NCBI GenBank assembly: GCA_947374225.1
Contig: CANCAY010000005.1
Coordinates: forward strand, 19,428 to 83,427
DNA: 64,000 nucleotides
DNA from: Chitinophagaceae bacterium
GTDB taxonomy: Bacteria > Bacteroidota > Bacteroidia > Chitinophagales > Chitinophagaceae
Reading direction: 5' to 3'
Shown here: positions 1 to 64,000 of the stretch, piece by piece
Position numbering within the stretch: the first letter of the stretch is position 1
How the letters are laid out: each line of letters starts with the position of its first letter
Program-made: the position numbers and the translations under genes
Notes under the pieces: model-generated
The model's database searches: none
The model's input: the letters and a program-made list of their open reading frames with translations, nothing else
Told to the model about the DNA's origin: nothing

Positions 1-2388
1 CATTCTTCTTTGAATTAAGGAAGTGGATCCCATTTGAGCACTTACTATCAATTTAGCAGCGTCTTCAAATAAAACGTCACGTTCTCCGGCGTCAAAACCA
101 GAAGCATCTACGTCCTTCTCGTCTGAATATTCTGGCAATAAGAACGCTTGTGGGTATCCTTTTTGTTCTGCAATGAAATTACAAACACGGTCTACTTCTG
201 GTGTGTCCACAAAAGCACATTGTAATCTTGTGATCTCTCCATTGTAACTCACCAACATGTCTCCCTTACCAATTAACTGCTCTGCACCACCCGCATCTAA
301 GATAGTTCGACTATCAATTTTACTGGATACTTTAAAGGCAATACGCGCAGGGAAATTGGCTTTAATAGTTCCCGTGATGATATTTACAGAAGGTCTTTGT
401 GTTGCAATAATTAAGTGAATACCTACCGCACGTGCTAACTGTGCTAAACGTGCAATTGGCATTTCTACTTCCTTACCTGCAGTCATAATTAAATCGGCGA
501 ACTCATCTACTACCAATACAATGAATGGTAAATACTGATGTCCTTTTTCTGGATTCAATTTACGTGCAGTAAATTTCTCATTGTATTCTTTAATATTTCT
601 ACAGCCCGCTTCTTTTAATAAGTCATAACGGTTATCCATTTCAATACATAAAGCATTCAATGTATTGATTACTTTTTTAGTATCTGTAATAATAGCATCT
701 TCTTCCCCTGGTAATTTTGCTAAGAAATGTTTTTCAATAACACGATACAAACTCAATTCCACTTTCTTAGGATCCACTAACACAAACTTTAGTTGTGATG
801 GATGCTTCTTATATAAAAGAGAAACTAAAATTGCATTTAATCCAACAGACTTTCCTTGTCCTGTAGCACCTGCCATTAACAAGTGAGGCATGCTCGCTAA
901 GTCAACAATGAAGTTTTCATTGTCAATTTTTTTACCAATCGCAATAGGTAAAGAATACTGGCTTGATTGAAATTTCTCACTTGCCAATAAAGTTTTCATA
1001 CTCACTATAGACTTTCTAATATTAGGTACCTCAATACCAATTGTTCCCTTACCTGGAATTGGCGCAATAATACGAATACCCAATGCTGCTAAACTTAATG
1101 CAATATCATCCTCTAAGTTTTTAATACGACTAATACGTACGCCTGGTGCTGGAACAATTTCGTATAAAGTTACTGTAGGTCCTACCGTTGCAGCAATTCG
1201 CTGAATGGCAATATCATAGTTTTTTAAAGTAGCAATAATTTGGTTTTTGTGCATCTCTAATTCTTCCGGGTCCTGCACAATTTTCTCACTACCATGTGTC
1301 TCTAATAAATTAATATTAGGGTATTTGTAATTTTTTAAATCTAGTGTTGCATCATATTGAGTTCCAATACTGCCAACCGCAGCTACTATTTTTTCTTTGG
1401 GAGTCTCATTAATTTCTAAATCTAAGTCTTCTAATAATTCGTCATCTAAGTCGGTGAAATCTTCAGCTACTTCGTCGTCATCATCACTCGCTGTTTGCGA
1501 ATGCTCCTCCGTCATCGAGGGAGCTAAAGTCAGGTCAAGGGTTTTTTTTTCTGACGCTTCAAGCGAAAGTTCGTCAATGAACAATTTTGCACCCTCTTCT
1601 TCTTCTTCCGGCATGATAACGCTAATTCCAGATCCTTCTTTTAATTTGTTGCCGCTAAATCCAACTGCTTCTGGTGCTGGGTTATTTAAATCCCACTCTT
1701 GTTTAACAGCTTCTTCCGTATCCTCACTAATAAATTCAGGTTCTTTTTTCTTAGGGATTAAAAAATCAAAATTAGGCAGGTTAAAACTTGGGTTGAATCT
1801 CCATATTACAAAACTTAATCCTGCAACTAATAATAAAGCGCCAGTTCCAAAACTTCCTATCCATTTAACCAACCAAGCACTTGTATATTCTCCTAATGCA
1901 CCGCCCCATGAAAAGGCAACACCTGGAATTGCAAATGCAAAACAAGTACTCAATACCAAAAGTCCAACTAGTACATATCTAAAGTTGCGCCATAAATTAA
2001 AAATAGGTTTAGTGAAAAATAAATTCACTCCTAGCACAAAAAAGAAACTGCAAAATAAATAAGCAGCCACCCCAAAACCATTGAACATGATTTGATATGC
2101 CGTGAATGCTCCAATATATCCTAATAAGTTATTTGCTTTTACGTCATTAGTGGAAAATAACTGCGTACGCCATAATTGCACCATGTCCTGGTCGTCCTGC
2201 CATGTAAATAAGTAAGAAGTAAATGCAACAAATAAAAACAATGTAATGAGTAATGAAATAGCTCCTAAAATTTTAGAAGTTCTTTCGTCTTTTACCACCT
2301 CAGTTACATTAACAGCTGTTTCTTTATCAGGGTTCAATGCCTGGTCGTTCAACTTGGGTTCCTTTTTGCTTTTAAGCGTATTTGCCAT
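1..2388 (-). CDS. ftsK: DNA translocase FtsK/SpoIIIE, C-terminus cut by window edge
   Basis: This is the septum-associated DNA pump that moves chromosome ends during division and helps dimer resolution. The ORF track missed it because the frame runs off the window. Reading the minus strand from ATG at 2388 gives 796 codons with no stop. About four hydrophobic segments lie within residues 40-190, followed by a highly acidic linker (runs of Glu and Asp, about 225-300). The motor domain has Walker A AGATGQGKS at about 506-514 and Walker B VVDEF around 626-630. The end of the visible protein looks like the start of the DNA-reading gamma domain (LIQRRM). A TATATTTG box ends 5 bases before the ATG, so the mRNA is probably leaderless. 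The family assignment is certain; the missing part is roughly the last 50 residues. Confidence 0.97.
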   Translation of the reverse strand, partial: MANTLKSKKEPKLNDQALNPDKETAVNVTEVVKDERTSKILGAISLLITLFLFVAFTSYLFTWQDDQDMVQLWRTQLFSTNDVKANNLLGYIGAFTAYQIMFNGFGVAAYLFCSFFFVLGVNLFFTKPIFNLWRNFRYVLVGLLVLSTCFAFAIPGVAFSWGGALGEYTSAWLVKWIGSFGTGALLLVAGLSFVIWRFNPSFNLPNFDFLIPKKKEPEFISEDTEEAVKQEWDLNNPAPEAVGFSGNKLKEGSGISVIMPEEEEEGAKLFIDELSLEASEKKTLDLTLAPSMTEEHSQTASDDDDEVAEDFTDLDDELLEDLDLEINETPKEKIVAAVGSIGTQYDATLDLKNYKYPNINLLETHGSEKIVQDPEELEMHKNQIIATLKNYDIAIQRIAATVGPTVTLYEIVPAPGVRISRIKNLEDDIALSLAALGIRIIAPIPGKGTIGIEVPNIRKSIVSMKTLLASEKFQSSQYSLPIAIGKKIDNENFIVDLASMPHLLMAGATGQGKSVGLNAILVSLLYKKHPSQLKFVLVDPKKVELSLYRVIEKHFLAKLPGEEDAIITDTKKVINTLNALCIEMDNRYDLLKEAGCRNIKEYNEKFTARKLNPEKGHQYLPFIVLVVDEFADLIMTAGKEVEMPIARLAQLARAVGIHLIIATQRPSVNIITGTIKANFPARIAFKVSSKIDSRTILDAGGAEQLIGKGDMLVSYNGEITRLQCAFVDTPEVDRVCNFIAEQKGYPQAFLLPEYSDEKDVDASGFDAGERDVLFEDAAKLIVSAQMGSTSLIQRRM

Positions 2389-2393
2389 AGAAA

Positions 2394-2401
2394 CAAATAT
2401 A
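2394..2401 (-). promoter_or_regulatory. -7 promoter box of ftsK
   Basis: TATATTTG on the minus strand matches the Bacteroidota -7 consensus TAnnTTTG. A TTG lies 16 bases upstream (2418-2420), a rather short spacer. Only 5 bases separate the box from the ftsK ATG, so transcription should start at or next to the start codon. Confidence 0.6.
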
Positions 2402-2467
2402 AGTTATCCCCTATGGACAAAAAAGGTTTTTTAAATAATGTGCAAAATTGAAAAAATCACATTGGAG

Positions 2468-2857
2468 TTATCCACGAATAATGGCCACGGCCCAGCTAAT
2501 CCATCCCAAAATAAAGCACAATCCACCCAAGGGGGTAACTGGGCCAATCCAATTTCCCACAGTGAACGGGAATAAGCTTCTTGTTGCTAATATATAAATG
2601 GACCCACTAAATAATACTACCCCAACTGATATAAATATGCCTGCTCTTTGTAACCATTTTGAATCCATATGTTGCGTCACAAAAAGAGATAAAACAAGTA
2701 ATGCCAATCCATGCAAAAACTGGTATTTTACGCCTGTTTCAAAAGTAGCAATTTGGTCTGCTGTTAATACGCTCTTTAATGCATGCGCACCAAAAGCACC
2801 TAATATAACTGCAATACCTGCATAGGCAATTCCTAATAGTTGAAATTTACGCACCAT
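2468..2857 (-). CDS. DUF423 family small membrane protein (YgdD-like)
   Basis: A 129-residue inner-membrane protein with four predicted hydrophobic helices. The segment GAFGAHALK near residue 20 and the KYQFLHGLALL segment are hallmarks of the DUF423/YgdD family, whose molecular function is not established. The length is typical. Its start codon overlaps the end of aroK by 11 bases, so the two are translationally coupled. It is probably co-transcribed downstream of aroK. No catalytic residues can be assigned. Confidence 0.88.
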   Translation of the reverse strand: MVRKFQLLGIAYAGIAVILGAFGAHALKSVLTADQIATFETGVKYQFLHGLALLVLSLFVTQHMDSKWLQRAGIFISVGVVLFSGSIYILATRSLFPFTVGNWIGPVTPLGGLCFILGWISWAVAIIRG

Positions 2858-3365
2858 GTTTTTGAATTATATTTTTTAAAGTACTGTCACTTATTTTATC
2901 AGAACCCAGTCTGTAATCTGCTTGTTGATAAAATGCATGACGTTCTACTAGTTTATCCTGCAAAAACTGAATAAGCTGAGTTCTATCTAAATTGGCAATT
3001 AGAGGTCTATGTTCTTTTTCATTTTCTAATCGCTCCACCAATACTTCTATAGACTCGTCAAGCCAAATCACAATACCTTCTTTTTTCATCCAAGCCATAT
3101 TATCGCCAAAGCAAGGTGTACCGCCACCTGTAGCCAATACATACTTTTTCTTCTCTTTAAACCATCTTAATATTTTAGCTTCTGATTTTCTAAAATATTC
3201 CTCCCCGTCTTCCTTAAATAGTTCTGTAATGGTCTTCTCTTCATTCATCTCAATTAAATCGTCTAAATCATATCCTGCCGACTTGATCCATTTAGAAATT
3301 TTCTTTGTCCAATATGACTTACCTGACCCCATCATGCCAATTAAAAATATTTTTTCTGCTGCCAT
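2847..3365 (-). CDS. aroK: Shikimate kinase
   Basis: Phosphorylates the 3-hydroxyl of shikimate with ATP, the fifth step of the chorismate pathway, in the cytoplasm. The P-loop GMMGSGKS is at residues 10-17. The shikimate-binding Asp pair is in GYDLDDLIE (about 32-40), the glycine-rich GGGTP motif is near residue 80, and the lid-region EHRPL is near 117. At 172 aa it has the usual length. The next shikimate-pathway gene in this window, aroQ, is 38 kb away, so the pathway is dispersed. AroK shares a transcription unit with the DUF423 protein and lies 21 bases downstream of the acyl-CoA dehydrogenase. Confidence 0.96.
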   Translation of the reverse strand: MAAEKIFLIGMMGSGKSYWTKKISKWIKSAGYDLDDLIEMNEEKTITELFKEDGEEYFRKSEAKILRWFKEKKKYVLATGGGTPCFGDNMAWMKKEGIVIWLDESIEVLVERLENEKEHRPLIANLDRTQLIQFLQDKLVERHAFYQQADYRLGSDKISDSTLKNIIQKHGA

Positions 3366-3386
3366 AGCTTGACTTATGCTTTCGAT

Positions 3387-4571
3387 TTATTTAAATGCGT
3401 TGAATCCTGTAACATCCATTCCTGTTATCAATAAATGAATATCATGTGTACCCTCGTAGGTAATTACACTTTCTAAATTCATCATATGACGCATTATAGA
3501 ATACTCTCCAGTAATACCCATTCCACCTAACATTTGTCGAGCGTCTCTTGCAATTTGGGTAGCAATTTCACAACTGTTTCTTTTAGCCATACTAATTTGA
3601 CTTGGTGTAGCACGTCCTTCGTTCATTAATACGCCTAGTCTCCAAACCAATAATTGTCCTTTAGTAATTTCAGTCACCATTTCTGCTAACTTTTTTTGCT
3701 GCAATTGAAAACCTCCAATAGGTTTACCAAATTGTACTCTTTCTTTACTATAACGTAAAGCTGTGTCGTAACAATCCATTGCCGCACCTAGAGCACCCCA
3801 AGCAATACCATAACGTGCTTTACTCAAACAACCCAAAGGACCTTTCAATCCTTCTACATTTGGTAAAATATTTTCCTTTGGTACTTTAACATTATCAAAA
3901 ACCAATTCACCAGTAGCACTAGCTCTTAAACTCCATTTGCCATGTGTGGTAGGTGTAGTAAAACCTTCCATCCCTCTTTCTACTATTAATCCTGTAATTT
4001 TTCCTGCTTCATTTTTGGCCCATACCACAGCAATTTGTGCAAATGGTGCATTACTAATCCACATCTTAGCGCCATTCAAAATAACATGGTCACCAGCATC
4101 TTTAATATTGGTAAGCATGCTTGAAGGGTCAGAACCATGATCAGGTTCTGTTAATCCAAAACATCCTAACCATTCTCCAGAAGCTAATTTTGGTAAATAT
4201 TTTTTTCGTTGTTCCTCACTTCCATATGCATAGATAGGAAACATTACTAACGAACCTTGTACACTAGCCGTGCTCCTTACCCCACTGTCTCCACGCTCTA
4301 ATTCTTGCATCATTAAACCATAACTAATATAGTCCAAACCTCCTCCGCCATATTCAACTGGAACGGTAGGGCCAAAACATCCTATATCACCTAACTGTTT
4401 TACGATTTGATTTGGAAACTCTGCTTTTTGGGCATACTCTTCAATGATTGGAGAAATCTCTTTCTTCACATATGCACGAACGGACGATCTTACCATTAAA
4501 TGTTCTTCTGACAATAATTCGTCCAATTGATAATAATCTGGGGATTCGAATAAGTCTGCTCTAACTGCCAT
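3387..4571 (-). CDS. gcdH: Acyl-CoA dehydrogenase, glutaryl-CoA dehydrogenase type
   Basis: An FAD flavoenzyme of the acyl-CoA dehydrogenase superfamily, 394 aa. The C-terminal YEGTHDIHLLITG places the catalytic base at Glu373 and closely resembles the glutaryl-CoA dehydrogenase signature. The GCFGLTEPDHGSDP flavin-binding segment is also of the GCDH type. GCDH oxidises and decarboxylates glutaryl-CoA to crotonyl-CoA in lysine and tryptophan breakdown; the actual substrate here is inferred, not shown. No other lysine-degradation genes adjoin it, although a CoA-transferase lies 5 kb away. A TACATTTG -7 box at 4606-4613 precedes it with a leader of about 30 bases. Confidence 0.88.
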   Translation of the reverse strand: MAVRADLFESPDYYQLDELLSEEHLMVRSSVRAYVKKEISPIIEEYAQKAEFPNQIVKQLGDIGCFGPTVPVEYGGGGLDYISYGLMMQELERGDSGVRSTASVQGSLVMFPIYAYGSEEQRKKYLPKLASGEWLGCFGLTEPDHGSDPSSMLTNIKDAGDHVILNGAKMWISNAPFAQIAVVWAKNEAGKITGLIVERGMEGFTTPTTHGKWSLRASATGELVFDNVKVPKENILPNVEGLKGPLGCLSKARYGIAWGALGAAMDCYDTALRYSKERVQFGKPIGGFQLQQKKLAEMVTEITKGQLLVWRLGVLMNEGRATPSQISMAKRNSCEIATQIARDARQMLGGMGITGEYSIMRHMMNLESVITYEGTHDIHLLITGMDVTGFNAFK

Positions 4572-4605
4572 AACAAATGATTTTTAAGCGATAAATAATG
4601 CAATA

Positions 4606-4613
4606 CAAATGTA
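4606..4613 (-). promoter_or_regulatory. -7 promoter box of gcdH
   Basis: TACATTTG on the minus strand is an exact TAnnTTTG match, 34 bases before the gcdH ATG. No good TTG box was found at the expected distance. Confidence 0.45.
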
Positions 4614-4659
4614 AGTTAATATAGGCAAAAAACTATATTTACAATAACTAAGCATCCCA

Positions 4660-5835
4660 ATGAAAAAAGTAATTACCCACCTGAGCTTTTACGTATTAAT
4701 TGCAATCATAGCAGGCATCTTGATTGGTGTTTATTATCCTGCTTTGGCCATTCAACTAGAACCTTTAGCTAAGAATTTTATAAACCTTATTAAATTCTTT
4801 ACCTATCCCATTATATTCTTGACCGTTTCCTTAGGGATTGCCAGTATGGGAAGTTTAAAAAAAGTGGGTAGAATTGGATTGACGTCCTTGATTTATTTTG
4901 AGATAGTAAGCACTTTATCCTTAGCAATTGGTGTCATTGTAGCCCTATGGATTCAACCAGGCCATATTAATAAAGAAGGTCTACAAATGCAGGACCCTTC
5001 CAAATATACAAAGTCAACCGAATTTCATTTATGGCCAATCATTAAACAAAATACCAATCTTCAAATTTTGATTTTGGCAATTGTTGTTGGTTTTGTTTTA
5101 AGCTTTTTAAATAAAAAGGAATCCTATATACATGTGCTTGGAAGAGCCGCGCATTATGTATTCACAGCTTTAAAATGGGTTATGTATTTAGCACCTATTG
5201 GCGCTTTTGGAGGGATGGCATTTGCGATTGGGAAAAATGGTTTAAAAACCTTGATACCTCTTGGCAAATTAATGGGGACCATGTATCTCACAATGGCCTT
5301 ATTTATATTCATAGTTTTAGGTTTGATTTTAAAATACTATCAGCTTTCAATTTTCAAACTCATAAGACATATTAAAGAAGAACTTTTAATCGTATTTGCT
5401 ACTTCTTCGTCGGAGCCTGCCATGCCTTCTCTAATGAATAAATTAGAACATATTGGTTGTTCCAAGTCGGTGGTTGGACTAGTGGTGCCAACAGGCTATT
5501 CTTTTAACTTGGACGGAACTTCTATCTATTTATCCATGGCCGTTATATTCATAGCACAATTATACAATGTTCAATTATCAACAGCAGAAATTGTTACGAT
5601 GATTTTGATTCTAATGCTCACTTCTAAAGGAGCTGCAGGTGTAACAGGAAGTGGTTTTATTGTATTAGCTTCTACCCTTGCTACCCTTCAAAAAATACCC
5701 ATCGAAGGTTTGGCCTTTTTATTAGGGGTAGATAAATTCATGAGCGAAGCTCGTGCTATTACTAATATTATTGGGAATAGTGTGGCCACCATTGTCATTG
5801 CGAAAACAGAAGGAGAAACTATAAAAATTCACTAA
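4660..5835 (+). CDS. Dicarboxylate/amino acid:cation symporter (DAACS/SDF family)
   Basis: An inner-membrane secondary transporter of 391 aa that couples uptake of C4-dicarboxylates or glutamate/aspartate to Na+ or H+. Multiple hydrophobic helices are visible. The re-entrant loop motif SSSEPAMPSLMNKLE and the following VPTGYSFNLDGTSIY are diagnostic of the GltP/DctA family. The C-terminal substrate site (about residues 320-375) is present, including the SEARAITNIIGN segment. Which substrate it prefers cannot be decided. It is divergent from gcdH, and a weak TATATTTA box lies at 4634-4641. Confidence 0.92.
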   Translation: MKKVITHLSFYVLIAIIAGILIGVYYPALAIQLEPLAKNFINLIKFFTYPIIFLTVSLGIASMGSLKKVGRIGLTSLIYFEIVSTLSLAIGVIVALWIQPGHINKEGLQMQDPSKYTKSTEFHLWPIIKQNTNLQILILAIVVGFVLSFLNKKESYIHVLGRAAHYVFTALKWVMYLAPIGAFGGMAFAIGKNGLKTLIPLGKLMGTMYLTMALFIFIVLGLILKYYQLSIFKLIRHIKEELLIVFATSSSEPAMPSLMNKLEHIGCSKSVVGLVVPTGYSFNLDGTSIYLSMAVIFIAQLYNVQLSTAEIVTMILILMLTSKGAAGVTGSGFIVLASTLATLQKIPIEGLAFLLGVDKFMSEARAITNIIGNSVATIVIAKTEGETIKIH

Positions 5836-5862
5836 GCAATCCATACCAATAGCGCACTAAGC

Positions 5863-6675
5863 TTATTTATTTTCTAGTAATATTTTCATGTCATTGGCAT
5901 ATCCCTTGGCTGCAATGGCTGCAGCTTCGGCAAAATCATTTCCACTGCTTGCAAAAATAACTGCACGACTCGCATTTACTAGTAAACCGATATCATTGTT
6001 TTTACCGTATTTGGTAACGTCTTCTAAACTTCCGCCCTGTGCGCCAACACCAGGAACTAATAAGAAATGTTCAGGAATAATTTTTCTAATTGCTGCTAAA
6101 TCCGCTGCCTTAGTGGCACCTACAACAAACATTAATTGTTCAGCACTTGCCCAACTTGAAACCTGCTCTAGTACAGATTCAAATAAGAACTGTCCATTGG
6201 CTAGTTTTTGTTGTTCAAAATTTTGACTACCTGGATTGGAGGTTAAACCTAAAACAATGGTCCATTTATTTTGATACGCTAAGAATGGATCAATACTATC
6301 TTTCCCCATATAAGGCGCTACTGTAATAGCGTCAAATGGTAATACTTCAAAAAATGTTTTAGCATACTGCGAAGACGTATTTCCAATATCACCTCGCTTG
6401 GCATCTGCAATAGTGAAATGAGTAGAAGGGATATGGGCCAATGTTTCCTCCATAGCTTCCCAACCTGCAATACCCTGTGACTCATAAAATGCAGTATTCA
6501 CTTTATAACTTACACAATAAGGTGCAGTCGCGTCAATAATAGCTTTGTTAAACGCAATGACTCCTTGCTTTGTTTTAGGAATACCCGCTGGAAGTTTTTC
6601 AATGTCAGTATCTAAACCAACACATAAATAAGATTGCTTTGCTATTATTTGATCTACTAAATATTGCTTTGTCAT
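5863..6675 (-). CDS. pyrF: Orotidine 5'-phosphate decarboxylase
   Basis: Converts OMP to UMP, the last step of de novo pyrimidine synthesis. The active-site motif IADAKRGDIGNTSSQYA (around residues 87-103) supplies the Lys and Asp residues of the charge network. The 270-aa length and the PGVGAQGGSLEDV segment fit the longer type 2 PyrF group found in Bacteroidota, mycobacteria and Myxococcus. It is encoded alone between convergent and same-strand neighbours with no pyrimidine genes nearby; carA lies 36 kb away. Confidence 0.95.
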   Translation of the reverse strand: MTKQYLVDQIIAKQSYLCVGLDTDIEKLPAGIPKTKQGVIAFNKAIIDATAPYCVSYKVNTAFYESQGIAGWEAMEETLAHIPSTHFTIADAKRGDIGNTSSQYAKTFFEVLPFDAITVAPYMGKDSIDPFLAYQNKWTIVLGLTSNPGSQNFEQQKLANGQFLFESVLEQVSSWASAEQLMFVVGATKAADLAAIRKIIPEHFLLVPGVGAQGGSLEDVTKYGKNNDIGLLVNASRAVIFASSGNDFAEAAAIAAKGYANDMKILLENK

Positions 6676-6714
6676 TTTATAAAATTGATGCTACTTTATT
6701 TTTTAATACTATGA

Positions 6715-8028
6715 TTATTTTTTTACAAATACTTTATACCCCCATGCTGGTAATTGCAATAAATGTATGTCTTTAGCAACTTTTTTTGTAAATAGCTCCT
6801 GATAACTTTCCCCCATTTTCAATCCCTCAATTAATACCTCATGTGCAGTGTTGGTAAGATTTAATACCACCACCACTTTGTCTTTACCATTGGTTCTTTC
6901 GTATGCCATGATATCTGTAGGATGGTCTACCACTAATCTTTTAAAACTAGCCGTTTCACTGAAAGCTTTATTGGTACTTCTCAAATGTAATAATGCGCTA
7001 TAAAAAGGAGCTCTTTGGTATTTATTAAATTCAATACTGTCTTTTTCAAAGAAAGCTATCGGTCTTAATACAGGTTCTTCTTGCCCACTATATATTAAAG
7101 GCATGGTTCTAATGTAGGTTTGGGAGAATACCGCGAAGGGAGCATGTGAAGCACCAGGCATAGTTGCGTAATCTGCCTTATTCCATGAGTTCTCGTCATG
7201 ATTACTTGTAAAATACAATCTCCAAGCGCCTTTCATAAAACTGCTGTCAATGATATTTAAAACACTGTCTAAAGAAAGTAGGTTCTTCTTCCCTGCTGCA
7301 ATATCATTCATTACATGAAATTCTGTCCAACTATAAGTTGCATCAAATCCAGTTTTATGTATCCCTGCGTCGTCCGCCTCTGCTAAGAAAAACAAGTCTC
7401 TTTCCTTTTTTAATATTGGTATGCATTTATTCCAAAAGCTATAAGGAACACCCCAAGCAACGTCCACTCTGAATCCATCAATTTTTGTTTTATTTGTCCA
7501 ATATTTCATGGCCATAATCATACTGTCTTGCATTACCGTATTACTATAATTCAATTCTCTTGTATCCGACCAGTCTGCGGTGTAAATTGCTTTTCCTGTG
7601 CTATCTCTTTCATGAAAATCAGGGTGTGTTGTAAGCCATGGATGGTCCCCTCCCGTATGATTCGGCACCCAGTCAATGATAACTTTCATTCCCAATGCAT
7701 GTGCTTGGTCAATAATTTTATTAAAGTCCGCTAAAGTTCCAAACTCTTTATTTACCTCCGTATAACTAGCAACAGAATAATAAGAACCCAAACTTCCTTT
7801 ACGGTCTATTTTTGAAATAGGCTGTAATGGCATAAACCATAAAGTTTGTACCCCCATTTTCTTTAATCGAGGGATATGTTTAGCGAAAGCATTTAAAGTA
7901 CCTTCCTTCGTATACTGTCTGATATTTACTTCATATATATTACCCTGGTCCATAAAGGCAGGATGTTTTTGCTGCGCATTCAAAAAAGTACAAATCAAAA
8001 AACTGCAAGAAAAAAGTATAAATTTCAT
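6715..8028 (-). CDS. Secreted alpha-amylase family glycosidase (GH13)
   Basis: A GH13 enzyme acting on alpha-glucans outside the cytoplasm. I place the start at ATG 8028 rather than the track's 8082: it gives a clear signal peptide (MKFILFSCSFLICTFLNAQ) and avoids running past the divergent promoter region. The four GH13 regions are present: DWVPNHTG, GFRVDVAWG (nucleophile Asp), FLAEADD (acid/base Glu) and TSNHDENSW (transition-state Asp). The length is 437 aa. It is clearly paralogous to the cytoplasmic GH13 gene at 25531-26790; both start with a near-identical IYEVNIRQYT segment. Whether it hydrolyses starch, maltodextrin or another glucan cannot be read from the sequence. Confidence 0.93.
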   Translation of the reverse strand: MKFILFSCSFLICTFLNAQQKHPAFMDQGNIYEVNIRQYTKEGTLNAFAKHIPRLKKMGVQTLWFMPLQPISKIDRKGSLGSYYSVASYTEVNKEFGTLADFNKIIDQAHALGMKVIIDWVPNHTGGDHPWLTTHPDFHERDSTGKAIYTADWSDTRELNYSNTVMQDSMIMAMKYWTNKTKIDGFRVDVAWGVPYSFWNKCIPILKKERDLFFLAEADDAGIHKTGFDATYSWTEFHVMNDIAAGKKNLLSLDSVLNIIDSSFMKGAWRLYFTSNHDENSWNKADYATMPGASHAPFAVFSQTYIRTMPLIYSGQEEPVLRPIAFFEKDSIEFNKYQRAPFYSALLHLRSTNKAFSETASFKRLVVDHPTDIMAYERTNGKDKVVVVLNLTNTAHEVLIEGLKMGESYQELFTKKVAKDIHLLQLPAWGYKVFVKK

Positions 8029-8049
8029 AGTGGTAAGCTTTAACTGCTT

Positions 8050-8082
8050 CAAAATTAATATACTAACTTTGATTATGCTCAA
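8050..8082 (-). promoter_or_regulatory. Promoter of the secreted amylase gene
   Basis: The minus strand carries TTG (8080-8082), a 22-base spacer and TAATTTTG (8050-8057), matching TTG-N20-TAnnTTTG within the usual spread. The leader to ATG 8028 is roughly 15 bases. It lies back to back with the plus-strand box at 8064-8071. Confidence 0.5.
8064..8071 (+). promoter_or_regulatory. -7 promoter box of lipoprotein gene
   Basis: TAACTTTG is an exact TAnnTTTG match that ends 3 bases before the ATG at 8075, implying a leaderless transcript. No convincing TTG box was found upstream. Confidence 0.45.
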
Positions 8083-8479
8083 AAAGATCCTCTTTTATAT
8101 CATTGCCCCCCTCTTAGTGCTTAGCTGTAATGGCTCTAAATATCAAAAAGCCCTTGACCCAATTGACGGAGGTCGCGGTTTTATTGAAAATATGATGCAG
8201 GGGGATGTAAAGAAAGCCCATTTTTATATTGTATCGGATTCCACTAATGAGACTTATTTTAAAGCAATGTCCGCCCAATATTTTAGTTTGGACAAAGAAG
8301 GACGACAACAATTAAGAACTGCTGCAATTCAAATAAATGAGATAAGCGCCATTGACAGCAACACCACTATCATAAATTATCAGAATTCCTTAGATCAAAA
8401 AGCGCATAAGTTGAAAGTAATTCAGACTCCAGAAGGCTGGAAAGTAGATTTAAAATATACTTATGGTCCTAATTTATAG
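8075..8479 (+). CDS. Small predicted lipoprotein, unknown function
   Basis: A 134-residue protein starting MLKKILFYIIAPLLVLSCNG. The hydrophobic stretch followed by LVLSC is a lipobox, so it should be lipid-anchored in the envelope. I moved the start from 8030 to ATG 8075 because this puts the signal sequence at the N-terminus and the start 3 bases after a -7 box. The rest (about 110 residues) has alternating polar and hydrophobic strands of the kind seen in NTF2-like/DUF4878-like lipoproteins (the GFIENMMQGDVKKAHFY opening fits), but I cannot prove this. It is divergent from the amylase. Confidence 0.72.
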   Translation: MLKKILFYIIAPLLVLSCNGSKYQKALDPIDGGRGFIENMMQGDVKKAHFYIVSDSTNETYFKAMSAQYFSLDKEGRQQLRTAAIQINEISAIDSNTTIINYQNSLDQKAHKLKVIQTPEGWKVDLKYTYGPNL

Positions 8480-8498
8480 GCCAAAATGATAAAATATG

Positions 8499-8506
8499 TA
8501 TATTTG
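8499..8506 (+). promoter_or_regulatory. -7 promoter box of the 50-aa protein gene
   Basis: TATATTTG is an exact match to TAnnTTTG, 40 bases before the ATG at 8547. No strong TTG partner is visible. Confidence 0.45.
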
Positions 8507-8546
8507 CGCTACAATTATAATCTAAACAACAAATAATATTCTCAAA

Positions 8547-8699
8547 ATGGAAGCACAACAAAATACCAAAAAATACTGGGCACTATGTTTTACTTGGTTC
8601 GTAATCCTAGTTGCATTAATTATCGGTTACAGAGAATTCTTTTGGTTAGCACTTCCAGGTACACTTACTTATTTCGCTAAAGCAATGAAATTATTCTAG
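8547..8699 (+). CDS. Small membrane protein, 50 aa (absent from ORF track)
   Basis: ATG at 8547 opens a 50-residue frame that ends at TAG 8697-8699. It begins MEAQQNTKKYWALCFTWF and contains one hydrophobic segment, about residues 11-27, then a second amphipathic or hydrophobic stretch to the end (FFWLALPGTLTYFAKAMKLF). It is supported as a gene by its own TATATTTG -7 box upstream and a strong hairpin terminator 30 bases downstream, which make a complete monocistronic unit. I do not recognise a named family. A role as a small subunit or regulator of a membrane complex is only a guess. Confidence 0.75.
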   Translation: MEAQQNTKKYWALCFTWFVILVALIIGYREFFWLALPGTLTYFAKAMKLF

Positions 8700-8728
8700 T
8701 CTTTAAATAGCGTTTACCATATTTATAG

Positions 8729-8758
8729 AAAAGGTCCCAAATATCAGGGGCCTTTTTT
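8729..8758 (+). terminator. Rho-independent terminator of the 50-aa protein gene
   Basis: The arm AAAAGGTCCC pairs with GGGGCCTTTT across an 8-base loop and is followed by further T residues. It is a canonical intrinsic terminator. Confidence 0.85.
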
Positions 8759-8832
8759 ATGTTTCAACTATATCAAACAATTACTAATTTTAATTGTTCT
8801 TATTAAAAATCATTACTTACTTAAATAATTAT

Positions 8833-9558
8833 ATGTCATTAGCACAATCATTTGATGAAATAGTCCACAAAAGAAGATCTAACAGAAAATATGATCCAAA
8901 TGTGGAAGTACCTAATGAAGTAATTCATAAAAGTTTAGAGCGAACTATACTCTCTCCTAATAGTAGCAATATGCAGCTATGGGAATTTTATTGGATTCAG
9001 GATCCAAGTTTAAAAGAACAGTTTACAGATTTTTGTCTAGGGCAGAATGCTGCAAGAACCGCTAAGCATATTGTTGTATTTGTAACGCGTCAGGATTATT
9101 GGAAGAAAAGAGTACAATGGCATTTAGATATTATTAATAAAGATATTCATGGTGAGCCTACCACTGCTCAACAAAGGCTTTTGAATTATTATGGCAAATT
9201 AATGCCATTAGCTTATGGTACAGACCAATTTGGTTTTTTAAGTTTTATTAGAAGAACGCTAAGTTTTATAGTAGGTGCTGCAAGACCTATGATGCGATTA
9301 AAAGGAAGAGCAGACCAAAGAGTAACCGTTCACAAGTCTTGTGCATTAGCAGCCCAAACCTTTATGTTGTCAATAGCCGCAGAAGGTTTTGAATCTTGCC
9401 CAATGGAAGGCTTTGATGCAGTGCGTGTTAAAAAAGCATTGAACCTCCCTGAAATGGCAGAAGTGAATATGATTATAAGTGTAGGTAAAGGAACTGAAGC
9501 AGGCATATGGGGTGAGCGTCACAGAGTACCTTTTGAAGAAGTAGTCATTATTAAATAG
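8833..9558 (+). CDS. Nitroreductase family protein
   Basis: An FMN-dependent oxidoreductase of the nitroreductase fold, 241 aa from ATG 8833. The track start at 8794 is a TTG that would add 13 unconserved residues. The N-terminal HKRRSNRKYD is the FMN-phosphate-binding RRSxR-type motif, and SPNSSNMQLWEF is the usual second FMN contact. The C-terminal IISVGKGTEAGIWGERHR contains the family's final FMN-binding segment. A central insertion (about residues 110-155) makes it longer than the minimal family member. The physiological substrate is unknown. Confidence 0.88.
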   Translation: MSLAQSFDEIVHKRRSNRKYDPNVEVPNEVIHKSLERTILSPNSSNMQLWEFYWIQDPSLKEQFTDFCLGQNAARTAKHIVVFVTRQDYWKKRVQWHLDIINKDIHGEPTTAQQRLLNYYGKLMPLAYGTDQFGFLSFIRRTLSFIVGAARPMMRLKGRADQRVTVHKSCALAAQTFMLSIAAEGFESCPMEGFDAVRVKKALNLPEMAEVNMIISVGKGTEAGIWGERHRVPFEEVVIIK

Positions 9559-9578
9559 TCAATTGACTATTTAATAAT
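9547..9578. terminator. Perfect 32-base palindrome, likely bidirectional terminator
   Basis: The half-site ATTATTAAATAGTCAA is followed directly by its exact reverse complement, with no central spacer. It covers the nitroreductase stop codon and ends 7 bases before the stop of the convergent CoA-transferase gene. In RNA it would form a long AU-rich hairpin from either strand. A bidirectional terminator or 3'-end stabiliser is the simplest reading. A protein-binding operator is less likely at this location. Confidence 0.6.
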
Positions 9579-9584
9579 ATACTG

Positions 9585-10871
9585 TTAAACGAAGGCTTTA
9601 AATCTTTCATAACATTGCTGCGTCAAATATTCACGGTCATCAGGATGCGCAATGTCAATTAAAATTTTAGCCCTTTGTCTTAAATTTTTACCATACAAAT
9701 AAGCAATTCCATATTCTGTGACCACATAATGAATATGTCCTCTTGTTGTAACTACTCCTGCTCCTTGTTGTAAATAAGGGACAATTCTCGACACCCCTTT
9801 ATGCGTTCTACTGGTTATTGCAATAATGGGTTTACCTCCTTCACTTAATGCCGCTCCTCTCATAAAGTCCATTTGTCCTCCAATCCCACTATATTGATAT
9901 TTCCCAATACTATCGGAACATATCTGTCCAGTCAAATCCACTTCTACTGCACTATTAATAGCAATCACTTTGGGATTCCTTTTAATTACAACGGGATCAT
10001 TTACATAGTCAATGTCTAAGAAATTAATGGCAGGATTATCATTTACATAATTGTATAATTTATTAGTTCCTAACGCAAAGGAAGTAACCAGTTTATTAGG
10101 GTGGATTTTCTTTTTAGAATTATTAATAATGTCTTTTTCAAATAAATCAATTACTCCGTCACTAAACATCTCGGTGTGCATGCCAAGGTTTTTATGGCCA
10201 TAAAGTGATTTTAATACCGCATCTGGAATAGTACCAATGCCTACTTGTAATGTACTTCCGTCTTCAATCATAGAAGCTACATTTTGTCCCACTTTCAATT
10301 CTATATCAGTCAGTTTTGCACCATAATCTACCTGAGGTAATGCCTCATCATGAAATACCATTGCAGAAAATCTATCGGTATGTATCATGCCATCCCCGTG
10401 GGTTCTAGGCATTTGAGGATTCACTTGTGCAATGATAATTTTTGCACAGTTCACTGCAGTACGTGCAATGTCAACCGAGGTTCCTAATGTACAATAGCCA
10501 TGCGCATCTGGAGCTGACACTTGCACAATGGCAACGTCCACAGGTAATACTGTTCTTATCATATCTGGAATATCACTCAAAAAAGCGGGGATATAATCCG
10601 CCCTACCTTCCATTACTGCCTGCCTAATAGGTTCGGACACAAATAATGAATTAATATGAAAAGACTGTTCAAATCCAGGGTCTGCTATTTCTATTTTACC
10701 TTGTAATGTGATAGAAATGATTTCCGTATTTCTTAATCGGTCCTTGTGATGCACCAATTCTCTTAATAAATATTGAGGCGTACAGGCGCTTCCATGTATA
10801 AAAATGCGATGTCCACTTTGAATCAAATTTAACGCCTCTTGAGCTGTTGTATACTGGAAGGGGTGAATCAT
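9585..10871 (-). CDS. Acetyl-CoA hydrolase/transferase family CoA-transferase
   Basis: A 428-aa class I-type CoA-transferase, similar in layout to 4-hydroxybutyrate or acetate CoA-transferase. The segment GMHTEMFSDG (Glu234) lies where the family's catalytic glutamate is expected. The oxyanion/GIGG motif appears as YSGIGGQMDF (about 327-336), and the C-terminal RGHIHYVVTEYGIAYLYG block is typical. It would move CoA between acetyl-CoA and another carboxylic acid; the partner acid is unknown. It is monocistronic, convergent with the nitroreductase and divergent from the metalloprotease. Confidence 0.87.
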   Translation of the reverse strand: MIHPFQYTTAQEALNLIQSGHRIFIHGSACTPQYLLRELVHHKDRLRNTEIISITLQGKIEIADPGFEQSFHINSLFVSEPIRQAVMEGRADYIPAFLSDIPDMIRTVLPVDVAIVQVSAPDAHGYCTLGTSVDIARTAVNCAKIIIAQVNPQMPRTHGDGMIHTDRFSAMVFHDEALPQVDYGAKLTDIELKVGQNVASMIEDGSTLQVGIGTIPDAVLKSLYGHKNLGMHTEMFSDGVIDLFEKDIINNSKKKIHPNKLVTSFALGTNKLYNYVNDNPAINFLDIDYVNDPVVIKRNPKVIAINSAVEVDLTGQICSDSIGKYQYSGIGGQMDFMRGAALSEGGKPIIAITSRTHKGVSRIVPYLQQGAGVVTTRGHIHYVVTEYGIAYLYGKNLRQRAKILIDIAHPDDREYLTQQCYERFKAFV

Positions 10872-11047
10872 TGAAAGTACTTTAGTTATGCACGAAATAA
10901 GCGACTTCCTATTTTAAAAAATATGATATAAATCAATTTTATGAGCCATTCATAAATAATTCCTTAACTAATAAGAAAATGAGGGCCCATTTTGACTGAT
11001 TTCATGGAATAAATTCATTATTTTGATACACTTAAAAACAGATATAT

Positions 11048-13609
11048 ATGAGAAAAATCTTGATTGTATTAGTTATGCTATCTAGTACCGTATTAGCAGC
11101 TAATGCGCAACAAGTAAGCCCTCCAAAAACGACGGAGAAATCGGATACTGCAAAAGGCGGTCCTAAAAAACCAAGTTTAGCGGAAAAAACAAAAGGACAA
11201 ACCAAAAATGTTGGACTATTCACATTGTACCAGGATACATTGACTGGTAGTGTGCAGCTTTATATTCGTAAAAATCAATTAAATAAAGAATTCATTTATC
11301 AAAGCTTTTCAATAAGTGGCCCTACTAATTTGTTCTTAAATCAAAGCATGCATAGAGCAAATTTAGTTTTCAAAATTAAAAAAGCATATGATAAATTAGA
11401 ATTTGCAATTGTAAATACGGGCTTATACTATGATAAAAATAACCCAGTAAGTAAAACAGCAGAAGTAGACAAACCAGAAGCTATTTTCTTTTCTGACAAA
11501 TATGTTGTAGAAGATTCTCTTGGATATTTAGTAAGTGCTGATGGATTATTTTTAAGCGAAAAATTAGATGCTGTAAAACCAAACATGCCTCCTGGACCAA
11601 TGAGTTCAATGGTTTTCAACTTAGGTAACTTAAATACGAGTAAATCTAAATATGCACAACTACGTTCTTTCGACGACAATACAGATGTGGTAGTTGACCT
11701 TTCTTATGATAACCCTAATGTAATTGCAAACGGTGGTCCAGATATCGCGGATCCACGTTATGTAAGAGTTCGCATGCAACATAGTTTTATTGCCATGCCA
11801 ACAAATAATTTTGTTGCTAGAAGAGATGATCCTAGAGTGGGTTATTTTATGGAAGAAGTGAATGACCAAACTAGCATTAGCCCTACTCCTTATAAAGACA
11901 TGATACATCGTTGGAATTTAGTTAAGAAGGATTCAACTGCTGCTTTAAGTGAGCCAGTGGAACCTTTAGTATACTGGATTGAAAATACAACTCCAGTGGA
12001 GTACAGAAATATCATATTTGAAGCAGGTATGAAATGGAATGAGGCATTTGAAAAAGCAGGTTTTAAAAATGCATTACAAATGAAAATAATGCCAGACTCC
12101 GCAACATGGGATCCTGCAGATATTCATTACAATGTAATTCGTTGGGTAGCTTCTTCACAACCTTCTTATGGCGCTATTGGACCCAGTTTTGTGAATCCAA
12201 GAACTGGACAAATACTAGGAACAGATATTACTGTAGAATGGTTTTCTGGAAGTGCCACTCCTATTAATAATGAACTTTATAATGGTTTAGCAACAGAGCA
12301 AGCTGCTGATTTAAATATTCCACATTTAAATTTTAAAGATAACTGTGCTATTGCGAGTGAATTAAAAGCACAATACAATGCAGGATTAACTAGTATGGAA
12401 TTGAATGAAGCAAGTCCTGTAGAAATTAAATTAATGCACAAGCAATACTTAACGTATTTAGTGATGCATGAGATGGGACATACTTTAGGATTAAACCACA
12501 ATATGAAAAGTAGTCAAATGCTTTCTCCTGCAGAAATCAATGACACTACTTTAACACATAGCATAGGTTTAATGGGCTCTGTAATGGACTACCCTGCTTT
12601 TAATATTGCATTAGATAAAAAGAAACAAGGAGATTATTATACTACAAAAGCCGGGCCTTATGACTTATGGGCAATCGAATTTGGATACACTCCATTTAGC
12701 GCTGTACAAGAAGAAGCAGGCTTGTCAAAAATATTGTCAAGAAGCAATGATCCTAAATTAGCTTTTGGAAATGATGGTGACGACATGCGTACTGCAGGTT
12801 CTGGTATTGACCCAAGAATTAATATTAATGACTTAACAAGTGACGCCATTGCTTATGCAGACGATCGCTTTAAGCTTGTCAATAATATCATGGGGAAATT
12901 AGTTACTAAATACACAAAACCTGGTAAGTCATATGCAGAATTGAGAAGCAGATACCTTTCTTTGTTAAATCAACGAAGAAATATGATTGCAGCGGTTAGC
13001 CGTTATATAGGGGGAATTTATATTGACCGCTCTTTCCCCGAACAACATTCTGGCAACAAACCATATACACCAGTTCCATTAGCTGTTCAGAAAAAAGCAA
13101 TGAATAGTTTGGCTAAATATGTTTTTGCACCGACTGCTTTTGACGCAGACGCTCAAGTTTTTCCTTATTTACAAATTCAACGCCGTGGATTTAACCAAGG
13201 CAGAGGGGAAGATTTTAAAGCGACCGCAAATTTAAATATGTTAGCGACTAGCGCATTTGAACAAATTTTGCACCCTGCTACTTTACAACGTATTACCAAT
13301 ACTCGTTTATATGGTAATGAATATAGCGTTGCAGACGTAATGAATGACTTGGTAAAGAATGTATTTGATGCAGATATTAACGGTAGCGTAAATGTGTACA
13401 GACAATATTTACAAAGTGCTTTTGTAAAAGGAACCACTCAATTAGTTGCAGACAATTCTCCTTTGGATAATGTGTCAAAAGCGGCAACTTATTATACCCT
13501 GAAAAAATTGCGTACTAAATTAAATGCTGCAGTGATTGGTAATGAAGAAACCAAAGCACATAGAGCCAATATGACTTTCTTAATTGACAAAGCCTTAAAA
13601 GCAGACTAA
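11048..13609 (+). CDS. Secreted zinc-dependent metalloprotease (DUF5117/DUF4953 type)
   Basis: An 853-aa exported protease. A signal peptide is visible (MRKILIVLVMLSSTVLAANAQ). The metzincin-type zinc motif HEMGHTLGLNH starts at His474, giving three His ligands and the catalytic Glu475. A downstream SVMDYP supplies the Met-turn expected for this group. The N-terminal domain (about 50-280) corresponds to the DUF5117-like part and the long C-terminal part follows the protease. This architecture is common in Bacteroidota, but its natural substrates are not known. The next gene, a secreted aminopeptidase P, starts 18 bases downstream, so the two probably form a peptide-degradation operon. Confidence 0.92.
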   Translation: MRKILIVLVMLSSTVLAANAQQVSPPKTTEKSDTAKGGPKKPSLAEKTKGQTKNVGLFTLYQDTLTGSVQLYIRKNQLNKEFIYQSFSISGPTNLFLNQSMHRANLVFKIKKAYDKLEFAIVNTGLYYDKNNPVSKTAEVDKPEAIFFSDKYVVEDSLGYLVSADGLFLSEKLDAVKPNMPPGPMSSMVFNLGNLNTSKSKYAQLRSFDDNTDVVVDLSYDNPNVIANGGPDIADPRYVRVRMQHSFIAMPTNNFVARRDDPRVGYFMEEVNDQTSISPTPYKDMIHRWNLVKKDSTAALSEPVEPLVYWIENTTPVEYRNIIFEAGMKWNEAFEKAGFKNALQMKIMPDSATWDPADIHYNVIRWVASSQPSYGAIGPSFVNPRTGQILGTDITVEWFSGSATPINNELYNGLATEQAADLNIPHLNFKDNCAIASELKAQYNAGLTSMELNEASPVEIKLMHKQYLTYLVMHEMGHTLGLNHNMKSSQMLSPAEINDTTLTHSIGLMGSVMDYPAFNIALDKKKQGDYYTTKAGPYDLWAIEFGYTPFSAVQEEAGLSKILSRSNDPKLAFGNDGDDMRTAGSGIDPRININDLTSDAIAYADDRFKLVNNIMGKLVTKYTKPGKSYAELRSRYLSLLNQRRNMIAAVSRYIGGIYIDRSFPEQHSGNKPYTPVPLAVQKKAMNSLAKYVFAPTAFDADAQVFPYLQIQRRGFNQGRGEDFKATANLNMLATSAFEQILHPATLQRITNTRLYGNEYSVADVMNDLVKNVFDADINGSVNVYRQYLQSAFVKGTTQLVADNSPLDNVSKAATYYTLKKLRTKLNAAVIGNEETKAHRANMTFLIDKALKAD

Positions 13610-13627
13610 TTGTTTAAAATTATTGAA

Positions 13628-15028
13628 ATGAATAAATTAAAAATGTTTGGTTGGATACTACTATTAATGAGTCCAGTTTATTTAATAGCACAGGACACCA
13701 ATCCATATCCTAATGATTACTTAAGCCCTGCATTTCATGCGGGACGCAGAGCGGCTTTTAAGGAAAGCCTATCTCAAAATGGAGTTGGTATTTTCTTTGC
13801 TTCTCAAGTAAGAGTAAGAAATAACGATAATGATTTTGAGTACGCGCAAAATAAAAACTTCTATTACTTTACTGGATTAGAAGAGCCTAATGCTGTATTA
13901 TTACTATTCAAGCAGCCCGTTACTATTTTAAATAAAACGGGTACTGAATTTATTTTTGTTCAAGAACGTAACCCAAGTAAAGAACTTTGGACTGGAAGAA
14001 TTTTAGGACCAGTGGGTGTAGAAGCAAGATATAAATTGGAAAATATATTTACCAATGATGCGTTCTCCAACACGACTATTGACTTTTCTAAGATTGATTC
14101 TGTGTTTACTGCCTACCGTGACGAAGACATTATTTCAAAGTACAAAAACAAGGAAGACCCACTTTCTAAAATGGCAGGTATTGTTGACCAATTAATTATG
14201 GAACATAGTGTTCCTATTGCAGCCGAAAGTACTAAAAGAATATTAAGCAATTTAAGGGGGATAAAACAACCCGAAGAAATTGTATTAATCAAAAAGGCGG
14301 CAGCTATGAGTAATGCAGGTCATAATGACGTGATGCGCTCTTTAAAGCCAGGTATGAGAGAATATCAAGCACAGGCAATCATGGAATATCATTTTAAATA
14401 TAATGGTTCTGAATACAATGGCTACCCTAGTATTAATGGTGCTGCAGACAATTCCTGCATACTTCATTATAATACCAATAGGAAGTTAATTAATAACGGA
14501 GATTTATTATTAAATGACTGTGCTGCAGAATACCATGGATATACCGCAGACGTTACTAGAACTATCCCTGCAAATGGCAAATTCTCCGACGCTCAAAAAG
14601 TGATTTATGAATTGGTATTCAAAGCACAGGAAGCTGGAATAGCAGCTTGTAAAACAGGTACCAACTTTAGAGACGTGGATGCAGCAGCAAGAGCGGTTGT
14701 TTATAATGGACTTATTAAATTAGGTATTGCTGCGAACGATCAAGAAGCAAGGAAATACTTCCCTCATGGCACTTCCCACCATTTAGGTTTAGACGTTCAT
14801 GATATGGGACCACGCGTTTTAGAACCAGGTGTGGTATTAACTGTGGAGCCTGGTATTTATATTCCTGCAGGAAGTAACTGCGATAAGAAATGGTGGGATA
14901 TTGGAATTAGAATTGAAGACGATATTTTAATTACCCAAAAAGGAAATGAGATTTTGTCAATAGGCTCTCCAAGAACTGTTGAGGCAATTGAAAAAATGGC
15001 AAAGGAGAAAAGTATATTTAAAAACTAA
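13628..15028 (+). CDS. pepP: Xaa-Pro aminopeptidase (aminopeptidase P, M24B), exported
   Basis: Removes the N-terminal residue preceding proline. I use ATG 13628, which yields a signal peptide (MNKLKMFGWILLLMSPVYLIAQ), instead of the TTG at 13610. The N-terminal creatinase-like domain covers about residues 25-190 and the pita-bread catalytic domain follows. All five dinuclear metal ligands can be matched: Asp in LNDCAAEY, Asp in GYTADVTRT, His in HGTSHHLGLDVHD, Glu in TVEPGIYI and Glu in IRIEDDIL. Export is less usual than the cytoplasmic E. coli enzyme and fits its position behind a secreted protease. A strong terminator follows. Confidence 0.94.
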   Translation: MNKLKMFGWILLLMSPVYLIAQDTNPYPNDYLSPAFHAGRRAAFKESLSQNGVGIFFASQVRVRNNDNDFEYAQNKNFYYFTGLEEPNAVLLLFKQPVTILNKTGTEFIFVQERNPSKELWTGRILGPVGVEARYKLENIFTNDAFSNTTIDFSKIDSVFTAYRDEDIISKYKNKEDPLSKMAGIVDQLIMEHSVPIAAESTKRILSNLRGIKQPEEIVLIKKAAAMSNAGHNDVMRSLKPGMREYQAQAIMEYHFKYNGSEYNGYPSINGAADNSCILHYNTNRKLINNGDLLLNDCAAEYHGYTADVTRTIPANGKFSDAQKVIYELVFKAQEAGIAACKTGTNFRDVDAAARAVVYNGLIKLGIAANDQEARKYFPHGTSHHLGLDVHDMGPRVLEPGVVLTVEPGIYIPAGSNCDKKWWDIGIRIEDDILITQKGNEILSIGSPRTVEAIEKMAKEKSIFKN

Positions 15029-15048
15029 TTTCAAATAGTTTTTCCAAC

Positions 15049-15083
15049 AAAAAATCCCCGCAAAATTTGCGGGGATTTTTTTT
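15049..15083 (+). terminator. Rho-independent terminator after pepP
   Basis: AAAAAATCCCCGCAAA pairs with TTTGCGGGGATTTTTT over a minimal loop. Both flanks carry A/T runs, so it can work in both directions. It therefore probably also ends the convergent tmRNA transcript, whose 3' end is 5 bases away. Confidence 0.9.
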
Positions 15084-15087
15084 AAAG

Positions 15088-15457
15088 TGGAGTCGAGGGG
15101 AGTCGAACCCCTGTCCAAACAATGCTACCATTGATCTTCTACATGCTTATTGTTTTATTATTTGTCGGCGATGGGCAGGAAAAACACAAACCAACCTATC
15201 ACTTAGCTGAATAGTACTTAAATAGAAGGCACAGCCTACTTCTATCGCATCCCGTATTGTTTTGATTGGGCTGAGGAGCGGGTTACCGGCCTACCTTCTC
15301 ACTCGACCATAATGGAAGTTAATTCACTGAATTAAGCAGCCATGGCGTAATTTGCTTCGCCTTTTGTTTGTTTGGTATTCAGATTAAAGTGCTAATTACC
15401 CAACGCACTGCATGCTTACCCCAACCGCGACTATTGCTGTCAAAACCATACGACCCC
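15088..15457 (-). ncRNA. ssrA: tmRNA (SsrA), tag peptide GEANYAMAA
   Basis: Transfer-messenger RNA for rescue of stalled ribosomes. On the minus strand the 5' end GGGGTCGTATGG pairs with the 3' CGACTCC to form the acceptor stem. The T-arm with GGTTCGACTCC-type sequence and the typical 5' GGTTTTGACAG are visible. The tag frame reads GGC GAA GCA AAT TAC GCC ATG GCT GCT TAA (15332-15361), i.e. GEANYAMAA, ending in the alanines that ClpXP-type proteases recognise. CCA is not encoded. A TTG-N20-TAATTTTG promoter lies upstream, inside the rseP 3' end. Confidence 0.95.
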
Positions 15458-15482
15458 AGTTTTAGTAAGAATATAGAATCTA

Positions 15483-15513
15483 CAAAATTACCGCTTATTT
15501 GAACAATCTCCAA
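15483..15513 (-). promoter_or_regulatory. tmRNA promoter overlapping the end of rseP
   Basis: The minus strand has TTG (15511-15513), exactly 20 bases, then TAATTTTG (15483-15490). Transcription should begin near 15477, leaving a precursor of about 20 bases to be removed by RNase P before the mature 5' end at 15457. The TTG box lies within the last codons of rseP. Confidence 0.65.
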
Positions 15514-16853
15514 AAGTCAAGTCCTAATGCGTAGAACATTAAACCAAACATTAACAACATACCTACTATTTGAGCGTATTCCATGAACTTGTCCCCTGGC
15601 TTACGTCCAGTGATCATTTCAAAAACAATAAACAAAGCGTGTCCGCCGTCTAATGCAGGAATTGGTAATACATTCATAAATGCCAGTATAATAGAAAATA
15701 CGCCTGTTAAAGTCCAAAAGCGCTCCCAATCCCAAGCAGAAGGGAATGTGTTACCAATGCTAATTAAACTGCCTAAAGAATCATTAGGATTCACTTTACC
15801 AGTGAAAATTTGCTTGATCCCTGTAATATAATTGTCCAATGTGGTGAAAGTTCTTTTCACCCCAAATGGAATAGCTTGCGCAAAACTAAACGTTCTATGT
15901 TCGGTTGTAAATATTTGATACGGCTGTTTCACGAAAATACCTAACTGTCCAGATCCATTTACCAATGCTTTTATTAAAACTGTGTCTGTTCCTCTTTTAG
16001 CAGAAACCACTACCACAGAATCGGCCAGTTTTTTCTTCACTTGTTCGAACTCATATCGGTATTGAACGGATATATTATTAATAGCTAATAAAGTATCTCC
16101 CTTCTCAAAATTTGTTCCATTCATAGTTACAGCAGACTTGCCAACTGAATCAACAATAACTGGCATACGAGGCACTACAAAAGGCATTTCAGCAGATTTT
16201 CTAGTCTTTGCCAATGCGCCACCTAAACTTGCAGGTATTGCTAAATTGACAACACTGTCTCCTCTTTTAACTTGTAAAGTGGTTGGATTATTTATAACCA
16301 ATTTAGATTCCAACGCGTCAAAGTCTTTTAATTCGATATTGTCTAATGAAACCACAATATCCCCTTCTTGAATACCCATGGTTTTTGCTAATGCACTTGC
16401 ATGTACACCATAAGTGATATTCTTTGCAGGTAAACTGTCTTCTCCCCAGAACCAACTTATTCCAATAAATATTACAATCGCTAATACAATGTTTACAATC
16501 ACACCTCCTAACATCACAATTAATCTTTGATATGCAGGCTTGGATCTTAATTCCCAATCCTCCGGTGCTTTGTTTAATTGCTCCTTGTCCATACTCTCGT
16601 CAATCATTCCACTAATTTTCACGTAGCCACCAAATGGAATCCAACCAATACCATATTCAGTATCCCCTATTTTCTTTTTCCAAAGACTGAAGCCTGGATT
16701 GAAAAATAAATAAAATTTCTCCACCCTAGTTTTAAATAAACGAGCTGGGATAAAATGTCCTAATTCATGCAGCACTACTAAGATAGAAAAAGACAAAATG
16801 AATTGTCCTGTCTTCATTCCTACTGCTAAAAAATCTATTGCGTTAATGTACAT
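15495..16853 (-). CDS. rseP: RIP metalloprotease RseP (site-2 protease, M50)
   Basis: An intramembrane zinc protease that cleaves membrane-anchored anti-sigma factors and signal-peptide remnants. HELGH at residues 29-33 provides two zinc ligands and the catalytic Glu. The third ligand is in NVLPIPALDGG near residue 395. Two PDZ-like periplasmic domains fill the middle (about 125-315). The protein has 452 aa with terminal membrane helices, the usual length. It starts 3 bases after dxr, and the pair rseP-dxr is a well-known conserved neighbourhood. Its targets are not shown here. Confidence 0.96.
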   Translation of the reverse strand: MYINAIDFLAVGMKTGQFILSFSILVVLHELGHFIPARLFKTRVEKFYLFFNPGFSLWKKKIGDTEYGIGWIPFGGYVKISGMIDESMDKEQLNKAPEDWELRSKPAYQRLIVMLGGVIVNIVLAIVIFIGISWFWGEDSLPAKNITYGVHASALAKTMGIQEGDIVVSLDNIELKDFDALESKLVINNPTTLQVKRGDSVVNLAIPASLGGALAKTRKSAEMPFVVPRMPVIVDSVGKSAVTMNGTNFEKGDTLLAINNISVQYRYEFEQVKKKLADSVVVVSAKRGTDTVLIKALVNGSGQLGIFVKQPYQIFTTEHRTFSFAQAIPFGVKRTFTTLDNYITGIKQIFTGKVNPNDSLGSLISIGNTFPSAWDWERFWTLTGVFSIILAFMNVLPIPALDGGHALFIVFEMITGRKPGDKFMEYAQIVGMLLMFGLMFYALGLDFWRLFK

Positions 16854-16856
16854 AGT

Positions 16857-18014
16857 TTATAATTGTATTAAAGAAGCTGCAAAGCTACGCGCTTCCCCAT
16901 CTGATTCAAAATAATCGTCTAAGCTAGGTTGTGAAATAAATGCTATTTTATCAATCGTCCTTTCTATAAGATCTGTCATTTCTAAAAATCCTATTCTGTT
17001 TTTCAAGAATGCATATACCGCAATTTCATTTGCTGCATTCATTACACAAGGGGTATTTCCTCCCTTATTCATAGCGTCTATAGCTACTTGTAAATTTCTA
17101 AAAGTTTTAAGATCCGGTTCGTCAAAACTTAATAAATTAGGTTTATCAAAATTATATCTAGGAAATTTATTGGCTAAACGTTGTGGATAGGCCATTGCAT
17201 ATTGTATAGGCAATTTCATATCTGGCAATCCCATTTGTGCTTTAATACTTCCATCCTCAAATTGCACCATACTATGAATAATACTCTGTGCATGCACCAC
17301 TACTTTGATTTGACTTGGCTCCAATCCAAATAACCACTTTGCCTCAATCATTTCTAAGCCTTTATTCATAAGGGTTGCAGAGTCAATAGAAATTTTAGCT
17401 CCCATACTCCAATTAGGATGTTGTAAAGCATGATCTCTTTTAACATTCACCAAGAAATTAGGTTTCTTCCCTAAGAATGGTCCACCACTTGCAGTTAAAA
17501 TTATTTTTTCAATTGGATTGTTTTGCTCTCCTACTAAACATTGATAAATAGCAGAATGCTCACTGTCCACTGGAATAATATGTACTCCTTTTTCTTGAGC
17601 AATTCTCATTACAATATCTCCTGCAACTACTAAAGTTTCTTTATTCGCTAGTCCGACTGTCTTCCCACTTTCAATGGCTGTTAATGTAGGTTTTAATCCA
17701 GCAAATCCTACTATACCCGCCATCATAAAATCATAACAATCCATTGCAGCAACCTGCTCCAATGCTTCTTCCCCAGCAAATACTTTAATGGGTTTGCCTT
17801 CCAATGCTTTTTTTACAACTGCATATTTTGCAATATCTCCAATCACCACAATATTGGGAACAAATAATAATGCTTGTTCAATTAATAATGCGTCGTTGGA
17901 ATGGGCAGTCAATATTTCAGCAACAAATAATTCCGGATGCGCCGAAATAACCTCTAGCGTTTGTTTACCTATAGAACCTGTTGAACCAAAAATGGCTATT
18001 CGTTTTTGTTGCAT
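16857..18014 (-). CDS. dxr: 1-deoxy-D-xylulose 5-phosphate reductoisomerase
   Basis: Second enzyme of the MEP isoprenoid pathway; it converts DXP to MEP with NADPH. The N-terminal GSTGSIGKQTLEV is the NADPH-binding fold. The catalytic and metal-binding segment PVDSEHSAIYQCL (about residues 150-160) and the NKGLEMIEAKWLF helix are intact. The 385-aa length is normal. It sits between a GH3-family gene (42 bases upstream) and rseP (3 bases downstream). Its presence means isoprenoids here come from the MEP pathway, feeding among others the UbiA-type prenyltransferase encoded at 57-58 kb. Confidence 0.97.
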   Translation of the reverse strand: MQQKRIAIFGSTGSIGKQTLEVISAHPELFVAEILTAHSNDALLIEQALLFVPNIVVIGDIAKYAVVKKALEGKPIKVFAGEEALEQVAAMDCYDFMMAGIVGFAGLKPTLTAIESGKTVGLANKETLVVAGDIVMRIAQEKGVHIIPVDSEHSAIYQCLVGEQNNPIEKIILTASGGPFLGKKPNFLVNVKRDHALQHPNWSMGAKISIDSATLMNKGLEMIEAKWLFGLEPSQIKVVVHAQSIIHSMVQFEDGSIKAQMGLPDMKLPIQYAMAYPQRLANKFPRYNFDKPNLLSFDEPDLKTFRNLQVAIDAMNKGGNTPCVMNAANEIAVYAFLKNRIGFLEMTDLIERTIDKIAFISQPSLDDYFESDGEARSFAASLIQL

Positions 18015-18056
18015 CCAATGTGTTTACTTAGGGTTTAAAATTACGCTAATATTAAT

Positions 18057-19553
18057 TTAATGCGAAATATATTGTGTTAGTGCATTTGCCAGGTTCCTGT
18101 CATTACTCAAACGAGGTACTTTATTTTGCCCTCCCAATTTACCTTGAGAACGCATATAATTTATAAATGCATTCTTTTCTAACACTTGAATATGCAAGCA
18201 CTCTAATATATTACCTTGAATTAAATCCAAATAATACACGTTCTTCTCACACATATATTCATCTAATTTTTTGGCAAATAATGCCATGTCTTCTGGCTGC
18301 TTTTCAAATTCAATAAACCATTCATGGTAGCTTTTTCCCTGTCCCTGTTGAATATAGGGCGCTACTGTGAACTCTACTACACTTACATTTAATTCCGCAG
18401 CTGCTTTTAATAAAGCTTGCTCTACTTCCTCCCCAATCACATGCTCCCCGAATGCGGATATGAAATGCTTTACCCTGCCTGATACAATTAAACGATAAGG
18501 ATTTAGGGTTACAAATTTTACGGTATCCCCTAATTGATAGCCCCAAAGTCCTGCATTACTATTAATAATAAGTGCATATTGAACACCCAACTCCACTTGA
18601 CCTAAATGTAATCTGGTAGGCTGCTCATTATGTACTTCTGCTAAAGGCACAAATTCAAAAAAGATACCGCTATTGGTATTTAATAATAATCCTGGCTCAT
18701 TGCGCCTGTCCTGGAATGCAAAGAATCCCTCACTAGCAGGAAATAATTCCACAGTGTCTATTTCTTTACCAATGGTCTCAAATAATTTAGCTTTATAGGG
18801 CTCGAAATTCACGCCGCCTTGCACTAATAATTGTAAATTAGGAAAAAGGTCTTTAATTGGTTTCCCAGTAACAGCAACCAATCTGTCAAAGTACATTTGC
18901 ATCCAAGGAGGAATACCGCCAATTAAAGTCAAGTCTTTTCCTAATGTCTCTTCTACTATTTTATCCAATTTCTCTTCCCACTCTTCTATACAATTGGTCT
19001 CAAAACTAGGTAGTTGATTATTTCGTAAGTATTTAGGAATATGATGATTCACAATTCCACTTAATCTTCCCGTTGGGATTCCACCAACTCTTTCTAACTC
19101 CGGTGATCCGCTTAAAAAAATCATCTTCCCTCCCGCGAAAGCAGTTTGACCCGTGGTAGCCATATAAGTAAGTATGGCATTTCTTGCTCCGTTAATATGA
19201 TTGCTAATGGAGTCCTTAGTGATAGGTATATATTTTACCCCACTTGTTGTACCACTTGTTTTGGCAAAATAAATAGGCTTCCCTTTCCAGAGTACGTTTT
19301 GTTTGCCTTGTTTTATTTGTTCTATATAAGGTTTGAACCCCTCGTAATCTCTTAAAGGAACGTTTTTTTGGAAACTTTCATGGTCATTAATAGTATCAAA
19401 ATGATGTTCCGCGCCAAATCGGGTCTTTTTTCCTACGCTAATTAATTGATTTAGAATAGCTAATTGATCAGCTACTGCAGTCCTCATTTCCTTCAATTGC
19501 TTGCGATAAACGAAGCCGGCAAATGGTTTTGCGAGTAGTGATTTGATATTCAT
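18057..19553 (-). CDS. GH3 auxin-responsive promoter family protein (acyl-adenylating)
   Basis: A 498-aa protein with the GH3 fold, a branch of the ANL adenylating superfamily. The phosphate-binding motif appears as FAKTSGTTSGVKYIP (about residues 97-111), and a FFPASEGFFAFQD-like segment marks the acyl site. The late SGRVKHFISAFGEHV segment matches the hinge region before the small C-terminal domain. Plant GH3 enzymes join amino acids to jasmonate or auxin. Bacteroidota homologues are common but their substrates are unknown. It is first in the unit GH3-dxr-rseP. The family is clear; the reaction is inferred only. Confidence 0.88.
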   Translation of the reverse strand: MNIKSLLAKPFAGFVYRKQLKEMRTAVADQLAILNQLISVGKKTRFGAEHHFDTINDHESFQKNVPLRDYEGFKPYIEQIKQGKQNVLWKGKPIYFAKTSGTTSGVKYIPITKDSISNHINGARNAILTYMATTGQTAFAGGKMIFLSGSPELERVGGIPTGRLSGIVNHHIPKYLRNNQLPSFETNCIEEWEEKLDKIVEETLGKDLTLIGGIPPWMQMYFDRLVAVTGKPIKDLFPNLQLLVQGGVNFEPYKAKLFETIGKEIDTVELFPASEGFFAFQDRRNEPGLLLNTNSGIFFEFVPLAEVHNEQPTRLHLGQVELGVQYALIINSNAGLWGYQLGDTVKFVTLNPYRLIVSGRVKHFISAFGEHVIGEEVEQALLKAAAELNVSVVEFTVAPYIQQGQGKSYHEWFIEFEKQPEDMALFAKKLDEYMCEKNVYYLDLIQGNILECLHIQVLEKNAFINYMRSQGKLGGQNKVPRLSNDRNLANALTQYISH

Positions 19554-19625
19554 AGCGCAATAATAAGCCGCTTTTCGGGTTTTTTAAGCCTAAAAACGCC
19601 CCTTTTTATATTTTTTAAGATTTAC

Positions 19626-19656
19626 TTGCATATTGACATAATAATAATTACCTTTG
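19626..19656 (+). promoter_or_regulatory. Promoter of rplU-rpmA
   Basis: TTG (19626-19628), 20-base spacer, TACCTTTG (19649-19656): a textbook Bacteroidota promoter. Start of transcription is expected about 12 bases before the rplU ATG. Confidence 0.75.
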
Positions 19657-19674
19657 CCGACCTAATTTGACAAT

Positions 19675-19974
19675 ATGTTAGCAGTAGTAAAAATCGCAGG
19701 ACAACAATTCAAAGTACAAGCAGGAGATAGCTTGTATGTACCTCACCTGCAAGGTAAAACCGGAGATAAAGTTGAATTCAGCGATGTAGTATTCGTTGAA
19801 AATAATGGAAGTATATCTTTTACTAACAAAGTAAAAGTACAAGCTGAAATTACAAGAGACTTAGTCCAAGGTGATAAAGTGATCGCTTTTAAAATGAAAA
19901 GGAGAAAAGGTTTCCGTAAAAAGCATGGTCACAGAACTCACTATACACAAATCAAAATTGAAAACATAGCTTAA
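19675..19974 (+). CDS. rplU: 50S ribosomal protein L21
   Basis: A 99-aa large-subunit protein that binds 23S rRNA. The start MLAVVKIAGQQFKV and the C-terminal KMKRRKGFRKKHGHRTHYTQIKIENI are classic L21 signatures. It has a strong promoter and is followed 11 bases later by rpmA, the conserved L21-L27 pairing. Confidence 0.98.
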   Translation: MLAVVKIAGQQFKVQAGDSLYVPHLQGKTGDKVEFSDVVFVENNGSISFTNKVKVQAEITRDLVQGDKVIAFKMKRRKGFRKKHGHRTHYTQIKIENIA

Positions 19975-19985
19975 ACTAAGATACT

Positions 19986-20252
19986 ATGGCACACAAAAAA
20001 GGTGAAGGATCCGTAAAAAACGGCCGTGATTCACACAGTAAAAGACTTGGAGTTAAGATCTACGGAGGTCAACCAGCTATTTCAGGCAATATTTTAATTC
20101 GTCAGAGAGGTACTGTGTACCACCCTGGTAAGAATGTTGGATTGGGTTCTGACTTTACTTTATTCGCACTTACAAACGGACTTGTTGAATTTAAGAAAGG
20201 TAGAAATAACAAAACAACAGTTTCTATTTTGCCGGTAGAAGTAGTCGCTTAA
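19986..20252 (+). CDS. rpmA: 50S ribosomal protein L27
   Basis: An 88-aa protein whose N-terminal tail reaches the peptidyl-transferase centre. It begins [20 protein letters not shown] and has the canonical [17 protein letters not shown] core. The start has no N-terminal extension, so no Firmicutes-type cleavage is needed. No clear terminator follows before the histone-like gene; a long dyad is found there instead. Confidence 0.98.
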
Positions 20253-20267
20253 AAAAAAGTTTTTGTA

Positions 20268-20307
20268 GTTAGTAAAAATGTATTACTTTTAATCCATATT
20301 TACTAAC
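20268..20307 (+). repeat. Imperfect 13-base inverted repeat before the histone-like gene
   Basis: GTTAGTAAAAATG (20268-20280) and CATATTTACTAAC (20295-20307) are reverse complements in 12 of 13 positions, around a 14-base AT-rich centre that holds a weak -7-like TACTTTTA. It is either an operator for a dimeric repressor over the promoter or a 5' leader hairpin. No T-run follows, so it is not an ordinary terminator of rpmA. Confidence 0.55.
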
Positions 20308-20324
20308 CATTAAATCTAAAAAAC

Positions 20325-20582
20325 ATGGCAACTGCAAAAAAAGCCGCTAAAAAAGCTGCTCCAAAAAAAGCTGTTAAGAAAATCGTTAAGAAAGCTGTAG
20401 CTAAAAAAGCTGCTGCTCCTAAGAAAGCTGCTAAAAAAGCTGCTCCTAAGAAAGCTGCTAAAAAAGCTGCTCCTAAGAAGGCTGCTAAAAAAGCTGCTCC
20501 TAAGAAAGCTGCTAAGAAAGCTGCTCCTAAGAAAGCTGCTAAGAAAGCTGCTCCTAAGAAAGCTGCTGCTAAGAAGAAATAA
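20325..20582 (+). CDS. Histone H1-like Lys/Ala/Pro repeat protein
   Basis: An 85-aa, extremely basic protein made almost only of Ala, Lys, Pro and a few Val/Ile. After MATAKKAAKKAAPKKAVKK the 9-residue unit AAPKKAAKK repeats about six times. Such low-complexity tails resemble the C-terminal domain of eukaryotic H1, chlamydial Hc1/Hc2 and AlgP-like proteins, which bind DNA without sequence specificity. A nucleoid-compacting role is therefore inferred. Both DNA and protein are repetitive (27-base unit), so copy number could vary between strains. It has its own 5' dyad and 3' terminator, so it may be expressed separately from rplU-rpmA. Confidence 0.82.
   Translation: MATAKKAAKKAAPKKAVKKIVKKAVAKKAAAPKKAAKKAAPKKAAKKAAPKKAAKKAAPKKAAKKAAPKKAAKKAAPKKAAAKKK
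20410..20575 (+). repeat. 27-base tandem repeat within the histone-like gene
   Basis: The unit is approximately GCTGCTAAAAAAGCTGCTCC followed by TAAGAAA. About six tandem copies differ only in synonymous AAA/AAG choices, so the array is maintained at protein level while remaining prone to slippage. Confidence 0.85.
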
Positions 20583-20602
20583 TTATCCTCGGATAATCTT
20601 GA

Positions 20603-20633
20603 AAGGTCCCGTTTTATACGGGACTTTTTTTTT
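20603..20633 (+). terminator. Terminator of the histone-like gene
   Basis: GTCCCGT pairs with ACGGGAC around a 5-base loop and is followed by nine T residues. A smaller hairpin (ATTATCC/GGATAAT, 20582-20597) directly overlaps the stop codon upstream. The T-run contains the -33 TTG used by the following polX promoter. Confidence 0.88.
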
Positions 20634-20661
20634 GCCCCTACTATACTGAAGTTTATATTTA
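20632..20661 (+). promoter_or_regulatory. Promoter of polX, predicted leaderless transcript
   Basis: TTG (20632-20634), 19-base spacer, TATATTTA (20654-20661, one mismatch to TAnnTTTG). The ATG is only 3 bases further on, so the mRNA should start at or in the start codon. The TTG sits at the end of the upstream terminator. Confidence 0.6.
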
Positions 20662-20664
20662 CAT

Positions 20665-22353
20665 ATGCATAATTACGAGATAGCCGAATACTTTACATTA
20701 CTAAGTAAGTTAATGGACATACATGGAGAGAATCCATTCAAGGTGAAATCCTATGCCAGCGCGGCTTTCACGTTAGACAAACTATCAGAGCCCGTTGTTA
20801 ATTTAGAACCTGCGCAGTTATACGCTATTCGTGGAATTGGAGAAGCAATTGGAAAAAAAATTCTTGCTATTATAAGTACTAAACATTTAGACTTATTAGA
20901 CGAGTATATTAAAAATACGCCTCCTGGAATTTTAGAAATGATTAAGATAAAAGGATTAGGTCCTAAAAAAATCACCACCATTTGGAAAGAATTAGAAATA
21001 GAAAGTGTTGGTGAATTATTATATGCTTGTAATGAAAACAGATTAATAAATTACAAAGGCTTCGGTGCAAAAACACAACAGAATATTCAAGAGGCTTTAG
21101 AATATTATTTACAACATCAAGGTAATTTTTTATACCAAGAAGTAGAACCAATTGTTGCTTCTTTAACTTTAGCACTTACTCAAAACTTTGAAAAAGAAAC
21201 ACATTTAATTGCTGGCGGATTTGCCCGACAAATGGAAACTTTAGACTTTTTGGACATTATTACTACCCTTTCTCAAAATAATTTAAGGACTTGGCTGGAG
21301 GAAAAATCATTTATTTGTGCCCCAGTAGGAAACTATTTAAGCTGCAAAGGATCCGATAATTTTGAACTACGATGGCATACTTGTAGTAAAACCGAGCTGG
21401 TTTTTACCGCATTTAAGTTGAATTGCTCCCCTGAATTTTGGTCAGCTATTGAAAATCTGCCAAATTATAATCAAACTGAGTTTGAAACTACCCCATTTGA
21501 CAATGAAATAGCCTTATTTGAAAAACTAGGCATCAGTTATATACCTGCACCACAAAGAGAGACAGCTGCTATTGTAAACAAAGCAATTTCAAAACAACCT
21601 ATTGCTAAAACAATTCAAACATCCGATATAAAAGGAATTATTCATAGTCATAGTACCTGGAGTGACGGTATTCATTCCATTGAACAAATGGCTTTGGCAG
21701 CCATTGAAAAAGGTTTTGAATATTTAGTAATAAGCGATCACTCTAAATCGGCCTTCTATGCAAATGGTTTACAAATAGATCGCATCAGAAACCAGCATAA
21801 GGAAATTGACGCGCTCAATAAAAAGCTAGCACCATTTGTGATTTTTAAAAGTATTGAATCAGATATTTTAAATGACGGTAGTTTAGATTACGCAGACGAA
21901 GTCTTAGAAACATTTGATATTGTAATTGCTTCCGTACATTCTAATTTAAAAATGAGTGAAGAAAAAGCAATGATGCGTTTATTAAATGCTGTGAGTAACC
22001 CATACACAAGTATTTTAGGGCACCCTACAGGCCGTTTATTGTTAAGCCGAAAAGGATATCCAGTGGATCACGAAAAGTTAATAGAAGCCTGCGTAGTACA
22101 TAATGTGGTATTAGAATTAAATGCGCATCCTAGAAGATTGGATATGGACTGGAGATATATTGAATCTGCCATTGAAAAGGACGTATTAATTTCCATTAAT
22201 CCGGACGCCCATGAAGTGGATGGATTTGATGATTGTAAGTACGGAGTTTTAGTCGCACAAAAAGCTGGATGTCGTGCCAGCCAGAACCTAAGTAGCTTTA
22301 GTTTACAAGAAATGATGGAGTTTGTAGCGTTTCAACAGGAAAAGAGAAATTAA
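20665..22353 (+). CDS. polX: PolX-type protein with HhH and PHP domains, degenerate polymerase site
   Basis: A 562-aa family X protein: helix-hairpin-helix region at about residues 45-130, nucleotidyltransferase core at about 150-290, and a PHP domain at about 320-555. The PHP metal site looks complete: HSHSTWSDG (His327, His329), SIESDIL, SVHSNL, GHPTGR and NPDAHEVDG. This suggests a working 3'-5' exonuclease or AP-endonuclease. In contrast the polymerase signature, normally AGS-RR----ET--DxD, reads AGGFARQMETLDFLD: the first catalytic Asp position is Phe195, and the third Asp position reads FELR (Glu234). Polymerase activity is therefore doubtful. Its family placement is secure; the repair role is inferred. 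Confidence 0.9.
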   Translation: MHNYEIAEYFTLLSKLMDIHGENPFKVKSYASAAFTLDKLSEPVVNLEPAQLYAIRGIGEAIGKKILAIISTKHLDLLDEYIKNTPPGILEMIKIKGLGPKKITTIWKELEIESVGELLYACNENRLINYKGFGAKTQQNIQEALEYYLQHQGNFLYQEVEPIVASLTLALTQNFEKETHLIAGGFARQMETLDFLDIITTLSQNNLRTWLEEKSFICAPVGNYLSCKGSDNFELRWHTCSKTELVFTAFKLNCSPEFWSAIENLPNYNQTEFETTPFDNEIALFEKLGISYIPAPQRETAAIVNKAISKQPIAKTIQTSDIKGIIHSHSTWSDGIHSIEQMALAAIEKGFEYLVISDHSKSAFYANGLQIDRIRNQHKEIDALNKKLAPFVIFKSIESDILNDGSLDYADEVLETFDIVIASVHSNLKMSEEKAMMRLLNAVSNPYTSILGHPTGRLLLSRKGYPVDHEKLIEACVVHNVVLELNAHPRRLDMDWRYIESAIEKDVLISINPDAHEVDGFDDCKYGVLVAQKAGCRASQNLSSFSLQEMMEFVAFQQEKRN

Positions 22354-22588
22354 ATTTAATTTTCTATGTTGTTGTAATTGAACCATTTAACTAAGCGTAT
22401 TTTGTATTTTTCTACCAATATATTATATATGTCAAACATTAACATATAAGCCCAATATATAAGCCTACCTTACACTCCTGCTATGTTCCTCTCACGTGTT
22501 TGAGCAAACCCTATTGAATATTCTTCAAACTGAATTTCAATCACTGTTTATTTAGCCTGTTACTTTCTCTTTTCGCTAAATAACCAAA
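22354..22588. other. Gene-free AT-rich spacer, nothing firm
   Basis: 235 bases between polX and the T9SS cargo gene. No ORF, hairpin terminator or exact -7 box was found. Only a loose TTACTTTC-type sequence lies upstream of the next gene. The polX terminator is not obvious. Confidence 0.4.
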
Positions 22589-23071
22589 ATGTACTTTAAA
22601 ATTCTTCTATCTGTATCTGTAATCATTTCGTGTACTAATATCTTGTATGCACAGTTAAGTATTCCAAGTGCTGGTCTTACAATTTCAAATAGCTATGGGA
22701 ACATGAGCTATACTATTGGACAGGTAGATTATATAAGTACTCCAATTGGGAATCTAGGAACCTTGTCAGAAGGAGTGCAACAGGTTTATAACGCTTTGCC
22801 ATTTACTTACATCGTAAATATAGACAGGTCAACTACCCTATCTGTGTGGCCCAATCCCGTTATAGATAATTTAAATATAAAAATTAATAGCGGAGCCGTC
22901 TCCGGAATATCATACCAATTAATGAGTATGAATGGGCAACTTATTGAAAATAAAAAAACTTTTAGCAGCGAAATTAAAGTTGACACGCATAATTATACAG
23001 TGGGTGCCTATATTTTATCAGTTATACTACCGAATCAAGCGCCTATTCAATTTAAAATAATCAAACAATAA
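22589..23071 (+). CDS. Small secreted protein with T9SS type A sorting domain
   Basis: A 160-residue protein with a signal peptide (MYFKILLSVSVIISCTNILYAQ), a short mature part of about 60 residues, and a C-terminal T9SS sorting domain from about residue 84: LSVWPNPVIDNLNIKI, YQLMSMNGQLIENKK, YTVGAYILSV and FKIIKQ. Such domains send proteins through the outer membrane by type IX secretion, after which the domain is normally removed. The passenger is unusually small. The next gene starts 5 bases later and encodes a large surface-fibre protein, so the two are co-expressed. A shared surface structure is an inference. Confidence 0.88.
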   Translation: MYFKILLSVSVIISCTNILYAQLSIPSAGLTISNSYGNMSYTIGQVDYISTPIGNLGTLSEGVQQVYNALPFTYIVNIDRSTTLSVWPNPVIDNLNIKINSGAVSGISYQLMSMNGQLIENKKTFSSEIKVDTHNYTVGAYILSVILPNQAPIQFKIIKQ

Positions 23072-23076
23072 ATATT

Positions 23077-25485
23077 ATGACTAGAAAAACAATTGTTGTA
23101 ATATTTATGATCATGATTAGTGATTTACTTAATGCACAAGCTCCTCAAAAAATGAGCTTTCAAGCAGTCATACGAAATGCAAGCAATGCGGTGGTGTCAA
23201 GAAGCAACGTTGGAATAAGAATAAGTATTTTACAAGGTTCAACTACTGGAACAATAGTTTACGCTGAAACACAAACGGCAACGACTAATTTTAATGGATT
23301 GATTAGTTTACAAATAGGCACAGGCACATTAGTAACTGGAAATTTCTCTTTAATTGATTGGGCGAAAGGCCCCTACTTTATAAAGACCGAAACTGATCCT
23401 AATGGTGGCACCGATTATGCAATAGTTGGCTCGAGTGAATTATTAAGTGTCCCTTATGCATTGTTTGCCTTAAATACAAGTCCTACTGCATCTATAGATG
23501 ATAATTTAGGAAGCTCTACAGATTTTATGGATCTATCTACCCTACAGCTAAATAAAGAGGTAACTATTTATATTGATAAGTCCCTAAATTTTGCAACAAT
23601 TGGTAATATCATTGTTTCTAATAGCGATGCCAATCATTTGGAAGGTTCTTTTATTTCTTATAATAAAACAACTGGAAAGCTTATTATTAAAATAACAGAA
23701 GTAATTGGTAATGGAAGTTTCAGTTCTTGGAAAATTAAAATAAATAGTACAAGAGGTTATAGTGGTATAAATGGTACAATCGGAGCAAATGGATTAACAG
23801 GATCTGTTGGCGCTACTGGTGCTACAGGTGCTGCAGGTGCAGATGGTGTTACTGATACCACTGACACAGATAGTGCTATTTCAGAGCCTATAATAACTAT
23901 GGGAAATTCAAATCAGTATTATAGAGGCGATAAAACTTGGCAGACTTTAGATGCTTCAACAATTGGATTAGGGAATGTTGACAATACTTCAGATTTTAAT
24001 AAATCTACTTATGCATCAACAAAATTAACAACTCCAAGAAATATCAATGGAATAAGTTTTGATGGAACCCATGATATCACAATAACTGCTGCGACCAATG
24101 ACGCAACAAACTTAGTAAAAGGTAGGATTTTACTTGGAGGAGACTTAAACGGCATTGGCAGCTCCTCCTTGACCCCTATTATAAGTGTAAATGCAATTAC
24201 AAATGAAAAAATAGCTGACAATGCGATATCATCATCCAAAATATTAGATAATAATATTACGGAATCTAAAATTGCAAATTTAGCTGTAACTGATAGCAAA
24301 ATTTCATCTTTAAGTGGTTCTAAAATTATAGGTAATATTCCAGGTAAAGCTTCAAATATTACAGGCATATTAACGCTTGCAAATGGTGGAACAGGAGCGG
24401 TTAATGCAGCTGGAGCAAAAGTTGCCATTGGCTTATCCAATATTGATAATACAAGCGATTTAGATAAACCTATTTCAACCGCAACAACAGCATTTGTTTT
24501 AGCAAATTCAGATGCATACAATGCTATCACTGCAGGAAATGAAATTTTCACGAATTCCTCTTCGGATATTTTAGCAACAGGGCTCACTTTCACCCCTCCA
24601 GCTGGCAAGTATATTGTTAACTTTAATAGTCAATATACAATCGAGCCAGGTGATAGAACAGGTCAAGCACAAATTGATTTAACAGCAGCTTATGCAAATT
24701 TAATGGCTAGAACAGTAACCAACTCAACACACGGAGTTGGCTATGGTGCTGGTGAAACACTTAGTCCTGGTGTTTATAGAACAGCTGGGGCTGTAACAAC
24801 CACTGGGACCCTAACCCTAGACGGCGGAGGCAATCCAAATGCTGAATTTATTTTTCAATTTGGAGCAGCCATGAGTACAGGGGCAGGTTTTAAAATTATA
24901 CTTACCAATGGAGCATCTGCATGTAATGTTTATTGGGTTGCAGAAGGCGCTATTGCATTAGGAGCTGCAACAGAGATGAAAGGAATGCTTATCTCTAATA
25001 GTGGTGCCGTTTCTTTAGGAAGTATGTCTGATGTGCAAGGGAATTTATATAGTAATGGAGGTGCTATTGGAATTGATGCTTCAACAATTGCTAGAATAAA
25101 CGGTTGCGCAAACAATTTTGGCAGCATAAATAATTTTGCAATTTTTTCAAAAACTGGGAATATATCGAATGCAGGAGCTTCCACTATTACAGGAGATATT
25201 GCATCTAATACTGGTAGTGTAACTGGATTTGGAACTGCTACATTAAATGGGAATATTTATACTTCAGGAATTAGCATTGCTACTGCAAATTTCAGTGTAT
25301 ATCAAAATGGAATCTTGATTCCTTATTCTACTCGAAAAAGAACCAGCTTCATGAATATTGGAGAAATTACACTACAAGCTTTAGCAACAATTGGGAATGG
25401 TGAAAATGTAGAAATTAGGTGGAATATTGACTTAGGGAAAGTAAAAATGCAAAATAGGATTTTCACTATTCAACATGTTCGTTAA
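23077..25485 (+). CDS. Chimeric surface fibre protein with ice-binding-like (DUF3494) domain
   Basis: An 802-aa protein with a signal peptide ending LLNAQAPQ. The order is: an N-terminal MSFQAVIRN domain common in Bacteroidota cell-surface proteins (about 22-140); a short collagen-like Gly-X-Y run (about 229-258); phage-tail-fibre-like modules GLGNVDNTSD (297-306), TPRNINGISFDGTHDI (about 318-333) and GLSNIDNTSDLDKP (452-465); and a DUF3494 ice-binding-like domain (about 500-680) with the typical DLTAAYANL, LSPGVYR, PNAEFIFQ and ACNVYWV segments. It ends with a beta-rich tail (VEIRWNIDLG). It has no T9SS domain of its own. Ice binding is not certain: many DUF3494 proteins are adhesins. Confidence 0.85.
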   Translation: MTRKTIVVIFMIMISDLLNAQAPQKMSFQAVIRNASNAVVSRSNVGIRISILQGSTTGTIVYAETQTATTNFNGLISLQIGTGTLVTGNFSLIDWAKGPYFIKTETDPNGGTDYAIVGSSELLSVPYALFALNTSPTASIDDNLGSSTDFMDLSTLQLNKEVTIYIDKSLNFATIGNIIVSNSDANHLEGSFISYNKTTGKLIIKITEVIGNGSFSSWKIKINSTRGYSGINGTIGANGLTGSVGATGATGAAGADGVTDTTDTDSAISEPIITMGNSNQYYRGDKTWQTLDASTIGLGNVDNTSDFNKSTYASTKLTTPRNINGISFDGTHDITITAATNDATNLVKGRILLGGDLNGIGSSSLTPIISVNAITNEKIADNAISSSKILDNNITESKIANLAVTDSKISSLSGSKIIGNIPGKASNITGILTLANGGTGAVNAAGAKVAIGLSNIDNTSDLDKPISTATTAFVLANSDAYNAITAGNEIFTNSSSDILATGLTFTPPAGKYIVNFNSQYTIEPGDRTGQAQIDLTAAYANLMARTVTNSTHGVGYGAGETLSPGVYRTAGAVTTTGTLTLDGGGNPNAEFIFQFGAAMSTGAGFKIILTNGASACNVYWVAEGAIALGAATEMKGMLISNSGAVSLGSMSDVQGNLYSNGGAIGIDASTIARINGCANNFGSINNFAIFSKTGNISNAGASTITGDIASNTGSVTGFGTATLNGNIYTSGISIATANFSVYQNGILIPYSTRKRTSFMNIGEITLQALATIGNGENVEIRWNIDLGKVKMQNRIFTIQHVR

Positions 25486-25530
25486 ACTAATTTTAATATT
25501 TGTACACTATTAAATAATTTATAAAATTGG

Positions 25531-26790
25531 CTATTGTTTCACATACACAAAATAATCACCTGGCATTAATTCGAAATGAATTGCACCATTGAACTGATAA
25601 GTCATCCCAGAAAATAATTGAGTAAATGATCCATTTAATTTTTCATGCGCGCATTCCATTTTAATAGCTTGCATAGAAACATTTAGTACTACTAGTACCG
25701 TCTCTTTTTCATCCATCCTAATAAATGCCAATGCCCCTGGATGGCTTGACGGTAAGTTAAAAGTACTACCGTGAATCATTACTGGATGGTCTTGTCTTAA
25801 TTGATTTAATGATTTATAAAAATCATGTAGTGCAGGTTTTGTGTTCCATTCAATTAAATCTTTGTCAAAAAATTGCAGCCTCTTATGCATTGGTAATTCT
25901 TGTCCACTATAAATTAATGGCATCCCTTTCCAGGTAAATGTGAATACTGCCCAAGGCTTTGCTGCAATTCCATACTTTTCATACTCTGTTCCATTCCAAC
26001 TATTCTCATCATGGTTGCTGGTATAAAAAAGTTTTAACGCTCCAGCAGGATATTGTTCATAATCATGTAAAATATTAAACACGTCATGTAAACTGGCTTC
26101 TCCTTTCATTAATCTTTCCGTTCTATGCATCCATTCCCAAGCATAACTTGTATCGAATACTTCATGGTATTCCACTACTTCACATTCTGCTAACCAAAAC
26201 AAAGGTTTACTATTCTTGAAAGAAGTTCTTGCTGTTTTCCAAAAATCCAAAGGCACCAAATGTGCCATATCGCACCTAAATCCATCAATATTAAAATCGT
26301 TTACCCAATAATGCATTGCATCAATTAAAGCTTTGCGCATGTCTGAATTGTGATAGTTCAAATCCACCACATCATCCCAGCCATTGCGTTCTGTAAATTT
26401 CCCTTCACTATCTTGAGCAAACCATTCTGGATTAGTTTCCATCCATTCATGTTGACGGCCTGTATGGTTCGCTACCCAGTCAATTATAATTTTCATGCCA
26501 TTAGCATGTACCGTATTTATTAAAGCGCTTAAATCCTGCACTGTTCCAAATTCAGGATTTATTTTGGTATAACTACTACATGCATAATAACTTCCTAATG
26601 TTCCCTTCTTGGCAACTTGACTAATTGGAGTGATTGGCATTAACCAAATAATCCCTACTCCCATGTCCTTTAGTCTTGGAATATGTGCTTCAAATGCTTT
26701 AAATGTTCCTTCGGGTGTGTACTGTCTAATGTTAACTTCATAAATGGAAGCAGTCGCAGCCCAGTCTGTAGTTTTAAAATTGGCGTTCAT
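25531..26790 (-). CDS. Cytoplasmic alpha-amylase family glycosidase (GH13)
   Basis: A 419-aa GH13 enzyme without a signal peptide (starts MNANFKTTDWAATASIYEVN), so it should act inside the cell. The catalytic regions are DWVANHTG, GFRCDMAHLV (nucleophile Asp), FWLAECE (acid/base Glu) and TSNHDENSW. It is paralogous to the exported enzyme at 6715-8028, with long stretches of near-identical motif order. The likely substrates are maltodextrins taken up after outside digestion, which is an inference. It is divergent from the APC permease gene with 49 bases between starts. Confidence 0.93.
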   Translation of the reverse strand: MNANFKTTDWAATASIYEVNIRQYTPEGTFKAFEAHIPRLKDMGVGIIWLMPITPISQVAKKGTLGSYYACSSYTKINPEFGTVQDLSALINTVHANGMKIIIDWVANHTGRQHEWMETNPEWFAQDSEGKFTERNGWDDVVDLNYHNSDMRKALIDAMHYWVNDFNIDGFRCDMAHLVPLDFWKTARTSFKNSKPLFWLAECEVVEYHEVFDTSYAWEWMHRTERLMKGEASLHDVFNILHDYEQYPAGALKLFYTSNHDENSWNGTEYEKYGIAAKPWAVFTFTWKGMPLIYSGQELPMHKRLQFFDKDLIEWNTKPALHDFYKSLNQLRQDHPVMIHGSTFNLPSSHPGALAFIRMDEKETVLVVLNVSMQAIKMECAHEKLNGSFTQLFSGMTYQFNGAIHFELMPGDYFVYVKQ

Positions 26791-26839
26791 TTGATATTCT
26801 AATTTGTGTTATCTTGTTACTCTAATTTTTACTTAAAGG

Positions 26840-28195
26840 ATGAATGCTAAACTCGAACGCAAATTAAGTCTTTTACACGCAACAGCCATCAATATGATCG
26901 ACATGGTGGGCATTGGTCCCTTTGTTGTATTAAGTGTAGTAGCGCAAATAATGGGAGGTCCCTATTTCTTATACGCTTGGATTGCAGGTGCTTTTCTATC
27001 CTATGTGGACGCGATGGTATGGAGCCAATTGGGTGCCGCTTTACCAAGAGCAGGAGGTAGTTTCCACTTTCTAAAAGAAGGTTATGGAAAAAAATGGGGA
27101 CAAATGATGAGCTTCCTATTTGTTTGGCAAACCATGATTCAGGCACCTTTAGTAATTGCGTCGGCAGCAATCGGATTTTCCCAATACGCCAATTACTTTT
27201 TCCACTTTAGCTTTTTTCAAGAAAAAGCAGTTAGTGGCGCTGTTGTAATACTTGTAATTAGTTTACTATACCGTAAAATAGAATCCATTGGAAAAATATC
27301 TGTATTCTTATGGGTGGGTGTATTAGGAACTATGGCTTGGATTATTTTTGGAGGAATTGCACATGGTAATTTCTTAGAACCCATTAAGCATATCAATGAC
27401 GGCATTGAATTAAAACATGGGTTCGCAGCAGCACTTGGTTTTGCAAGTGTTAAAACTATTTATAGTTATTTAGGCTATTATAACGTTTGTCATTTGGGTG
27501 GGGAAATAAAAAACCCCAGTAAGAATATTCCGAGGAGTATGTTTATTTCAATTACAGGAATTGCCATTTTGTATTTAGCAATGAATATTAGTGTGGCAAG
27601 TGTGTTACCATTTCAGACTATTGTTGAAAGTAAATATGTGGTGAGTGCTTATATCCAAGCTTTATACGGTCCTAATGCAGGTGCCATTGTTACTGTGTTA
27701 ATTTTATTAGTTGCATTTGCTTCCTTATTTGCTGCCACATTGGGTTATAGCAGAATTCCTTATGCAGCTGCACAAGACAAATCTTTCTTCTCTTTCTTTG
27801 CTAAAGTACACCCTACTTTACATTTTCCACACCGTTCCTTATTAGTATTGGGCGCAATTGCTTTTGTGTTTAGTTTATTATTTAGATTGAAGGAAGTCAT
27901 TGACGCCATTTTAGCCATGCGTATTTTGATTCAATTTATTGGACAAGCAATTGGCTTGTTATTGCTCTTTAAAAGAAAGGGAAAGTCCTTTTTCCCTTGG
28001 AAAATGCCATTGTATCCCTTGCCTTTAATACTCGCTATTTTAATTTGGGTATTTATCTTTATCTCAACCGGTCAGAAAATGATGATTGGAGGATTAGTAG
28101 TTATTAGTTTAGGCCTAATTGTTTTCTTTATAGCAAAGAAAATGAAATGGATTGGCGAAGAAGCCACAAAAGTGGGTGATATTGAAGCAAATTAA
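26840..28195 (+). CDS. APC family amino acid permease
   Basis: An inner-membrane transporter of 451 aa with about twelve hydrophobic helices. The first helix motif IDMVGIGPFVVLS corresponds to the substrate-binding unwound helix of the amino acid-polyamine-organocation superfamily, and GGEIKNPSKNIPRSM is the classical APC loop. The substrate cannot be predicted. AAAGG five bases before the ATG is one of the few Shine-Dalgarno-like stretches in this window. It is convergent with the 46-aa gene that follows, the two stop codons lying 2 bases apart. Confidence 0.92.
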   Translation: MNAKLERKLSLLHATAINMIDMVGIGPFVVLSVVAQIMGGPYFLYAWIAGAFLSYVDAMVWSQLGAALPRAGGSFHFLKEGYGKKWGQMMSFLFVWQTMIQAPLVIASAAIGFSQYANYFFHFSFFQEKAVSGAVVILVISLLYRKIESIGKISVFLWVGVLGTMAWIIFGGIAHGNFLEPIKHINDGIELKHGFAAALGFASVKTIYSYLGYYNVCHLGGEIKNPSKNIPRSMFISITGIAILYLAMNISVASVLPFQTIVESKYVVSAYIQALYGPNAGAIVTVLILLVAFASLFAATLGYSRIPYAAAQDKSFFSFFAKVHPTLHFPHRSLLVLGAIAFVFSLLFRLKEVIDAILAMRILIQFIGQAIGLLLLFKRKGKSFFPWKMPLYPLPLILAILIWVFIFISTGQKMMIGGLVVISLGLIVFFIAKKMKWIGEEATKVGDIEAN

Positions 28196-28197
28196 TA

Positions 28198-28338
28198 TTA
28201 CTTGCTTTTAGTACCTATCCCACTAATTAATAATCCAAAGACCAACCCAATTATTAATCCAATTTTGACGTTTTTAATCATCCAGCCTAAACCTAGGCCC
28301 AACATTAAAATGGTCATGATACTCATGTTTCTTCTCAT
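28198..28338 (-). CDS. Small hydrophobic membrane protein, 46 aa (absent from ORF track)
   Basis: ATG at 28338 opens 46 codons to TAA at 28198-28200: MRRNMSIMTILMLGLGLGWM, a short KNVK turn, then IGLIIGLVFGLLISGIGTKSK. It looks like a helical hairpin with two Gly-rich membrane segments, with positive residues outside the helices. It starts 12 bases after the PIG-L gene stop, so it would be the last gene of that transcription unit. I do not recognise a family. The compact fit between convergent stops supports a real gene, but comparative evidence is missing. Confidence 0.6.
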   Translation of the reverse strand: MRRNMSIMTILMLGLGLGWMIKNVKIGLIIGLVFGLLISGIGTKSK

Positions 28339-28350
28339 GGTGATTTGTAA

Positions 28351-30696
28351 TTAATGTTTTGGTAAGGCAATTAGATTTGCTAATATTTTATACGATCCTG
28401 CATTACCAGCTGGCAATTGTCTAAACAAAGTCAAACTTAAATATACCATATTACCCTTGCCATAAGGTGCAATTAATAAACTACCATTTGACGCTGGTTC
28501 ATTGGTGTCATGCATGGACAATGGCATTTCAAAATGTGCATCTATGTTTTCTGCCTGATAGGTACTGCGCTCTTGCACCCAATGTTCAAAATCAATGGCT
28601 TCAATTTTATTTGGGAAATTTAAAACGGTATGATTGGGTAGTACTATTTCTACTGGCGCATCCTCTTGTGTAACTCGCTTTCCAGAATTTACAGTAAATG
28701 CATAAGGCCCAACTTTTACTTTATTAATTCCTACTTGATTACTTTTTAAGTATTGAACTATTAAATTACCTCCATTAGAAATATATTCATTTAAAACATC
28801 GTTCTTGTCCGTTAAATAGTCAAACATATTGTATGCACGAATACCCACTATAATAGCATCTAATCCTGCAAGGTTTTCCTTTGTAATATCTGATGCTTTT
28901 AAGTTTACTACCTGGTATCCTAATTCAGTTAATGCTTCAGGCAATTTGTCTCCTGCACCGTCAATATATCCAACTTTAGTACCTTTTGTTTTCACTGATA
29001 ACTTTACCAGCTTTGTGGTTGCAGTTGGAAAATAATTAATAGTTGGAATATGATCGTACTGAATAGTCTTTCTATACAAAGCATTCGTTGGAGTAGGCAA
29101 TTTGTCTGTGGTATCTTTTATAAGCACATTAATTTGCTCATTCGTTCCTAAATGATTCATCTTCTGATAAGACACCGTAATTGGTTTTTCAGACCTCATT
29201 AAATAAACTTCTTTGTCATACTTAAATTCTACAGTAGGCACAACAGCTATTGGTTGATACTGATCTCCTTTAGTTGGGTCTGTGTATTTATATTGAATAG
29301 GCGTATTAATCAGAAACGAATTGCCTTCTATATTTAGTTGAACTGTCGCTACAAAAGCTGGATCGTTGTCTGGCTTGCCAATTAATTCCTGTTGTTGCAC
29401 ATTAAACATGCCTTCTGACTTTGGTTGTACTAACCAATAGGGCTGTGAAATAGAAGTATTGTTGGGTACGTTAAACTTATAATCAAGTTGAACATTTTGA
29501 TTATTTACAAGTAACTGTTTTATTAAAGAGTCCTTACCTGGCAAACTAATTTTTTCTACTACTGTATTGACATTGCTACGTTGATTCAATAATAATTGTG
29601 TTATTAATAGTGAACCTGGATAAACTTGAGGTTGTTGCGTAGTAACTTCAAAATAAATGCCAGCGCAGTCTACAATAATTGCCTGCAATTGCGCCAATTT
29701 ATATTGTCTCCAAGTTGAGGCTGGTAATAGTTGAATTTGTTTAAATAATTTAACCAATGCTGACACTGAATTTGACGGAGACTCTAGTTGATAATTCTTT
29801 ACTATACTATTAATCTGTTCTTGAATACCCGCTGCATTAAATCTATTCCAATTCGTTTCCACCCCATTCATAATATCATTTACGGGTGCTTCCCCTCCAG
29901 TTGTTTCAAAGAATTCGTAACTAGCGCCTCTTCTTCTTGGTCTGCCTTCTCCTTGGCTCTTATGCATGGTTCTTGCCTCCGCCCCAATTTCTCCATAGCT
30001 TTTACCTATGATTGCATTATAGCCACCTACTTCAATTTTCAACTGCGTATTACTAGTAGTATTAACAGATCCAAAATTAAAAGTGTTCCATAAAATTCGT
30101 TTAGCCTTCCAAGGACCAACGCCATATTTAAATTGTTCTGGGAATTTTGTGGGGTCACCTGCTGCAATGAAAGCCTCATTTGCAATGATGGCAGAAGCGG
30201 AATGATGTCCATGTCCAGCACGTGCGTCTCTAGGGAATCGAGTTATAATAATATCTGGCTGAAATTTACGGATCACCCAAACTGCATCACTTAATACTTT
30301 CTCATGATCCCAAATTCTTAATGCTTCTTCAAATGACTTACTAAATCCGAATTCATAAGCGGTTGAAAAATATTGCTCTGCTTCATCCTGTTGTCTAGCA
30401 GCTAATAATTCTTGGGTGCGAATTAATCCTAGCTCAATGCCTTGTTCTTTCCCTATTAAATTTTGCCCACCATCTCCTCTTGTTAAACTTAAATAACCAG
30501 TCCTATACATTCGATCCTTAGTAAGATAAGGTAGGAAACTATTATTCTCGTCGTCCGGATGTGCGGCTATATATAAAACACTACCCACTACCCCTAGTTT
30601 TTTTATCTGAGCATAAATGTCTGCACTATTTTTTTGTGCCATTAATGCATTAGTTAAAAACGAAATCGCAAATAAAACTAGTAGTGTTTTTTTCAT
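28351..30696 (-). CDS. Secreted PIG-L family deacetylase with C-terminal amidotransferase-like domain
   Basis: A 781-aa exported protein (signal MKKTLLVLFAISFLTNALMAQ). The N-terminal PIG-L/LmbE domain has the zinc motif AHPDDE near residue 45 and a second ligand block GHGHHSAS near 165. This family removes N-acetyl groups from amino sugars or related compounds. The middle (about 300-570) looks like beta-sandwich modules. The C-terminal part (about 600-780), with VGIRAYNMFDYL and SNGGNLIVQY, resembles a class I amidotransferase-like (ThuA-like) fold. The M14 peptidase gene 6 bases upstream has a similar C-terminal domain. Substrate unknown; envelope or environmental glycans are likely. Confidence 0.87.
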   Translation of the reverse strand: MKKTLLVLFAISFLTNALMAQKNSADIYAQIKKLGVVGSVLYIAAHPDDENNSFLPYLTKDRMYRTGYLSLTRGDGGQNLIGKEQGIELGLIRTQELLAARQQDEAEQYFSTAYEFGFSKSFEEALRIWDHEKVLSDAVWVIRKFQPDIIITRFPRDARAGHGHHSASAIIANEAFIAAGDPTKFPEQFKYGVGPWKAKRILWNTFNFGSVNTTSNTQLKIEVGGYNAIIGKSYGEIGAEARTMHKSQGEGRPRRRGASYEFFETTGGEAPVNDIMNGVETNWNRFNAAGIQEQINSIVKNYQLESPSNSVSALVKLFKQIQLLPASTWRQYKLAQLQAIIVDCAGIYFEVTTQQPQVYPGSLLITQLLLNQRSNVNTVVEKISLPGKDSLIKQLLVNNQNVQLDYKFNVPNNTSISQPYWLVQPKSEGMFNVQQQELIGKPDNDPAFVATVQLNIEGNSFLINTPIQYKYTDPTKGDQYQPIAVVPTVEFKYDKEVYLMRSEKPITVSYQKMNHLGTNEQINVLIKDTTDKLPTPTNALYRKTIQYDHIPTINYFPTATTKLVKLSVKTKGTKVGYIDGAGDKLPEALTELGYQVVNLKASDITKENLAGLDAIIVGIRAYNMFDYLTDKNDVLNEYISNGGNLIVQYLKSNQVGINKVKVGPYAFTVNSGKRVTQEDAPVEIVLPNHTVLNFPNKIEAIDFEHWVQERSTYQAENIDAHFEMPLSMHDTNEPASNGSLLIAPYGKGNMVYLSLTLFRQLPAGNAGSYKILANLIALPKH

Positions 30697-30702
30697 ATGA
30701 AT

Positions 30703-33201
30703 CTATTTCCCGTTAAAGAATACTGCGTTAGCTAAAATCAATTTACCTGTCTCCCAGAAATTTCTGAAAATTGGATCGTCTGCCATATAAATAAATTTAC
30801 CTTGGCCAATTTCTTTCACTCCTACAACTACCCCTTCTTGTATTGCTGCTTTTGCTTTTACGCCTGCAAATCCAGTCATATAACTGTCTTTTTTAATAGC
30901 CCCTACATTCCAAGCTTCATTAGATGGTTCATATAAAACAATGTCCTGCTTTAAATCAAAATACACTCCATTACTGCCATATCCAATTGGATGCGTGTCG
31001 TCCATATAAACTTTGTAAATAGCACCGGGGATTGAGCTTTGTAACATGTCTTCCACTCTTTCTCCATACTTACCTAAATGATTGATATTTGCTTTTTCAG
31101 CCACTGGACTTTCTTTTACTTTAACGCCCCATTCAGGATTAGACGCCAGTGTTTGTGCTGCAGATTCAAAAGCAATTAACACGCCCCCTTTTCTTACAAA
31201 AGCTTGTAATTTTTCTGTAATTGGTTTGGAGTTGATGTCCTTGTATTGACCTTCTGGCGCAATAATAACATCATATTTATTTAAATCAATTCTACTTAAT
31301 AAACTATACGTTAATTGCGTAATTGGATATTGAATTTGTTGTTCAAAATAATTCCATACTTCCCCTGCAGCTAATGCAGCAATGCCGTCTCCAGTTAATA
31401 AACCTACTTTAGGCGCATGATTAATTATTCTATTTAATGGAGATCCAAAATCGGCTCCCTTGTCTGAATAACCAGTGCCTACTGCAAATGCTTCCACATT
31501 CGCTGCTTCACAAATTGCTTTAGTATCAGTTGCCCAGTTTTCCGTATTACTTGTTTTTAAAACAATCAATGTGCCTTTTTCAAAATTATGTCCCTCAGAA
31601 ACAAATGCCGCTTCTGCGTATCTTACTTTAATATTTTTGTTCAACAACTGCGCTAATACTTTTGCAGCCGCAAATGAATTATAAGGAATTAAATAGCCAT
31701 AATTAGCAGCCGCAATTTGAACTGGCTTTACCGTATAACCAGATTGCATTGCTAATTTTTCTTTAGACGCATAGCCATGCACACCAAATGCATAAGGCAA
31801 TGACCATGCAGTAATATCATAGGTATTGGAGTCATTCACTTGTGTAGTTGGTTCTAATAATACTCTTGCTAAAACACTATGTGCTTGCGCTGCAGGCACT
31901 GCAATAGAGTATCCTTCATTTACAAATACTGATTCTGATTTTGTGAAATAATCAAAAGCTTTATACTTAGTATCTGCTTGACTCAAAACACCGTATTGAA
32001 TATTATTTTTTTGCAATAAAGTAGCCAATGCATTTATTTGTTGTGCACTTTTAGAAGTCATGATAAAAGTCTGATAAGTGGAACCATTGGCAGTTCTACT
32101 ATTATCATAATACTTCTTAAACTCTGCTAATAACTTTTCATGATTTGCTGCACTTACTTCTACTGTAGACATTCCTGTTGTGAAATGGTGCATTGCTCTT
32201 GCTACTAATGTTAAAGTATCATTGTTTTTATCTTGAACTCCTAGTCCTGCGCTGATACCACCCTGCTCAAATGTCATACCAATGGCACCATTGTACATTG
32301 GGTAAGTATCACCATAAGACGGGTATAACAAATCGAAACGTTCTTTAGTGAAGAATAACCAATTATTTTGGTCAAAGTATTTTGCGTGATTTCGACCAAT
32401 TTGATCTTGAAAAGTTTTCTGCCAAGGCGTCAACAAAACATGAAGCGGCTCTGCTGCTGGTGCGAAATAATAAGGTTCATTATATCCTTGCTCATGAAAA
32501 TCCACATGTACTTGAGGATACCATTGTTGGTACAAAGGCATTCTTTGTTGTGTTTCCACCTGTGTTTGCCAAGCCCAATCTCTATTTAAATCAAAATTAT
32601 AATGGTTCGTTCTACCTGCTGGCCATGGCTCCATATGCTCTCTAGCAAAGGGATCTGCGTTATAGTTAGTACCCACCGCATTATTATACCAGTTTACATA
32701 TCTATCTCTTCCGTCTGGATTAATACAAGGATCAATCATCACAATTACGTTTTTCAACCAAGCTGCAGATTTTGTATTGGCAGGGTCTACTAAAGCAAAT
32801 AAAGTTAACATCGCAGCTTCTGATGATGCTGGCTCGTTACCATGTACATTATAGCTTAACCAAACAATGGCAGGTTGTTTTATATCCGTTGTTGTTCCAT
32901 CGGTCAAACCTATATTGTGTTTTCTGATGGACTCTAATTGAGCAATATTTTCGGGCGAACCAATAGCAGCAACTAATAACTCTCTGCCTTCATTGGTTTT
33001 ACCATATGGCATGATTTTAACCATGTCAGGCTTAGCCTGCGCAATAGTTTTAAAATAACTCACAATTTGATGATGTCTAGTAAACTTGGTGCCTACTGTG
33101 TAGCCTAAAAAACTAGCTGGACTAGGTAACTGAGCAAATACCAAAAATGGCATTGTTAATACACCAATAATCAATTTCAATTTTAAGGAAGAAAAACGCA
33201 T
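30703..33201 (-). CDS. Secreted M14 family zinc carboxypeptidase
   Basis: An 832-aa exported peptidase (signal MRFSSLKLKLIIGVLTMPFLVFAQ). The M14 zinc site is recognised from NVHGNEPASSEA (His and Glu ligands, near residue 115) and the third ligand in VHVDFHEQG (near 235). FDLNRDW is the substrate-carboxylate binding Arg segment. Beyond the catalytic domain (about 40-380), the C-terminal part contains an amidotransferase-like Rossmann region (VGLLTGDGIAALAAGE, IAPEGQYKD, KGGVLIAFES). It cleaves C-terminal residues from peptides, possibly from peptidoglycan stems, but the specificity is unknown. It is co-transcribed with the PIG-L gene. Confidence 0.9.
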   Translation of the reverse strand: MRFSSLKLKLIIGVLTMPFLVFAQLPSPASFLGYTVGTKFTRHHQIVSYFKTIAQAKPDMVKIMPYGKTNEGRELLVAAIGSPENIAQLESIRKHNIGLTDGTTTDIKQPAIVWLSYNVHGNEPASSEAAMLTLFALVDPANTKSAAWLKNVIVMIDPCINPDGRDRYVNWYNNAVGTNYNADPFAREHMEPWPAGRTNHYNFDLNRDWAWQTQVETQQRMPLYQQWYPQVHVDFHEQGYNEPYYFAPAAEPLHVLLTPWQKTFQDQIGRNHAKYFDQNNWLFFTKERFDLLYPSYGDTYPMYNGAIGMTFEQGGISAGLGVQDKNNDTLTLVARAMHHFTTGMSTVEVSAANHEKLLAEFKKYYDNSRTANGSTYQTFIMTSKSAQQINALATLLQKNNIQYGVLSQADTKYKAFDYFTKSESVFVNEGYSIAVPAAQAHSVLARVLLEPTTQVNDSNTYDITAWSLPYAFGVHGYASKEKLAMQSGYTVKPVQIAAANYGYLIPYNSFAAAKVLAQLLNKNIKVRYAEAAFVSEGHNFEKGTLIVLKTSNTENWATDTKAICEAANVEAFAVGTGYSDKGADFGSPLNRIINHAPKVGLLTGDGIAALAAGEVWNYFEQQIQYPITQLTYSLLSRIDLNKYDVIIAPEGQYKDINSKPITEKLQAFVRKGGVLIAFESAAQTLASNPEWGVKVKESPVAEKANINHLGKYGERVEDMLQSSIPGAIYKVYMDDTHPIGYGSNGVYFDLKQDIVLYEPSNEAWNVGAIKKDSYMTGFAGVKAKAAIQEGVVVGVKEIGQGKFIYMADDPIFRNFWETGKLILANAVFFNGK

Positions 33202-33316
33202 AATATTTGAATTATATGTAATAAGAAATAGAATTTATAATAGTCCTAAAATTATGCAATTTGGCCTTATTTAGCCGATTCTATCCCCAAGTTTTATACA
33301 AGTGGTTATCCCCATT

Positions 33317-33347
33317 TTGTTGATTCCTAAATAATTAAGTAATTTAC
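33317..33347 (+). promoter_or_regulatory. Promoter of ggt
   Basis: TTG (33317-33319), 20-base spacer, TAATTTAC (33340-33347, two deviations at the 3' end of TAnnTTTG). It leaves a leader of roughly 13 bases before the ATG. Confidence 0.45.
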
Positions 33348-33365
33348 TTCTTCAAATAAAGACAT

Positions 33366-35093
33366 ATGACTAAGCTTTTTCTAAAACTGACGATAAATTC
33401 ATTTTTAATAGTTTGTGCAACAGTTTCTCTACAGGCACAGGATTTCTTTAAAGCACATGCTCAAATAAACCCTTATAACTATAGTGTTGTTAAAGAAAAA
33501 GCTTTCGATCATGCAGCAGTAAGTTCTGCGCATCCTCTGGCTAGTATGGTGGGTGCGGCTATTATGAAAGACGGAGGTAACGCCTTTGATGCTGCTATTT
33601 CGGTACAATTAAGTTTAGCGGTTGTGTTTCCAGGAGCAGGTAATATTGGTGGAGGTGGTTTTATGTTATCTCGTGACAAGAATGGTAAGTTAACTGGCCT
33701 TGATTTTAGAGAAGCTGCACCAGCGAAAGCACATAAAGACATGTACTTGGATGAAAAAGGAAATCCTTCTGCAACCAAGTCAAGAGACGGCGCATCTGCC
33801 TCTGGCATCCCTGGAAGTATTGCTGGAATGTTTAGTGTTCATAAAAATGCAAAATTACCATTTGCTCAATTAATTGAACCTGCTATTGAATTGGCAGAAT
33901 ATGGTTTTGTAATTACGGAAAAAGAAGCTAAAGGATTAAATAATACACGCGCACAATTTTTAAAAAATAGCTCTGCACCTTGTGCCTTTACTGCAAAAAG
34001 TAACTGGAAAGCTGGTGACACTTTGGTTCAAAAAGATTTAGCAAATACTTTGCGTCGCATTCAACAAAATGGATTAGCCGGTTTTTATGAAGGTATTACT
34101 GCAGATTTAATTGTGAAAGAAATGCAGCATAGCGAAGGTATTATTACAAAAGAAGACTTGAAAAACTACCAACCTAAAATAAGAGTGCCGTTAGAATTTG
34201 ACTATCGCAATCATCATATAATAAGTTTTGCACCTCCTTCTAGTGGTGGTATATTAATTGCACAAATGATGCAAATGATTCAACCATATGATGTTCAAAA
34301 AATGGGTGCGAATAGTGTTGGCGCCGTGAGTTTAATGGTAGAAGCTCAAAGAAGAGCTTATGCTGACAGAGCAGAACATATGGGAGATCCTGATTTTTAC
34401 AAAGTCCCTACCAAAACTTTAATTAGTGCAAAATATATACAGGACAGAATGAAGGATTATCAACCTGGTGTAGCAGGGAAAAGTAAAGATATTAATGCTG
34501 GTCAAATTCACGAGAGTGAGCAAACAACGCATTTTAGCGTGATTGACAATGAAGGTAATATGGTGTCCATTACGACTACTTTAAATGACACTTATGGCAA
34601 TAAAACTATTGTAGCTGGTGCTGGATTCTTATTGAATAATGAAATGGATGACTTTAGTATTAAAGCAGGCGTTCCAAATATGTATGGTGCAATTGGTGGA
34701 GAAGCCAACTCCATTCAACCTGGAAAAAGAATGTTAAGTTCTATGACTCCAACTTTAATTACAGTTAATAATAAACCTTATTTGAGTATTGGCACTCCAG
34801 GAGGAACTACTATCCCGAATCAAGTATATGAAGGATTAGTGAATATTATCGATCATAAAATGTCTTTAAAAGCGGCAATCGATGCACCACGTTTTCATCA
34901 CCAATGGATTCCAGATGCAGTTGCATTTGAAGCAGACTTCCCAGAAGCAACTGTAAATACATTAAAAGCAAATGGTTATACCACCAGTAAAAGAGGATAT
35001 TTTGGTAGAATGGATGGTGTAATTATATTGTCAAATGGGAAAAGAGAAGCTGCAGGAGACAAAAGAGGTGACGATAGCGTTGCAGGCTACTAA
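33366..35093 (+). CDS. ggt: Gamma-glutamyltransferase
   Basis: A 575-aa periplasmic enzyme that cleaves gamma-glutamyl bonds in glutathione and related peptides. The signal peptide ends near SLQAQ. The proenzyme self-cleaves before the nucleophile Thr387 in EQTTHFSVIDNEGN, giving large and small subunits. The substrate-binding segments PGKRMLSSMTPT and GTPGGTTIPNQV are present, as is DFREAAP in the large subunit. The length is standard. It is transcribed divergently from the M14 carboxypeptidase, so secreted peptide breakdown genes cluster here. Confidence 0.95.
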   Translation: MTKLFLKLTINSFLIVCATVSLQAQDFFKAHAQINPYNYSVVKEKAFDHAAVSSAHPLASMVGAAIMKDGGNAFDAAISVQLSLAVVFPGAGNIGGGGFMLSRDKNGKLTGLDFREAAPAKAHKDMYLDEKGNPSATKSRDGASASGIPGSIAGMFSVHKNAKLPFAQLIEPAIELAEYGFVITEKEAKGLNNTRAQFLKNSSAPCAFTAKSNWKAGDTLVQKDLANTLRRIQQNGLAGFYEGITADLIVKEMQHSEGIITKEDLKNYQPKIRVPLEFDYRNHHIISFAPPSSGGILIAQMMQMIQPYDVQKMGANSVGAVSLMVEAQRRAYADRAEHMGDPDFYKVPTKTLISAKYIQDRMKDYQPGVAGKSKDINAGQIHESEQTTHFSVIDNEGNMVSITTTLNDTYGNKTIVAGAGFLLNNEMDDFSIKAGVPNMYGAIGGEANSIQPGKRMLSSMTPTLITVNNKPYLSIGTPGGTTIPNQVYEGLVNIIDHKMSLKAAIDAPRFHHQWIPDAVAFEADFPEATVNTLKANGYTTSKRGYFGRMDGVIILSNGKREAAGDKRGDDSVAGY

Positions 35094-35173
35094 ATCTATC
35101 ATTATTAACGCTTTAAGTGGCTTAAATTAACTGTGTATTAAATGACTTTTCTGTATTTTTACAAAAAAGCATT

Positions 35174-38100
35174 TTGTACCAAAATAAGCTACGCATACTA
35201 AGAATTATTCTTGCTTCCATAGTAGGCTTATTGCTGCTTTCCTATTTATTAATTCAAGTGCCTTGGGTACAAAATAAATTAGTACAAAAAGCTGCTACTT
35301 CTTTATCCAATTCAATTGGAACAGAAGTTAAAGTTGGTAACGTAAGCTTCTCTTTATTTAATAGTATAGACTTAGAAAATGTATTAATACGAGATCAACG
35401 AAAGGATACGATTTTATATACCCATACACTTAAGTTGAGGATTAGTGATTTGTTTTTCACAAACTCCGATCCTATTATCAAATATATTGGTCTAGAAGGG
35501 ACCCAAGTGTATTTACACCGAAAAGATTCACAATGGAACTATCAATTTTTACTGAACTATCTGAACAAAGACACTAGTAAAAAACAATCCAGCCATATAG
35601 ATATTAAGAAATTAGATTTAGCTCATTTTAAATTCATTCAAGACGACGAGTGGCTAGGTGAAAAAATGGAATTTTCTGGAGCCAATATTATCGCCAATAT
35701 TAGCAGTTTTACAGCTAAGCAAATTATAATTGATCAAGTAATTGCGAATAAGCCATTTTATACCATTCAAAATAAAAATGGTTTAGCTCCATTAAGTGCT
35801 TTTAAGAAAAAAACAAATAGAAAAAAAGGTGTACTCTATTTTCATAATGATCAAACTGAAATATTTGCAAAAAATATTCAAATTACTCAAGGTAAGTTTT
35901 GGATAGAAAACGGATTTGATAAACCTACCCCTTATTTTGATGGCTATCATATTAGAATGCATGACTTAAATGCAACTATCAAAAATGCAAGTTTTGTAAA
36001 AGACACTATTAAAGCAGCTGTGGTACTTAATGTAAAAGAAAGATCAGGTTTGCATATTAAACTATTGCAAACTACCTTTAAAATGACTCCAGAAATTATG
36101 GAGTTAGATAAACTATTAATAAAAACCAATAAGAGTATTTTAGGGCCTTATTATGCCATGCAGTACAAAGATTTCGTAAACGATTTCAATGACTACATTA
36201 GTAAAGTAACAATGAAAGCCCATTTCATAAACGCGTCTGTTGCGACAGACGATATTGCATTTTTTGCACCTGAATTAAAATCAATACATCAGAAATTAAA
36301 TGCAAGCTTTAAATTTAATGGAACGGTAGACGCCATGGAAGCCTATGACTTGAGTGCACAGTATGGACAGTCTTTTGTAAAAGGTAACTTTACTATGAAA
36401 GGCATTCCAAACATGCGTGCAACACAAATTAATTTTAGTAATGTATTTGCTAAAACTAATTATACAGACTTGCTTAATTGGATTCCCTCTTTGAGTTTAA
36501 TTAAAAACTTACAAGTAAATCAATTAGGCGACTTATTACTTAAGGGAGACTTTAAAGGAACTTTATACGATTTTGTAACAAACGCTACCATCAATTCTCA
36601 ATTAGGAAAAGCAGACGCTAGTATACGCCTGCAATTCCCTAAAGGTGCAGAACCAAGTTATGAGGGATCCCTCACCACTTCCCATTTTGATATTGGTAAG
36701 CTTACCAATGTGCCTAATTTAAGTTGGATAAATTTTAATGGAAAAATTGCAGGTTCCTCTTTTTCTTTGGAAAAAGTAAAGACCAATATTGAAGGACAGA
36801 TAGATTCCATTGTTTATAATAATTATACTTATACCAATATCAATACCAACGGGCTATTACAGAAGAAAGCATTTAATGGTACGCTGCGTATCAAAGACCC
36901 CAATATCAATTTTATTAGTAATCTTGAATTTGATTTCAGAAACGGGAAGCCTAAGTTTAATGCGGTGGGTGATTTACTGAATGCCAATTTCGCTCCGCTT
37001 CGTATTACAGATAATAAAATTCAATTAACTGGGGTACTAGATTTGAATTTTGAAGGAGACAGTATTGATAATTTTATTGGATATGCTAAATTTTTTAATG
37101 GAAAATTAAAAGGGGAAGCGTCTACGGTGAATTTCGATTCCCTTACAGTGAAGTCTACTGTCGAGAATGGCAGGAAAATAATAAACATTGCGAGTGACGC
37201 GATTCAAGCTAGTATAGCAGGCAGGTTTAATATTTTGCACTTACCTGCTAGTGTGCAGTACTTTATGCAAAGTTATTTACCAACTTATATACCTGCACCA
37301 AAAAACACAGCGTCAAACCAGCAGTTTGATATCAGTATTAAAACAAACTATTTTGAGCCCTATATCCGTATGTTCAATAAAGAGTTTTCAGGTTTTAACA
37401 ATATCAATATCGATGGTTCCTTAAATACAATTAATAAATTTATAACTGCAAAAGCCACTATTCCATTTGCACAATGGAAAACATATAGCCTTAAAAATGG
37501 AATATTAAACAGCGCTGGAACTAAAGACTCTTTGCATATTATTTTCAATGCACAGTCAGCAAATATAACAGACAGTTTTAGCTTTGACCAACCAGCATTA
37601 AGCATTCACACAAGTAATGATGCTTCCATAGTAAGCATTAACGCTACCAGTAAAACTGCTTTAGAAGTTATCCATCTTAATGGAACAGTAAATACCTATG
37701 CCGACGGTATAGCACTTAGATGGACTCCCTCCTATTTTATATTGAATCAAAAAAAATGGGATATCAATGAAGGTGGCGAATTGAGTATTAGAAAGAACAA
37801 CACTTTCGCTAATAATTTAAAATTTTCGCAAGGCATACAAGAACTATTGTTTAGCTCTAATAAATTAAACAGTAATGCTTTACAATTAGAGATGAAGAAT
37901 GTGATTCTAGGTGATCTTACCAAATTGTTCTTTACCTACCCTAGACTAGAGGGCCTTACTAATGGTACGGTTCAGTTTAAAAACATTTTAGAGAATTTTG
38001 AGATGTCTAGTCAACTTAAAATTGACCAATTTAGTTTTAATAATGAACTAATTGGATTAACTAATTTAGAAGCAGGCTATTTGAATGCCTCAGGAATGGT

Positions 38101-39862
38101 TCCTTTTAAATTAAGTGCCCCTAACGATACTTATAATTTATCAGCTATTGGTAATTATAATATTAAAGACACTGCTAATCCACTAGACGCTACCCTAATT
38201 TTAAACCATTCCAAGTTTAGTTTGGTAGAACAGTTCATTGGAAATGTATTACATCATTTAGACGGAAAAGCGACAGGTCAATTACATTTTGGCGGTAGAA
38301 TTGAACACCCCTATTTATTGGGTCATGCCAATTTAGAAAAAGCATCCTTTATTGTAGACTATACCAAAGTGAAATATTTCATTGATTCCGCAAACATTCA
38401 ATTTACAAAACAAGGTATTGACTTTGGAACAGTTGTAGTAAAAGACAAAGCGGAAAGAACTGCTTTATTTAAAGGAAAAATTAATAATCAAGGATTTCAA
38501 CATTTAGATTACGATATGGAAATGAGTAGTTCAAAAATTGAGCTACTAAATATGGACCCTATTGACAATACCTATTTCTATGGGCACGCTGTTGGGAAAG
38601 CAGGCATGACTATAAGAGGGCCTGAAGAAAATATTAAAATGTCTATCAATGCAGACGTTAATGATAGTTCCAACTTGTTTTTACCCAATACTACTAGCAA
38701 AGAAACCGGCAAGTCTGAATTTATTGTTTTCAAGAAATATGGAAAATCCGCCATTAAGAGTTCCGATATTCCAACGTATAACCTAGTTGTTGACTTAGAT
38801 ATTGCTGCTAACAATAAAACCCAGATAAATGTAATTTTCGATGAGCTAACTGGGGATGTTATTAAAGCTGTAGGTAATGGTCGTATTAAAATTAGAGCAG
38901 GCAATATTGAACCTTTAACAATAAGAGGAAAGTATAATATTGAGTCCGGTAAATATGATTTCAACTTTCAATCTTTTATCAAAAAGCCATTTGAGTTAAT
39001 TCCTGAAGCTGGAAACTTTATAGAATGGACTGGGGATCCTTTAAATGCTGATATTCATGTTGATGCAAGGTATACCGCAGAAAGAGTGAGTCTAAATGAA
39101 TTGGTAGGTAGCTCCAACTTTAGTAATGCAGTAAAAACATACCGAGGAAATGTTTATGTAATTGCAGCACTTAGAAATAAACTTTCAAGACCAGACATTA
39201 AATTTACATTGGCCTTCCCGCAAGGAAATCCAATTAGTTCTGATAATGAATTCTCTCAATTTATATCCAGACTAGAAAGAGACGATAATGAAATTTTAAA
39301 ACAGGTTTCTTTCTTAATTGTATTTAATTCATTCGCACCCGTTAGCTTTAATAATAGTAGTAGTAATAATGCTTACTCTGCCACGTCCATTGGTATTAAT
39401 ACCATTTCTCAATTACTAACTAAAGAAGTAAATAAGTCTATTACTAGTTTATTAGGAAGAGTAACCGGCGATAAAGGATTACGTTTTGATTTAGGTTCTT
39501 CCGTTTATAATAGTGGTAATTTATTAGACCCTACTGGAACTGGCATAGCCATTAATGCTAATAAAATTGACCGTCAAAGAGTCAATTTGAAATTAGGAAG
39601 AAGCTTTTTGAACGATAAAATTATTGTGAACTTTGGTGGAGATTTAGATTTCAATATCAGAAACACTACAACCATCCAAAATGGAAATTTTCAATGGCTG
39701 CCCGATTTAAATATTGAGTTCATATTAACTAAGAACAGAAAATTACGTGCTATTGTCTTTAATAGAAATAGCTTGGATATTAATGGTAGTAGTTTAGGTA
39801 AAAGAAACCGTCAAGGAGTAAGTATCTCCTATCGTAAAGACTTCGATAACTTTATATTTTAG
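35174..39862 (+). CDS. tamB: Translocation/assembly module TamB-like protein
   Basis: A 1562-aa envelope protein anchored by an N-terminal helix (about residues 7-29), with a very long beta-rich periplasmic body and the conserved C-terminal TamB/DUF490 domain (about 1100-1562, e.g. IRAGNIEPLTIRGKYNIESG). AsmA-like repeats carry phospholipids or assist assembly of outer-membrane proteins between the membranes. No ATG is available near the start, so TTG at 35174 (or the preceding ATT) must be used. The protein ends in beta strands (VSISYRKDFDNFIF). The next gene is convergent. Confidence 0.9.
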   Translation: MYQNKLRILRIILASIVGLLLLSYLLIQVPWVQNKLVQKAATSLSNSIGTEVKVGNVSFSLFNSIDLENVLIRDQRKDTILYTHTLKLRISDLFFTNSDPIIKYIGLEGTQVYLHRKDSQWNYQFLLNYLNKDTSKKQSSHIDIKKLDLAHFKFIQDDEWLGEKMEFSGANIIANISSFTAKQIIIDQVIANKPFYTIQNKNGLAPLSAFKKKTNRKKGVLYFHNDQTEIFAKNIQITQGKFWIENGFDKPTPYFDGYHIRMHDLNATIKNASFVKDTIKAAVVLNVKERSGLHIKLLQTTFKMTPEIMELDKLLIKTNKSILGPYYAMQYKDFVNDFNDYISKVTMKAHFINASVATDDIAFFAPELKSIHQKLNASFKFNGTVDAMEAYDLSAQYGQSFVKGNFTMKGIPNMRATQINFSNVFAKTNYTDLLNWIPSLSLIKNLQVNQLGDLLLKGDFKGTLYDFVTNATINSQLGKADASIRLQFPKGAEPSYEGSLTTSHFDIGKLTNVPNLSWINFNGKIAGSSFSLEKVKTNIEGQIDSIVYNNYTYTNINTNGLLQKKAFNGTLRIKDPNINFISNLEFDFRNGKPKFNAVGDLLNANFAPLRITDNKIQLTGVLDLNFEGDSIDNFIGYAKFFNGKLKGEASTVNFDSLTVKSTVENGRKIINIASDAIQASIAGRFNILHLPASVQYFMQSYLPTYIPAPKNTASNQQFDISIKTNYFEPYIRMFNKEFSGFNNINIDGSLNTINKFITAKATIPFAQWKTYSLKNGILNSAGTKDSLHIIFNAQSANITDSFSFDQPALSIHTSNDASIVSINATSKTALEVIHLNGTVNTYADGIALRWTPSYFILNQKKWDINEGGELSIRKNNTFANNLKFSQGIQELLFSSNKLNSNALQLEMKNVILGDLTKLFFTYPRLEGLTNGTVQFKNILENFEMSSQLKIDQFSFNNELIGLTNLEAGYLNASGMVPFKLSAPNDTYNLSAIGNYNIKDTANPLDATLILNHSKFSLVEQFIGNVLHHLDGKATGQLHFGGRIEHPYLLGHANLEKASFIVDYTKVKYFIDSANIQFTKQGIDFGTVVVKDKAERTALFKGKINNQGFQHLDYDMEMSSSKIELLNMDPIDNTYFYGHAVGKAGMTIRGPEENIKMSINADVNDSSNLFLPNTTSKETGKSEFIVFKKYGKSAIKSSDIPTYNLVVDLDIAANNKTQINVIFDELTGDVIKAVGNGRIKIRAGNIEPLTIRGKYNIESGKYDFNFQSFIKKPFELIPEAGNFIEWTGDPLNADIHVDARYTAERVSLNELVGSSNFSNAVKTYRGNVYVIAALRNKLSRPDIKFTLAFPQGNPISSDNEFSQFISRLERDDNEILKQVSFLIVFNSFAPVSFNNSSSNNAYSATSIGINTISQLLTKEVNKSITSLLGRVTGDKGLRFDLGSSVYNSGNLLDPTGTGIAINANKIDRQRVNLKLGRSFLNDKIIVNFGGDLDFNIRNTTTIQNGNFQWLPDLNIEFILTKNRKLRAIVFNRNSLDINGSSLGKRNRQGVSISYRKDFDNFIF

Positions 39863-39898
39863 TGAGAATTTTTTTGTATACCCCTCTTATTTATATTC

Positions 39899-41476
39899 CT
39901 ATTTTCTTGCCAAGATGTGAATTGGTATTAGCTTACATTTTATCAAACGGTACACATAAAAATCACGAAGCACCACCCCTTTTGAAACAATTGGAATAGT
40001 GGCCGCTAGTTCCACTTTTTCAAAATAAGCACCATATAAAGCTTCCGGATTGGCTGGTAAATTAGAAGGTACAATGGTATATGCATTTTGACCTATTTCC
40101 AAACCTGCCTGTGTTTGATTTAACCAAGCAAATTTATGCAGGTCCTCTAAAGCACCAACTCCAATAACTGGCATATGTAAAGGCTGAGCAGTATAAAATA
40201 AAATATGCCCCCCAGGAAACCACTTATGCGTCAAAATTGGAGCCCCTTGCTTCATTTTGCCCTCTGATATGTCCTTCTGCACTAAAGTCTCAAATTGGGC
40301 ACTAAAATAGCGCCAGCCCGTAACGTCATTAATAGGATTATACTCCCCTAGGTTTGCTTGGTCTTTAGAACCTAATTGTTTTGGGAAAACATACACTAAT
40401 AATAAAAAGCCTGCTATTAAAATGGTGATTAATCCACCCGCCCATTTAATTAAATTAGGCACTATTTTTTTAGAATAGCTAGACCAATACACTCCTGCCA
40501 TTAAAAACAAAGCTATAAAACCAGGACCCGTCCAATGTGGCAATGTTGGATTAAATAATGACAAGGTCCAGAAAATTAGTATTAAGGGCATACTTAACCA
40601 CATAAGTAACCAAAGCGCTTCCAAATGAAGGAAGTCGTTATTGCCCATATTTAGGAAGCTCGCTTTTAATTTTTTAAACTGTAATAATGGAATTAGACAA
40701 CTAATATATACCAAGGGGTTTTGATACAAAAATTCTCCAACTACCTGTTGTATAAAACTATCCAATGAAATGCCTGTATGCATCACTCTTTTGGAATGAT
40801 AACGATAAGTAATAAAGTCGTTCTGTATATTCCAATATAAAATGGGAATAATACAAATCAAACTAATCAAAATGGCTAGATATAGGTTTTTGTCCTTTAG
40901 TGTTTTGCCATGATGAAATAAAATAAATGCCCCAAACCCAGCCCATAAAAATAAACCATGCACTTTGCTCATAGTAGCTAGTCCAATAAACAAACCTAAT
41001 AAAAGCCAATGTCTTATTTTAAATAAGTGCGGCTTAACGACCATCTTAACCATTAAATAAATACTCAGTGTAAAAAACAATAACTGAGGGCTGTCTGGCA
41101 ATACAAATAAACCAGCAATGATGGTTGTATAAATGGATAACGAATATAAAACTGCAGCGATATATCCAGCCCTTTCATTTTTCAATAAAGTACCTGTCTC
41201 AAAAATTACAAATGTGGCAATAGCCGCACTTAAAATACTACCTAGTCGCATGGACAAAGTAGATACCCAATGCAAGTTTAAACTAGTAAGTCGAATCATC
41301 CATCCTACCATTGGCGGATGGTCAAAATGATTCCAATCTGGCTGAATGGCATACGTATAATAATATACTTCGTCGTTCCCTAATTCTAGAAAAGAAGATA
41401 GTATGATTTTAATAACTACAGTTACTAAAATAAGCCAGCCTATTTTTTTTTGATATTGCGCAGCAGAAATATTCAT
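39899..41476 (-). CDS. Glycosyltransferase family 39 membrane protein
   Basis: A 525-aa integral membrane protein of the GT-C fold (PMT/ArnT/GT39). About eleven hydrophobic helices are visible. The catalytic loop has LGNDEVYYYTYA near residue 33, followed by FDHPPMVGW, which are typical of GT39 proteins using polyprenyl-phosphate sugars. The C-terminal 130 residues are a soluble periplasmic region. The acceptor could be lipid A, protein or another envelope glycan and is unknown. It ends the unit carA-aroQ-GT39, 23 bases after aroQ. Confidence 0.85.
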   Translation of the reverse strand: MNISAAQYQKKIGWLILVTVVIKIILSSFLELGNDEVYYYTYAIQPDWNHFDHPPMVGWMIRLTSLNLHWVSTLSMRLGSILSAAIATFVIFETGTLLKNERAGYIAAVLYSLSIYTTIIAGLFVLPDSPQLLFFTLSIYLMVKMVVKPHLFKIRHWLLLGLFIGLATMSKVHGLFLWAGFGAFILFHHGKTLKDKNLYLAILISLICIIPILYWNIQNDFITYRYHSKRVMHTGISLDSFIQQVVGEFLYQNPLVYISCLIPLLQFKKLKASFLNMGNNDFLHLEALWLLMWLSMPLILIFWTLSLFNPTLPHWTGPGFIALFLMAGVYWSSYSKKIVPNLIKWAGGLITILIAGFLLLVYVFPKQLGSKDQANLGEYNPINDVTGWRYFSAQFETLVQKDISEGKMKQGAPILTHKWFPGGHILFYTAQPLHMPVIGVGALEDLHKFAWLNQTQAGLEIGQNAYTIVPSNLPANPEALYGAYFEKVELAATIPIVSKGVVLRDFYVYRLIKCKLIPIHILARK

Positions 41477-41499
41477 AACAGCACTAAATTAGGCGATGA

Positions 41500-41934
41500 T
41501 TATTTGCTTCCAGCATTGCTTATAAACCAATCCGTTGCTAAAGCATACCCTTTTAAACCTAAGCCAATAATAGAACCAACCACTTTCGCTGACACATGTG
41601 ATATTTTCCTGAATTCTTCCCTTGCATGTACATTGCTTATATGAACTTCAATTACTGGAGTTTTAATAGCAGCTATTGCATCACCAATGGCTATGGACGT
41701 ATGCGTATAGGCTGCAGGGTTAATTATAATTCCGTCTTGATTAAAACCAGCTGCTTGAATAGCGTCTACTATTTCCCCTTCTATATTACTTTGAAAATAA
41801 GTAAAATTAACTTGTGGGTAATGTGCTTTAAGCCCCGCCAAACAATCATCAAAAGTTTCGTTTCCGTAAACACCTGGTTCACGCTTACCTAATAAATTCA
41901 AATTAGGCCCATTGATAATTGTAATTTGTAGCAT
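41500..41934 (-). CDS. aroQ: 3-dehydroquinate dehydratase, type II
   Basis: Catalyses the third step of the shikimate pathway by the anti-elimination type II mechanism. The N-terminal NGPNLNLLGKREPGVYG places the catalytic Tyr at residue 23. The catalytic His is in NPAAYTHTSIAIGDA, and the EVHISNVHAREEFR block binds substrate. The 144-aa length is typical. It starts 17 bases after carA and precedes the GT39 gene, so it is co-expressed with pyrimidine/arginine precursor synthesis. Confidence 0.97.
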   Translation of the reverse strand: MLQITIINGPNLNLLGKREPGVYGNETFDDCLAGLKAHYPQVNFTYFQSNIEGEIVDAIQAAGFNQDGIIINPAAYTHTSIAIGDAIAAIKTPVIEVHISNVHAREEFRKISHVSAKVVGSIIGLGLKGYALATDWFISNAGSK

Positions 41935-41951
41935 AAAATTTATTTAAAAAA

Positions 41952-43043
41952 TTAATTTTTCATTAGCGTAACAAAGTCATCAAATAAATACCTGCTATCG
42001 TGAGGACCTGGCGTCGCTTCTGGATGGTATTGTACACTAAATGCTGGACGGTCTTTTAATTTAATTCCTTCTATAGAATCGTCATTTAAATTCACGTGCG
42101 ATACAATTACATTCGGATGATTTTTTACAGCTTCTGGGTCTACACCAAAACCATGGTTCTGCGTAGTGATTTCAGAACGACCAGTAATTACATTCTTCAC
42201 AGGATGGTTCAATCCTCTGTGACCATGATGCATTTTAAATGTTGGAATATCATTGGCACGAGCCAATAATTGGTGTCCTAAACAAATACCAAATAATGGT
42301 TTCTTTTCTTTTAATATTTCTTTGATCGTAGTTACTGCATAATCCATTGGAGCTGGGTCACCAGGGCCATTAGATAAGAAATAACCAGTTGGATTAAATG
42401 CTTTCAATGTTGCGAAATCTGTTTTTGCAGGATGCACTCTAACATGCACTCCTCTATCTACTAAACATTGTAAAATATTATGCTTCACCCCAAAATCTAA
42501 AACAGCAACTTTAATTGGAGAATTTACATCACCCAATTCATACACTTCTTTTGTACTTACCGTACTTGCTAATTCCAATCCATCCATACTAGGCACTTTA
42601 GCTAATTGTGCTTTTAAAGAAGCTACATCTAAATTGTCTGAAGATATAATACAGTTCATAGCACCACAAGTTCTTACATGTGCTACTAATGCTCTTGTAT
42701 CTAATCCTTCTATTGAAACAATATTATTTGTAATTAAATATTCATTCAAATTTCCGTCTGCTTGTGCACGACTAAATTTTTCTTCTAAGTTGCGTCCAAT
42801 TAATCCGTGAATTTTCACAGTACTGCTTTCAACGTCGGTAGCCTTCACACCATAATTACCAATATGCACATTACTCATGATAATAATTTGACCAGTATAA
42901 CTAGGGTCAGTAAATACTTCTTGGTAACCTGTCATACCAGTATTAAAACATATCTCACCTGTGGTGGTACCAATTTTTCCAAAAGCTTGGCCGTGGAAAA
43001 CATTACCATCGGCTAAAACTAATATTGCTGGTTGTGCAGTCAT
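41952..43043 (-). CDS. carA: Carbamoyl-phosphate synthase small subunit
   Basis: The glutamine amidotransferase subunit that supplies ammonia to CarB for carbamoyl phosphate, feeding pyrimidines and arginine. It has 363 aa. The N-terminal CPSase_sm domain (GEICFNTGMTGYQEVFTDPSYTGQ) precedes the class I GATase domain with the nucleophile in GICLGHQLL (about residue 250) and the His-Glu pair in YHPEATPGPHDS. The large subunit carB is not in this window. Its promoter overlaps the terminator of the ribosomal operon upstream. Confidence 0.97.
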   Translation of the reverse strand: MTAQPAILVLADGNVFHGQAFGKIGTTTGEICFNTGMTGYQEVFTDPSYTGQIIIMSNVHIGNYGVKATDVESSTVKIHGLIGRNLEEKFSRAQADGNLNEYLITNNIVSIEGLDTRALVAHVRTCGAMNCIISSDNLDVASLKAQLAKVPSMDGLELASTVSTKEVYELGDVNSPIKVAVLDFGVKHNILQCLVDRGVHVRVHPAKTDFATLKAFNPTGYFLSNGPGDPAPMDYAVTTIKEILKEKKPLFGICLGHQLLARANDIPTFKMHHGHRGLNHPVKNVITGRSEITTQNHGFGVDPEAVKNHPNVIVSHVNLNDDSIEGIKLKDRPAFSVQYHPEATPGPHDSRYLFDDFVTLMKN

Positions 43044-43066
43044 TGTAATTTATCTATTAAGTGTTG

Positions 43067-43096
43067 CAAATTTAGGCAAAAAAAAGGCAAGACCAA
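43067..43096 (-). promoter_or_regulatory. Promoter of carA overlapping the rplQ terminator
   Basis: On the minus strand TTG (43094-43096), a 19-base spacer and TAAATTTG (43067-43074). The TTG comes from the loop of the upstream terminator hairpin. The leader is about 18 bases. Confidence 0.6.
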
Positions 43097-43108
43097 AGTC
43101 TTGCCTTT
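43078..43108 (-). terminator. Terminator of the infA-rplQ ribosomal cluster
   Basis: AAAGGCAAGAC pairs with GTCTTGCCTTT around a four-base loop, followed on the minus strand by eight T residues. It lies 23 bases after the rplQ stop. Confidence 0.9.
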
Positions 43109-43130
43109 ATATGTTAAATAACGTTTAGCA

Positions 43131-43658
43131 TTATTCAGCAGCTGCTTCTGGTGTAGATTCAGTTGCTTCATCAGTAGCAGGAGTTTCTGTCGCTTCAGCT
43201 GCTTTCTTAGGAGCTGCTGGTGCTTTACTTCTACGAGTTTTCTTAGCTGGTTCAGTAGCAGAAGCTATTGAATTACCGTAAATTTCGTTGAAGTCTACTA
43301 ATTCGATCATCGCTTTCTCAGCATTGTCACCTGGACGAATACCTAATTTGATGATACGAGTGTATCCACCTGGACGTGTAGCAATTTTAGGAGCTACTAC
43401 TGTAAATAATTCTTTAACAGCAGCTTTGTCGTTCAAATAAGCAAACACGATTCTGTGATTATGACTAATTTCCTCTTTAGATGCTGTTTTCTTAGTTTTT
43501 GTAATTAACGGCTCAACGTATTTTCTTAAAGCTTTAGCCTTAGCTAAAGTAGTAACAATACGCTTGTGCGTGATAATTTGACAAGCTAAGTTCATCAATA
43601 AGGCATCTCTGTGTGCCTTTTTTCTTCCAAGGTTGTTTTGTTTGTCTCCGTGACGCAT
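43131..43658 (-). CDS. rplQ: 50S ribosomal protein L17
   Basis: A 175-aa protein. The core [25 protein letters not shown] is diagnostic of L17. After about residue 125 comes a Bacteroidota-type extension, rich in Ala, Pro, Glu and Lys ([20 protein letters not shown]), which is absent from E. coli L17. It is the last gene of the ribosomal cluster and is followed by a strong terminator. Confidence 0.98.
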
Positions 43659-43752
43659 GACATTTAAATTTTATCCTTACACCGTGTCAGGAATTGTAAG
43701 GTGTGAGCCGAAGCTCGGTTATAAATAGTGATTTACTAAAAAGCCTTTAAGC

Positions 43753-44757
43753 CTATTGTAAATCTAATTTGTCTAATCCTAATTTACCTAAATCCATTCC
43801 AAAGCTCAATCCTCTTTCGATCAAAACTTGCTCGATTTCAGATAAAGACTTTTGACCGAAGTTTCTGAACTTCATTAAGTCTTCTTGCTCGTATTGTACC
43901 AATTCGCTCAAGCTGTTAATTTTAGCAGCTTTCAAGCAATTGAACGCACGTACAGAAAGATCTAAATCTTCTAATGGAGTTTTCAATACTTTTCTTAATT
44001 GTAAAACTTGCTCATCCACTACATCCTCTTTCTTATCTTCTTTATTATCAAAAGTGATATTCTCATCTGTAATGATCATTAAGTGTTGGATCAAGATTCT
44101 TGAAGCTTGCTTAACAGCATCTTCAGGATGGATTGTTCCGTCTGTAGCAACTTCTAAGATTAATTTCTCATAATCTGTTCTTTGCTCCACACGATAGTTC
44201 TCCATAACGTATTTAACGTTCTTGATTGGTGTGTGAATAGAATCAATAGCGATATAACCAAATGGCATATCTTTTAATTTATTCTCTTCAGCAGGTATGT
44301 AACCACGACCTTTTTGGATAGTGATTTCGATATCTAATTTAGCAGATGGATCCATTGAGCAAATAATTAACTCAGGATTCATTACTTGAAATTGTTGAGA
44401 AGCATCACCAATATGACCAGCATTAAATTCACTTGCACCTTTAATAGATAAAGTGATTTTTTCTGCGCTCACATCTTGATCTGCCTTACGCTTAAAACGA
44501 ACTTGCTTTAAGTTTAAGATCATTTCTGTAACGTCTTCTGTAATTCCTTTAATAGTTGCAAATTCATGATCTACACCTTCAATCTTAATACCTACAATAG
44601 CAAATCCTTCTAAAGAGCTTAATAAAACTCTTCTTAATGAGTTACCTAATGTTAAACCAAATCCTGGCTCTAATGGACGGAATTCGAATAGTCCTTCAAA
44701 GTCATTTGCTTTTTGTAAAACAATTTTATCAGGTTTTTGAAAACTTAATATAGCCAT
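43753..44757 (-). CDS. rpoA: DNA-directed RNA polymerase subunit alpha
   Basis: A 334-aa subunit that dimerises to start RNA polymerase assembly. The N-terminal domain contains the signature LEPGFGLTLGNSLRRVLLSSL. A linker of acidic residues (DNKEDKKEDVVDEQ) leads to the C-terminal domain with the HhH motif (LSELVQYEQEDLMKFRNFGQKSLSEIE) that contacts promoter DNA and activators. It follows rpsD by 55 bases and precedes rplQ by 94 bases. Confidence 0.98.
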   Translation of the reverse strand: MAILSFQKPDKIVLQKANDFEGLFEFRPLEPGFGLTLGNSLRRVLLSSLEGFAIVGIKIEGVDHEFATIKGITEDVTEMILNLKQVRFKRKADQDVSAEKITLSIKGASEFNAGHIGDASQQFQVMNPELIICSMDPSAKLDIEITIQKGRGYIPAEENKLKDMPFGYIAIDSIHTPIKNVKYVMENYRVEQRTDYEKLILEVATDGTIHPEDAVKQASRILIQHLMIITDENITFDNKEDKKEDVVDEQVLQLRKVLKTPLEDLDLSVRAFNCLKAAKINSLSELVQYEQEDLMKFRNFGQKSLSEIEQVLIERGLSFGMDLGKLGLDKLDLQ

Positions 44758-44812
44758 GGTACAGTTTTTTTTATTTGAATCTTTCCTAGGAAAGAAATTT
44801 TGTTAGATACTA

Positions 44813-45418
44813 TTACTTAGAATACAATTCTACGATCAATTGCTCCTTGATATTCTCAGGAACTGCTTCACGCTCAGGCATTGTAATAAAAGTTCCTGTG
44901 CTAGTTGTATCATTCCAATCAACCCAGCTAAACTTAGTGTTTCTTGGACGTTGCTTGCTAACAATTGATGAATTGTGCGCACTCTTAGGACGGTAAGTGA
45001 TAACATCACCTGGACGACATGTATAAGAAGGTACGTTTGTTACATCACCGTTAACTGCAATGTGCTTGTGAGCAACCAATTGACGAGCTTCAGGACGGCT
45101 AGCAGCCAATCCCATTCTGAAAATTGTGTTGTCTAAACGAGACTCCAACAATTTGATTAAGTTTTCACCAGTTACACCTTTTAAACGAGATGCTTCTTCA
45201 AATGTTTTACGGAATTGTCTCTCTAATACACCATATGTATATTTAGCTTTTTGCTTTTCTCTTAACTGTAATGCATACTCTCCTAATTGCTTACGCTTGC
45301 GTTGCGCACCGTGCTGACCTGGAGGGTTGCTGTTTTTTCCTAACCATTTAGCGTTTCCTAAGATAGGTTCGCCGAATATGCGGGAAATTTTTGTTTTGGG
45401 ACCTGTGTAACGTGCCAT
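44813..45418 (-). CDS. rpsD: 30S ribosomal protein S4
   Basis: A 201-aa primary 16S-binding protein. It starts MARYTGPKTKISRIFGEPI, and the S4 RNA-binding domain (LESRLDNTIFRMGLAASRPEARQLVAHKHIAVNG) lies at about residues 90-150. In many bacteria S4 is the translational repressor of this cluster, which is relevant to the structured gap between rpsM and rpsK upstream. Confidence 0.98.
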   Translation of the reverse strand: MARYTGPKTKISRIFGEPILGNAKWLGKNSNPPGQHGAQRKRKQLGEYALQLREKQKAKYTYGVLERQFRKTFEEASRLKGVTGENLIKLLESRLDNTIFRMGLAASRPEARQLVAHKHIAVNGDVTNVPSYTCRPGDVITYRPKSAHNSSIVSKQRPRNTKFSWVDWNDTTSTGTFITMPEREAVPENIKEQLIVELYSK

Positions 45419-45508
45419 AATATTTGTTTGTGATTTTTTGGTGACGATACTACATCGTTAAAAATCTTAAAAATGAATGTAATACCCGGTTTATAAAAAT
45501 TGTTATTG

Positions 45509-45919
45509 TTATACTCTTCTTTGTTTTGGAGGACGACATCCGTTATGTGGCATAGGCGTTACGTCACGGATAGAAGTTACTTCGATACCTGATTGAGAGA
45601 TAGAACGAATCGCACCTTCTCTACCAGAACCTGGTCCTTTTACAAATACGTCTACTCTTTTAACACCAGCGTCTAATGCAACTTTCGCTGCGTCAGCTGC
45701 TGCCATTTGAGCTGCGTATGGAGTGTTCTTTTTAGAACCTCTAAAGCCCATTTTACCAGCACTACTCCAGCTGATAACTTGACCTGCTTTATTTGTAAAA
45801 GCGATAATTAAATTGTTGAATGTTGCGCTGATGCGAACTTCGCCAGAAGCGTCGATTTTAACGACTCTCTTTTTTGCAGCTGCTTTTGCACTGTTCTGTG
45901 CTTTTTGTGGTTTAGCCAT
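45509..45919 (-). CDS. rpsK: 30S ribosomal protein S11
   Basis: A 136-aa platform protein. An N-terminal basic extension ([20 protein letters not shown]) precedes the core with [22 protein letters not shown] and the C-terminal [18 protein letters not shown]. It is separated from rpsM by an unusually long 190-base gap with two hairpins and from rpsD by 90 bases. Confidence 0.98.
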
Positions 45920-45988
45920 TTTTGGTTGAGGTGTGCAATTTTTACTTGTATTTCTACTTGCAAAAACTGCGGGTTATTTAAATTGAAA

Positions 45989-46004
45989 TTCCGCCGAAGC
46001 GGAA
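45989..46004 (-). other. Hairpin with UUCG tetraloop in the rpsM-rpsK gap
   Basis: The minus strand reads TTCCGC-TTCG-GCGGAA, a six-base stem closed by the extra-stable cUUCGg tetraloop, 70 bases before the rpsK start. It is a good candidate for a structured 5' leader element of the rpsK-rpsD-rpoA-rplQ mRNA. Confidence 0.6.
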
Positions 46005-46066
46005 ACCGAGTAAAATCTCCCCTTATTCTTTACAGATCAGGATCCAATTTTGACGGATTTTATAGC

Positions 46067-46103
46067 AAAAAGTAGTCAACGGTTTCCCAGATGACTACTT
46101 TAT
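46067..46103 (-). terminator. Terminator-like hairpin after rpsM, inside the ribosomal cluster
   Basis: The minus strand has AAAGTAGTCA paired with TGACTACTTT across a 13-base loop, then a short T-run (TTTTTGC). It may be a weak terminator or an attenuator, since essential genes continue downstream. Confidence 0.55.
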
Positions 46104-46109
46104 GTTTTA

Positions 46110-46490
46110 TTATTTCTTAGCTACTTTCTTCTTACCAGCAACTGTCTTACGCTTACCCTTACGAGTACGTGAGTTAGTTTTAGTTCTTTGGCCACGAACA
46201 GGTAAACCTTTTCTGTGACGTAAACCACGGTAACAAGCGATATCTAATAAACGCTTAATGCTCATAGAAACTTCACTACGTAAAGCACCTTCTACTTTGA
46301 ATTCAGCGTTAATGATGTTACGAATAGCAGTTTGCTCATCGTCATTCCACTCATTAACTTTTTTATCGTAACTGATGTTTGCTTTGTCTAAGATATACTG
46401 AGCAGTTGAATGTCCAATACCGAAAATGTACTGTAGTCCAATTTCTCCTCTTTTGTTTTTTGGTAAGTCTATACCTGCAATACGAGCCAT
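46110..46490 (-). CDS. rpsM: 30S ribosomal protein S13
   Basis: A 126-aa head protein contacting tRNAs and L5. It has [26 protein letters not shown] at the start and the C-terminal [25 protein letters not shown] motif. It follows rpmJ by 67 bases. A hairpin begins 6 bases after its stop codon. Confidence 0.98.
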
Positions 46491-46557
46491 ATGCTAAAAC
46501 TTGTTTTTAATTTAATTTTTGTTTTTCTAAACTTCAGCGTCTACGCTGAAAGCTTTA

Positions 46558-46674
46558 CTATCCTTGTCTTTGCTTAAAACGAGGGTTCTTTTTGTTGATA
46601 ACAAATAATACGCCTTTACGCTTTACGATCTTACAATCTGCACTACGTTTTTTGATAGATGCTCTAACTTTCAT
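46558..46674 (-). CDS. rpmJ: 50S ribosomal protein L36 (too short for ORF track)
   Basis: ATG at 46674 to TAG at 46558-46560 gives 38 residues starting [20 protein letters not shown] and ending [12 protein letters not shown], the L36 signature. Of the usual zinc-ribbon ligands only one Cys (DCKI) is left: the second Cys and the other positions are replaced, so this is the zinc-free C-minus type. It lies between infA and rpsM, in the order expected for Bacteroidota. Confidence 0.95.
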
Positions 46675-46704
46675 CTTTTTGTTTTTAAAATATTTATTCT
46701 TCTG

Positions 46705-46923
46705 TTACTTATGTCTAAAAATAATTCTGCCCCTCGTTAAGTCGTATGGACTCATCTCCACACCTACTTTATCTCCTGGTAAAATTCTGATATAGTGCAT
46801 TCGCATTTTACCAGATATTGTTGCCAAGATTTCATGACCATTTTCTAGTTTAACTCTGAACATTGCGTTGCTCATTGCTTCAATAATGATACCATCTTGT
46901 TTAATCAGCGGTTGTTTTGACAT
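46705..46923 (-). CDS. infA: Translation initiation factor IF-1
   Basis: A 72-aa OB-fold protein that binds the 30S A-site. The track frame starts 26 residues too early; the true start is ATG 46923 ([20 protein letters not shown]), which matches the family N-terminus and follows a TATCTTTG -7 box. The body [20 protein letters not shown] is classical. It is the first gene of the cluster infA-rpmJ-rpsM-rpsK-rpsD-rpoA-rplQ as seen here. Confidence 0.97.
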
Positions 46924-46939
46924 ACTTATTTTGGGGTTG

Positions 46940-46947
46940 CAAAGATA
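46940..46947 (-). promoter_or_regulatory. -7 promoter box of infA cluster
   Basis: TATCTTTG on the minus strand is an exact TAnnTTTG match 16 bases before the infA ATG. It supports transcription of the ribosomal cluster starting here and separates it from the gene at 47061-47495. A clear TTG box is lacking. Confidence 0.55.
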
Positions 46948-47060
46948 TGGAAATGAATGGAAATAAGAAAAATTACCCGCGAAATATTGAAAAAAGCCCA
47001 AAATAAACTAAGATACCCGAAATCAGATTTATAAAAGATTGATTATCAACATTATGCGAA

Positions 47061-47495
47061 TTACATGCCTGGGAACCATGGACGGCCCACACCTGCTTTA
47101 AACGGCCAAGGCATCGCCAAAAGTATTAATAATAAAGCAATTACGAATAAAATAAGGCTGGCACCCGGCTTTTGCGTCTTTTTATAACGGATATGGCCAA
47201 TGGTGATTAAAGCAATTGCTAAAACCATTGAAAAGATATGTTCAACCGCCCAAAAGCGACTTGACGCATCCTTCATCACTACTGCCATACCAGCAGACTT
47301 AATTAATTGAAAACCCACCGTTCCAGTAAAATATTGGTAGATACCCAATAATAAAGTGGTATGAGATGCTATTAATAGCATTTTAGTGAATTTTAAAGCG
47401 TCCTGCTTTACCGCTAATTTATAGATACTCAATAACAGTGTAATTAAAATCACCCATCTTAATAGGTTATGTAAATGCAATAATCCTGTATTCAT
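47061..47495 (-). CDS. Four-helix membrane protein, cytochrome b-like, function unknown
   Basis: A 144-aa protein with four hydrophobic helices and conserved-looking His residues: HLHNLLRW at the N-terminus, ASHTTLLLG in helix 2 and VEHIFSMVLA in helix 3, plus GHIRY after it. Homologous small Bacteroidota proteins are sometimes labelled cytochrome b, and paired histidines in helices could bind haem, but I cannot confirm this. The C-terminus ends AMPWPFKAGVGRPWFPG. It follows the TolB-like gene by 46 bases on the same strand. Confidence 0.65.
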   Translation of the reverse strand: MNTGLLHLHNLLRWVILITLLLSIYKLAVKQDALKFTKMLLIASHTTLLLGIYQYFTGTVGFQLIKSAGMAVVMKDASSRFWAVEHIFSMVLAIALITIGHIRYKKTQKPGASLILFVIALLLILLAMPWPFKAGVGRPWFPGM

Positions 47496-47541
47496 ATTTT
47501 GAAATTTAAGTTTTAAAAGTACATTAATATAAACAAAGCAC

Positions 47542-48639
47542 CTATTCTACCCAATCTGCTACAAATAAATTGGTGTCTCTAGTACCGCCATTATTTCTAT
47601 TGGAAGAGAACATGATTCTTTTACCGTCTGGGCTGAACATTGGAAATGCATCAAATCCTTTATCTCTACTAATCTTTTCTAAATGGTTCCCGTCAAGGTC
47701 AATTAAATACATATTAAAAGGGAATCCTCTTTTATATTCATGATTACTACAAAATATGATATGTTTTCCGTCTGGTGTAAAATTTGGTGCCCAATTGGCA
47801 TTCCCTAAATTGGTGATCTGTTTTGCATTGGTTCCGTCTGCATTGGCCACAAACACTTCCATTTTAGTTGGAGCTACCATCCCCTCCGCTAATAATGTCT
47901 TATACTCCGCCACTTCCTCTGCACTTGTTGGACGACTTGCTCTCCAAACAATTTTCTTGCCGTCTGGGCTAAACCAAGCACCCCCGTCATATCCCAAGGT
48001 ATTGGTAACTCTAATTTCTTTCCCAGAAGCTAGGTCCATCACATATAAATCTAAGTCACCGTCTTTGTCACTACAATAAATCATTTTCTTACCGTCATAA
48101 GACAAAGTACCTTCTGCATCATATCCTTTTGCAGTAGTTAATTGTTTCACCACTTTGCCAGAAGTGTCTGCCATGAAAATATCATAGGTATTATATAATG
48201 GCCAGATATATTTATTGCCATATTTAGCACGGTCTACAGCTGGAGGACAATCGTTGCTTCCGTCCTTAGTGGATGCGAAAATAATATGCTTGCCGTCCTT
48301 GGTAAAATAAGAACAAGTGGTTCTACCCTTGCCGCCACTAATGGACTTATAAGTAAATGGAGTGCTGCTATTGCTTGGCACTAAGCCCATAAAAATTTGA
48401 TCACAGTTAATTCCTTCCTTGGGATTGGTTCTTTGAAAAGTAATTCGCTTACTGTCAAAACTCCAATAGGCCTCTGCATTGTCCCCACTATTAGTTAATT
48501 GAATTACATTTTTAAAATGGTGCTCCCCTGCAAATAAGATTGAATCCTTTTGAACAAATCCTACATAAACAGAATCCTTTTGACTGAATGCAGTAAAGAA
48601 GCTTAATAAGGCGGCTACAAAGAGTGTTAACTTATTCAT
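47542..48639 (-). CDS. TolB-like beta-propeller (PD40) protein, exported
   Basis: A 365-aa protein with a signal peptide (MNKLTLFVAALLSFFTAFSQ) and at least five PD40/WD40-like repeats of the form ..SPDGKKIVW.., ..TPDGKHIIFCS.., ..YDGKKMIYCSDKDGD... These blades form a periplasmic propeller as in the C-terminal part of TolB. A Pal-binding TolB has an extra N-terminal domain which is missing here, so it is a TolB-related propeller rather than TolB itself. Its promoter lies back to back with that of rpe. Confidence 0.82.
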   Translation of the reverse strand: MNKLTLFVAALLSFFTAFSQKDSVYVGFVQKDSILFAGEHHFKNVIQLTNSGDNAEAYWSFDSKRITFQRTNPKEGINCDQIFMGLVPSNSSTPFTYKSISGGKGRTTCSYFTKDGKHIIFASTKDGSNDCPPAVDRAKYGNKYIWPLYNTYDIFMADTSGKVVKQLTTAKGYDAEGTLSYDGKKMIYCSDKDGDLDLYVMDLASGKEIRVTNTLGYDGGAWFSPDGKKIVWRASRPTSAEEVAEYKTLLAEGMVAPTKMEVFVANADGTNAKQITNLGNANWAPNFTPDGKHIIFCSNHEYKRGFPFNMYLIDLDGNHLEKISRDKGFDAFPMFSPDGKRIMFSSNRNNGGTRDTNLFVADWVE

Positions 48640-48658
48640 ATACTTTTAAAATTGAACA

Positions 48659-48666
48659 CAAAAGTA
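48659..48666 (-). promoter_or_regulatory. -7 promoter box of the TolB-like gene
   Basis: TACTTTTG on the minus strand is an exact TAnnTTTG match, 19 bases before the ATG at 48639 and 2 bases from the opposing rpe box. Confidence 0.5.
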
Positions 48667-48668
48667 CT

Positions 48669-48676
48669 TAATTTTG
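48669..48676 (+). promoter_or_regulatory. -7 promoter box of rpe
   Basis: TAATTTTG is an exact TAnnTTTG match, 15 bases before the rpe ATG at 48692. It is separated by 2 bases from the minus-strand box of the TolB-like gene. Confidence 0.5.
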
Positions 48677-48691
48677 CATCAAATTAAACCT

Positions 48692-49339
48692 ATGGCAATT
48701 ATTGCACCTTCATTATTAGCAGCTGATTTTTTACATTTAGGAAATGCTTGTCAAATGTTAAATGAAAGTGAAGCCGCTTGGTTTCATTTGGATGTAATGG
48801 ATGGTAGCTTTGTTCCTAATATAAGTTATGGTTTACCCATCATAGAACAAATAAAAAAAACAACCACAAAAGTGATGGATGTGCACTTAATGATTGTTAA
48901 TCCAGAAAAGTATATTGCTGATTTTAAAAAAGCAGGAGCAGATATTTTAACAGTGCACTATGAAGCCTGCCCACACTTGCATAGCACGCTTCAACAAATA
49001 AAAGCACAAGGCATGAAAGCGGGTGTGGCAATCAATCCGCATACTTCCGTAGATTTATTGAAAGACGTTATAAATAATATTGATGTGGTTTGCGTGATGA
49101 GTGTAAACCCTGGATTCGGTGGACAAAAATTCATAGAACATACTTATGAAAAAGTGCGTGCATTAAAGCAAATTATTAAAAATGCAAATGCTTCTACTTT
49201 AATAGAAATTGATGGTGGTGTAACTGAAAATAATGCGGCTCAATTAGTAGCTGCGGGTGCTGACGTTTTAGTTGCAGGAACTACTGTATTTAAAGCAGCC
49301 GATCCTAAACAAATGATTACTACTTTAAAGAACTGTTAA
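48692..49339 (+). CDS. rpe: Ribulose-phosphate 3-epimerase
   Basis: Interconverts ribulose 5-phosphate and xylulose 5-phosphate in the pentose phosphate pathway. I use ATG 48692; the track's TTG at 48674 falls in the -7 box. The TIM-barrel motifs are intact: APSLLAADFLHL, WFHLDVMDGSFVPNISYG (metal His and Asp), MDVHLMI, MSVNPGFGGQKF (phosphate loop) and EIDGGVTENNA (catalytic Asp). At 215 aa it has the usual length. Monocistronic. Confidence 0.96.
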   Translation: MAIIAPSLLAADFLHLGNACQMLNESEAAWFHLDVMDGSFVPNISYGLPIIEQIKKTTTKVMDVHLMIVNPEKYIADFKKAGADILTVHYEACPHLHSTLQQIKAQGMKAGVAINPHTSVDLLKDVINNIDVVCVMSVNPGFGGQKFIEHTYEKVRALKQIIKNANASTLIEIDGGVTENNAAQLVAAGADVLVAGTTVFKAADPKQMITTLKNC

Positions 49340-49461
49340 GCCAGTATTATCTTTCTAGAAATGCACATTTGTGCGTATTTTAACCTTGTTTATTGAACAA
49401 CTGTGGTTTAAATTGTGTTAAGTGTATTATAATCCAATACTCACCTATAAAATACAACCCA

Positions 49462-50442
49462 TTGACTGAAACAATTATCAACCTAGAAACGGTTAACCCA
49501 ATTGATTTCTTTGGCGTTAACAATAACAAATTCGATCTCTTAAAAAAGAAGTTTCCATTACTTAAAATTTTATCAAGAGGTACTCAAGTTAAATTAAGTG
49601 GTGCTCCAGAACAAATTGAAATAGCCAAAGAAAAAATTGGTTTAATTATTCAATACATGGAACGCAATGGTCATTTAAGTGAATTATATTTTGAGCAAAT
49701 TTTAGGAGGTGACGACGCCGATGTTATAGACAATTTTGTAGACAAAAATCCGAACGAAATTTTAGTGTTAGGCCCTAATGGAAAAACAGTTAGAGCTAGA
49801 ACTGCGAATCAAAAAAAATTAGTACAAGCTGCAGATAAAAATGATATCGTGTTTGCTATTGGACCCGCAGGAACTGGTAAAACCTATACTGCTGTTGCAT
49901 TAGCGGTGCGTGCCCTAAAAAATAAATTAGTTAAAAAAATTATTTTAACTAGACCTGCTGTAGAAGCTGGAGAAAATTTAGGATTCTTGCCTGGTGATTT
50001 AAAAGAAAAAATTGATCCTTATTTACGCCCTTTATATGACGCGTTGGACGATATGATTCCTGCAGATAAATTAGGTTATTATATGTCTACAAGAACTATC
50101 GAAATTGCACCGTTGGCATACATGAGAGGAAGAACATTAGACAATGCATTTATCATTTTAGATGAATCACAAAATGCAAATGACTTACAAATTAAAATGT
50201 TTTTAACGCGTATTGGTTCCAATGCAAAAGCCATTATTACTGGAGACCCTACTCAAGTAGATTTACCTCGCAATCAAAGAAGTGGATTAGAAAAAGCGGT
50301 GCGCATTTTACAAGATATTGATGGTATCGCTCACATTCAATTGGACGAAGAAGACGTGGTAAGGCATAAATTAGTAAAAGACATCATACGTGCCTATGAT
50401 AAGGAAAGAGAAAATGAAACTGAAAATTCATATCATAGATAA
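49462..50442 (+). CDS. PhoH family ATPase
   Basis: A cytoplasmic P-loop ATPase with an N-terminal KH-like region, linked to RNA metabolism; its exact role is unsettled. I choose TTG 49462 ([18 protein letters not shown]), which matches the N-terminus usual for Bacteroidota PhoH, over the track's Cys-rich extension from 49393. Walker A GPAGTGKT lies at residues 134-141, Walker B is [10 protein letters not shown] and the sensor-like [16 protein letters not shown] follows. It is 326 aa long. A strong hairpin terminator lies 44 bases downstream. Confidence 0.92.
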
Positions 50443-50486
50443 CTCCCCCCCTTAATTAGTATAACTTAATTTTATCAAAAACTAAC

Positions 50487-50513
50487 AAAAAGACCCATTT
50501 ATGGGTCTTTTTG
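50487..50513 (+). terminator. Terminator of the PhoH gene
   Basis: AAAAAGACCCAT pairs with ATGGGTCTTTTT, separated by only two bases (so effectively a four-base loop). A/T runs on both flanks allow function in both directions. Confidence 0.88.
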
Positions 50514-50698
50514 AATTCATAGATTACAAGCAACTGCTAGCTTTATTAACAGTTTATGTGTAAATACAAACATATAATTTATTTGTAATACATAAAGTAC
50601 TGATAAAGTCATTTTCAGCCTATTTGTTAACAAAAACATAAAACGAGTTAGGAGAATATTTCCTTTCTTTGCATCACTAAAACAAACATCAATCAGGT

Positions 50699-53600
50699 AT
50701 GAAAACAATCGGGAAATTTCTTCTGTCGTTGTTGATGATTACATCAATTACTTTAGGAGCAAACGCTCAAGAAACTACTTCTGATATTCAGGGTACAGTT
50801 TCTTCTGGTAAGACTGCAATTGCAGGTGTGACTATTGTTGCGATTCACCAACCAACTGGTACGAAGTATACTACTTCTACTCGTCAGGATGGTCGTTACA
50901 ACTTAGCTAACTTGAAAATTGGAGGTCCTTACTCAATTAGTGCATCATTTGTAGGTTTCAAAACAGAAACTGCAGAGGATATCACTTTAAACTTAGGTCA
51001 AACGCACAAACAAAACTTCAACATTGTTGAATCTACAAATACTTTGAAAGAAGTAGTTGTGAAGTCTGGTTCTGACAAAGTTTTCAGTTCAAGCAAGACT
51101 GGTGGTCAAGAAACTATCAACAGAAAATTAATCGAGGGTACTCCTACAACAACAAGAAGCTGGAAAGATGTAACTAAATTAGTTCCATCTGCAAACGGTA
51201 CTTCTTTCCAAGGTATGAGCAGCCAATTGAATAATATCACAGTTGACGGTGCTAACTTTAATAACTCATTTGGTTTAGCTGGTGATATCGGTGGCCAAAC
51301 AGGTGCACAAGCCATCTCTTTAGATGCGGTTGAGCAAATTCAAGTTAACACTTCTCCTTTCGACGTTAAGTACGGTGGATTCAACGGTGCTGGTATCAAT
51401 ACTGTTACAAGAAGTGGTAAGAACCAAACTTTTGGATCTGTTTACCAATACTTCAAAAACAAAGATTGGCAGAGTTATGATATCGGATCTATTCACTTAC
51501 CTAAGCAACAATTCAATTATGATTTAAAAGGATTTACTGCTGGTGGTGCAATTATCAAGAATAAATTATTCTTCTTTATAAACGGAGAGCAAGAAAGCAA
51601 TACCCTTCCAGGTACTGTATACGTAGCTGCTGACGGAAGTCATGCACCAAACGGTACAACTGTTTCAACAGCAAAAGCTGCTGACTTAGATGCTTTATCT
51701 ACTTTCTTAAAGACTAATTATAATTTCGATCCAGGTGTTTATCAAGGATATTCTTATTCTTCAGCGTCTAAGCGTTTAACTGCTAAGATTGACTGGAATA
51801 TTAATGCTAATAACACTTTCACTATTAAGTATAGCTACTTGAAATCTTCTGCAGAAATTCCTCCATCTAACTCAGGTGCTGCGAATACTTCAATTGGTAG
51901 AAGACCAGGTGTAACTGCTATGCCTTTCTATGGTGCTGGTTATGTTATTAATAACAACGCTAACATTTTGATTGCTGAGTTGAACACACGTTTCTCTAAT
52001 AGTGCAAACAACAAATTACAAGTTGGTTACACTCAATTAAGAGATTTCCGTACTTCTTTATCAAGCAATAGCAATTTCCCATTAGTAGATATCTTAGACG
52101 GTAACGGTAACCCTTACACATCTTTTGGATATGAGCAATATACTTATGGAAACAAATTGAATACTGACATTTATCAATTGAACGATGTATTTACAAAATA
52201 CATTGGTTCTCATGAGATCACTTTAGGTACTCAAAACTCTTTCAAAAAATATGCTAACGGATTCTCTCCTTCTTACCAAGGTGTTTACAGATTCAATAGC
52301 TTAGCTGATTTCTACGCTTCTGCTGCTGCAGGTTCTACAAAAGCTGCTGCTAGATATGATTTATCATATACTTTAGGTGGTGGTGAGTTCCCATTAGTAG
52401 GTCCAAAAGACTTAGAATTAGGTGTGTTCATTCAAGACAAGTGGAAAGTTAAAGACAACTTTACTTTCACTTATGGTGTAAGAGCTGATTATACTCAATT
52501 CTACAACACTTTCTTGTACAATCCAGTTGTTGATACATTATCTATGTTCTACAACGGAATTCATGCTAACACTGGAGCTTCTCCAAATAAAGCAGTTCAA
52601 ATTTCTCCAAGAATTGGATTTAACTGGGATGTATTCTCTGACCAAACTTTACAAGTTAGAGGTGGTACAGGATTATTCCAAGGTGCTCCACCATTCGTAT
52701 GGATCTCTAACCAAGCTTCTAACTCAGGTATGGCTTTGTTTGGATCTATTTCAAACGGTACAACTTATCCGTTCTCTGCTGACGTTAACAAATACAGACC
52801 TACTGTTACAGCTGGTTTGTCTAAATCTTATAGCATTAACATTTCTGATCCTAATTATAAATTCCCTCAAGTATGGAAAACTACAATTGGTGCAGATAAG
52901 AAAGTGTTAGGATTTACTGTGACTGTTGAAGCAACTCATATCAGAAATATCAATGCTACTGTTTTCCAAAACATTGCATTGCCTTCTACTGGTTTAATTA
53001 CTTTGGCTGACGGTCGTCAACGTTTCCCTTTACTTTCAGTTTATCCAATTGGTGGATCATCTAAAGCTGCAATTAACAACCCTACAATTGGTAATGCTAT
53101 TTATATGACTAACGCTAATGTTGGTTATGTAAACACTTTCTTCGTTCAAGTTCAAAGAACTTTCAAGAACTTATTCGTAAGTGCAGCATATAACTATCAA
53201 GAAGCTAAGGATGCAACTGTAAGTGGTTCTACTGCTTCTACAATGTGGGGATCTAAGCCAGTTTATGGCAACCCTAACGTTCCAACTCAAGGTTATTCTA
53301 ACAACTACTTACCACACAGATTCATTGCTCAAGCTATTTACAGAAAAGAATACTTGAAGCATTTTGCAACATCTGTTGGTGTATTTGCAGAAGTTGCTCC
53401 TAACTACACTACTTCTTACATCTACAACGGTGACGTGAATGGTGATGGTTTCAGCAATGACTTAATGTATATCCCAAGAAACGCTAGCGAAATTACTTTA
53501 GTGAACGCTTCTGGAGATACAAGAACTCAACAAGAATTATGGCCTCAATTAAGTCAATTCATTGACAACAATCCTTATTTATCTAAGCACAGAGGAGAAT

Positions 53601-53941
53601 ACGCACAAAGAAATGCGGTAGTATTACCTTGGACTGGTAGAATGGATTTGAATGTTACTCAAGACGTGACTTTCGGTGTTAAAGGAAGAAAGCAAACATT
53701 ACGTTTCACTGCTGATGTTTACAACTTCACTAACATGTTGAATAAGAACTGGGGTGTTTATGATGTTCCAACAACTACAACTCCATTGAGTTATGTAGGA
53801 TTAGTTGGCAACAAACCAACATTCTCTTTCCCTTACTACAACACAACAACTAAGACTCCATTACAACAATCATGGAAACATGATGTAACGTCAATGGCTT
53901 CTCGTTACCAAATTCAATTAGGTGTTAGATATATTTTCTAG
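50699..53941 (+). CDS. Oar-like TonB-dependent receptor
   Basis: A 1080-aa outer-membrane protein. The signal peptide (MKTIGKFLLSLLMITSITLGANAQ) is followed by a carboxypeptidase-regulatory-like domain (about 27-115, IQGTVSSGKTAIAGVTIVAI), a plug (about 120-240) and a large beta barrel ending in the aromatic YQIQLGVRYIF. This layout matches Oar-type receptors. No SusD partner is adjacent, so the substrate is probably not handled by a SusCD pair. The codon choice is more biased (many AAC, TTC, GGT, TCT) than in its neighbours, suggesting very high expression. It is flanked by terminators on both sides. Confidence 0.93.
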   Translation: MKTIGKFLLSLLMITSITLGANAQETTSDIQGTVSSGKTAIAGVTIVAIHQPTGTKYTTSTRQDGRYNLANLKIGGPYSISASFVGFKTETAEDITLNLGQTHKQNFNIVESTNTLKEVVVKSGSDKVFSSSKTGGQETINRKLIEGTPTTTRSWKDVTKLVPSANGTSFQGMSSQLNNITVDGANFNNSFGLAGDIGGQTGAQAISLDAVEQIQVNTSPFDVKYGGFNGAGINTVTRSGKNQTFGSVYQYFKNKDWQSYDIGSIHLPKQQFNYDLKGFTAGGAIIKNKLFFFINGEQESNTLPGTVYVAADGSHAPNGTTVSTAKAADLDALSTFLKTNYNFDPGVYQGYSYSSASKRLTAKIDWNINANNTFTIKYSYLKSSAEIPPSNSGAANTSIGRRPGVTAMPFYGAGYVINNNANILIAELNTRFSNSANNKLQVGYTQLRDFRTSLSSNSNFPLVDILDGNGNPYTSFGYEQYTYGNKLNTDIYQLNDVFTKYIGSHEITLGTQNSFKKYANGFSPSYQGVYRFNSLADFYASAAAGSTKAAARYDLSYTLGGGEFPLVGPKDLELGVFIQDKWKVKDNFTFTYGVRADYTQFYNTFLYNPVVDTLSMFYNGIHANTGASPNKAVQISPRIGFNWDVFSDQTLQVRGGTGLFQGAPPFVWISNQASNSGMALFGSISNGTTYPFSADVNKYRPTVTAGLSKSYSINISDPNYKFPQVWKTTIGADKKVLGFTVTVEATHIRNINATVFQNIALPSTGLITLADGRQRFPLLSVYPIGGSSKAAINNPTIGNAIYMTNANVGYVNTFFVQVQRTFKNLFVSAAYNYQEAKDATVSGSTASTMWGSKPVYGNPNVPTQGYSNNYLPHRFIAQAIYRKEYLKHFATSVGVFAEVAPNYTTSYIYNGDVNGDGFSNDLMYIPRNASEITLVNASGDTRTQQELWPQLSQFIDNNPYLSKHRGEYAQRNAVVLPWTGRMDLNVTQDVTFGVKGRKQTLRFTADVYNFTNMLNKNWGVYDVPTTTTPLSYVGLVGNKPTFSFPYYNTTTKTPLQQSWKHDVTSMASRYQIQLGVRYIF

Positions 53942-53960
53942 TACTTACTGATATATTTAT

Positions 53961-53992
53961 AAAAGCCCTCCGAGCAATCGGGGGGCTTTTTC
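53961..53992 (+). terminator. Terminator of the TonB receptor gene
   Basis: AAAAGCCCTCCGA pairs with TCGGGGGGCTTTT (one G-T pair) across a GCAA tetraloop, a stable GNRA loop, and is followed by T residues. Confidence 0.92.
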
Positions 53993-53995
53993 GTT

Positions 53996-54025
53996 TTGTA
54001 CGTATTAAAATAAATTGTAAATTAG
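53996..54025 (+). promoter_or_regulatory. Promoter of the carboxylate-amine ligase gene, leaderless
   Basis: TTG (53996-53998), 19-base spacer, TAAATTAG (54018-54025, one mismatch). The ATG at 54029 is 3 bases downstream, so the transcript would begin at the start codon. It starts 4 bases after the preceding terminator. Confidence 0.55.
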
Positions 54026-54028
54026 CGT

Positions 54029-55135
54029 ATGTCCGATTACTTGCAACAATTTACCATTGGCGTAGAAGAAGAATATATGGTTTTAGACCCTTCTACCAAA
54101 GAATTAAAAAGCCATCAACAGCTTATTGTTAATGAAGGGCAAAAACTATTTCAGGATAGAATTAAAGCCGAAATGCACCAGGCTGTTGTGGAAGTGAGTA
54201 CTAGTATTTGTCAAAATGTGGACGAAGCATATGAGGAGATTAAAACCCTTAGAAAAGGGGTATTAGATATTGCGCAAGGACTGGGGTTTAGTTTAGGTGC
54301 ATCTGGCACCCACCCCTTTAGTTTATGGGAGAAACAACTCATTTCAAGTCAGGACCGTTATCAGGATTTATTGAACGAATTACAGCAAGCCGCAAGAAGT
54401 AATTTAATTTTTGGATTACATGTACATGTTGGCGTAGAAGATCGCAAAATGGCCATTCATATCGCCAATACTGCACGCTATTTCCTACCCCATGTTTATG
54501 CATTAAGTACCAATTCCCCTTTTTGGGAAACACGTAATACTGGCTATAAATCATATCGTTCTAAAGTATTTGATAAATTCCCTAGAACCGGTATTCCAGA
54601 TTATTTCGAAAGTATTGAAGCCTATGAGAGTTTTGTACAACTTTTAATAAAGACCAACTGTATTGACAATGCTAAAAAAATATGGTGGGACTTAAGAGTG
54701 CATCCTGTTTTCAATACCATCGAATTTAGAATTTGCGATGTTCCTATGACCATTCAGGAAACCATTACTATCACTGCTATGTTTCAAGCCATTTGTGCTA
54801 AAATTTATACATTACGAAAGCAAAATATAAATTTCATCAATTACCAAAGAGCTTTGATTAATGAAAATAAATGGAGAGCGAGCCGTTATGGAATTGAAGG
54901 TAAATTAATTGACTTTGGAAAAGAAAAAGAAGTAGCTGCAAAAGACTTAATTATTGAGCTACTAGAATTTGTAGACGGTGTAATAGATGAATTAGGTAGC
55001 AGAAAGCATATTGAAAAAATACATGACATATTTAATACAGGTACTGGTGCCGATAGACAATTAAAAGTATTTAAGGATACTGGAAGCCTTGTAGAAGTTG
55101 TGAAATATATTGAGCAAAGCTTTTTAGCGGAATAG
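54029..55135 (+). CDS. Carboxylate-amine ligase, GCS2/YbdK family
   Basis: A 368-aa ATP-dependent ligase of the glutamate-cysteine ligase 2 family. The opening FTIGVEEEYMVLDPSTKEL is the family signature with metal-binding Glu residues. GLHVHVGV (about residue 130), WWDLRVHPVFNTIEFRICD and the C-terminal ADRQLKVF segment are all typical. E. coli YbdK has weak gamma-glutamylcysteine synthetase activity; its true role is unclear, so I give no gene symbol. It ends 1 base from the stop of the convergent gene, across a small hairpin (55126-55146). Confidence 0.9.
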   Translation: MSDYLQQFTIGVEEEYMVLDPSTKELKSHQQLIVNEGQKLFQDRIKAEMHQAVVEVSTSICQNVDEAYEEIKTLRKGVLDIAQGLGFSLGASGTHPFSLWEKQLISSQDRYQDLLNELQQAARSNLIFGLHVHVGVEDRKMAIHIANTARYFLPHVYALSTNSPFWETRNTGYKSYRSKVFDKFPRTGIPDYFESIEAYESFVQLLIKTNCIDNAKKIWWDLRVHPVFNTIEFRICDVPMTIQETITITAMFQAICAKIYTLRKQNINFINYQRALINENKWRASRYGIEGKLIDFGKEKEVAAKDLIIELLEFVDGVIDELGSRKHIEKIHDIFNTGTGADRQLKVFKDTGSLVEVVKYIEQSFLAE

Positions 55136-55136
55136 T

Positions 55137-56069
55137 TTATTTCGCTGACGTGTAGTCGAATAAAGTAGCGGTAAAAATGCCTCTTTCTCTTTTCTTAAAT
55201 ATCACATCCCAGTTCCCTCTGTATCTTAAAATTTTAGGAACTAATTGACCATTGAAATAAGTCATTTCCACTTCCATTTGAACATTAAAATCATACACCC
55301 CAGCCTTATAGCTTAAGGAGTAATTACGACCCAATACTTCCAATGTTTTTGGATTAAACCAAGTTATCATTTGGTCAACTACAATATCATTCTTTGCAAA
55401 GAAACCAAGGTCTGCTTTAGGTTGTACGTCAAACACATAAGCCAATTGACCATGATAGTCAACATAGTCTAATTTGTAATTGTATAATTCATGTGCTGCT
55501 TCGTCATATAAATCCAACTTATTACCAATCATTGGGATGCCTGGTATTTTTTTACCAGGATTAAAAAATAACATTTTTAATTGCTCCTTAGCTTTGTCAA
55601 TCCCAGAGCCTTCAATTTTTCTCGTTCTACCTTTTACAATATTAGTCTCTCCGCAAACTTGTCCTTTAGTAAAAAACAAACTTGCGTAAAGTGAAGGTGT
55701 AGTGTAATTATAATCGCCGTTACTATTTCTTAAATTACCAGTAACAGTTTCTTCTAGCACATCCATGGTGCGACATCCATTCATCTTATTTTGTCTGGTC
55801 TTGCTATTTAAGGTTGCCACTGTAACTTCCTTCTTATCCTTCATCTCTATATGGTTATAAGAACTATACCCAATGGTTCTTAAAGTTCTAAAAGCTTTAT
55901 AAAAACTAGTATCTTCTTTGATTCTTTCTAAAATAGCTTTGTAATCAAAATTATTTCTAACAATAGCTTCTGTTAAAGTAAAATCTCCGTTCTCCACTTT
56001 AATAGTCGTATCCTGCGCTTGCAAATTAATAGCACTTAATAAAAGTATCAACCCTAATAATTTACGCAT
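55137..56069 (-). CDS. Exported protein of unknown function, 310 aa
   Basis: The signal peptide MRKLLGLILLLSAINLQAQ is clear, so the mature protein should be periplasmic or envelope-associated. The rest is beta-rich and mixed polar: NFDYKAILERIKEDTSFYKAFRTLR, a region around NGCRTMD with a single Cys, then YKLDYVDYHGQLAYVFDVQPK and MITWFNPKTLEVLGRNYSL, which is reminiscent of LolA-like half-barrel proteins seen in Bacteroidota. That comparison is only an impression. It is last in the unit ubiA-yqgF-def-this gene, 15 bases after def. Confidence 0.7.
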   Translation of the reverse strand: MRKLLGLILLLSAINLQAQDTTIKVENGDFTLTEAIVRNNFDYKAILERIKEDTSFYKAFRTLRTIGYSSYNHIEMKDKKEVTVATLNSKTRQNKMNGCRTMDVLEETVTGNLRNSNGDYNYTTPSLYASLFFTKGQVCGETNIVKGRTRKIEGSGIDKAKEQLKMLFFNPGKKIPGIPMIGNKLDLYDEAAHELYNYKLDYVDYHGQLAYVFDVQPKADLGFFAKNDIVVDQMITWFNPKTLEVLGRNYSLSYKAGVYDFNVQMEVEMTYFNGQLVPKILRYRGNWDVIFKKRERGIFTATLFDYTSAK

Positions 56070-56084
56070 ACAGTGACTTTTAAT

Positions 56085-56660
56085 TTATTTAAGTTGGATC
56101 ATTTTGTAATCCACTCTTGTTTTGCCTTTTGAAATGTCATTCAATTTTCCTTGAATTAATTTTTTACGAAGCGGCTTGATATAATCAATGAATAACTTTC
56201 CTTCAATATGATCATATTCATGCATTATGATACGTGCAGAAATGCCGTGAAATGTTTCTGAATGTGCCTTAAACTGTTCGTCCACATAACTTAATGTTAC
56301 TGTTTCAGGTCGCAAAACGTCCTCTCTAATTTTAGGGATACTCAAACAGCCTTCATTATAAATCCAGTCCTTACCGCCTGTAGCTGTAATTTGAGGATTT
56401 ATAAAAACACGTTTGATACCTGGAGCATCTGAATAAGCTTCGTCCTCTGGTTCACTGTTCTCGAAAATTTGAGCACTGTCCATTACGAATAAACGAATAT
56501 TCTTATTGATTTGAGGAGCTGCTAAGCCTACCCCGCTACTTTCGTACATAGTTTCCCACATATCTTCAATTAACAAAGCTAATTGAGGATAATCGGCCTG
56601 TATAGGCTCGCACACTTTTCTTAAAATAGTTGCTCCATAAGCAACAACTGGTAAAATCAT
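56085..56660 (-). CDS. def: Peptide deformylase
   Basis: Removes the formyl group from N-terminal methionine of new proteins. The three conserved motifs are present: SGVGLAAPQI (near residue 44), NEGCLSIP with the metal-binding Cys, and HEYDHIEGKLF with both His ligands and catalytic Glu. The protein has 191 aa, slightly longer than the E. coli enzyme because of an insertion around EPEDEAYSDAPGIKRV, a feature of Bacteroidota enzymes. It lies 48 bases after yqgF. Confidence 0.97.
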   Translation of the reverse strand: MILPVVAYGATILRKVCEPIQADYPQLALLIEDMWETMYESSGVGLAAPQINKNIRLFVMDSAQIFENSEPEDEAYSDAPGIKRVFINPQITATGGKDWIYNEGCLSIPKIREDVLRPETVTLSYVDEQFKAHSETFHGISARIIMHEYDHIEGKLFIDYIKPLRKKLIQGKLNDISKGKTRVDYKMIQLK

Positions 56661-56708
56661 ATTAGTTCACGTTATATTGGGCACAAAGTTATCGATAAAA
56701 GGGCAGTT

Positions 56709-57122
56709 TTAAGAACGGTTGACCAGATATTCCTGAAGTAGTATGGTAGCCGCTATTTGGTCAATGGTCTTTTTGTTCTGGCGGTCCTTCTTTTTCATCC
56801 CCATTTCCACCATGGCGCGTACTGCATTTTTGGAGCTATAACGCTCGTCTACCGTTTTAATTGGGATTAAAGGAAACTTCTTACCTAGCTCAATAATGGC
56901 TTTTTGGACCAAGGGAGTGGCATGAGTGGGTGTGTCGTCTAAATTTAAGGGCTCTCCTATTAAAATAAGTTCCACTGGCTCTTTGGCAAAATAGTCTGCT
57001 AAAAAAGTATAAAGGTTTTTAGTATCCACCGTCGTCAAACCTGTTGCAATTATTTGCAAAGGGTCTGTCACGGCAAGTCCAGTTCTTTTTCCACCGTAGT
57101 CAATACAAATAATTCTAGGCAA
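56709..57122 (-). CDS. yqgF: Putative Holliday junction resolvase / pre-16S rRNA nuclease YqgF
   Basis: A 137-aa RNase H-fold protein. The first catalytic Asp lies in CIDYGGKRTGLAVTD, a Glu in ILIGEPLNLDD and late acidic residues near KKTIDQIAATILLQEYL. E. coli YqgF (RuvX) matures the 5' end of 16S rRNA, and related proteins may act on Holliday junctions. It starts 15 bases after the prenyltransferase gene. Confidence 0.93.
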   Translation of the reverse strand: MPRIICIDYGGKRTGLAVTDPLQIIATGLTTVDTKNLYTFLADYFAKEPVELILIGEPLNLDDTPTHATPLVQKAIIELGKKFPLIPIKTVDERYSSKNAVRAMVEMGMKKKDRQNKKTIDQIAATILLQEYLVNRS

Positions 57123-57137
57123 AGCTTTAAGTTAATG

Positions 57138-58022
57138 TTAAAAATAAATTTGGATACCTATTGCAGCAATTACAAACACACTGAATACAATACTTGCAAT
57201 ACCATTCGCTGTCATAAATGCAATATTAACCTTACTCAAATCATTGGGTTTTACCAAGCTGTGTTGGTATAAAAGCATCCCAATAAAAACTAGTAAGCCT
57301 CCTAAATATAAAAAATGAAAGCCACCTATAAAGAACGCTACAATAACAAAAGCAGCAGAAAAAACATGCAATACACTTGCTATTTTTAAAGCGCGTTCTA
57401 ATCCCCAATGGCTTGGCATGGAATACAATGCTTGTGACTTATCAAATTCAATGTCCTGCAACGCATAAATAATATCAAAACCACTTACCCAAAATATAAC
57501 AGCCAATGAAAATAATAATGGTAGAATATCAAAATGACCTGTCACCGCTAAATAAGCGCCTATTGGAGCTAACGACAATCCTATTCCTAAAACCAAATGA
57601 CATAAATACGTAAAGCGCTTTGTATAACTGTAAAATAATATCACAAATAAAGCCACTGGTGACAAGTAAAAACAAATTGAATTAATAAAATAAGTTGCAA
57701 TAATAAAAGCTACTGCATTTAAAATAATAAACAATAAAGCTTTTTCTGCTTTGATAATGCCAGCAGGAATTTCTCTAATAGCAGTTCTTGGATTTAATTT
57801 ATCAAAGTGACGGTCCAGGTACCTATTAAAAGCCATTGCAGCGGACCTTGCAGTAAACATACATACTAAAACTAAAATAAATTTTATAGCAATATGTTCT
57901 GTTTCAATATGCCCTAACCATTGATGTCTCCAACCTAAAGCGAAGCCAATTAAAGCAAAGGGCAATGCGAAAATGGTATGTGCAAATTTTACTAAACTCA
58001 AATAATTCTTAACTGTCGACAT
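57138..58022 (-). CDS. UbiA-type polyprenyltransferase
   Basis: A 294-aa integral membrane enzyme with about eight to nine helices. The first Asp-rich motif is AMAFNRYLDRHFDKLNPRT (about residues 62-80), which binds the prenyl diphosphate through Mg2+, and the second is GFDIIYALQDIEFDK (about 172-186). The NRxxDRxxDxxNPRT form is that of the 4-hydroxybenzoate/MqnP-like subgroup, used in the futalosine menaquinone pathway by many Bacteroidota. Menaquinone synthesis is therefore likely but not proven, because no other mqn genes are in the window. Confidence 0.9.
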   Translation of the reverse strand: MSTVKNYLSLVKFAHTIFALPFALIGFALGWRHQWLGHIETEHIAIKFILVLVCMFTARSAAMAFNRYLDRHFDKLNPRTAIREIPAGIIKAEKALLFIILNAVAFIIATYFINSICFYLSPVALFVILFYSYTKRFTYLCHLVLGIGLSLAPIGAYLAVTGHFDILPLLFSLAVIFWVSGFDIIYALQDIEFDKSQALYSMPSHWGLERALKIASVLHVFSAAFVIVAFFIGGFHFLYLGGLLVFIGMLLYQHSLVKPNDLSKVNIAFMTANGIASIVFSVFVIAAIGIQIYF

Positions 58023-58079
58023 ATTATAATTTCTTTCTTTTAATTCTTAATTATCACCACTAAATTTCCCTAAATATCA

Positions 58080-58595
58080 TTATCTCACAAACTCCCATAA
58101 AACCACGGCGGCAGCCACCGAGATATTTAAAGAATGTTTCATACCCCATTGCGGTATTTCAATGACACCATCGCAAATGGCAATCACTTCCTCGCTCACC
58201 CCATCCACTTCATTTCCAAAAACAAAAGCAATTGGTGAACCATTCTTATCAACATCATTCAATGCAATACTTCCTTCCGTTTGCTCTATCGCAAATACGA
58301 TATAACCTTGTTTTTTAAGGTCTAAAACAGCGTCGGTAGTTTGTTCGTAATAAACCCAGTCCACCGAATCTGTTGCTCCTAATGCTGTTTTATGAATATC
58401 CCTATGTGGCGGCTGAGGGGTAATACCGCATAAACAAATGCCATTAATCAAAAAAGCGTCGGCAGTTCTGAAAACACTACCCACATTATGCATACTTCTT
58501 ATATGATCCATGACCACCACAATGGGCTTTTTGGGGGCTATTTTAAAGTCCTCCACTGACATCCTTCCTAACTGCTCCATGCTCAATTTACGCAT
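58080..58595 (-). CDS. SpoU/TrmH family RNA methyltransferase
   Basis: A 171-aa SPOUT enzyme that transfers a methyl group to the 2'-OH of a tRNA or rRNA ribose. I start it at ATG 58595 rather than TTG 58601, which would lie in the -7 box. Motif 1 is HNVGSVFRTADAF, motif 2 is FVFGNEVDGVS with the SAM-binding knot, and motif 3 is IPQWGMKHSLNISVAAAVVLWE. It lacks the N-terminal extension of TrmH and TrmL proper, so the target nucleotide is open. It is divergent from mutS. Confidence 0.93.
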   Translation of the reverse strand: MRKLSMEQLGRMSVEDFKIAPKKPIVVVMDHIRSMHNVGSVFRTADAFLINGICLCGITPQPPHRDIHKTALGATDSVDWVYYEQTTDAVLDLKKQGYIVFAIEQTEGSIALNDVDKNGSPIAFVFGNEVDGVSEEVIAICDGVIEIPQWGMKHSLNISVAAAVVLWEFVR

Positions 58596-58598
58596 ACG

Positions 58599-58606
58599 CA
58601 AAAGTA
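58599..58606 (-). promoter_or_regulatory. -7 promoter box of the SpoU methyltransferase gene
   Basis: TACTTTTG on the minus strand, an exact TAnnTTTG match, ends 3 bases before ATG 58595: a leaderless start is predicted. Confidence 0.5.
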
Positions 58607-58627
58607 CGGTTTTTATGAAAAATTATG

Positions 58628-58635
58628 TAGGTTTG
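58628..58635 (+). promoter_or_regulatory. -7 promoter box of mutS
   Basis: TAGGTTTG, an exact TAnnTTTG match, ends 6 bases before ATG 58642. It supports the later start of mutS over ATG 58615 and implies a leaderless or near-leaderless mRNA. Confidence 0.5.
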
Positions 58636-58641
58636 TCTGCC

Positions 58642-61239
58642 ATGGCAAAATCCAATTCAGAAACCCCGCTAATGCAGCAGCATAGCGCAATTAAGCAGAA
58701 ATACCCTGACGCCATCTTATTATTTAGAGTGGGCGATTTTTACGAAACTTTCGGACAGGACGCTGTAATTGCTTCTAAAGTGTTGGGCATTACCTTAACT
58801 AAAAGAAATAGTGCCTCGGAAAATAGTAGTGAATTAGCTGGATTTCCGCATCATTCATTGGATACTTATTTGCATAAATTGGTTAAAGCGGGTCATAGAG
58901 TTGCCATATGTGACCAATTGGAAGACCCTAAGTCGGTAAAAGGAATTGTGAAAAGAGGGGTAACAGATATGTTGACACCTGGGATTGCCACCAATGATAA
59001 ATTATTGGAGCATAAACAGAATAATTTCTTGGCGGCAATTTATATGGAAAACGATATGGGTGGTATTGCATTTTTGGATATCACTACCGGTGAATTTTTA
59101 ACAGCAGAGGGCAACACAGAATACATTGATAAACTATTGCAGAGTTTACAACCTGCCGAAATTTTATTTCCTAAAAACTATCTAAATACTTTCAAGGAAA
59201 CTTTCGGAAATGGTTTTTATACTTATGGATTAGATAGTTGGATTTTTGACGCTCCATTTGCAACTGACTTATTATTGAAACAATTTCAAACACAAACTTT
59301 AAAAGGCTTTGGAATTGAAGAACAAACTAAAGCAATAATAGCAGCAGGTGCCATTCTACATTATCTAAAAGAAACAGAACATCCCCATTTACAACATATA
59401 CATTCCATTAGTCGCATTCAAAGAGACGAAATATTGTGGATGGACAAATTTACAATTCGCAATTTAGAACTCATTGGCAATGGTGCGGACCGTAAAGGAT
59501 TATTAGAAGTCATGGATGCCACCAAAAGCCCCATGGGAGCACGTTTGCTTAAACGTTGGCTAATATTCCCATTGCAATCTGTGCAACATATAAATGCAAG
59601 ATTAAATGCAGTTGAGACTTTAATAAATAACCAGGAGCATTCACAAGCGGTATTATCACAAATTGAATTGTGTGGCGACATGGAAAGACTGGCAAGTAAA
59701 TTAGCAAGTCGTAAAATTCAACCTAGGGAATTAATGCAATTGGGCAAGTCCTTGGAAGCAGTGGCGCAAATAAAAATTGCATTAAACGAATCTCCTAATG
59801 ACTACTTAAAAAAATTAAGTACAGACCTAGCCACTTGCGTTGATACAAAAAATAAAATTTACGCTACCCTTTTAGAACAACCACCAGCAACTATTGTAAA
59901 AGGTGGATTTATTAAAGAAGGGGTACTTGCTGAACTAGACGAACTAAGAGCTATTTCAAGTGGTGGAAAAGAATTTTTAACACAAATTCAAAATAAAGAA
60001 GCAGAGATAACGGGTATTTCTTCCTTGAAAATTGGCTACAATAATGTGTATGGGTACTATTTAGAAGTTACCCATGTGCACAAACACAAAGTTCCAACTG
60101 AGTGGATACGTAAGCAAACATTGACTACTGCAGAAAGGTATATCACACCAGAACTGAAAATTTACGAAGAAAAAATATTAGGTGCAGAAGATAAAATTTT
60201 AAGTATTGAGCATCAGTTATACCAACAATTACTAGACCATACTTTGGAAGCATTAAATGCGATTCAAACCAATGGACAAGTGGTAGCCGTAATTGATTGC
60301 TTAATTTGTTTTGCTGGGATTGCTATTCAGTATAAGTATTGCAAACCAACTATTACAACAGATTTAATATTAGATATTAAGGAAGGTCGACATCCTGTAA
60401 TAGAGCAAAACCTGCCAGTAGACCAGTCTTATGTAGCCAATGACCTTTTATTAGATCCCAATAGTCAACAAATAATTATTCTAACGGGGCCCAATATGAG
60501 TGGTAAAAGTGCAGTGCTAAGACAGACTGCTTTAATTACTTTAATGGCGCATATGGGCTCTTATGTGCCTGCAGCAGCCGCTAATGTGCCACTTACCGAT
60601 AAGATATTTACCCGTGTTGGAGCCAACGATAATTTAAGTGCAGGAGAATCTACTTTCATGGTGGAGATGATAGAGACAGCTAGTATCTTAAATAATATTA
60701 GTGAGCGTAGTTTGATCCTATTAGATGAAATTGGAAGAGGTACTTCCACTTACGATGGTATTTCCATTGCATGGAGTATTGTTGAATTTTTAAATCATGC
60801 CAAACAAAAACCTAAAACTTTATTTGCTACACATTACCACGAGCTAAATGATTTAGAAGCGCAGTTACTTAACGTACATAACTTCCATGTTAGCCATAAA
60901 GAAGTGGGTAATAAAATTATATTCTTACGCAAGTTAACCAAAGGTGGTAGCACCCATAGTTTTGGTATACATGTTGCAAAAATGGCGGGTATGCCAAATG
61001 CCTTAGTAGACAGAGCCAATGCTATTTTACAAGAGATGGAATTAAAGAACCAAGGCAGTCAAAATTTAGCTACCCCTACTGCTCAAACGAGCGAATCAAA
61101 ATTTCAGTTGTCTATATTTGATGCACATACAGAAACTTTTGAAGCCCTTAGAAAAGAATTAGATGCCATTGACATTAATAATCTCACACCCGTGGAAGCA
61201 TTAATGAAATTGCAAGCGATAAAGCAGAAGCTGAATTAA
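58642..61239 (+). CDS. mutS: DNA mismatch repair protein MutS
   Basis: Recognises mismatches and recruits MutL. I use ATG 58642, giving 865 aa and the usual start MAKSNSETPLMQQH; the track's start at 58510 lies inside the divergent gene. The mismatch-contacting Phe-x-Glu is in GDFYETF (Phe33, Glu35). The ATPase domain has Walker A GPNMSGKS (about 616-623), Walker B LILLDEIGRGTSTYDG and the FATHYHEL switch. A short C-terminal helix region completes the protein. Length and order are standard for MutS1. It is convergent with dapA, 10 bases apart. Confidence 0.97.
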   Translation: MAKSNSETPLMQQHSAIKQKYPDAILLFRVGDFYETFGQDAVIASKVLGITLTKRNSASENSSELAGFPHHSLDTYLHKLVKAGHRVAICDQLEDPKSVKGIVKRGVTDMLTPGIATNDKLLEHKQNNFLAAIYMENDMGGIAFLDITTGEFLTAEGNTEYIDKLLQSLQPAEILFPKNYLNTFKETFGNGFYTYGLDSWIFDAPFATDLLLKQFQTQTLKGFGIEEQTKAIIAAGAILHYLKETEHPHLQHIHSISRIQRDEILWMDKFTIRNLELIGNGADRKGLLEVMDATKSPMGARLLKRWLIFPLQSVQHINARLNAVETLINNQEHSQAVLSQIELCGDMERLASKLASRKIQPRELMQLGKSLEAVAQIKIALNESPNDYLKKLSTDLATCVDTKNKIYATLLEQPPATIVKGGFIKEGVLAELDELRAISSGGKEFLTQIQNKEAEITGISSLKIGYNNVYGYYLEVTHVHKHKVPTEWIRKQTLTTAERYITPELKIYEEKILGAEDKILSIEHQLYQQLLDHTLEALNAIQTNGQVVAVIDCLICFAGIAIQYKYCKPTITTDLILDIKEGRHPVIEQNLPVDQSYVANDLLLDPNSQQIIILTGPNMSGKSAVLRQTALITLMAHMGSYVPAAAANVPLTDKIFTRVGANDNLSAGESTFMVEMIETASILNNISERSLILLDEIGRGTSTYDGISIAWSIVEFLNHAKQKPKTLFATHYHELNDLEAQLLNVHNFHVSHKEVGNKIIFLRKLTKGGSTHSFGIHVAKMAGMPNALVDRANAILQEMELKNQGSQNLATPTAQTSESKFQLSIFDAHTETFEALRKELDAIDINNLTPVEALMKLQAIKQKLN

Positions 61240-61249
61240 TGTTTTACAA

Positions 61250-62134
61250 TTAATCTGCAAACTGTTGTAAATACTTATGAATTTTTTGTTGTAACCCTGC
61301 ACTTACTGGAACCAATGGAAGTCTTAATTCATTTTCAATAACTCCTTGTTCAAACATATAAGCTTTAATGCCTGCAGGGTTATTTTCCTCATACATATAA
61401 GAATACCCTTCTACCAATAAATCGTTTAATCTTTTTGCCATGCTAAAATCTCCTGCCATACAATAACGAATCATATCGCTAAAAGGTTTAGGAAATGCAT
61501 TTGCGGCAACACTAATCACGCCGTCCATGCCGCAAGCTATCTGAGCCATCACTATTTCGTCGTCACCACTCACTACTAAGAAATCAGTTGGGCGGTCTCT
61601 TAATATTTCAATCGTCTGCGCCATTTCTGGACCTGCTTCTTTTACGCCCGCAATATTAGGATGTGCCGCCAAACGTATAGTGGTAGCCGCTGTCATATTA
61701 CGACCTGTACGACCAGGAACATTGTATAATAAAATTGGCTTTGGTGCCGCGTCTGCTAAAGCAATATAATGTTGGTATAAACCTTCTTGAGAAGGTTTGT
61801 TATAATATGGAGTTACGCTTAAAATAGCAACCACTTTTGATAAATCAAATTTGCTAAAAGACTTTATCACTTCTGCCGTATTATTTCCACCAATACCCAC
61901 AACAATAGGCACTCTACTATTTACTTTATTCACCGTGCAATTAAACACTGCTAACTTTTCTTCGTCAGACAATACTACAGACTCCCCAGTAGTTCCTAAT
62001 GTAACCACATAATCAACACCCCCTTGAATTTGGATATCAATTATATTTTCAAGTGCTGCAAAATCAATTGATTTGTCTTTCTTAAATGGGGTTACTAATG
62101 CAACTCCTGTTCCTTTTAGTGTTTGTCTTAACAT
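61250..62134 (-). CDS. dapA: 4-hydroxy-tetrahydrodipicolinate synthase
   Basis: Condenses pyruvate with aspartate semialdehyde in lysine and meso-diaminopimelate synthesis. I use ATG 62134 (294 aa); the track start would reach into accA. The motif LGTTGES (47-53), the catalytic Tyr137 in LLYNVPGRTGRN and the Schiff-base Lys165 in IAGVKEAG are all present. It follows accA by 20 bases on the same strand, so the two are probably co-transcribed. Confidence 0.96.
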   Translation of the reverse strand: MLRQTLKGTGVALVTPFKKDKSIDFAALENIIDIQIQGGVDYVVTLGTTGESVVLSDEEKLAVFNCTVNKVNSRVPIVVGIGGNNTAEVIKSFSKFDLSKVVAILSVTPYYNKPSQEGLYQHYIALADAAPKPILLYNVPGRTGRNMTAATTIRLAAHPNIAGVKEAGPEMAQTIEILRDRPTDFLVVSGDDEIVMAQIACGMDGVISVAANAFPKPFSDMIRYCMAGDFSMAKRLNDLLVEGYSYMYEENNPAGIKAYMFEQGVIENELRLPLVPVSAGLQQKIHKYLQQFAD

Positions 62135-62154
62135 AGTGATTAAAGATAATAATT

Positions 62155-63129
62155 TTATGCTTCTTCCCAAAAGCCCATTTTGCAATATTTTTCAATTCTG
62201 TCTTCTACTCTTTTTGCAGGATTGGTATTAATCACTTCTGCTAAAGCTTTTATAATATTTTCCTTTAACATTTTTGCAGCAGCATCATAATCCCAATGCG
62301 CTCCACCCACTGGCTCTGGAACAATTTCGTCAATCAATCCAAAACCTTTCATATCAATGGAAGTTAATTTTAATTGTTCTGCCGCTAATTCCTTCTTATC
62401 CCAGCTTCTCCATAAAATAGAGCTACAGCTTTCTGGAGAAATTACCGTGTACCAAGTGTTTTCCATCATCAAAGTCTTGTCTCCAACACCAATGCCTAAA
62501 GCTCCACCACTCGCTCCTTCTCCTATAATACATATAATAATGGGTACTTGTAAACGCACCATTTCGTAAATATTACGCGCAATGGCCTCTCCTTGGCCTC
62601 TTTCCTCCGCTTCTAGGCCTGGATAAGCTCCCGGAGTGTCAATTAGGCAAATGACCGGTTTATTGAATTTTTCGGCCAATTTCATCAGTCTAAGGGCCTT
62701 TCTGTACCCCTCAGGATTAGCCATTCCGAAGTTTCTTAGCTGCCTAGCCTTGGTATTGCTCCCTTTTTGCTGACCTATGACCATAACGGTATGGCCGTCT
62801 AATTCGGCAAAACCACCCACCATGGCCTTATCGTCCTTCACATTACGGTCACCATGTAATTCAACAAATTTGTCGAACATAAGGTGCACATACTTTAAGG
62901 TATAAGGGCGGTCTGGATGACGGCTTAATTGCACACGCTGCCAAGGTGAAAGGCTTTCTGTGATTGCTTTTCGCTTGTCTAATATAGATTGCTCCAGTTG
63001 TTTAACGGTAGCAGATAAATCAATTTTAGGATTCTTTTCAGCCAACTTTTTAGTGGCGTCAATTTGTTCATACAAGTCCTTAATAGGTTGTTCGAAATCT
63101 AAAAACTGTCTATTTGGGTATTCTGGCAT
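62155..63129 (-). CDS. accA: Acetyl-CoA carboxylase carboxyltransferase subunit alpha
   Basis: Forms malonyl-CoA together with AccD, the committed step of fatty acid synthesis. The 324-aa protein starts [16 protein letters not shown]. The crotonase-like core includes [15 protein letters not shown]-type sequence (here [16 protein letters not shown]), GRQKGSNTK-like [18 protein letters not shown] and the oxyanion-hole segment [13 protein letters not shown]. Biotin carboxylase and AccD genes are not in the window. It is divergent from tRNA-Asp. Confidence 0.97.
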
Positions 63130-63178
63130 ATTGTTAGTTTGGGCTGTAAAAATAATACATGATTTTTTAATAAAAGAT

Positions 63179-63210
63179 TTGTTTAAAAAACTTCTTTCCC
63201 CTTATCTTTG
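63179..63210 (+). promoter_or_regulatory. Promoter of tRNA-Asp
   Basis: TTG (63179-63181), 21-base spacer, TATCTTTG (63203-63210). It leaves a 5' leader of about 30 bases for RNase P to remove. Confidence 0.7.
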
Positions 63211-63245
63211 CAACCCGGAAACGAAAACGCTTCTGGGAAGTTCTT

Positions 63246-63319
63246 GGATCGGTAGTTCAGTTGGTTAGAATGCCGCCCTGTCACGGCGGAGGTCGCGGGT
63301 TCGAGTCCCGTCCGGTCCG
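63246..63319 (+). tRNA. tRNA-Asp (GTC anticodon)
   Basis: A 74-base cloverleaf. Acceptor GGATCGG pairs with CCGGTCC (one G-T), the D-arm GTTCAGTTGGTTAGAAT is present, the anticodon arm CCGCCCTGTCACGGCGG carries GTC, and the T-arm GCGGGTTCGAGTCCCGT is standard. The discriminator is G. CCA is not encoded and must be added after transcription. It has its own promoter and terminator. Confidence 0.97.
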
Positions 63320-63320
63320 C

Positions 63321-63353
63321 AAAAGCCTAAGTTTCAACAACTTAGGCTTTTTT
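63321..63353 (+). terminator. Terminator of tRNA-Asp
   Basis: AAAAGCCTAAGTT pairs perfectly with AACTTAGGCTTTT around a five-base loop, followed by additional T residues. It begins 2 bases after the tRNA. Confidence 0.93.
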
Positions 63354-63381
63354 GTGCCCAAAAATCACAATTTTTTTTGCT

Positions 63382-63768
63382 TTACTTCGATTTTAAAGGA
63401 TATACTCTATTGAACGCCTCTTGTTTTAATTTAAATTCCTTTGCTAAAATTCTTATTGTTTCTTTTGAAAGACCTTTTTTCTTTTTAAGAATATCAGAAA
63501 CCAACCCTTCACTAACGTCTAATAATTTTGCCAACTCAACGTTTTTCATTTTACGATTTTTCATTAAAGACTTCAATAACTCGACTGGATCATATTGATA
63601 AGAAATACTATTTTCAGCATCATATTTTTCAATTAACAAAGTAATCAAATCAATTTCATCCTTTACCGCTTTTGTTTTTACATTAGAAAATAAAAGTGTT
63701 TTAATCACTTTAGCATATTTATTATACTGACTATCGGATGCTATAATTGTATATTTTAATGTTTGCAT
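63382..63768 (-). CDS. HigA-like antitoxin / XRE-family regulator, no toxin seen
   Basis: A 128-residue protein. The N-terminal part (MQTLKYTIIASDSQYNKYAK, about 1-55) looks like the HigA-type dimerisation region, and the C-terminal part (about 63-118) is a Cro/C1-type helix-turn-helix: MKNVELAKLLDVSEGLVSDILKKKKGLS. In Bacteroidota, such antitoxins follow a HigB mRNA-interferase toxin gene. The 230 bases upstream to the window end contain no HigB-like frame adjoining it, so it seems solitary or detached from its toxin. It is located next to a tRNA gene, a frequent site of gene exchange. Confidence 0.8.
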   Translation of the reverse strand: MQTLKYTIIASDSQYNKYAKVIKTLLFSNVKTKAVKDEIDLITLLIEKYDAENSISYQYDPVELLKSLMKNRKMKNVELAKLLDVSEGLVSDILKKKKGLSKETIRILAKEFKLKQEAFNRVYPLKSK

Positions 63769-63947
63769 AAAATGTCTGCTGTTAAAAAATAATGATAAAG
63801 TCTTTTGGAGTTTCCTAGTTAGACATTTTAATTTTCCAAATTAAATCCTCAAAGGATATTCTACTCCTTGAATTTTGTAGCACGAAGCTTCTTATATTTT
63901 TAGTGAAGATATTGTTGAAAAACCAGTAAATTAATAAATGAGAACTT
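63769..63947. other. Gene-free region upstream of the HigA-like gene
   Basis: About 180 bases, AT-rich. A minus-strand frame open from about 63957 to the stop at 63815 has no start codon and matches nothing I recognise. A lost toxin gene would be expected here, but no HigB motif is visible. Confidence 0.4.
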
Positions 63948-63994
63948 TCTAATTAAGTGAAAAATGAAAATTGTTTATTTTTCACTTAATTAGA
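63948..63994. repeat. Perfect 18-base inverted repeat near window end
   Basis: TCTAATTAAGTGAAAAAT (63948-63965) and its exact reverse complement (63977-63994) flank an 11-base centre. The hairpin could be an AT-rich bidirectional terminator, a regulator-binding site or the end of a small non-autonomous element. No T9SS, IS or integrase feature adjoins it within the window. Confidence 0.6.
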
Positions 63995-64000
63995 TATTAA

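What the first reader, a model, noticed from the sequence alone, without database searches (positions are those of the whole stretch)
20632..20667. Recurrent -7 boxes 3-6 bases before ATG predict leaderless mRNAs
Six genes have a TAnnTTTG-like box ending 3-6 bases before a well-supported start: ftsK (2394-2401, ATG 2388), the lipoprotein (8064-8071, ATG 8075), polX (20654-20661, ATG 20665), the GCS2 ligase (54018-54025, ATG 54029), the SpoU enzyme (58599-58606, ATG 58595) and mutS (58628-58635, ATG 58642). Bacteroidota transcription starts a few bases after this box, so these transcripts should lack a 5' leader. Bacteroidota are known for weak Shine-Dalgarno use; a large leaderless class would be a distinct initiation route, here enriched in DNA maintenance genes (ftsK, polX, mutS).
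Basis: partly seen in the sequence, partly recalled or inferred. Interest (0 to 1): 0.6.

Follow-up and report, generated by a model that had tools for sequence, protein, structure and literature searches.

The report
Leaderless-mRNA promoters in a Bacteroidota genome
In this Sediminibacterium-like genome a small but sharply defined set of genes (about 4-7%), among them several RNA-modification and DNA-repair genes, has its promoter placed so that the mRNA should begin at or within a base or two of the start codon; such mRNAs are already known as a minority class in this phylum, so the new part is the precision, gene choice and conservation.

Summary
The boxes are present as described. TAnnTTTG-to-start distance has a one-base peak: 7, 34, 7, 3 genes at 3, 4, 5, 6 nt (51 genes, 3.9%; permuted motifs average 3.4). 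A trough follows at 7-14, then the ordinary leadered mode at 15-25. Mapped Bacteroidota promoters start 4-5 nt after this box, so the peak means +1 at the A of AUG. The peak recurs in other Bacteroidota and is absent from non-Bacteroidota loci. It favours genes heading transcription units, and its boxes share the fine sequence preferences of leadered promoters. The six genes sit on the shoulders (5, 3, 3, 3, 3, 6), not the mode. SpoU, mutS and polX have ortholog support, GCS2 is weak, ftsK and the lipoprotein rest mainly on this genome. "Large class" and "distinct route" are overstated: published leaderless or short-leader fractions in Bacteroidota are about 4-13%. The DNA-maintenance bias alone is not significant (4/51 vs 0/50); RNA-modification genes are over-represented (10/51 vs 1/50, exploratory). 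No 5' ends are mapped here; leaderlessness is inferred from promoter geometry.

The parts
2394..2401 (-). TATATTTG box, 5 nt before ftsK ATG (2388, minus strand); predicted leader about 1 nt
   Evidence: no close ortholog available; one distant ortholog (L053) has its box 14 nt upstream
8064..8071 (+). TAACTTTG box, 3 nt before the lipoprotein ATG (8075)
   Evidence: start rests on the lipobox N-terminus MLKKILFYIIAPLLVLSC, since the coding-only caller chose a later GTG; a 31%-identical protein in G017 (L174) has TAACTTCG about 4 nt upstream
20631..20634 (+). TTTG, candidate -33 element of polX, 19 nt upstream of the -7 box
   Evidence: sequence; TTTTG at a similar place in several genus orthologs
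20654..20661 (+). TATATTTA -7-like box, 3 nt before polX ATG
   Evidence: a box 3-5 nt upstream in most Sediminibacterium orthologs (TATATTTG, TATCTTTA, TAACTTTG; degenerate in three); in three orthologs (L122, L126, L127) a TATCTTTA lies 15-16 nt upstream instead
20665..22353 (+). polX coding sequence; start supported by codon-position bias of substitutions (10/10/65) in codons 2-11
54018..54025 (+). TAAATTAG, weak -7-like box 3 nt before the GCS2/YbdK-type ligase ATG (54029); TTTG at 53995-53998 is 19 nt upstream
   Evidence: genus orthologs show a degenerate TAnTTTnA about 5-6 nt before ATG
58599..58606 (-). TACTTTTG box, 3 nt before SpoU/TrmH-family methyltransferase ATG (58595, minus strand)
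   Evidence: box kept in 11 of 11 genus orthologs, 3-5 nt from ATG; TATTTTTG or TAATTTTG at 3 nt in L043 and L044
58628..58635 (+). TAGGTTTG box, 6 nt before mutS ATG (58642)
   Evidence: TATGTAGGTTTGT kept in 12 of 12 genus orthologs at 5-6 nt; TATATTTG/TATCTTTG at 4-6 nt in Cytophagales and a Prolixibacteraceae mutS
58596..58641 (.). 46-bp shared divergent promoter between SpoU and mutS, both predicted (near-)leaderless

Best explanation
The boxes are ordinary -7 elements of the Bacteroidota housekeeping sigma factor, placed so that RNA polymerase starts at, or within 1-2 bases of, the A of the start codon. The mRNAs are therefore leaderless or nearly so and are presumably translated by the general leaderless route, in which the ribosome recognises a 5'-terminal AUG with initiator tRNA. 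They form a discrete minority class (about 4-7% of genes here). It is separated from the ordinary leadered class by a zone of avoided spacings: boxes 7-14 nt before the start, i.e. leaders of about 3-10 nt. Shown here: box positions, the single-base peak, transcription-unit context, promoter-like fine sequence, and conservation for some genes. Taken from the literature: box-to-start spacing of 4-5 nt. Inferred: the actual 5' ends and the mode of translation.
For: Peak of 34 genes at exactly 4 nt (7 at 3, 7 at 5, 3 at 6) against 0.8 for permuted motifs, trough at 7-14 (18 genes over 8 spacings), main mode 15-25 with 109 genes. The same 4-nt peak appears in a second genome of the same GTDB genus, two other families and mixed Bacteroidota loci, and not in 476 non-Bacteroidota genes. 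Whole-genome pattern counts at spacing 4 over spacing 10: 2.06 in this genome, 2.08 in its family, 1.76 in its class (21 of 21 genomes). The boxes at 3-6 nt favour genes with a divergent upstream neighbour (26/440) or a same-strand gap of at least 25 bp (19/540) over tight operon genes (6/317). They share promoter fine structure with leadered boxes: G at the second n in 2%/2% against 20% inside genes, and C or T after the box in 80%/80% against 37%. Published box position is -12 to -5, or 4-5 nt before the start (PMC9723704; PMC6847099). Ortholog conservation for mutS, SpoU and polX; rlmN has such a box in 14 of 30 genomes from nearly as many families.
Against: No 5' ends are mapped in this organism. 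The six genes sit at 3, 5 and 6 nt rather than at the mode; at 3 nt a start 4 nt after the box would fall on the U of AUG, so the polymerase must start one base earlier. polX and GCS2 boxes carry a mismatch, and the mutS box has a G rarely seen in this genome's promoters. The -33 TTG is not enriched in this class (3/51 against 8% by chance), although it is also weak in F. johnsoniae. Additional upstream promoters or read-through could supply leadered mRNA as well.
Confidence: 0.86

Rival explanations
1. The boxes are real promoters but the called start codons are wrong; translation starts at a later codon, so the mRNAs have ordinary 15-30 nt leaders.
For: Start calling is imperfect: the coding-only caller chose other starts for the lipoprotein and mutS.
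Against: Substitutions right after the ATG are concentrated at third codon positions in mutS (10/11/39) and polX (10/10/65) across genus orthologs, so these codons are translated. Wrong starts would not give a one-base-wide peak.
Confidence: 0.06
2. The boxes work, but each gene also has a further upstream promoter or is co-transcribed, so the leaderless form is only part of the product.
For: 6 of 51 are same-strand with a gap under 25 bp, so co-transcription is possible there; promoters further upstream were not examined.
Against: Only 1 of 51 genes has a second consensus box 15-40 nt upstream; most have a divergent or distant upstream neighbour.
Confidence: 0.2
3. The motif before ATG is a translation signal of the Kozak-like kind rather than a promoter.
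For: Bacteroidota do use bases upstream of the start codon for initiation (PMC6847099).
Against: The motif is depleted in front of operon-internal genes, has the same fine preferences as boxes 15-40 nt upstream, and leadered genes show A-rich positions near -12 to -10 instead.
Confidence: 0.03
4. Chance matches in AT-rich upstream DNA.
For: With one mismatch about 2 of 9 window cases are expected by chance, so GCS2 or another single weak case may be chance.
Against: 34 against 0.8 expected at 4 nt; conservation of mutS and SpoU boxes in 11-12 orthologs.
Confidence: 0.02

Closest known systems
Leaderless mRNAs of Bacteroidota transcriptome maps (F. psychrophilum 5.5%, PMC9723704; B. thetaiotaomicron 3.7% of 5' UTRs under 10 nt, PMC7366714; F. 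johnsoniae 13% of leaders not longer than 10 nt, PMC6847099)
   Same: Same -7 box, same spacing of box to transcription start, similar minority fraction.
   Different: Those rest on mapped or RNA-seq-predicted 5' ends; here the class is inferred from sequence in Chitinophagaceae. The one-base peak, the 7-14 trough and the per-gene conservation were not in the passages I read.
TA-led (leaderless) genes of Zheng et al. 2011 (PMC3160421)
   Same: Promoter box about 10-12 nt before the start taken as sign of leaderlessness; information storage and processing genes, RNA processing and modification above all, have relatively more leaderless genes.
   Different: Their signal is TANNNT of sigma-70 type; they list Bacteroidetes among clades with many 'atypical' signals. 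They found translation (COG J) genes less often leaderless.
Sigma-ABfr promoters (-33 TTTG / -7 TAnnTTTG)
   Same: Same -7 consensus; avoidance of G inside the box, as in F. johnsoniae (here clear at the second n).
   Different: -33 element not enriched in the class examined here.
Actinobacterial leaderless genes
   Same: Promoter fixed relative to AUG.
   Different: There more than 20% of genes (PMC3160421); here about 4-7%.

Membership tests
Bacteroidota sigma-A (sigma-ABfr) -7 promoter element | TAnnTTTG, G avoided in nn | tested here: met
   Class-wide: G at second n 2% against 20% in genes. Single cases: mutS has GG, polX and GCS2 one mismatch.
Bacteroidota sigma-A (sigma-ABfr) -7 promoter element | -33 TTTG at about 19 nt | tested here: inconclusive
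   polX and GCS2 have TTTG exactly 19 nt upstream; class not enriched (3/51).
Leaderless mRNA | Promoter geometry that puts +1 at or within a few bases of AUG | tested here: met
   Peak at 4 nt plus published spacing of 4-5 nt.
Leaderless mRNA | Mapped primary 5' end at AUG | not testable with these tools
   No RNA data.
Leaderless mRNA | Translation by direct recognition of the 5'-terminal AUG | not testable with these tools
   Needs biochemistry or ribosome profiling.
Leaderless mRNA | The named ATG is the true start | tested here: met
   mutS and polX by codon-position bias; the other four rest on annotation and N-termini only.
Leaderless mRNA | Class concentrated in genes that need their own promoter | tested here: met
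   26/440 divergent, 19/540 gap of 25 bp or more, 6/317 tight operon.

The most novel reading that the evidence does not exclude
In Bacteroidota leaderless status is a discrete, selected, gene-specific trait that has lasted across families for certain RNA-modification and DNA-repair genes (rlmN, SpoU/TrmH, mutS). Leaders of roughly 3-10 nt are avoided, and genes such as polX switch between the two modes without intermediates. The class may respond as a set when ribosome or initiation-factor state changes.
Probability: 0.25. Interest if true: 0.6.

Novelty: new member of a known kind. Interest (0 to 1): 0.42.

Why it matters
Bacteroidota lack Shine-Dalgarno sites, so how their ribosomes find starts is an active question. 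The sharp two-mode distance histogram separates genes that should use 5'-terminal AUG initiation from genes that use A-rich leaders. It gives a named, partly conserved gene list (mutS, SpoU, rlmN, polX) with apparent natural leaderless-to-leadered switches, on which that question can be tested directly. It also helps start annotation: an ATG 4 nt after TAnnTTTG is a strong start cue in this phylum.

Tried and rejected
A test for loss of the Kozak-like A near the start in leaderless genes was inconclusive in this genus (A at -3: 14/42 against 55/130, p=0.37) and only suggestive in other Bacteroidota. The -33 TTG test showed no enrichment. tgt has a leaderless-type box in two genomes of the window's GTDB genus but only in 2-3 of 30 across the class, where it is usually leadered, so not every member is conserved. 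uvrB: 4 of 30, plus 6 relaxed. A first ortholog script ignored strand and was redone (replaced). Close orthologs of ftsK and of the lipoprotein were not obtained.

Full report
WHERE IT IS. The window is part of a 2.46 Mb draft genome (G000, contig C5). Its closest mutS relatives (79-83% identity) come from MAGs labelled Sediminibacterium, Chitinophagaceae, Chitinophaga or Bacteroidetes, so it is most likely a Chitinophagaceae genome of the Bacteroidota. 'Genus orthologs' below means these close relatives and the genomes marked 'same genus'.

OBSERVATION. Four are exact TAnnTTTG, two have one mismatch. Spacings to ATG are 5 (ftsK), 3 (lipoprotein), 3 (polX), 3 (GCS2), 3 (SpoU) and 6 (mutS). Over 50 window starts, exact boxes at 3-6 nt number 4 against 0.14 for permuted motifs; with one mismatch 9 against 1.9.

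I called genes in 1.63 Mb of the same genome with a caller that uses coding score and start codon type but no upstream signal (1,297 genes). The distance from box end to start is two-peaked: 0 at 0-2 nt; 7, 34, 7, 3 at 3, 4, 5, 6; 18 over 7-14; 109 over 15-25. Fourteen permuted motifs give 3.4 on average for 3-6 nt (max 7) and 0.8 for exactly 4 nt. With one mismatch allowed the 4-nt bin holds 83 against 17.5. The excess corresponds to about 4% (exact) to 7% (one mismatch) of genes. Exact boxes at 3-6 nt are 51 of about 265 lying within 60 nt of a start, i.e. about one in five.

BREADTH. The 4-nt peak also appears in G017 (placed in the same GTDB genus), G044, G038 and mixed Bacteroidota loci, and not in 476 genes of non-Bacteroidota loci. 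In whole genomes, counts at spacing 4 exceed spacing 10 in 21 of 21 sampled genomes of the class outside the window's order (ratio 1.76) and by 2.08 in the family; elsewhere in the phylum the ratio is 1.29 over the 25 genomes I tallied. Those 25 are only part of the roughly 90 listed; they were hand-picked, leaving out mostly genomes with very low counts, so that last ratio is indicative only.

WHY PROMOTERS. The class is concentrated in genes that need their own promoter: 26/440 with divergent upstream neighbour, 19/540 with same-strand gap of at least 25 bp, 6/317 in tight operons. Its boxes share with boxes of leadered genes the near absence of G at the second n (2% and 2%, against 20% inside genes) and a C or T after the box (80% and 80%, against 37%). 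Mapped Bacteroidota promoters have this box at -12 to -5, or 4-5 nt before the start (PMC9723704; PMC6847099). A box 4 nt before ATG therefore puts +1 on the A of AUG. At 3 nt the polymerase must start one base early, on the same purine; at 5-6 nt a leader of 1-2 nt is expected.

THE SIX GENES. SpoU and mutS are divergent, with 46 bp between their ATGs. Both boxes are kept in 11 and 12 genus orthologs respectively, at 3-5 and 5-6 nt. Cytophagales mutS and SpoU, and a Prolixibacteraceae mutS, also carry boxes 3-6 nt upstream. polX has a box at 3-5 nt in most of 17 genus orthologs (degenerate in three); in three (L122, L126, L127) TATCTTTA sits 15-16 nt upstream, so the gene appears to switch between the two modes with no intermediates seen. 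Codon-position bias right after the ATG confirms the mutS and polX starts. GCS2 is weak: its orthologs carry a degenerate TAnTTTnA about 5-6 nt upstream. ftsK and the lipoprotein have good boxes but little ortholog evidence; the lipobox supports the lipoprotein start.

FUNCTION. Of 51 class members, NCBIfam best hits place 10 among RNA modification or processing enzymes (RlmB, SpoU/TrmH family, Tgt, RsmA, TsaE, RlmN, MnmE, TrmB, RlmK/L-like, CCA transferase; three of these below the curated cut-off) and 4 in DNA maintenance (RadA, UvrB, HolA, FtsK) (one member was not scanned). Among 50 random leadered genes I find 1 (DusB) and 0; 40 of these 50 were scanned and 10 were judged from their sequences. 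Assignment to the two categories is mine. RNA: p=0.008; DNA: p=0.12; together p=0.0004, or 0.0008 without the two window genes. The RNA category was chosen after seeing the list, so its p-values are exploratory. Zheng et al. 2011 reported the same leaning in other bacteria (PMC3160421). Across 30 genomes of the class, rlmN has an exact box at 4-6 nt in 14, tgt in 2, uvrB in 4; permuted motifs give 0.3 or less on average.

VERDICT. The scale is modest and agrees with published Bacteroidota maps (3.7-13%), so it is a known kind. New in detail, as far as the papers I could read show, are the one-base peak, the avoided 7-14 nt zone and the long conservation for particular genes. 5' ends and the mode of translation remain unmeasured here.

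Noticed in passing
G000 C3:147746/147798 and C7:5501/5540; window 58595/58642: Three divergent gene pairs in 1.63 Mb have both ATGs 3-6 nt behind a TAnnTTTG, with only 38-51 bp between the ATGs: back-to-back leaderless promoters.
   Followed up: partly
window 58624-58636: The mutS promoter TATGTAGGTTTGT has G at both n positions, rare in this genome's boxes (second-n G about 2%), yet is nearly identical in 12 genus orthologs; it may carry an extra function.
   Followed up: no
L122, L126, L127 (polX orthologs): TATCTTTA lies 15-16 nt before ATG instead of 3-5 nt: apparent natural switches between leaderless and leadered modes.
   Followed up: partly
L233-L262 (rlmN loci across the class): rlmN has an exact TAnnTTTG 4-6 nt before its start in 14 of 30 genomes from nearly as many families.
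   Followed up: yes
G000 genome-wide: Boxes 7-14 nt before starts are scarce (18 over 8 spacings, against 109 over 11 at 15-25), implying avoidance of leaders of about 3-10 nt.
   Followed up: partly
G000 leadered genes: Genes with a box 15-40 nt upstream show T at -1 in 65% and A-rich positions near -12 to -10.
   Followed up: no

Follow-up and report, generated by a model that had tools for sequence, protein, structure and literature searches.

A putative circularly permuted DUF3494 domain nested in the tip of a predicted Chitinophagaceae surface fibre, with counterparts on viral contigs

Results

A fibre gene and the gene of a small proposed partner lie between polX and an amylase gene

The window is the whole 64,000-nucleotide stretch of Chitinophagaceae DNA that was analysed. 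On its plus strand, an 802-aa open reading frame follows a gene for a 160-aa secreted protein. The gene pair and the segments assigned to the fibre are as follows.

22354..25530, no strand assigned: two-gene insertion between polX (20665-22353) and an alpha-amylase-family gene (25531-26790, minus strand)
22589..23071, plus strand: 160-aa secreted protein with a T9SS type A C-terminal sorting domain (Por_Secre_tail; PF18962 1e-9, TIGR04183 2.7e-9)
23077..25485, plus strand: fibre ORF, 802 aa, exact on re-check
23077..23136, plus strand: signal peptide, residues ~1-20, by inspection (hydrophobic N-terminus ending LNA-QAPQ)
23146..23475, plus strand: MAT-N-like anchor domain, residues 24-133 (NF053851 match, own-genome relatives)
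23509..23748, plus strand: beta-rich segment, residues 145-224 (weak phage similarity)
23755..23853, plus strand: collagen-like Gly-X-Y run, residues 227-259 (PF01391 4e-4, below its cut-off)
23860..24111, plus strand: phage tail-fibre-like stalk, residues 262-345 (PHROGs 38418, 33513 and 1833)
24100..24294, plus strand: DUF5907 repeat, residues 342-406 (PF19264 2.2e-8, over cut-off)
24349..24501, plus strand: second fibre repeat (NGGTG...GLSNIDNTSD), residues 425-475 (PHROG 35419, tail fiber; PHROG 13892, minor tail)
24514..24633, plus strand: predicted first half of a TNF/C1q/BclA_C-like sandwich, residues 480-519 (alignment with the uninterrupted homologues G250 and G455, AF2 strands, loop length)
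24655..25101, plus strand: DUF3494 C-terminal part (alpha-helix, coils beta2-beta6), residues 527-675, which comes first (PF11999; 5uyt 1.4e-49; AF2)
25114..25278, plus strand: DUF3494 N-terminal part (coil beta1, cap), residues 680-734, which comes second (second-stretch alignments of 5uyt and 6eio; tandem alignment)
25291..25482, plus strand: predicted second half of the TNF/C1q-like sandwich, residues 739-802, the C-terminus (same alignments, loop length; Foldseek BC2L-C, PLTL, BclA, BxpB)

A sequence-only reading of this DNA had described a secreted, fibre-like protein, and this description is supported. The ORF, the motifs GLGNVDNTSD (residue 297) and GLSNIDNTSD (452), the segment TPRNINGISFDGTHDI (319) and the Gly-X-Y run all lie where that reading had placed them.

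The fibre gene is chromosomal, with polX and the amylase gene as neighbours, and it is not among phage genes, none of which adjoin it at this locus. In six congeners polX directly adjoins the amylase gene, at a distance of roughly 20-55 bp, and these genomes lack both the fibre gene and the 160-aa gene. The pair was therefore gained in this lineage or lost in those, and a gain is the simpler account. Promoter and terminator scans at the locus stayed near chance level. The ORF is intact in a second lineage, represented by two MAG contigs (L042 and L043) with ~88% DNA identity to 23077-25485. These Bacteroidota contigs (L042, 3984-4783; L043, 1-418) have a gene content nearly identical to that of the window and come from a MAG labelled Comamonas sp. 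lk (CALPWK), so that the bin is mixed or mislabelled. Where their fibre-gene ends overlap, identity is only 78.8%, suggestive of two diverged copies or a strain mixture.

The 160-aa gene ends, with its stop codon, 5 bp before the fibre ATG. Relatives of the 160-aa gene end 40-123 bp before MAT-N matches in six other genera (G006, G021, G022, G040, G048 and G049), and on the Aureispira anguillae plasmid NZ_AP026868.1 a gene annotated with a T9SS type A sorting domain lies 3 bp upstream of the MAT-N-like relative. The genome itself encodes SprA (SprA_N 3e-149), indicating that T9SS is present; Pfam and NCBIfam profiles found no T9SS C-terminal sorting domain in the 802-aa fibre. From these sequences, we propose that the 160-aa protein may be a surface partner or anchor of the fibre. 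The Aureispira pair (L222, 12260-14650; Saprospiraceae) consists of a small T9SS-sorted gene and a MAT-N-like gene, and a recombinase adjoins it.

The fibre appears to join a bacterial anchor to a largely phage-type stalk

NF053851, the NCBIfam model of the Bdellovibrio MAT N-domain, matches residues 13-86 at 4.9e-9 and 36 bits, under a 60-bit cut-off that no genome of the sampled family reached. At E <= 1e-3, the MAT-N-like anchor is found in 26 of 61 family genomes, and no relative of it was found in IMG/VR. At least five other fibres of the same genome, each with a different end, have this anchor in common (L002, L003, L004, L006 and L008). The 10-kb contig 76 of this genome (G000; L005-L007) bears two further large fibre ORFs, with open frames of 614 and 2198 aa and repeated DTVSLSNRI / NNTSD units.

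The stalk is related to phage fibres, as had been claimed. Phage fibre and tail families in PHROGs match residues 242-345 and 427-509. For residues 270-331, identity to a minor tail protein of an actinophage reaches 60%, with 58 phage records in total, and residues 162-239 match a huge-phage genome at 34%. Residues 262-474 find 172 loci in IMG/VR, and the segment 260-334 is rare among relatives, occurring in 2 of 199 other family genomes. None of 2000 shuffles yielded the motif or a run of eight Gly-X-Y triplets. Repeats of the NxTSD type also occur in other Bacteroidota fibres, several loci of the same genome included; the sequence-only reading had named a common non-phage occurrence without fibre relation as an argument against itself, and this is partly borne out. 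Because stalk and anchor have different relatives, the protein reads as a composite of a bacterial anchor, a largely phage-type stalk and a head that is shared with phages.

The DUF3494 domain is predicted to be circularly permuted

PF11999 (Ice_binding) matches the 802-aa protein at 2.1e-33 (116 bits against a curated cut-off of 28.7), and in its best stretch residues 527-671 align with profile positions 62-207. What is normally the first part of the fold (LGS-NFA...ITGD...TGF) aligns with 5uyt and 6eio at residues 680-730, after the C-terminal part; the canonical DUF3494 chain order, N-part before C-part, is not found in the window head. Since DUF3494 is complete only in rotated order, the domain spans ~527-734 and the residues before 527 belong to another domain. 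The full DUF3494 domain that had been claimed is thus present when read in this order, at ~527-734 instead of 500-690.

In the AlphaFold2 model of residues 464-802 (pLDDT 85.3, pTM 0.66), a helix at 527-544 and a beta-helix form a triangular beta-helix with a long parallel alpha-helix, and Foldseek aligns this head model with 7bwx at an rmsd of 1.1 over 142 columns. In the AlphaFold2 models, the beta-helix is continuous through the rotated join. Crystal structures of DUF3494 proteins showed that the coils stack in the order b1-b6-b5-b4-b3-b2, with the last coil beside the first (PMC7966756, PMC7277481); joining b6 to b1 therefore yields a continuous solenoid and a natural circular permutation. 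After this join the chain would begin at the helix and finish at the cap that follows b1, and these two new ends are probably close together. Together, alignments and models argue that the window head is a DUF3494 domain in rotated order, a circular permutation. In tandem DUF3494 proteins of this bacterial family, the match covers a C1-N2 unit and does not extend to the flanks seen in the window. The permutation most likely would have arisen from a tandem DUF3494 pair that lost its outer parts.

The permuted domain may fill one loop of a TNF/C1q-like sandwich

Joined together, residues 480-519 and 739-802 match homologues that lack the interruption, in G250 (26% over 121 residues) and in G455. 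The loop that is 11 residues long in the uninterrupted sandwiches measures 219-238 residues, at the same place, in 11 nested tips, namely those with both flanking strands readable. Alignment and model thus point to a permuted DUF3494 domain filling one loop of a TNF/C1q-like sandwich. The DUF3494 domain does lie in the C-terminal head, as the sequence-only reading had it, and would be a nested, permuted solenoid there and not a plain terminal domain. Pfam searches on five relatives gave at best BclA_C at 4.7e-6 and C1q at 0.036, a weak C1q assignment by sequence alone. The joined halves of the window copy had no significant Pfam or PDB sequence match, so the sandwich fold rests on the alignment to relatives and on Foldseek. 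Weak joined-half matches in G103, G483, G306 and G569 were discarded as unrelated ORFs (histidine kinase, TolC-like, glycosyltransferase).

A phage tip, L157, was modelled with pLDDT 87.2 and pTM 0.74; this model and that of the window were built from the same nine sequences and are therefore not fully independent. Foldseek on the head models returned DUF3494 structures and TNF-like lectins (BC2L-C, PLTL, BclA and BxpB, mostly over ~78 columns), with BC2L-C 2WQ4 among the matches of the window head. It also aligned the 152-aa phage protein A0A6J5PPM8 over 359 columns (TMt 0.64, rmsd 9.9); this alignment is consistent with both halves forming one domain across the insert and is supportive, not decisive, because the rmsd is high.

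Among viral proteins, the top Foldseek matches to both head models were the giant-virus proteins A0A481Z347 and A0A481YXR3 (Mimivirus LCMiAC02, Marseillevirus LCMAC201), which align over nearly the whole head length at about 10% identity and may share the nested plan. On contig 34 of G434 (L048/L054), the nested-tip gene adjoins an ORF of 127 aa that starts like a signal peptide and contains just the second sandwich half; this ORF is possibly a tip fragment or a cassette.

Nested tips occur in bacteria and on viral contigs

Nested tips were found in six bacterial lineages and as six distinct sequences on viral contigs. Besides the window and its MAG relative (L042/L043), single ORFs of G655, G434, G1011 and G883 contain one. 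They are rare in bacteria: the class sample of 395 genomes held them in the window's own genome, G1011 and G883, and the phylum sample of 396 genomes in G655 and G434. The carriers in G655, G1011 and G883 have a different N-terminus, of the PD(A/P)SSI type.

Profile searches of IMG/VR yielded nested tips on eight contigs, corresponding to the six distinct sequences. Only profiles recovered these viral members: the window head used as a single sequence had no match in IMG/VR, and at the limits used INPHARED yielded no relatives for the heads of the window, L136 and L154. The viral carriers L155-L161 have a common N-terminal part, which in L157 matches proteins of cyanophages, including two with a tail fibre annotation, and L156, L157 and L158 match the tail fibre PHROG 28263. 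L154 and L159 are viral by IMG/VR classification only, and none of the four tested neighbours of L154 matched a PHROG. Ordinary DUF3494 domains also occur on viral contigs (L137-L153, IMG/VR); in L141 an extra segment appears to be inserted within the domain.

In the tree of DUF3494 units, all nested tips group in a single clade (99/96) that lies next to the tandem proteins, suggesting one origin. Within this clade phage and bacterial rows are interleaved, with L154 and L159 among the bacterial rows and L159 on a long branch. By sequence, the whole head, besides the stalk, is common to phages and the bacterium, which is a wider sharing than that of the stalk foreseen from sequence; its transfer may have run in either direction.

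Discussion

The reading that we favour, with somewhat better than even confidence, is a cell-surface adhesin fibre of the mosaic-adhesive-trimer kind with an exchangeable head shared with phages. We regard the head as probably an interchangeable adhesion module and not simply an antifreeze protein, because the same nested tip is found on tail fibres of certain phages. Three chains would trimerise through stalk and sandwich, which would place three DUF3494 solenoids at each fibre end, projecting from the sandwich loops to form the contact surface. The 160-aa partner would exit via the type IX system, become fixed to the cell surface and hold the fibre by its N-domain. The ligand of the head would most likely be a surface, either a cell-envelope or matrix polymer or, in cold habitats, ice.

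Two more specific functions seem to us unlikely, to about the same degree. A true ice adhesin would bind ice by the DUF3494 face and tether the cell or biofilm to ice by the fibre, as proposed for multidomain ice-binding proteins. Ice binding by the window head is possible and is weakly suggested by its sequence, given the strong PF11999 match and a nearest solved relative, 5uyt, that is an Antarctic ice-binding protein; moreover, architectures combining collagen and PF11999 in Arctic sea-ice metagenomes have been read as biofilm-ice anchors (PMC9957290). However, ice binding by AnpIBP needs the B-face residues S153 and T156 (PMC7277481), which by alignment correspond to Gly/Ala in the window head, a difference that is not decisive because DUF3494 ice faces are poorly conserved between proteins, and these data give no sign of an ice habitat for the organism. 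A prey- or host-recognition fibre like the Bdellovibrio MAT proteins, with a tip that binds glycans of other cells, would agree with the anchor's similarity to NF053851, with one anchor bearing different ends on several fibres of this genome, with the TNF-like lectins among the Foldseek matches and with the gene pair in Aureispira, and the same head occurs on the tail fibres of phages, which serve to recognise the host. Nevertheless, the anchor scores below the MAT-N cut-off, evidence of predation is absent, and the DUF3494 insert, for which sugar binding is not known, replaces a sandwich loop.

Phage relatives of both stalk and head might instead suggest that the gene is a tail-fibre remnant from a prophage or tailocin. 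We rejected this explanation on gene context and consider it barely credible: the gene is flanked by polX and the amylase gene with no phage genes adjoining, it is paired with a gene for T9SS cargo, its product begins with a signal peptide and a MAT-N anchor, and the ORF is preserved in a further lineage at ~88% identity. We likewise rejected an entirely phage origin because the MAT-N domain has no relative in IMG/VR. The rotated order could also be a mere fragment of a tandem DUF3494 pair between unrelated flanks, forming no single solenoid. Tandem proteins are common in the family and contain the C1-N2 order too, but the C1-N2 unit occupies an identical loop position in eleven tips of a single clade, it is kept in both phages and bacteria, and in confident models the beta-helix runs through the rotated join; we therefore hold this explanation to be improbable.

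The domain architecture seen here is genuine and out of the ordinary, and we read it as a variant of the mosaic adhesive fibres. The MAT fibres of Bdellovibrio were first annotated as phage-like and have exchangeable tips that include TNF folds; the tip of Bd2734 is nearest to BC2L-C 2WQ4, and the holder of the N-domain was not known (PMC10769870). The window protein resembles the Bdellovibrio bacteriovorus MAT proteins as a phage-like chimeric fibre with a kept N-domain, exchanged tips, TNF-fold tips and a match to 2WQ4. It differs from them in its sub-cut-off anchor, Bacteroidota host, T9SS partner gene and DUF3494 domain nested in the tip; ice binding is not mentioned in the main text of the MAT paper (PMC10769870). 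The outer sandwich is predicted to have the fold of BC2L-C, the BclA C-terminal domain, BxpB/ExsF and phage C1q-domain proteins, whereas one loop carries a domain of ~220 aa instead of about 11 aa as in other TNF/C1q-like trimeric tips.

By sequence and model, the insert belongs to the same beta-helix family as the DUF3494/PF11999 proteins 5uyt, FfIBP, AnpIBP and TisAFP, but unlike these it would be permuted, nested and borne on a fibre, and its ice face differs at the two positions compared. It has the C1-N2 unit in common with tandem DUF3494 proteins of Bacteroidota, its sister group in the tree, which are not nested and whose first and last domains are complete. A combination of DUF3494 with collagen had already been described from metagenomes (PMC9957290).

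PF11999 matches on viral contigs are also known: a survey called three viral 'ice-binding-like' genes cryoprotective AMGs (PMC11515562). In contrast, most viral PF11999 domains examined here are C-terminal parts of proteins that resemble tail-fibre proteins of cyanophages in their N-terminal parts, an arrangement pointing to devices for virion adsorption. For the nested viral genes seen here, a tail-fibre tip fits better than a cryoprotective AMG.

Taken together, our data are compatible with a mobile head of single origin, a permuted DUF3494 domain in a TNF/C1q-like tip, that is common to surface fibres of Bacteroidota and tail fibres of tailed phages; part of the viral 'ice-binding' genes would then encode tips that bind receptors, and co-encoded T9SS cargo would hold the MAT-type fibres of Bacteroidota at the cell surface. 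We offer this joint reading tentatively, with slightly less than even confidence. The head would be an exchangeable module that moved between Bacteroidota fibres and phage tail fibres. It seems to represent a naturally occurring circular permutation of DUF3494; we found no earlier report of a permuted or nested DUF3494 domain in the open-access literature, to which our search was mostly confined. For viral PF11999 genes, these findings provide a testable alternative to the cryoprotective reading. Moreover, the small T9SS partner encoded upstream in several genera is a candidate for the surface element that holds MAT-type N-domains, and phage tail fibres and bacterial fibres have a head module in common.
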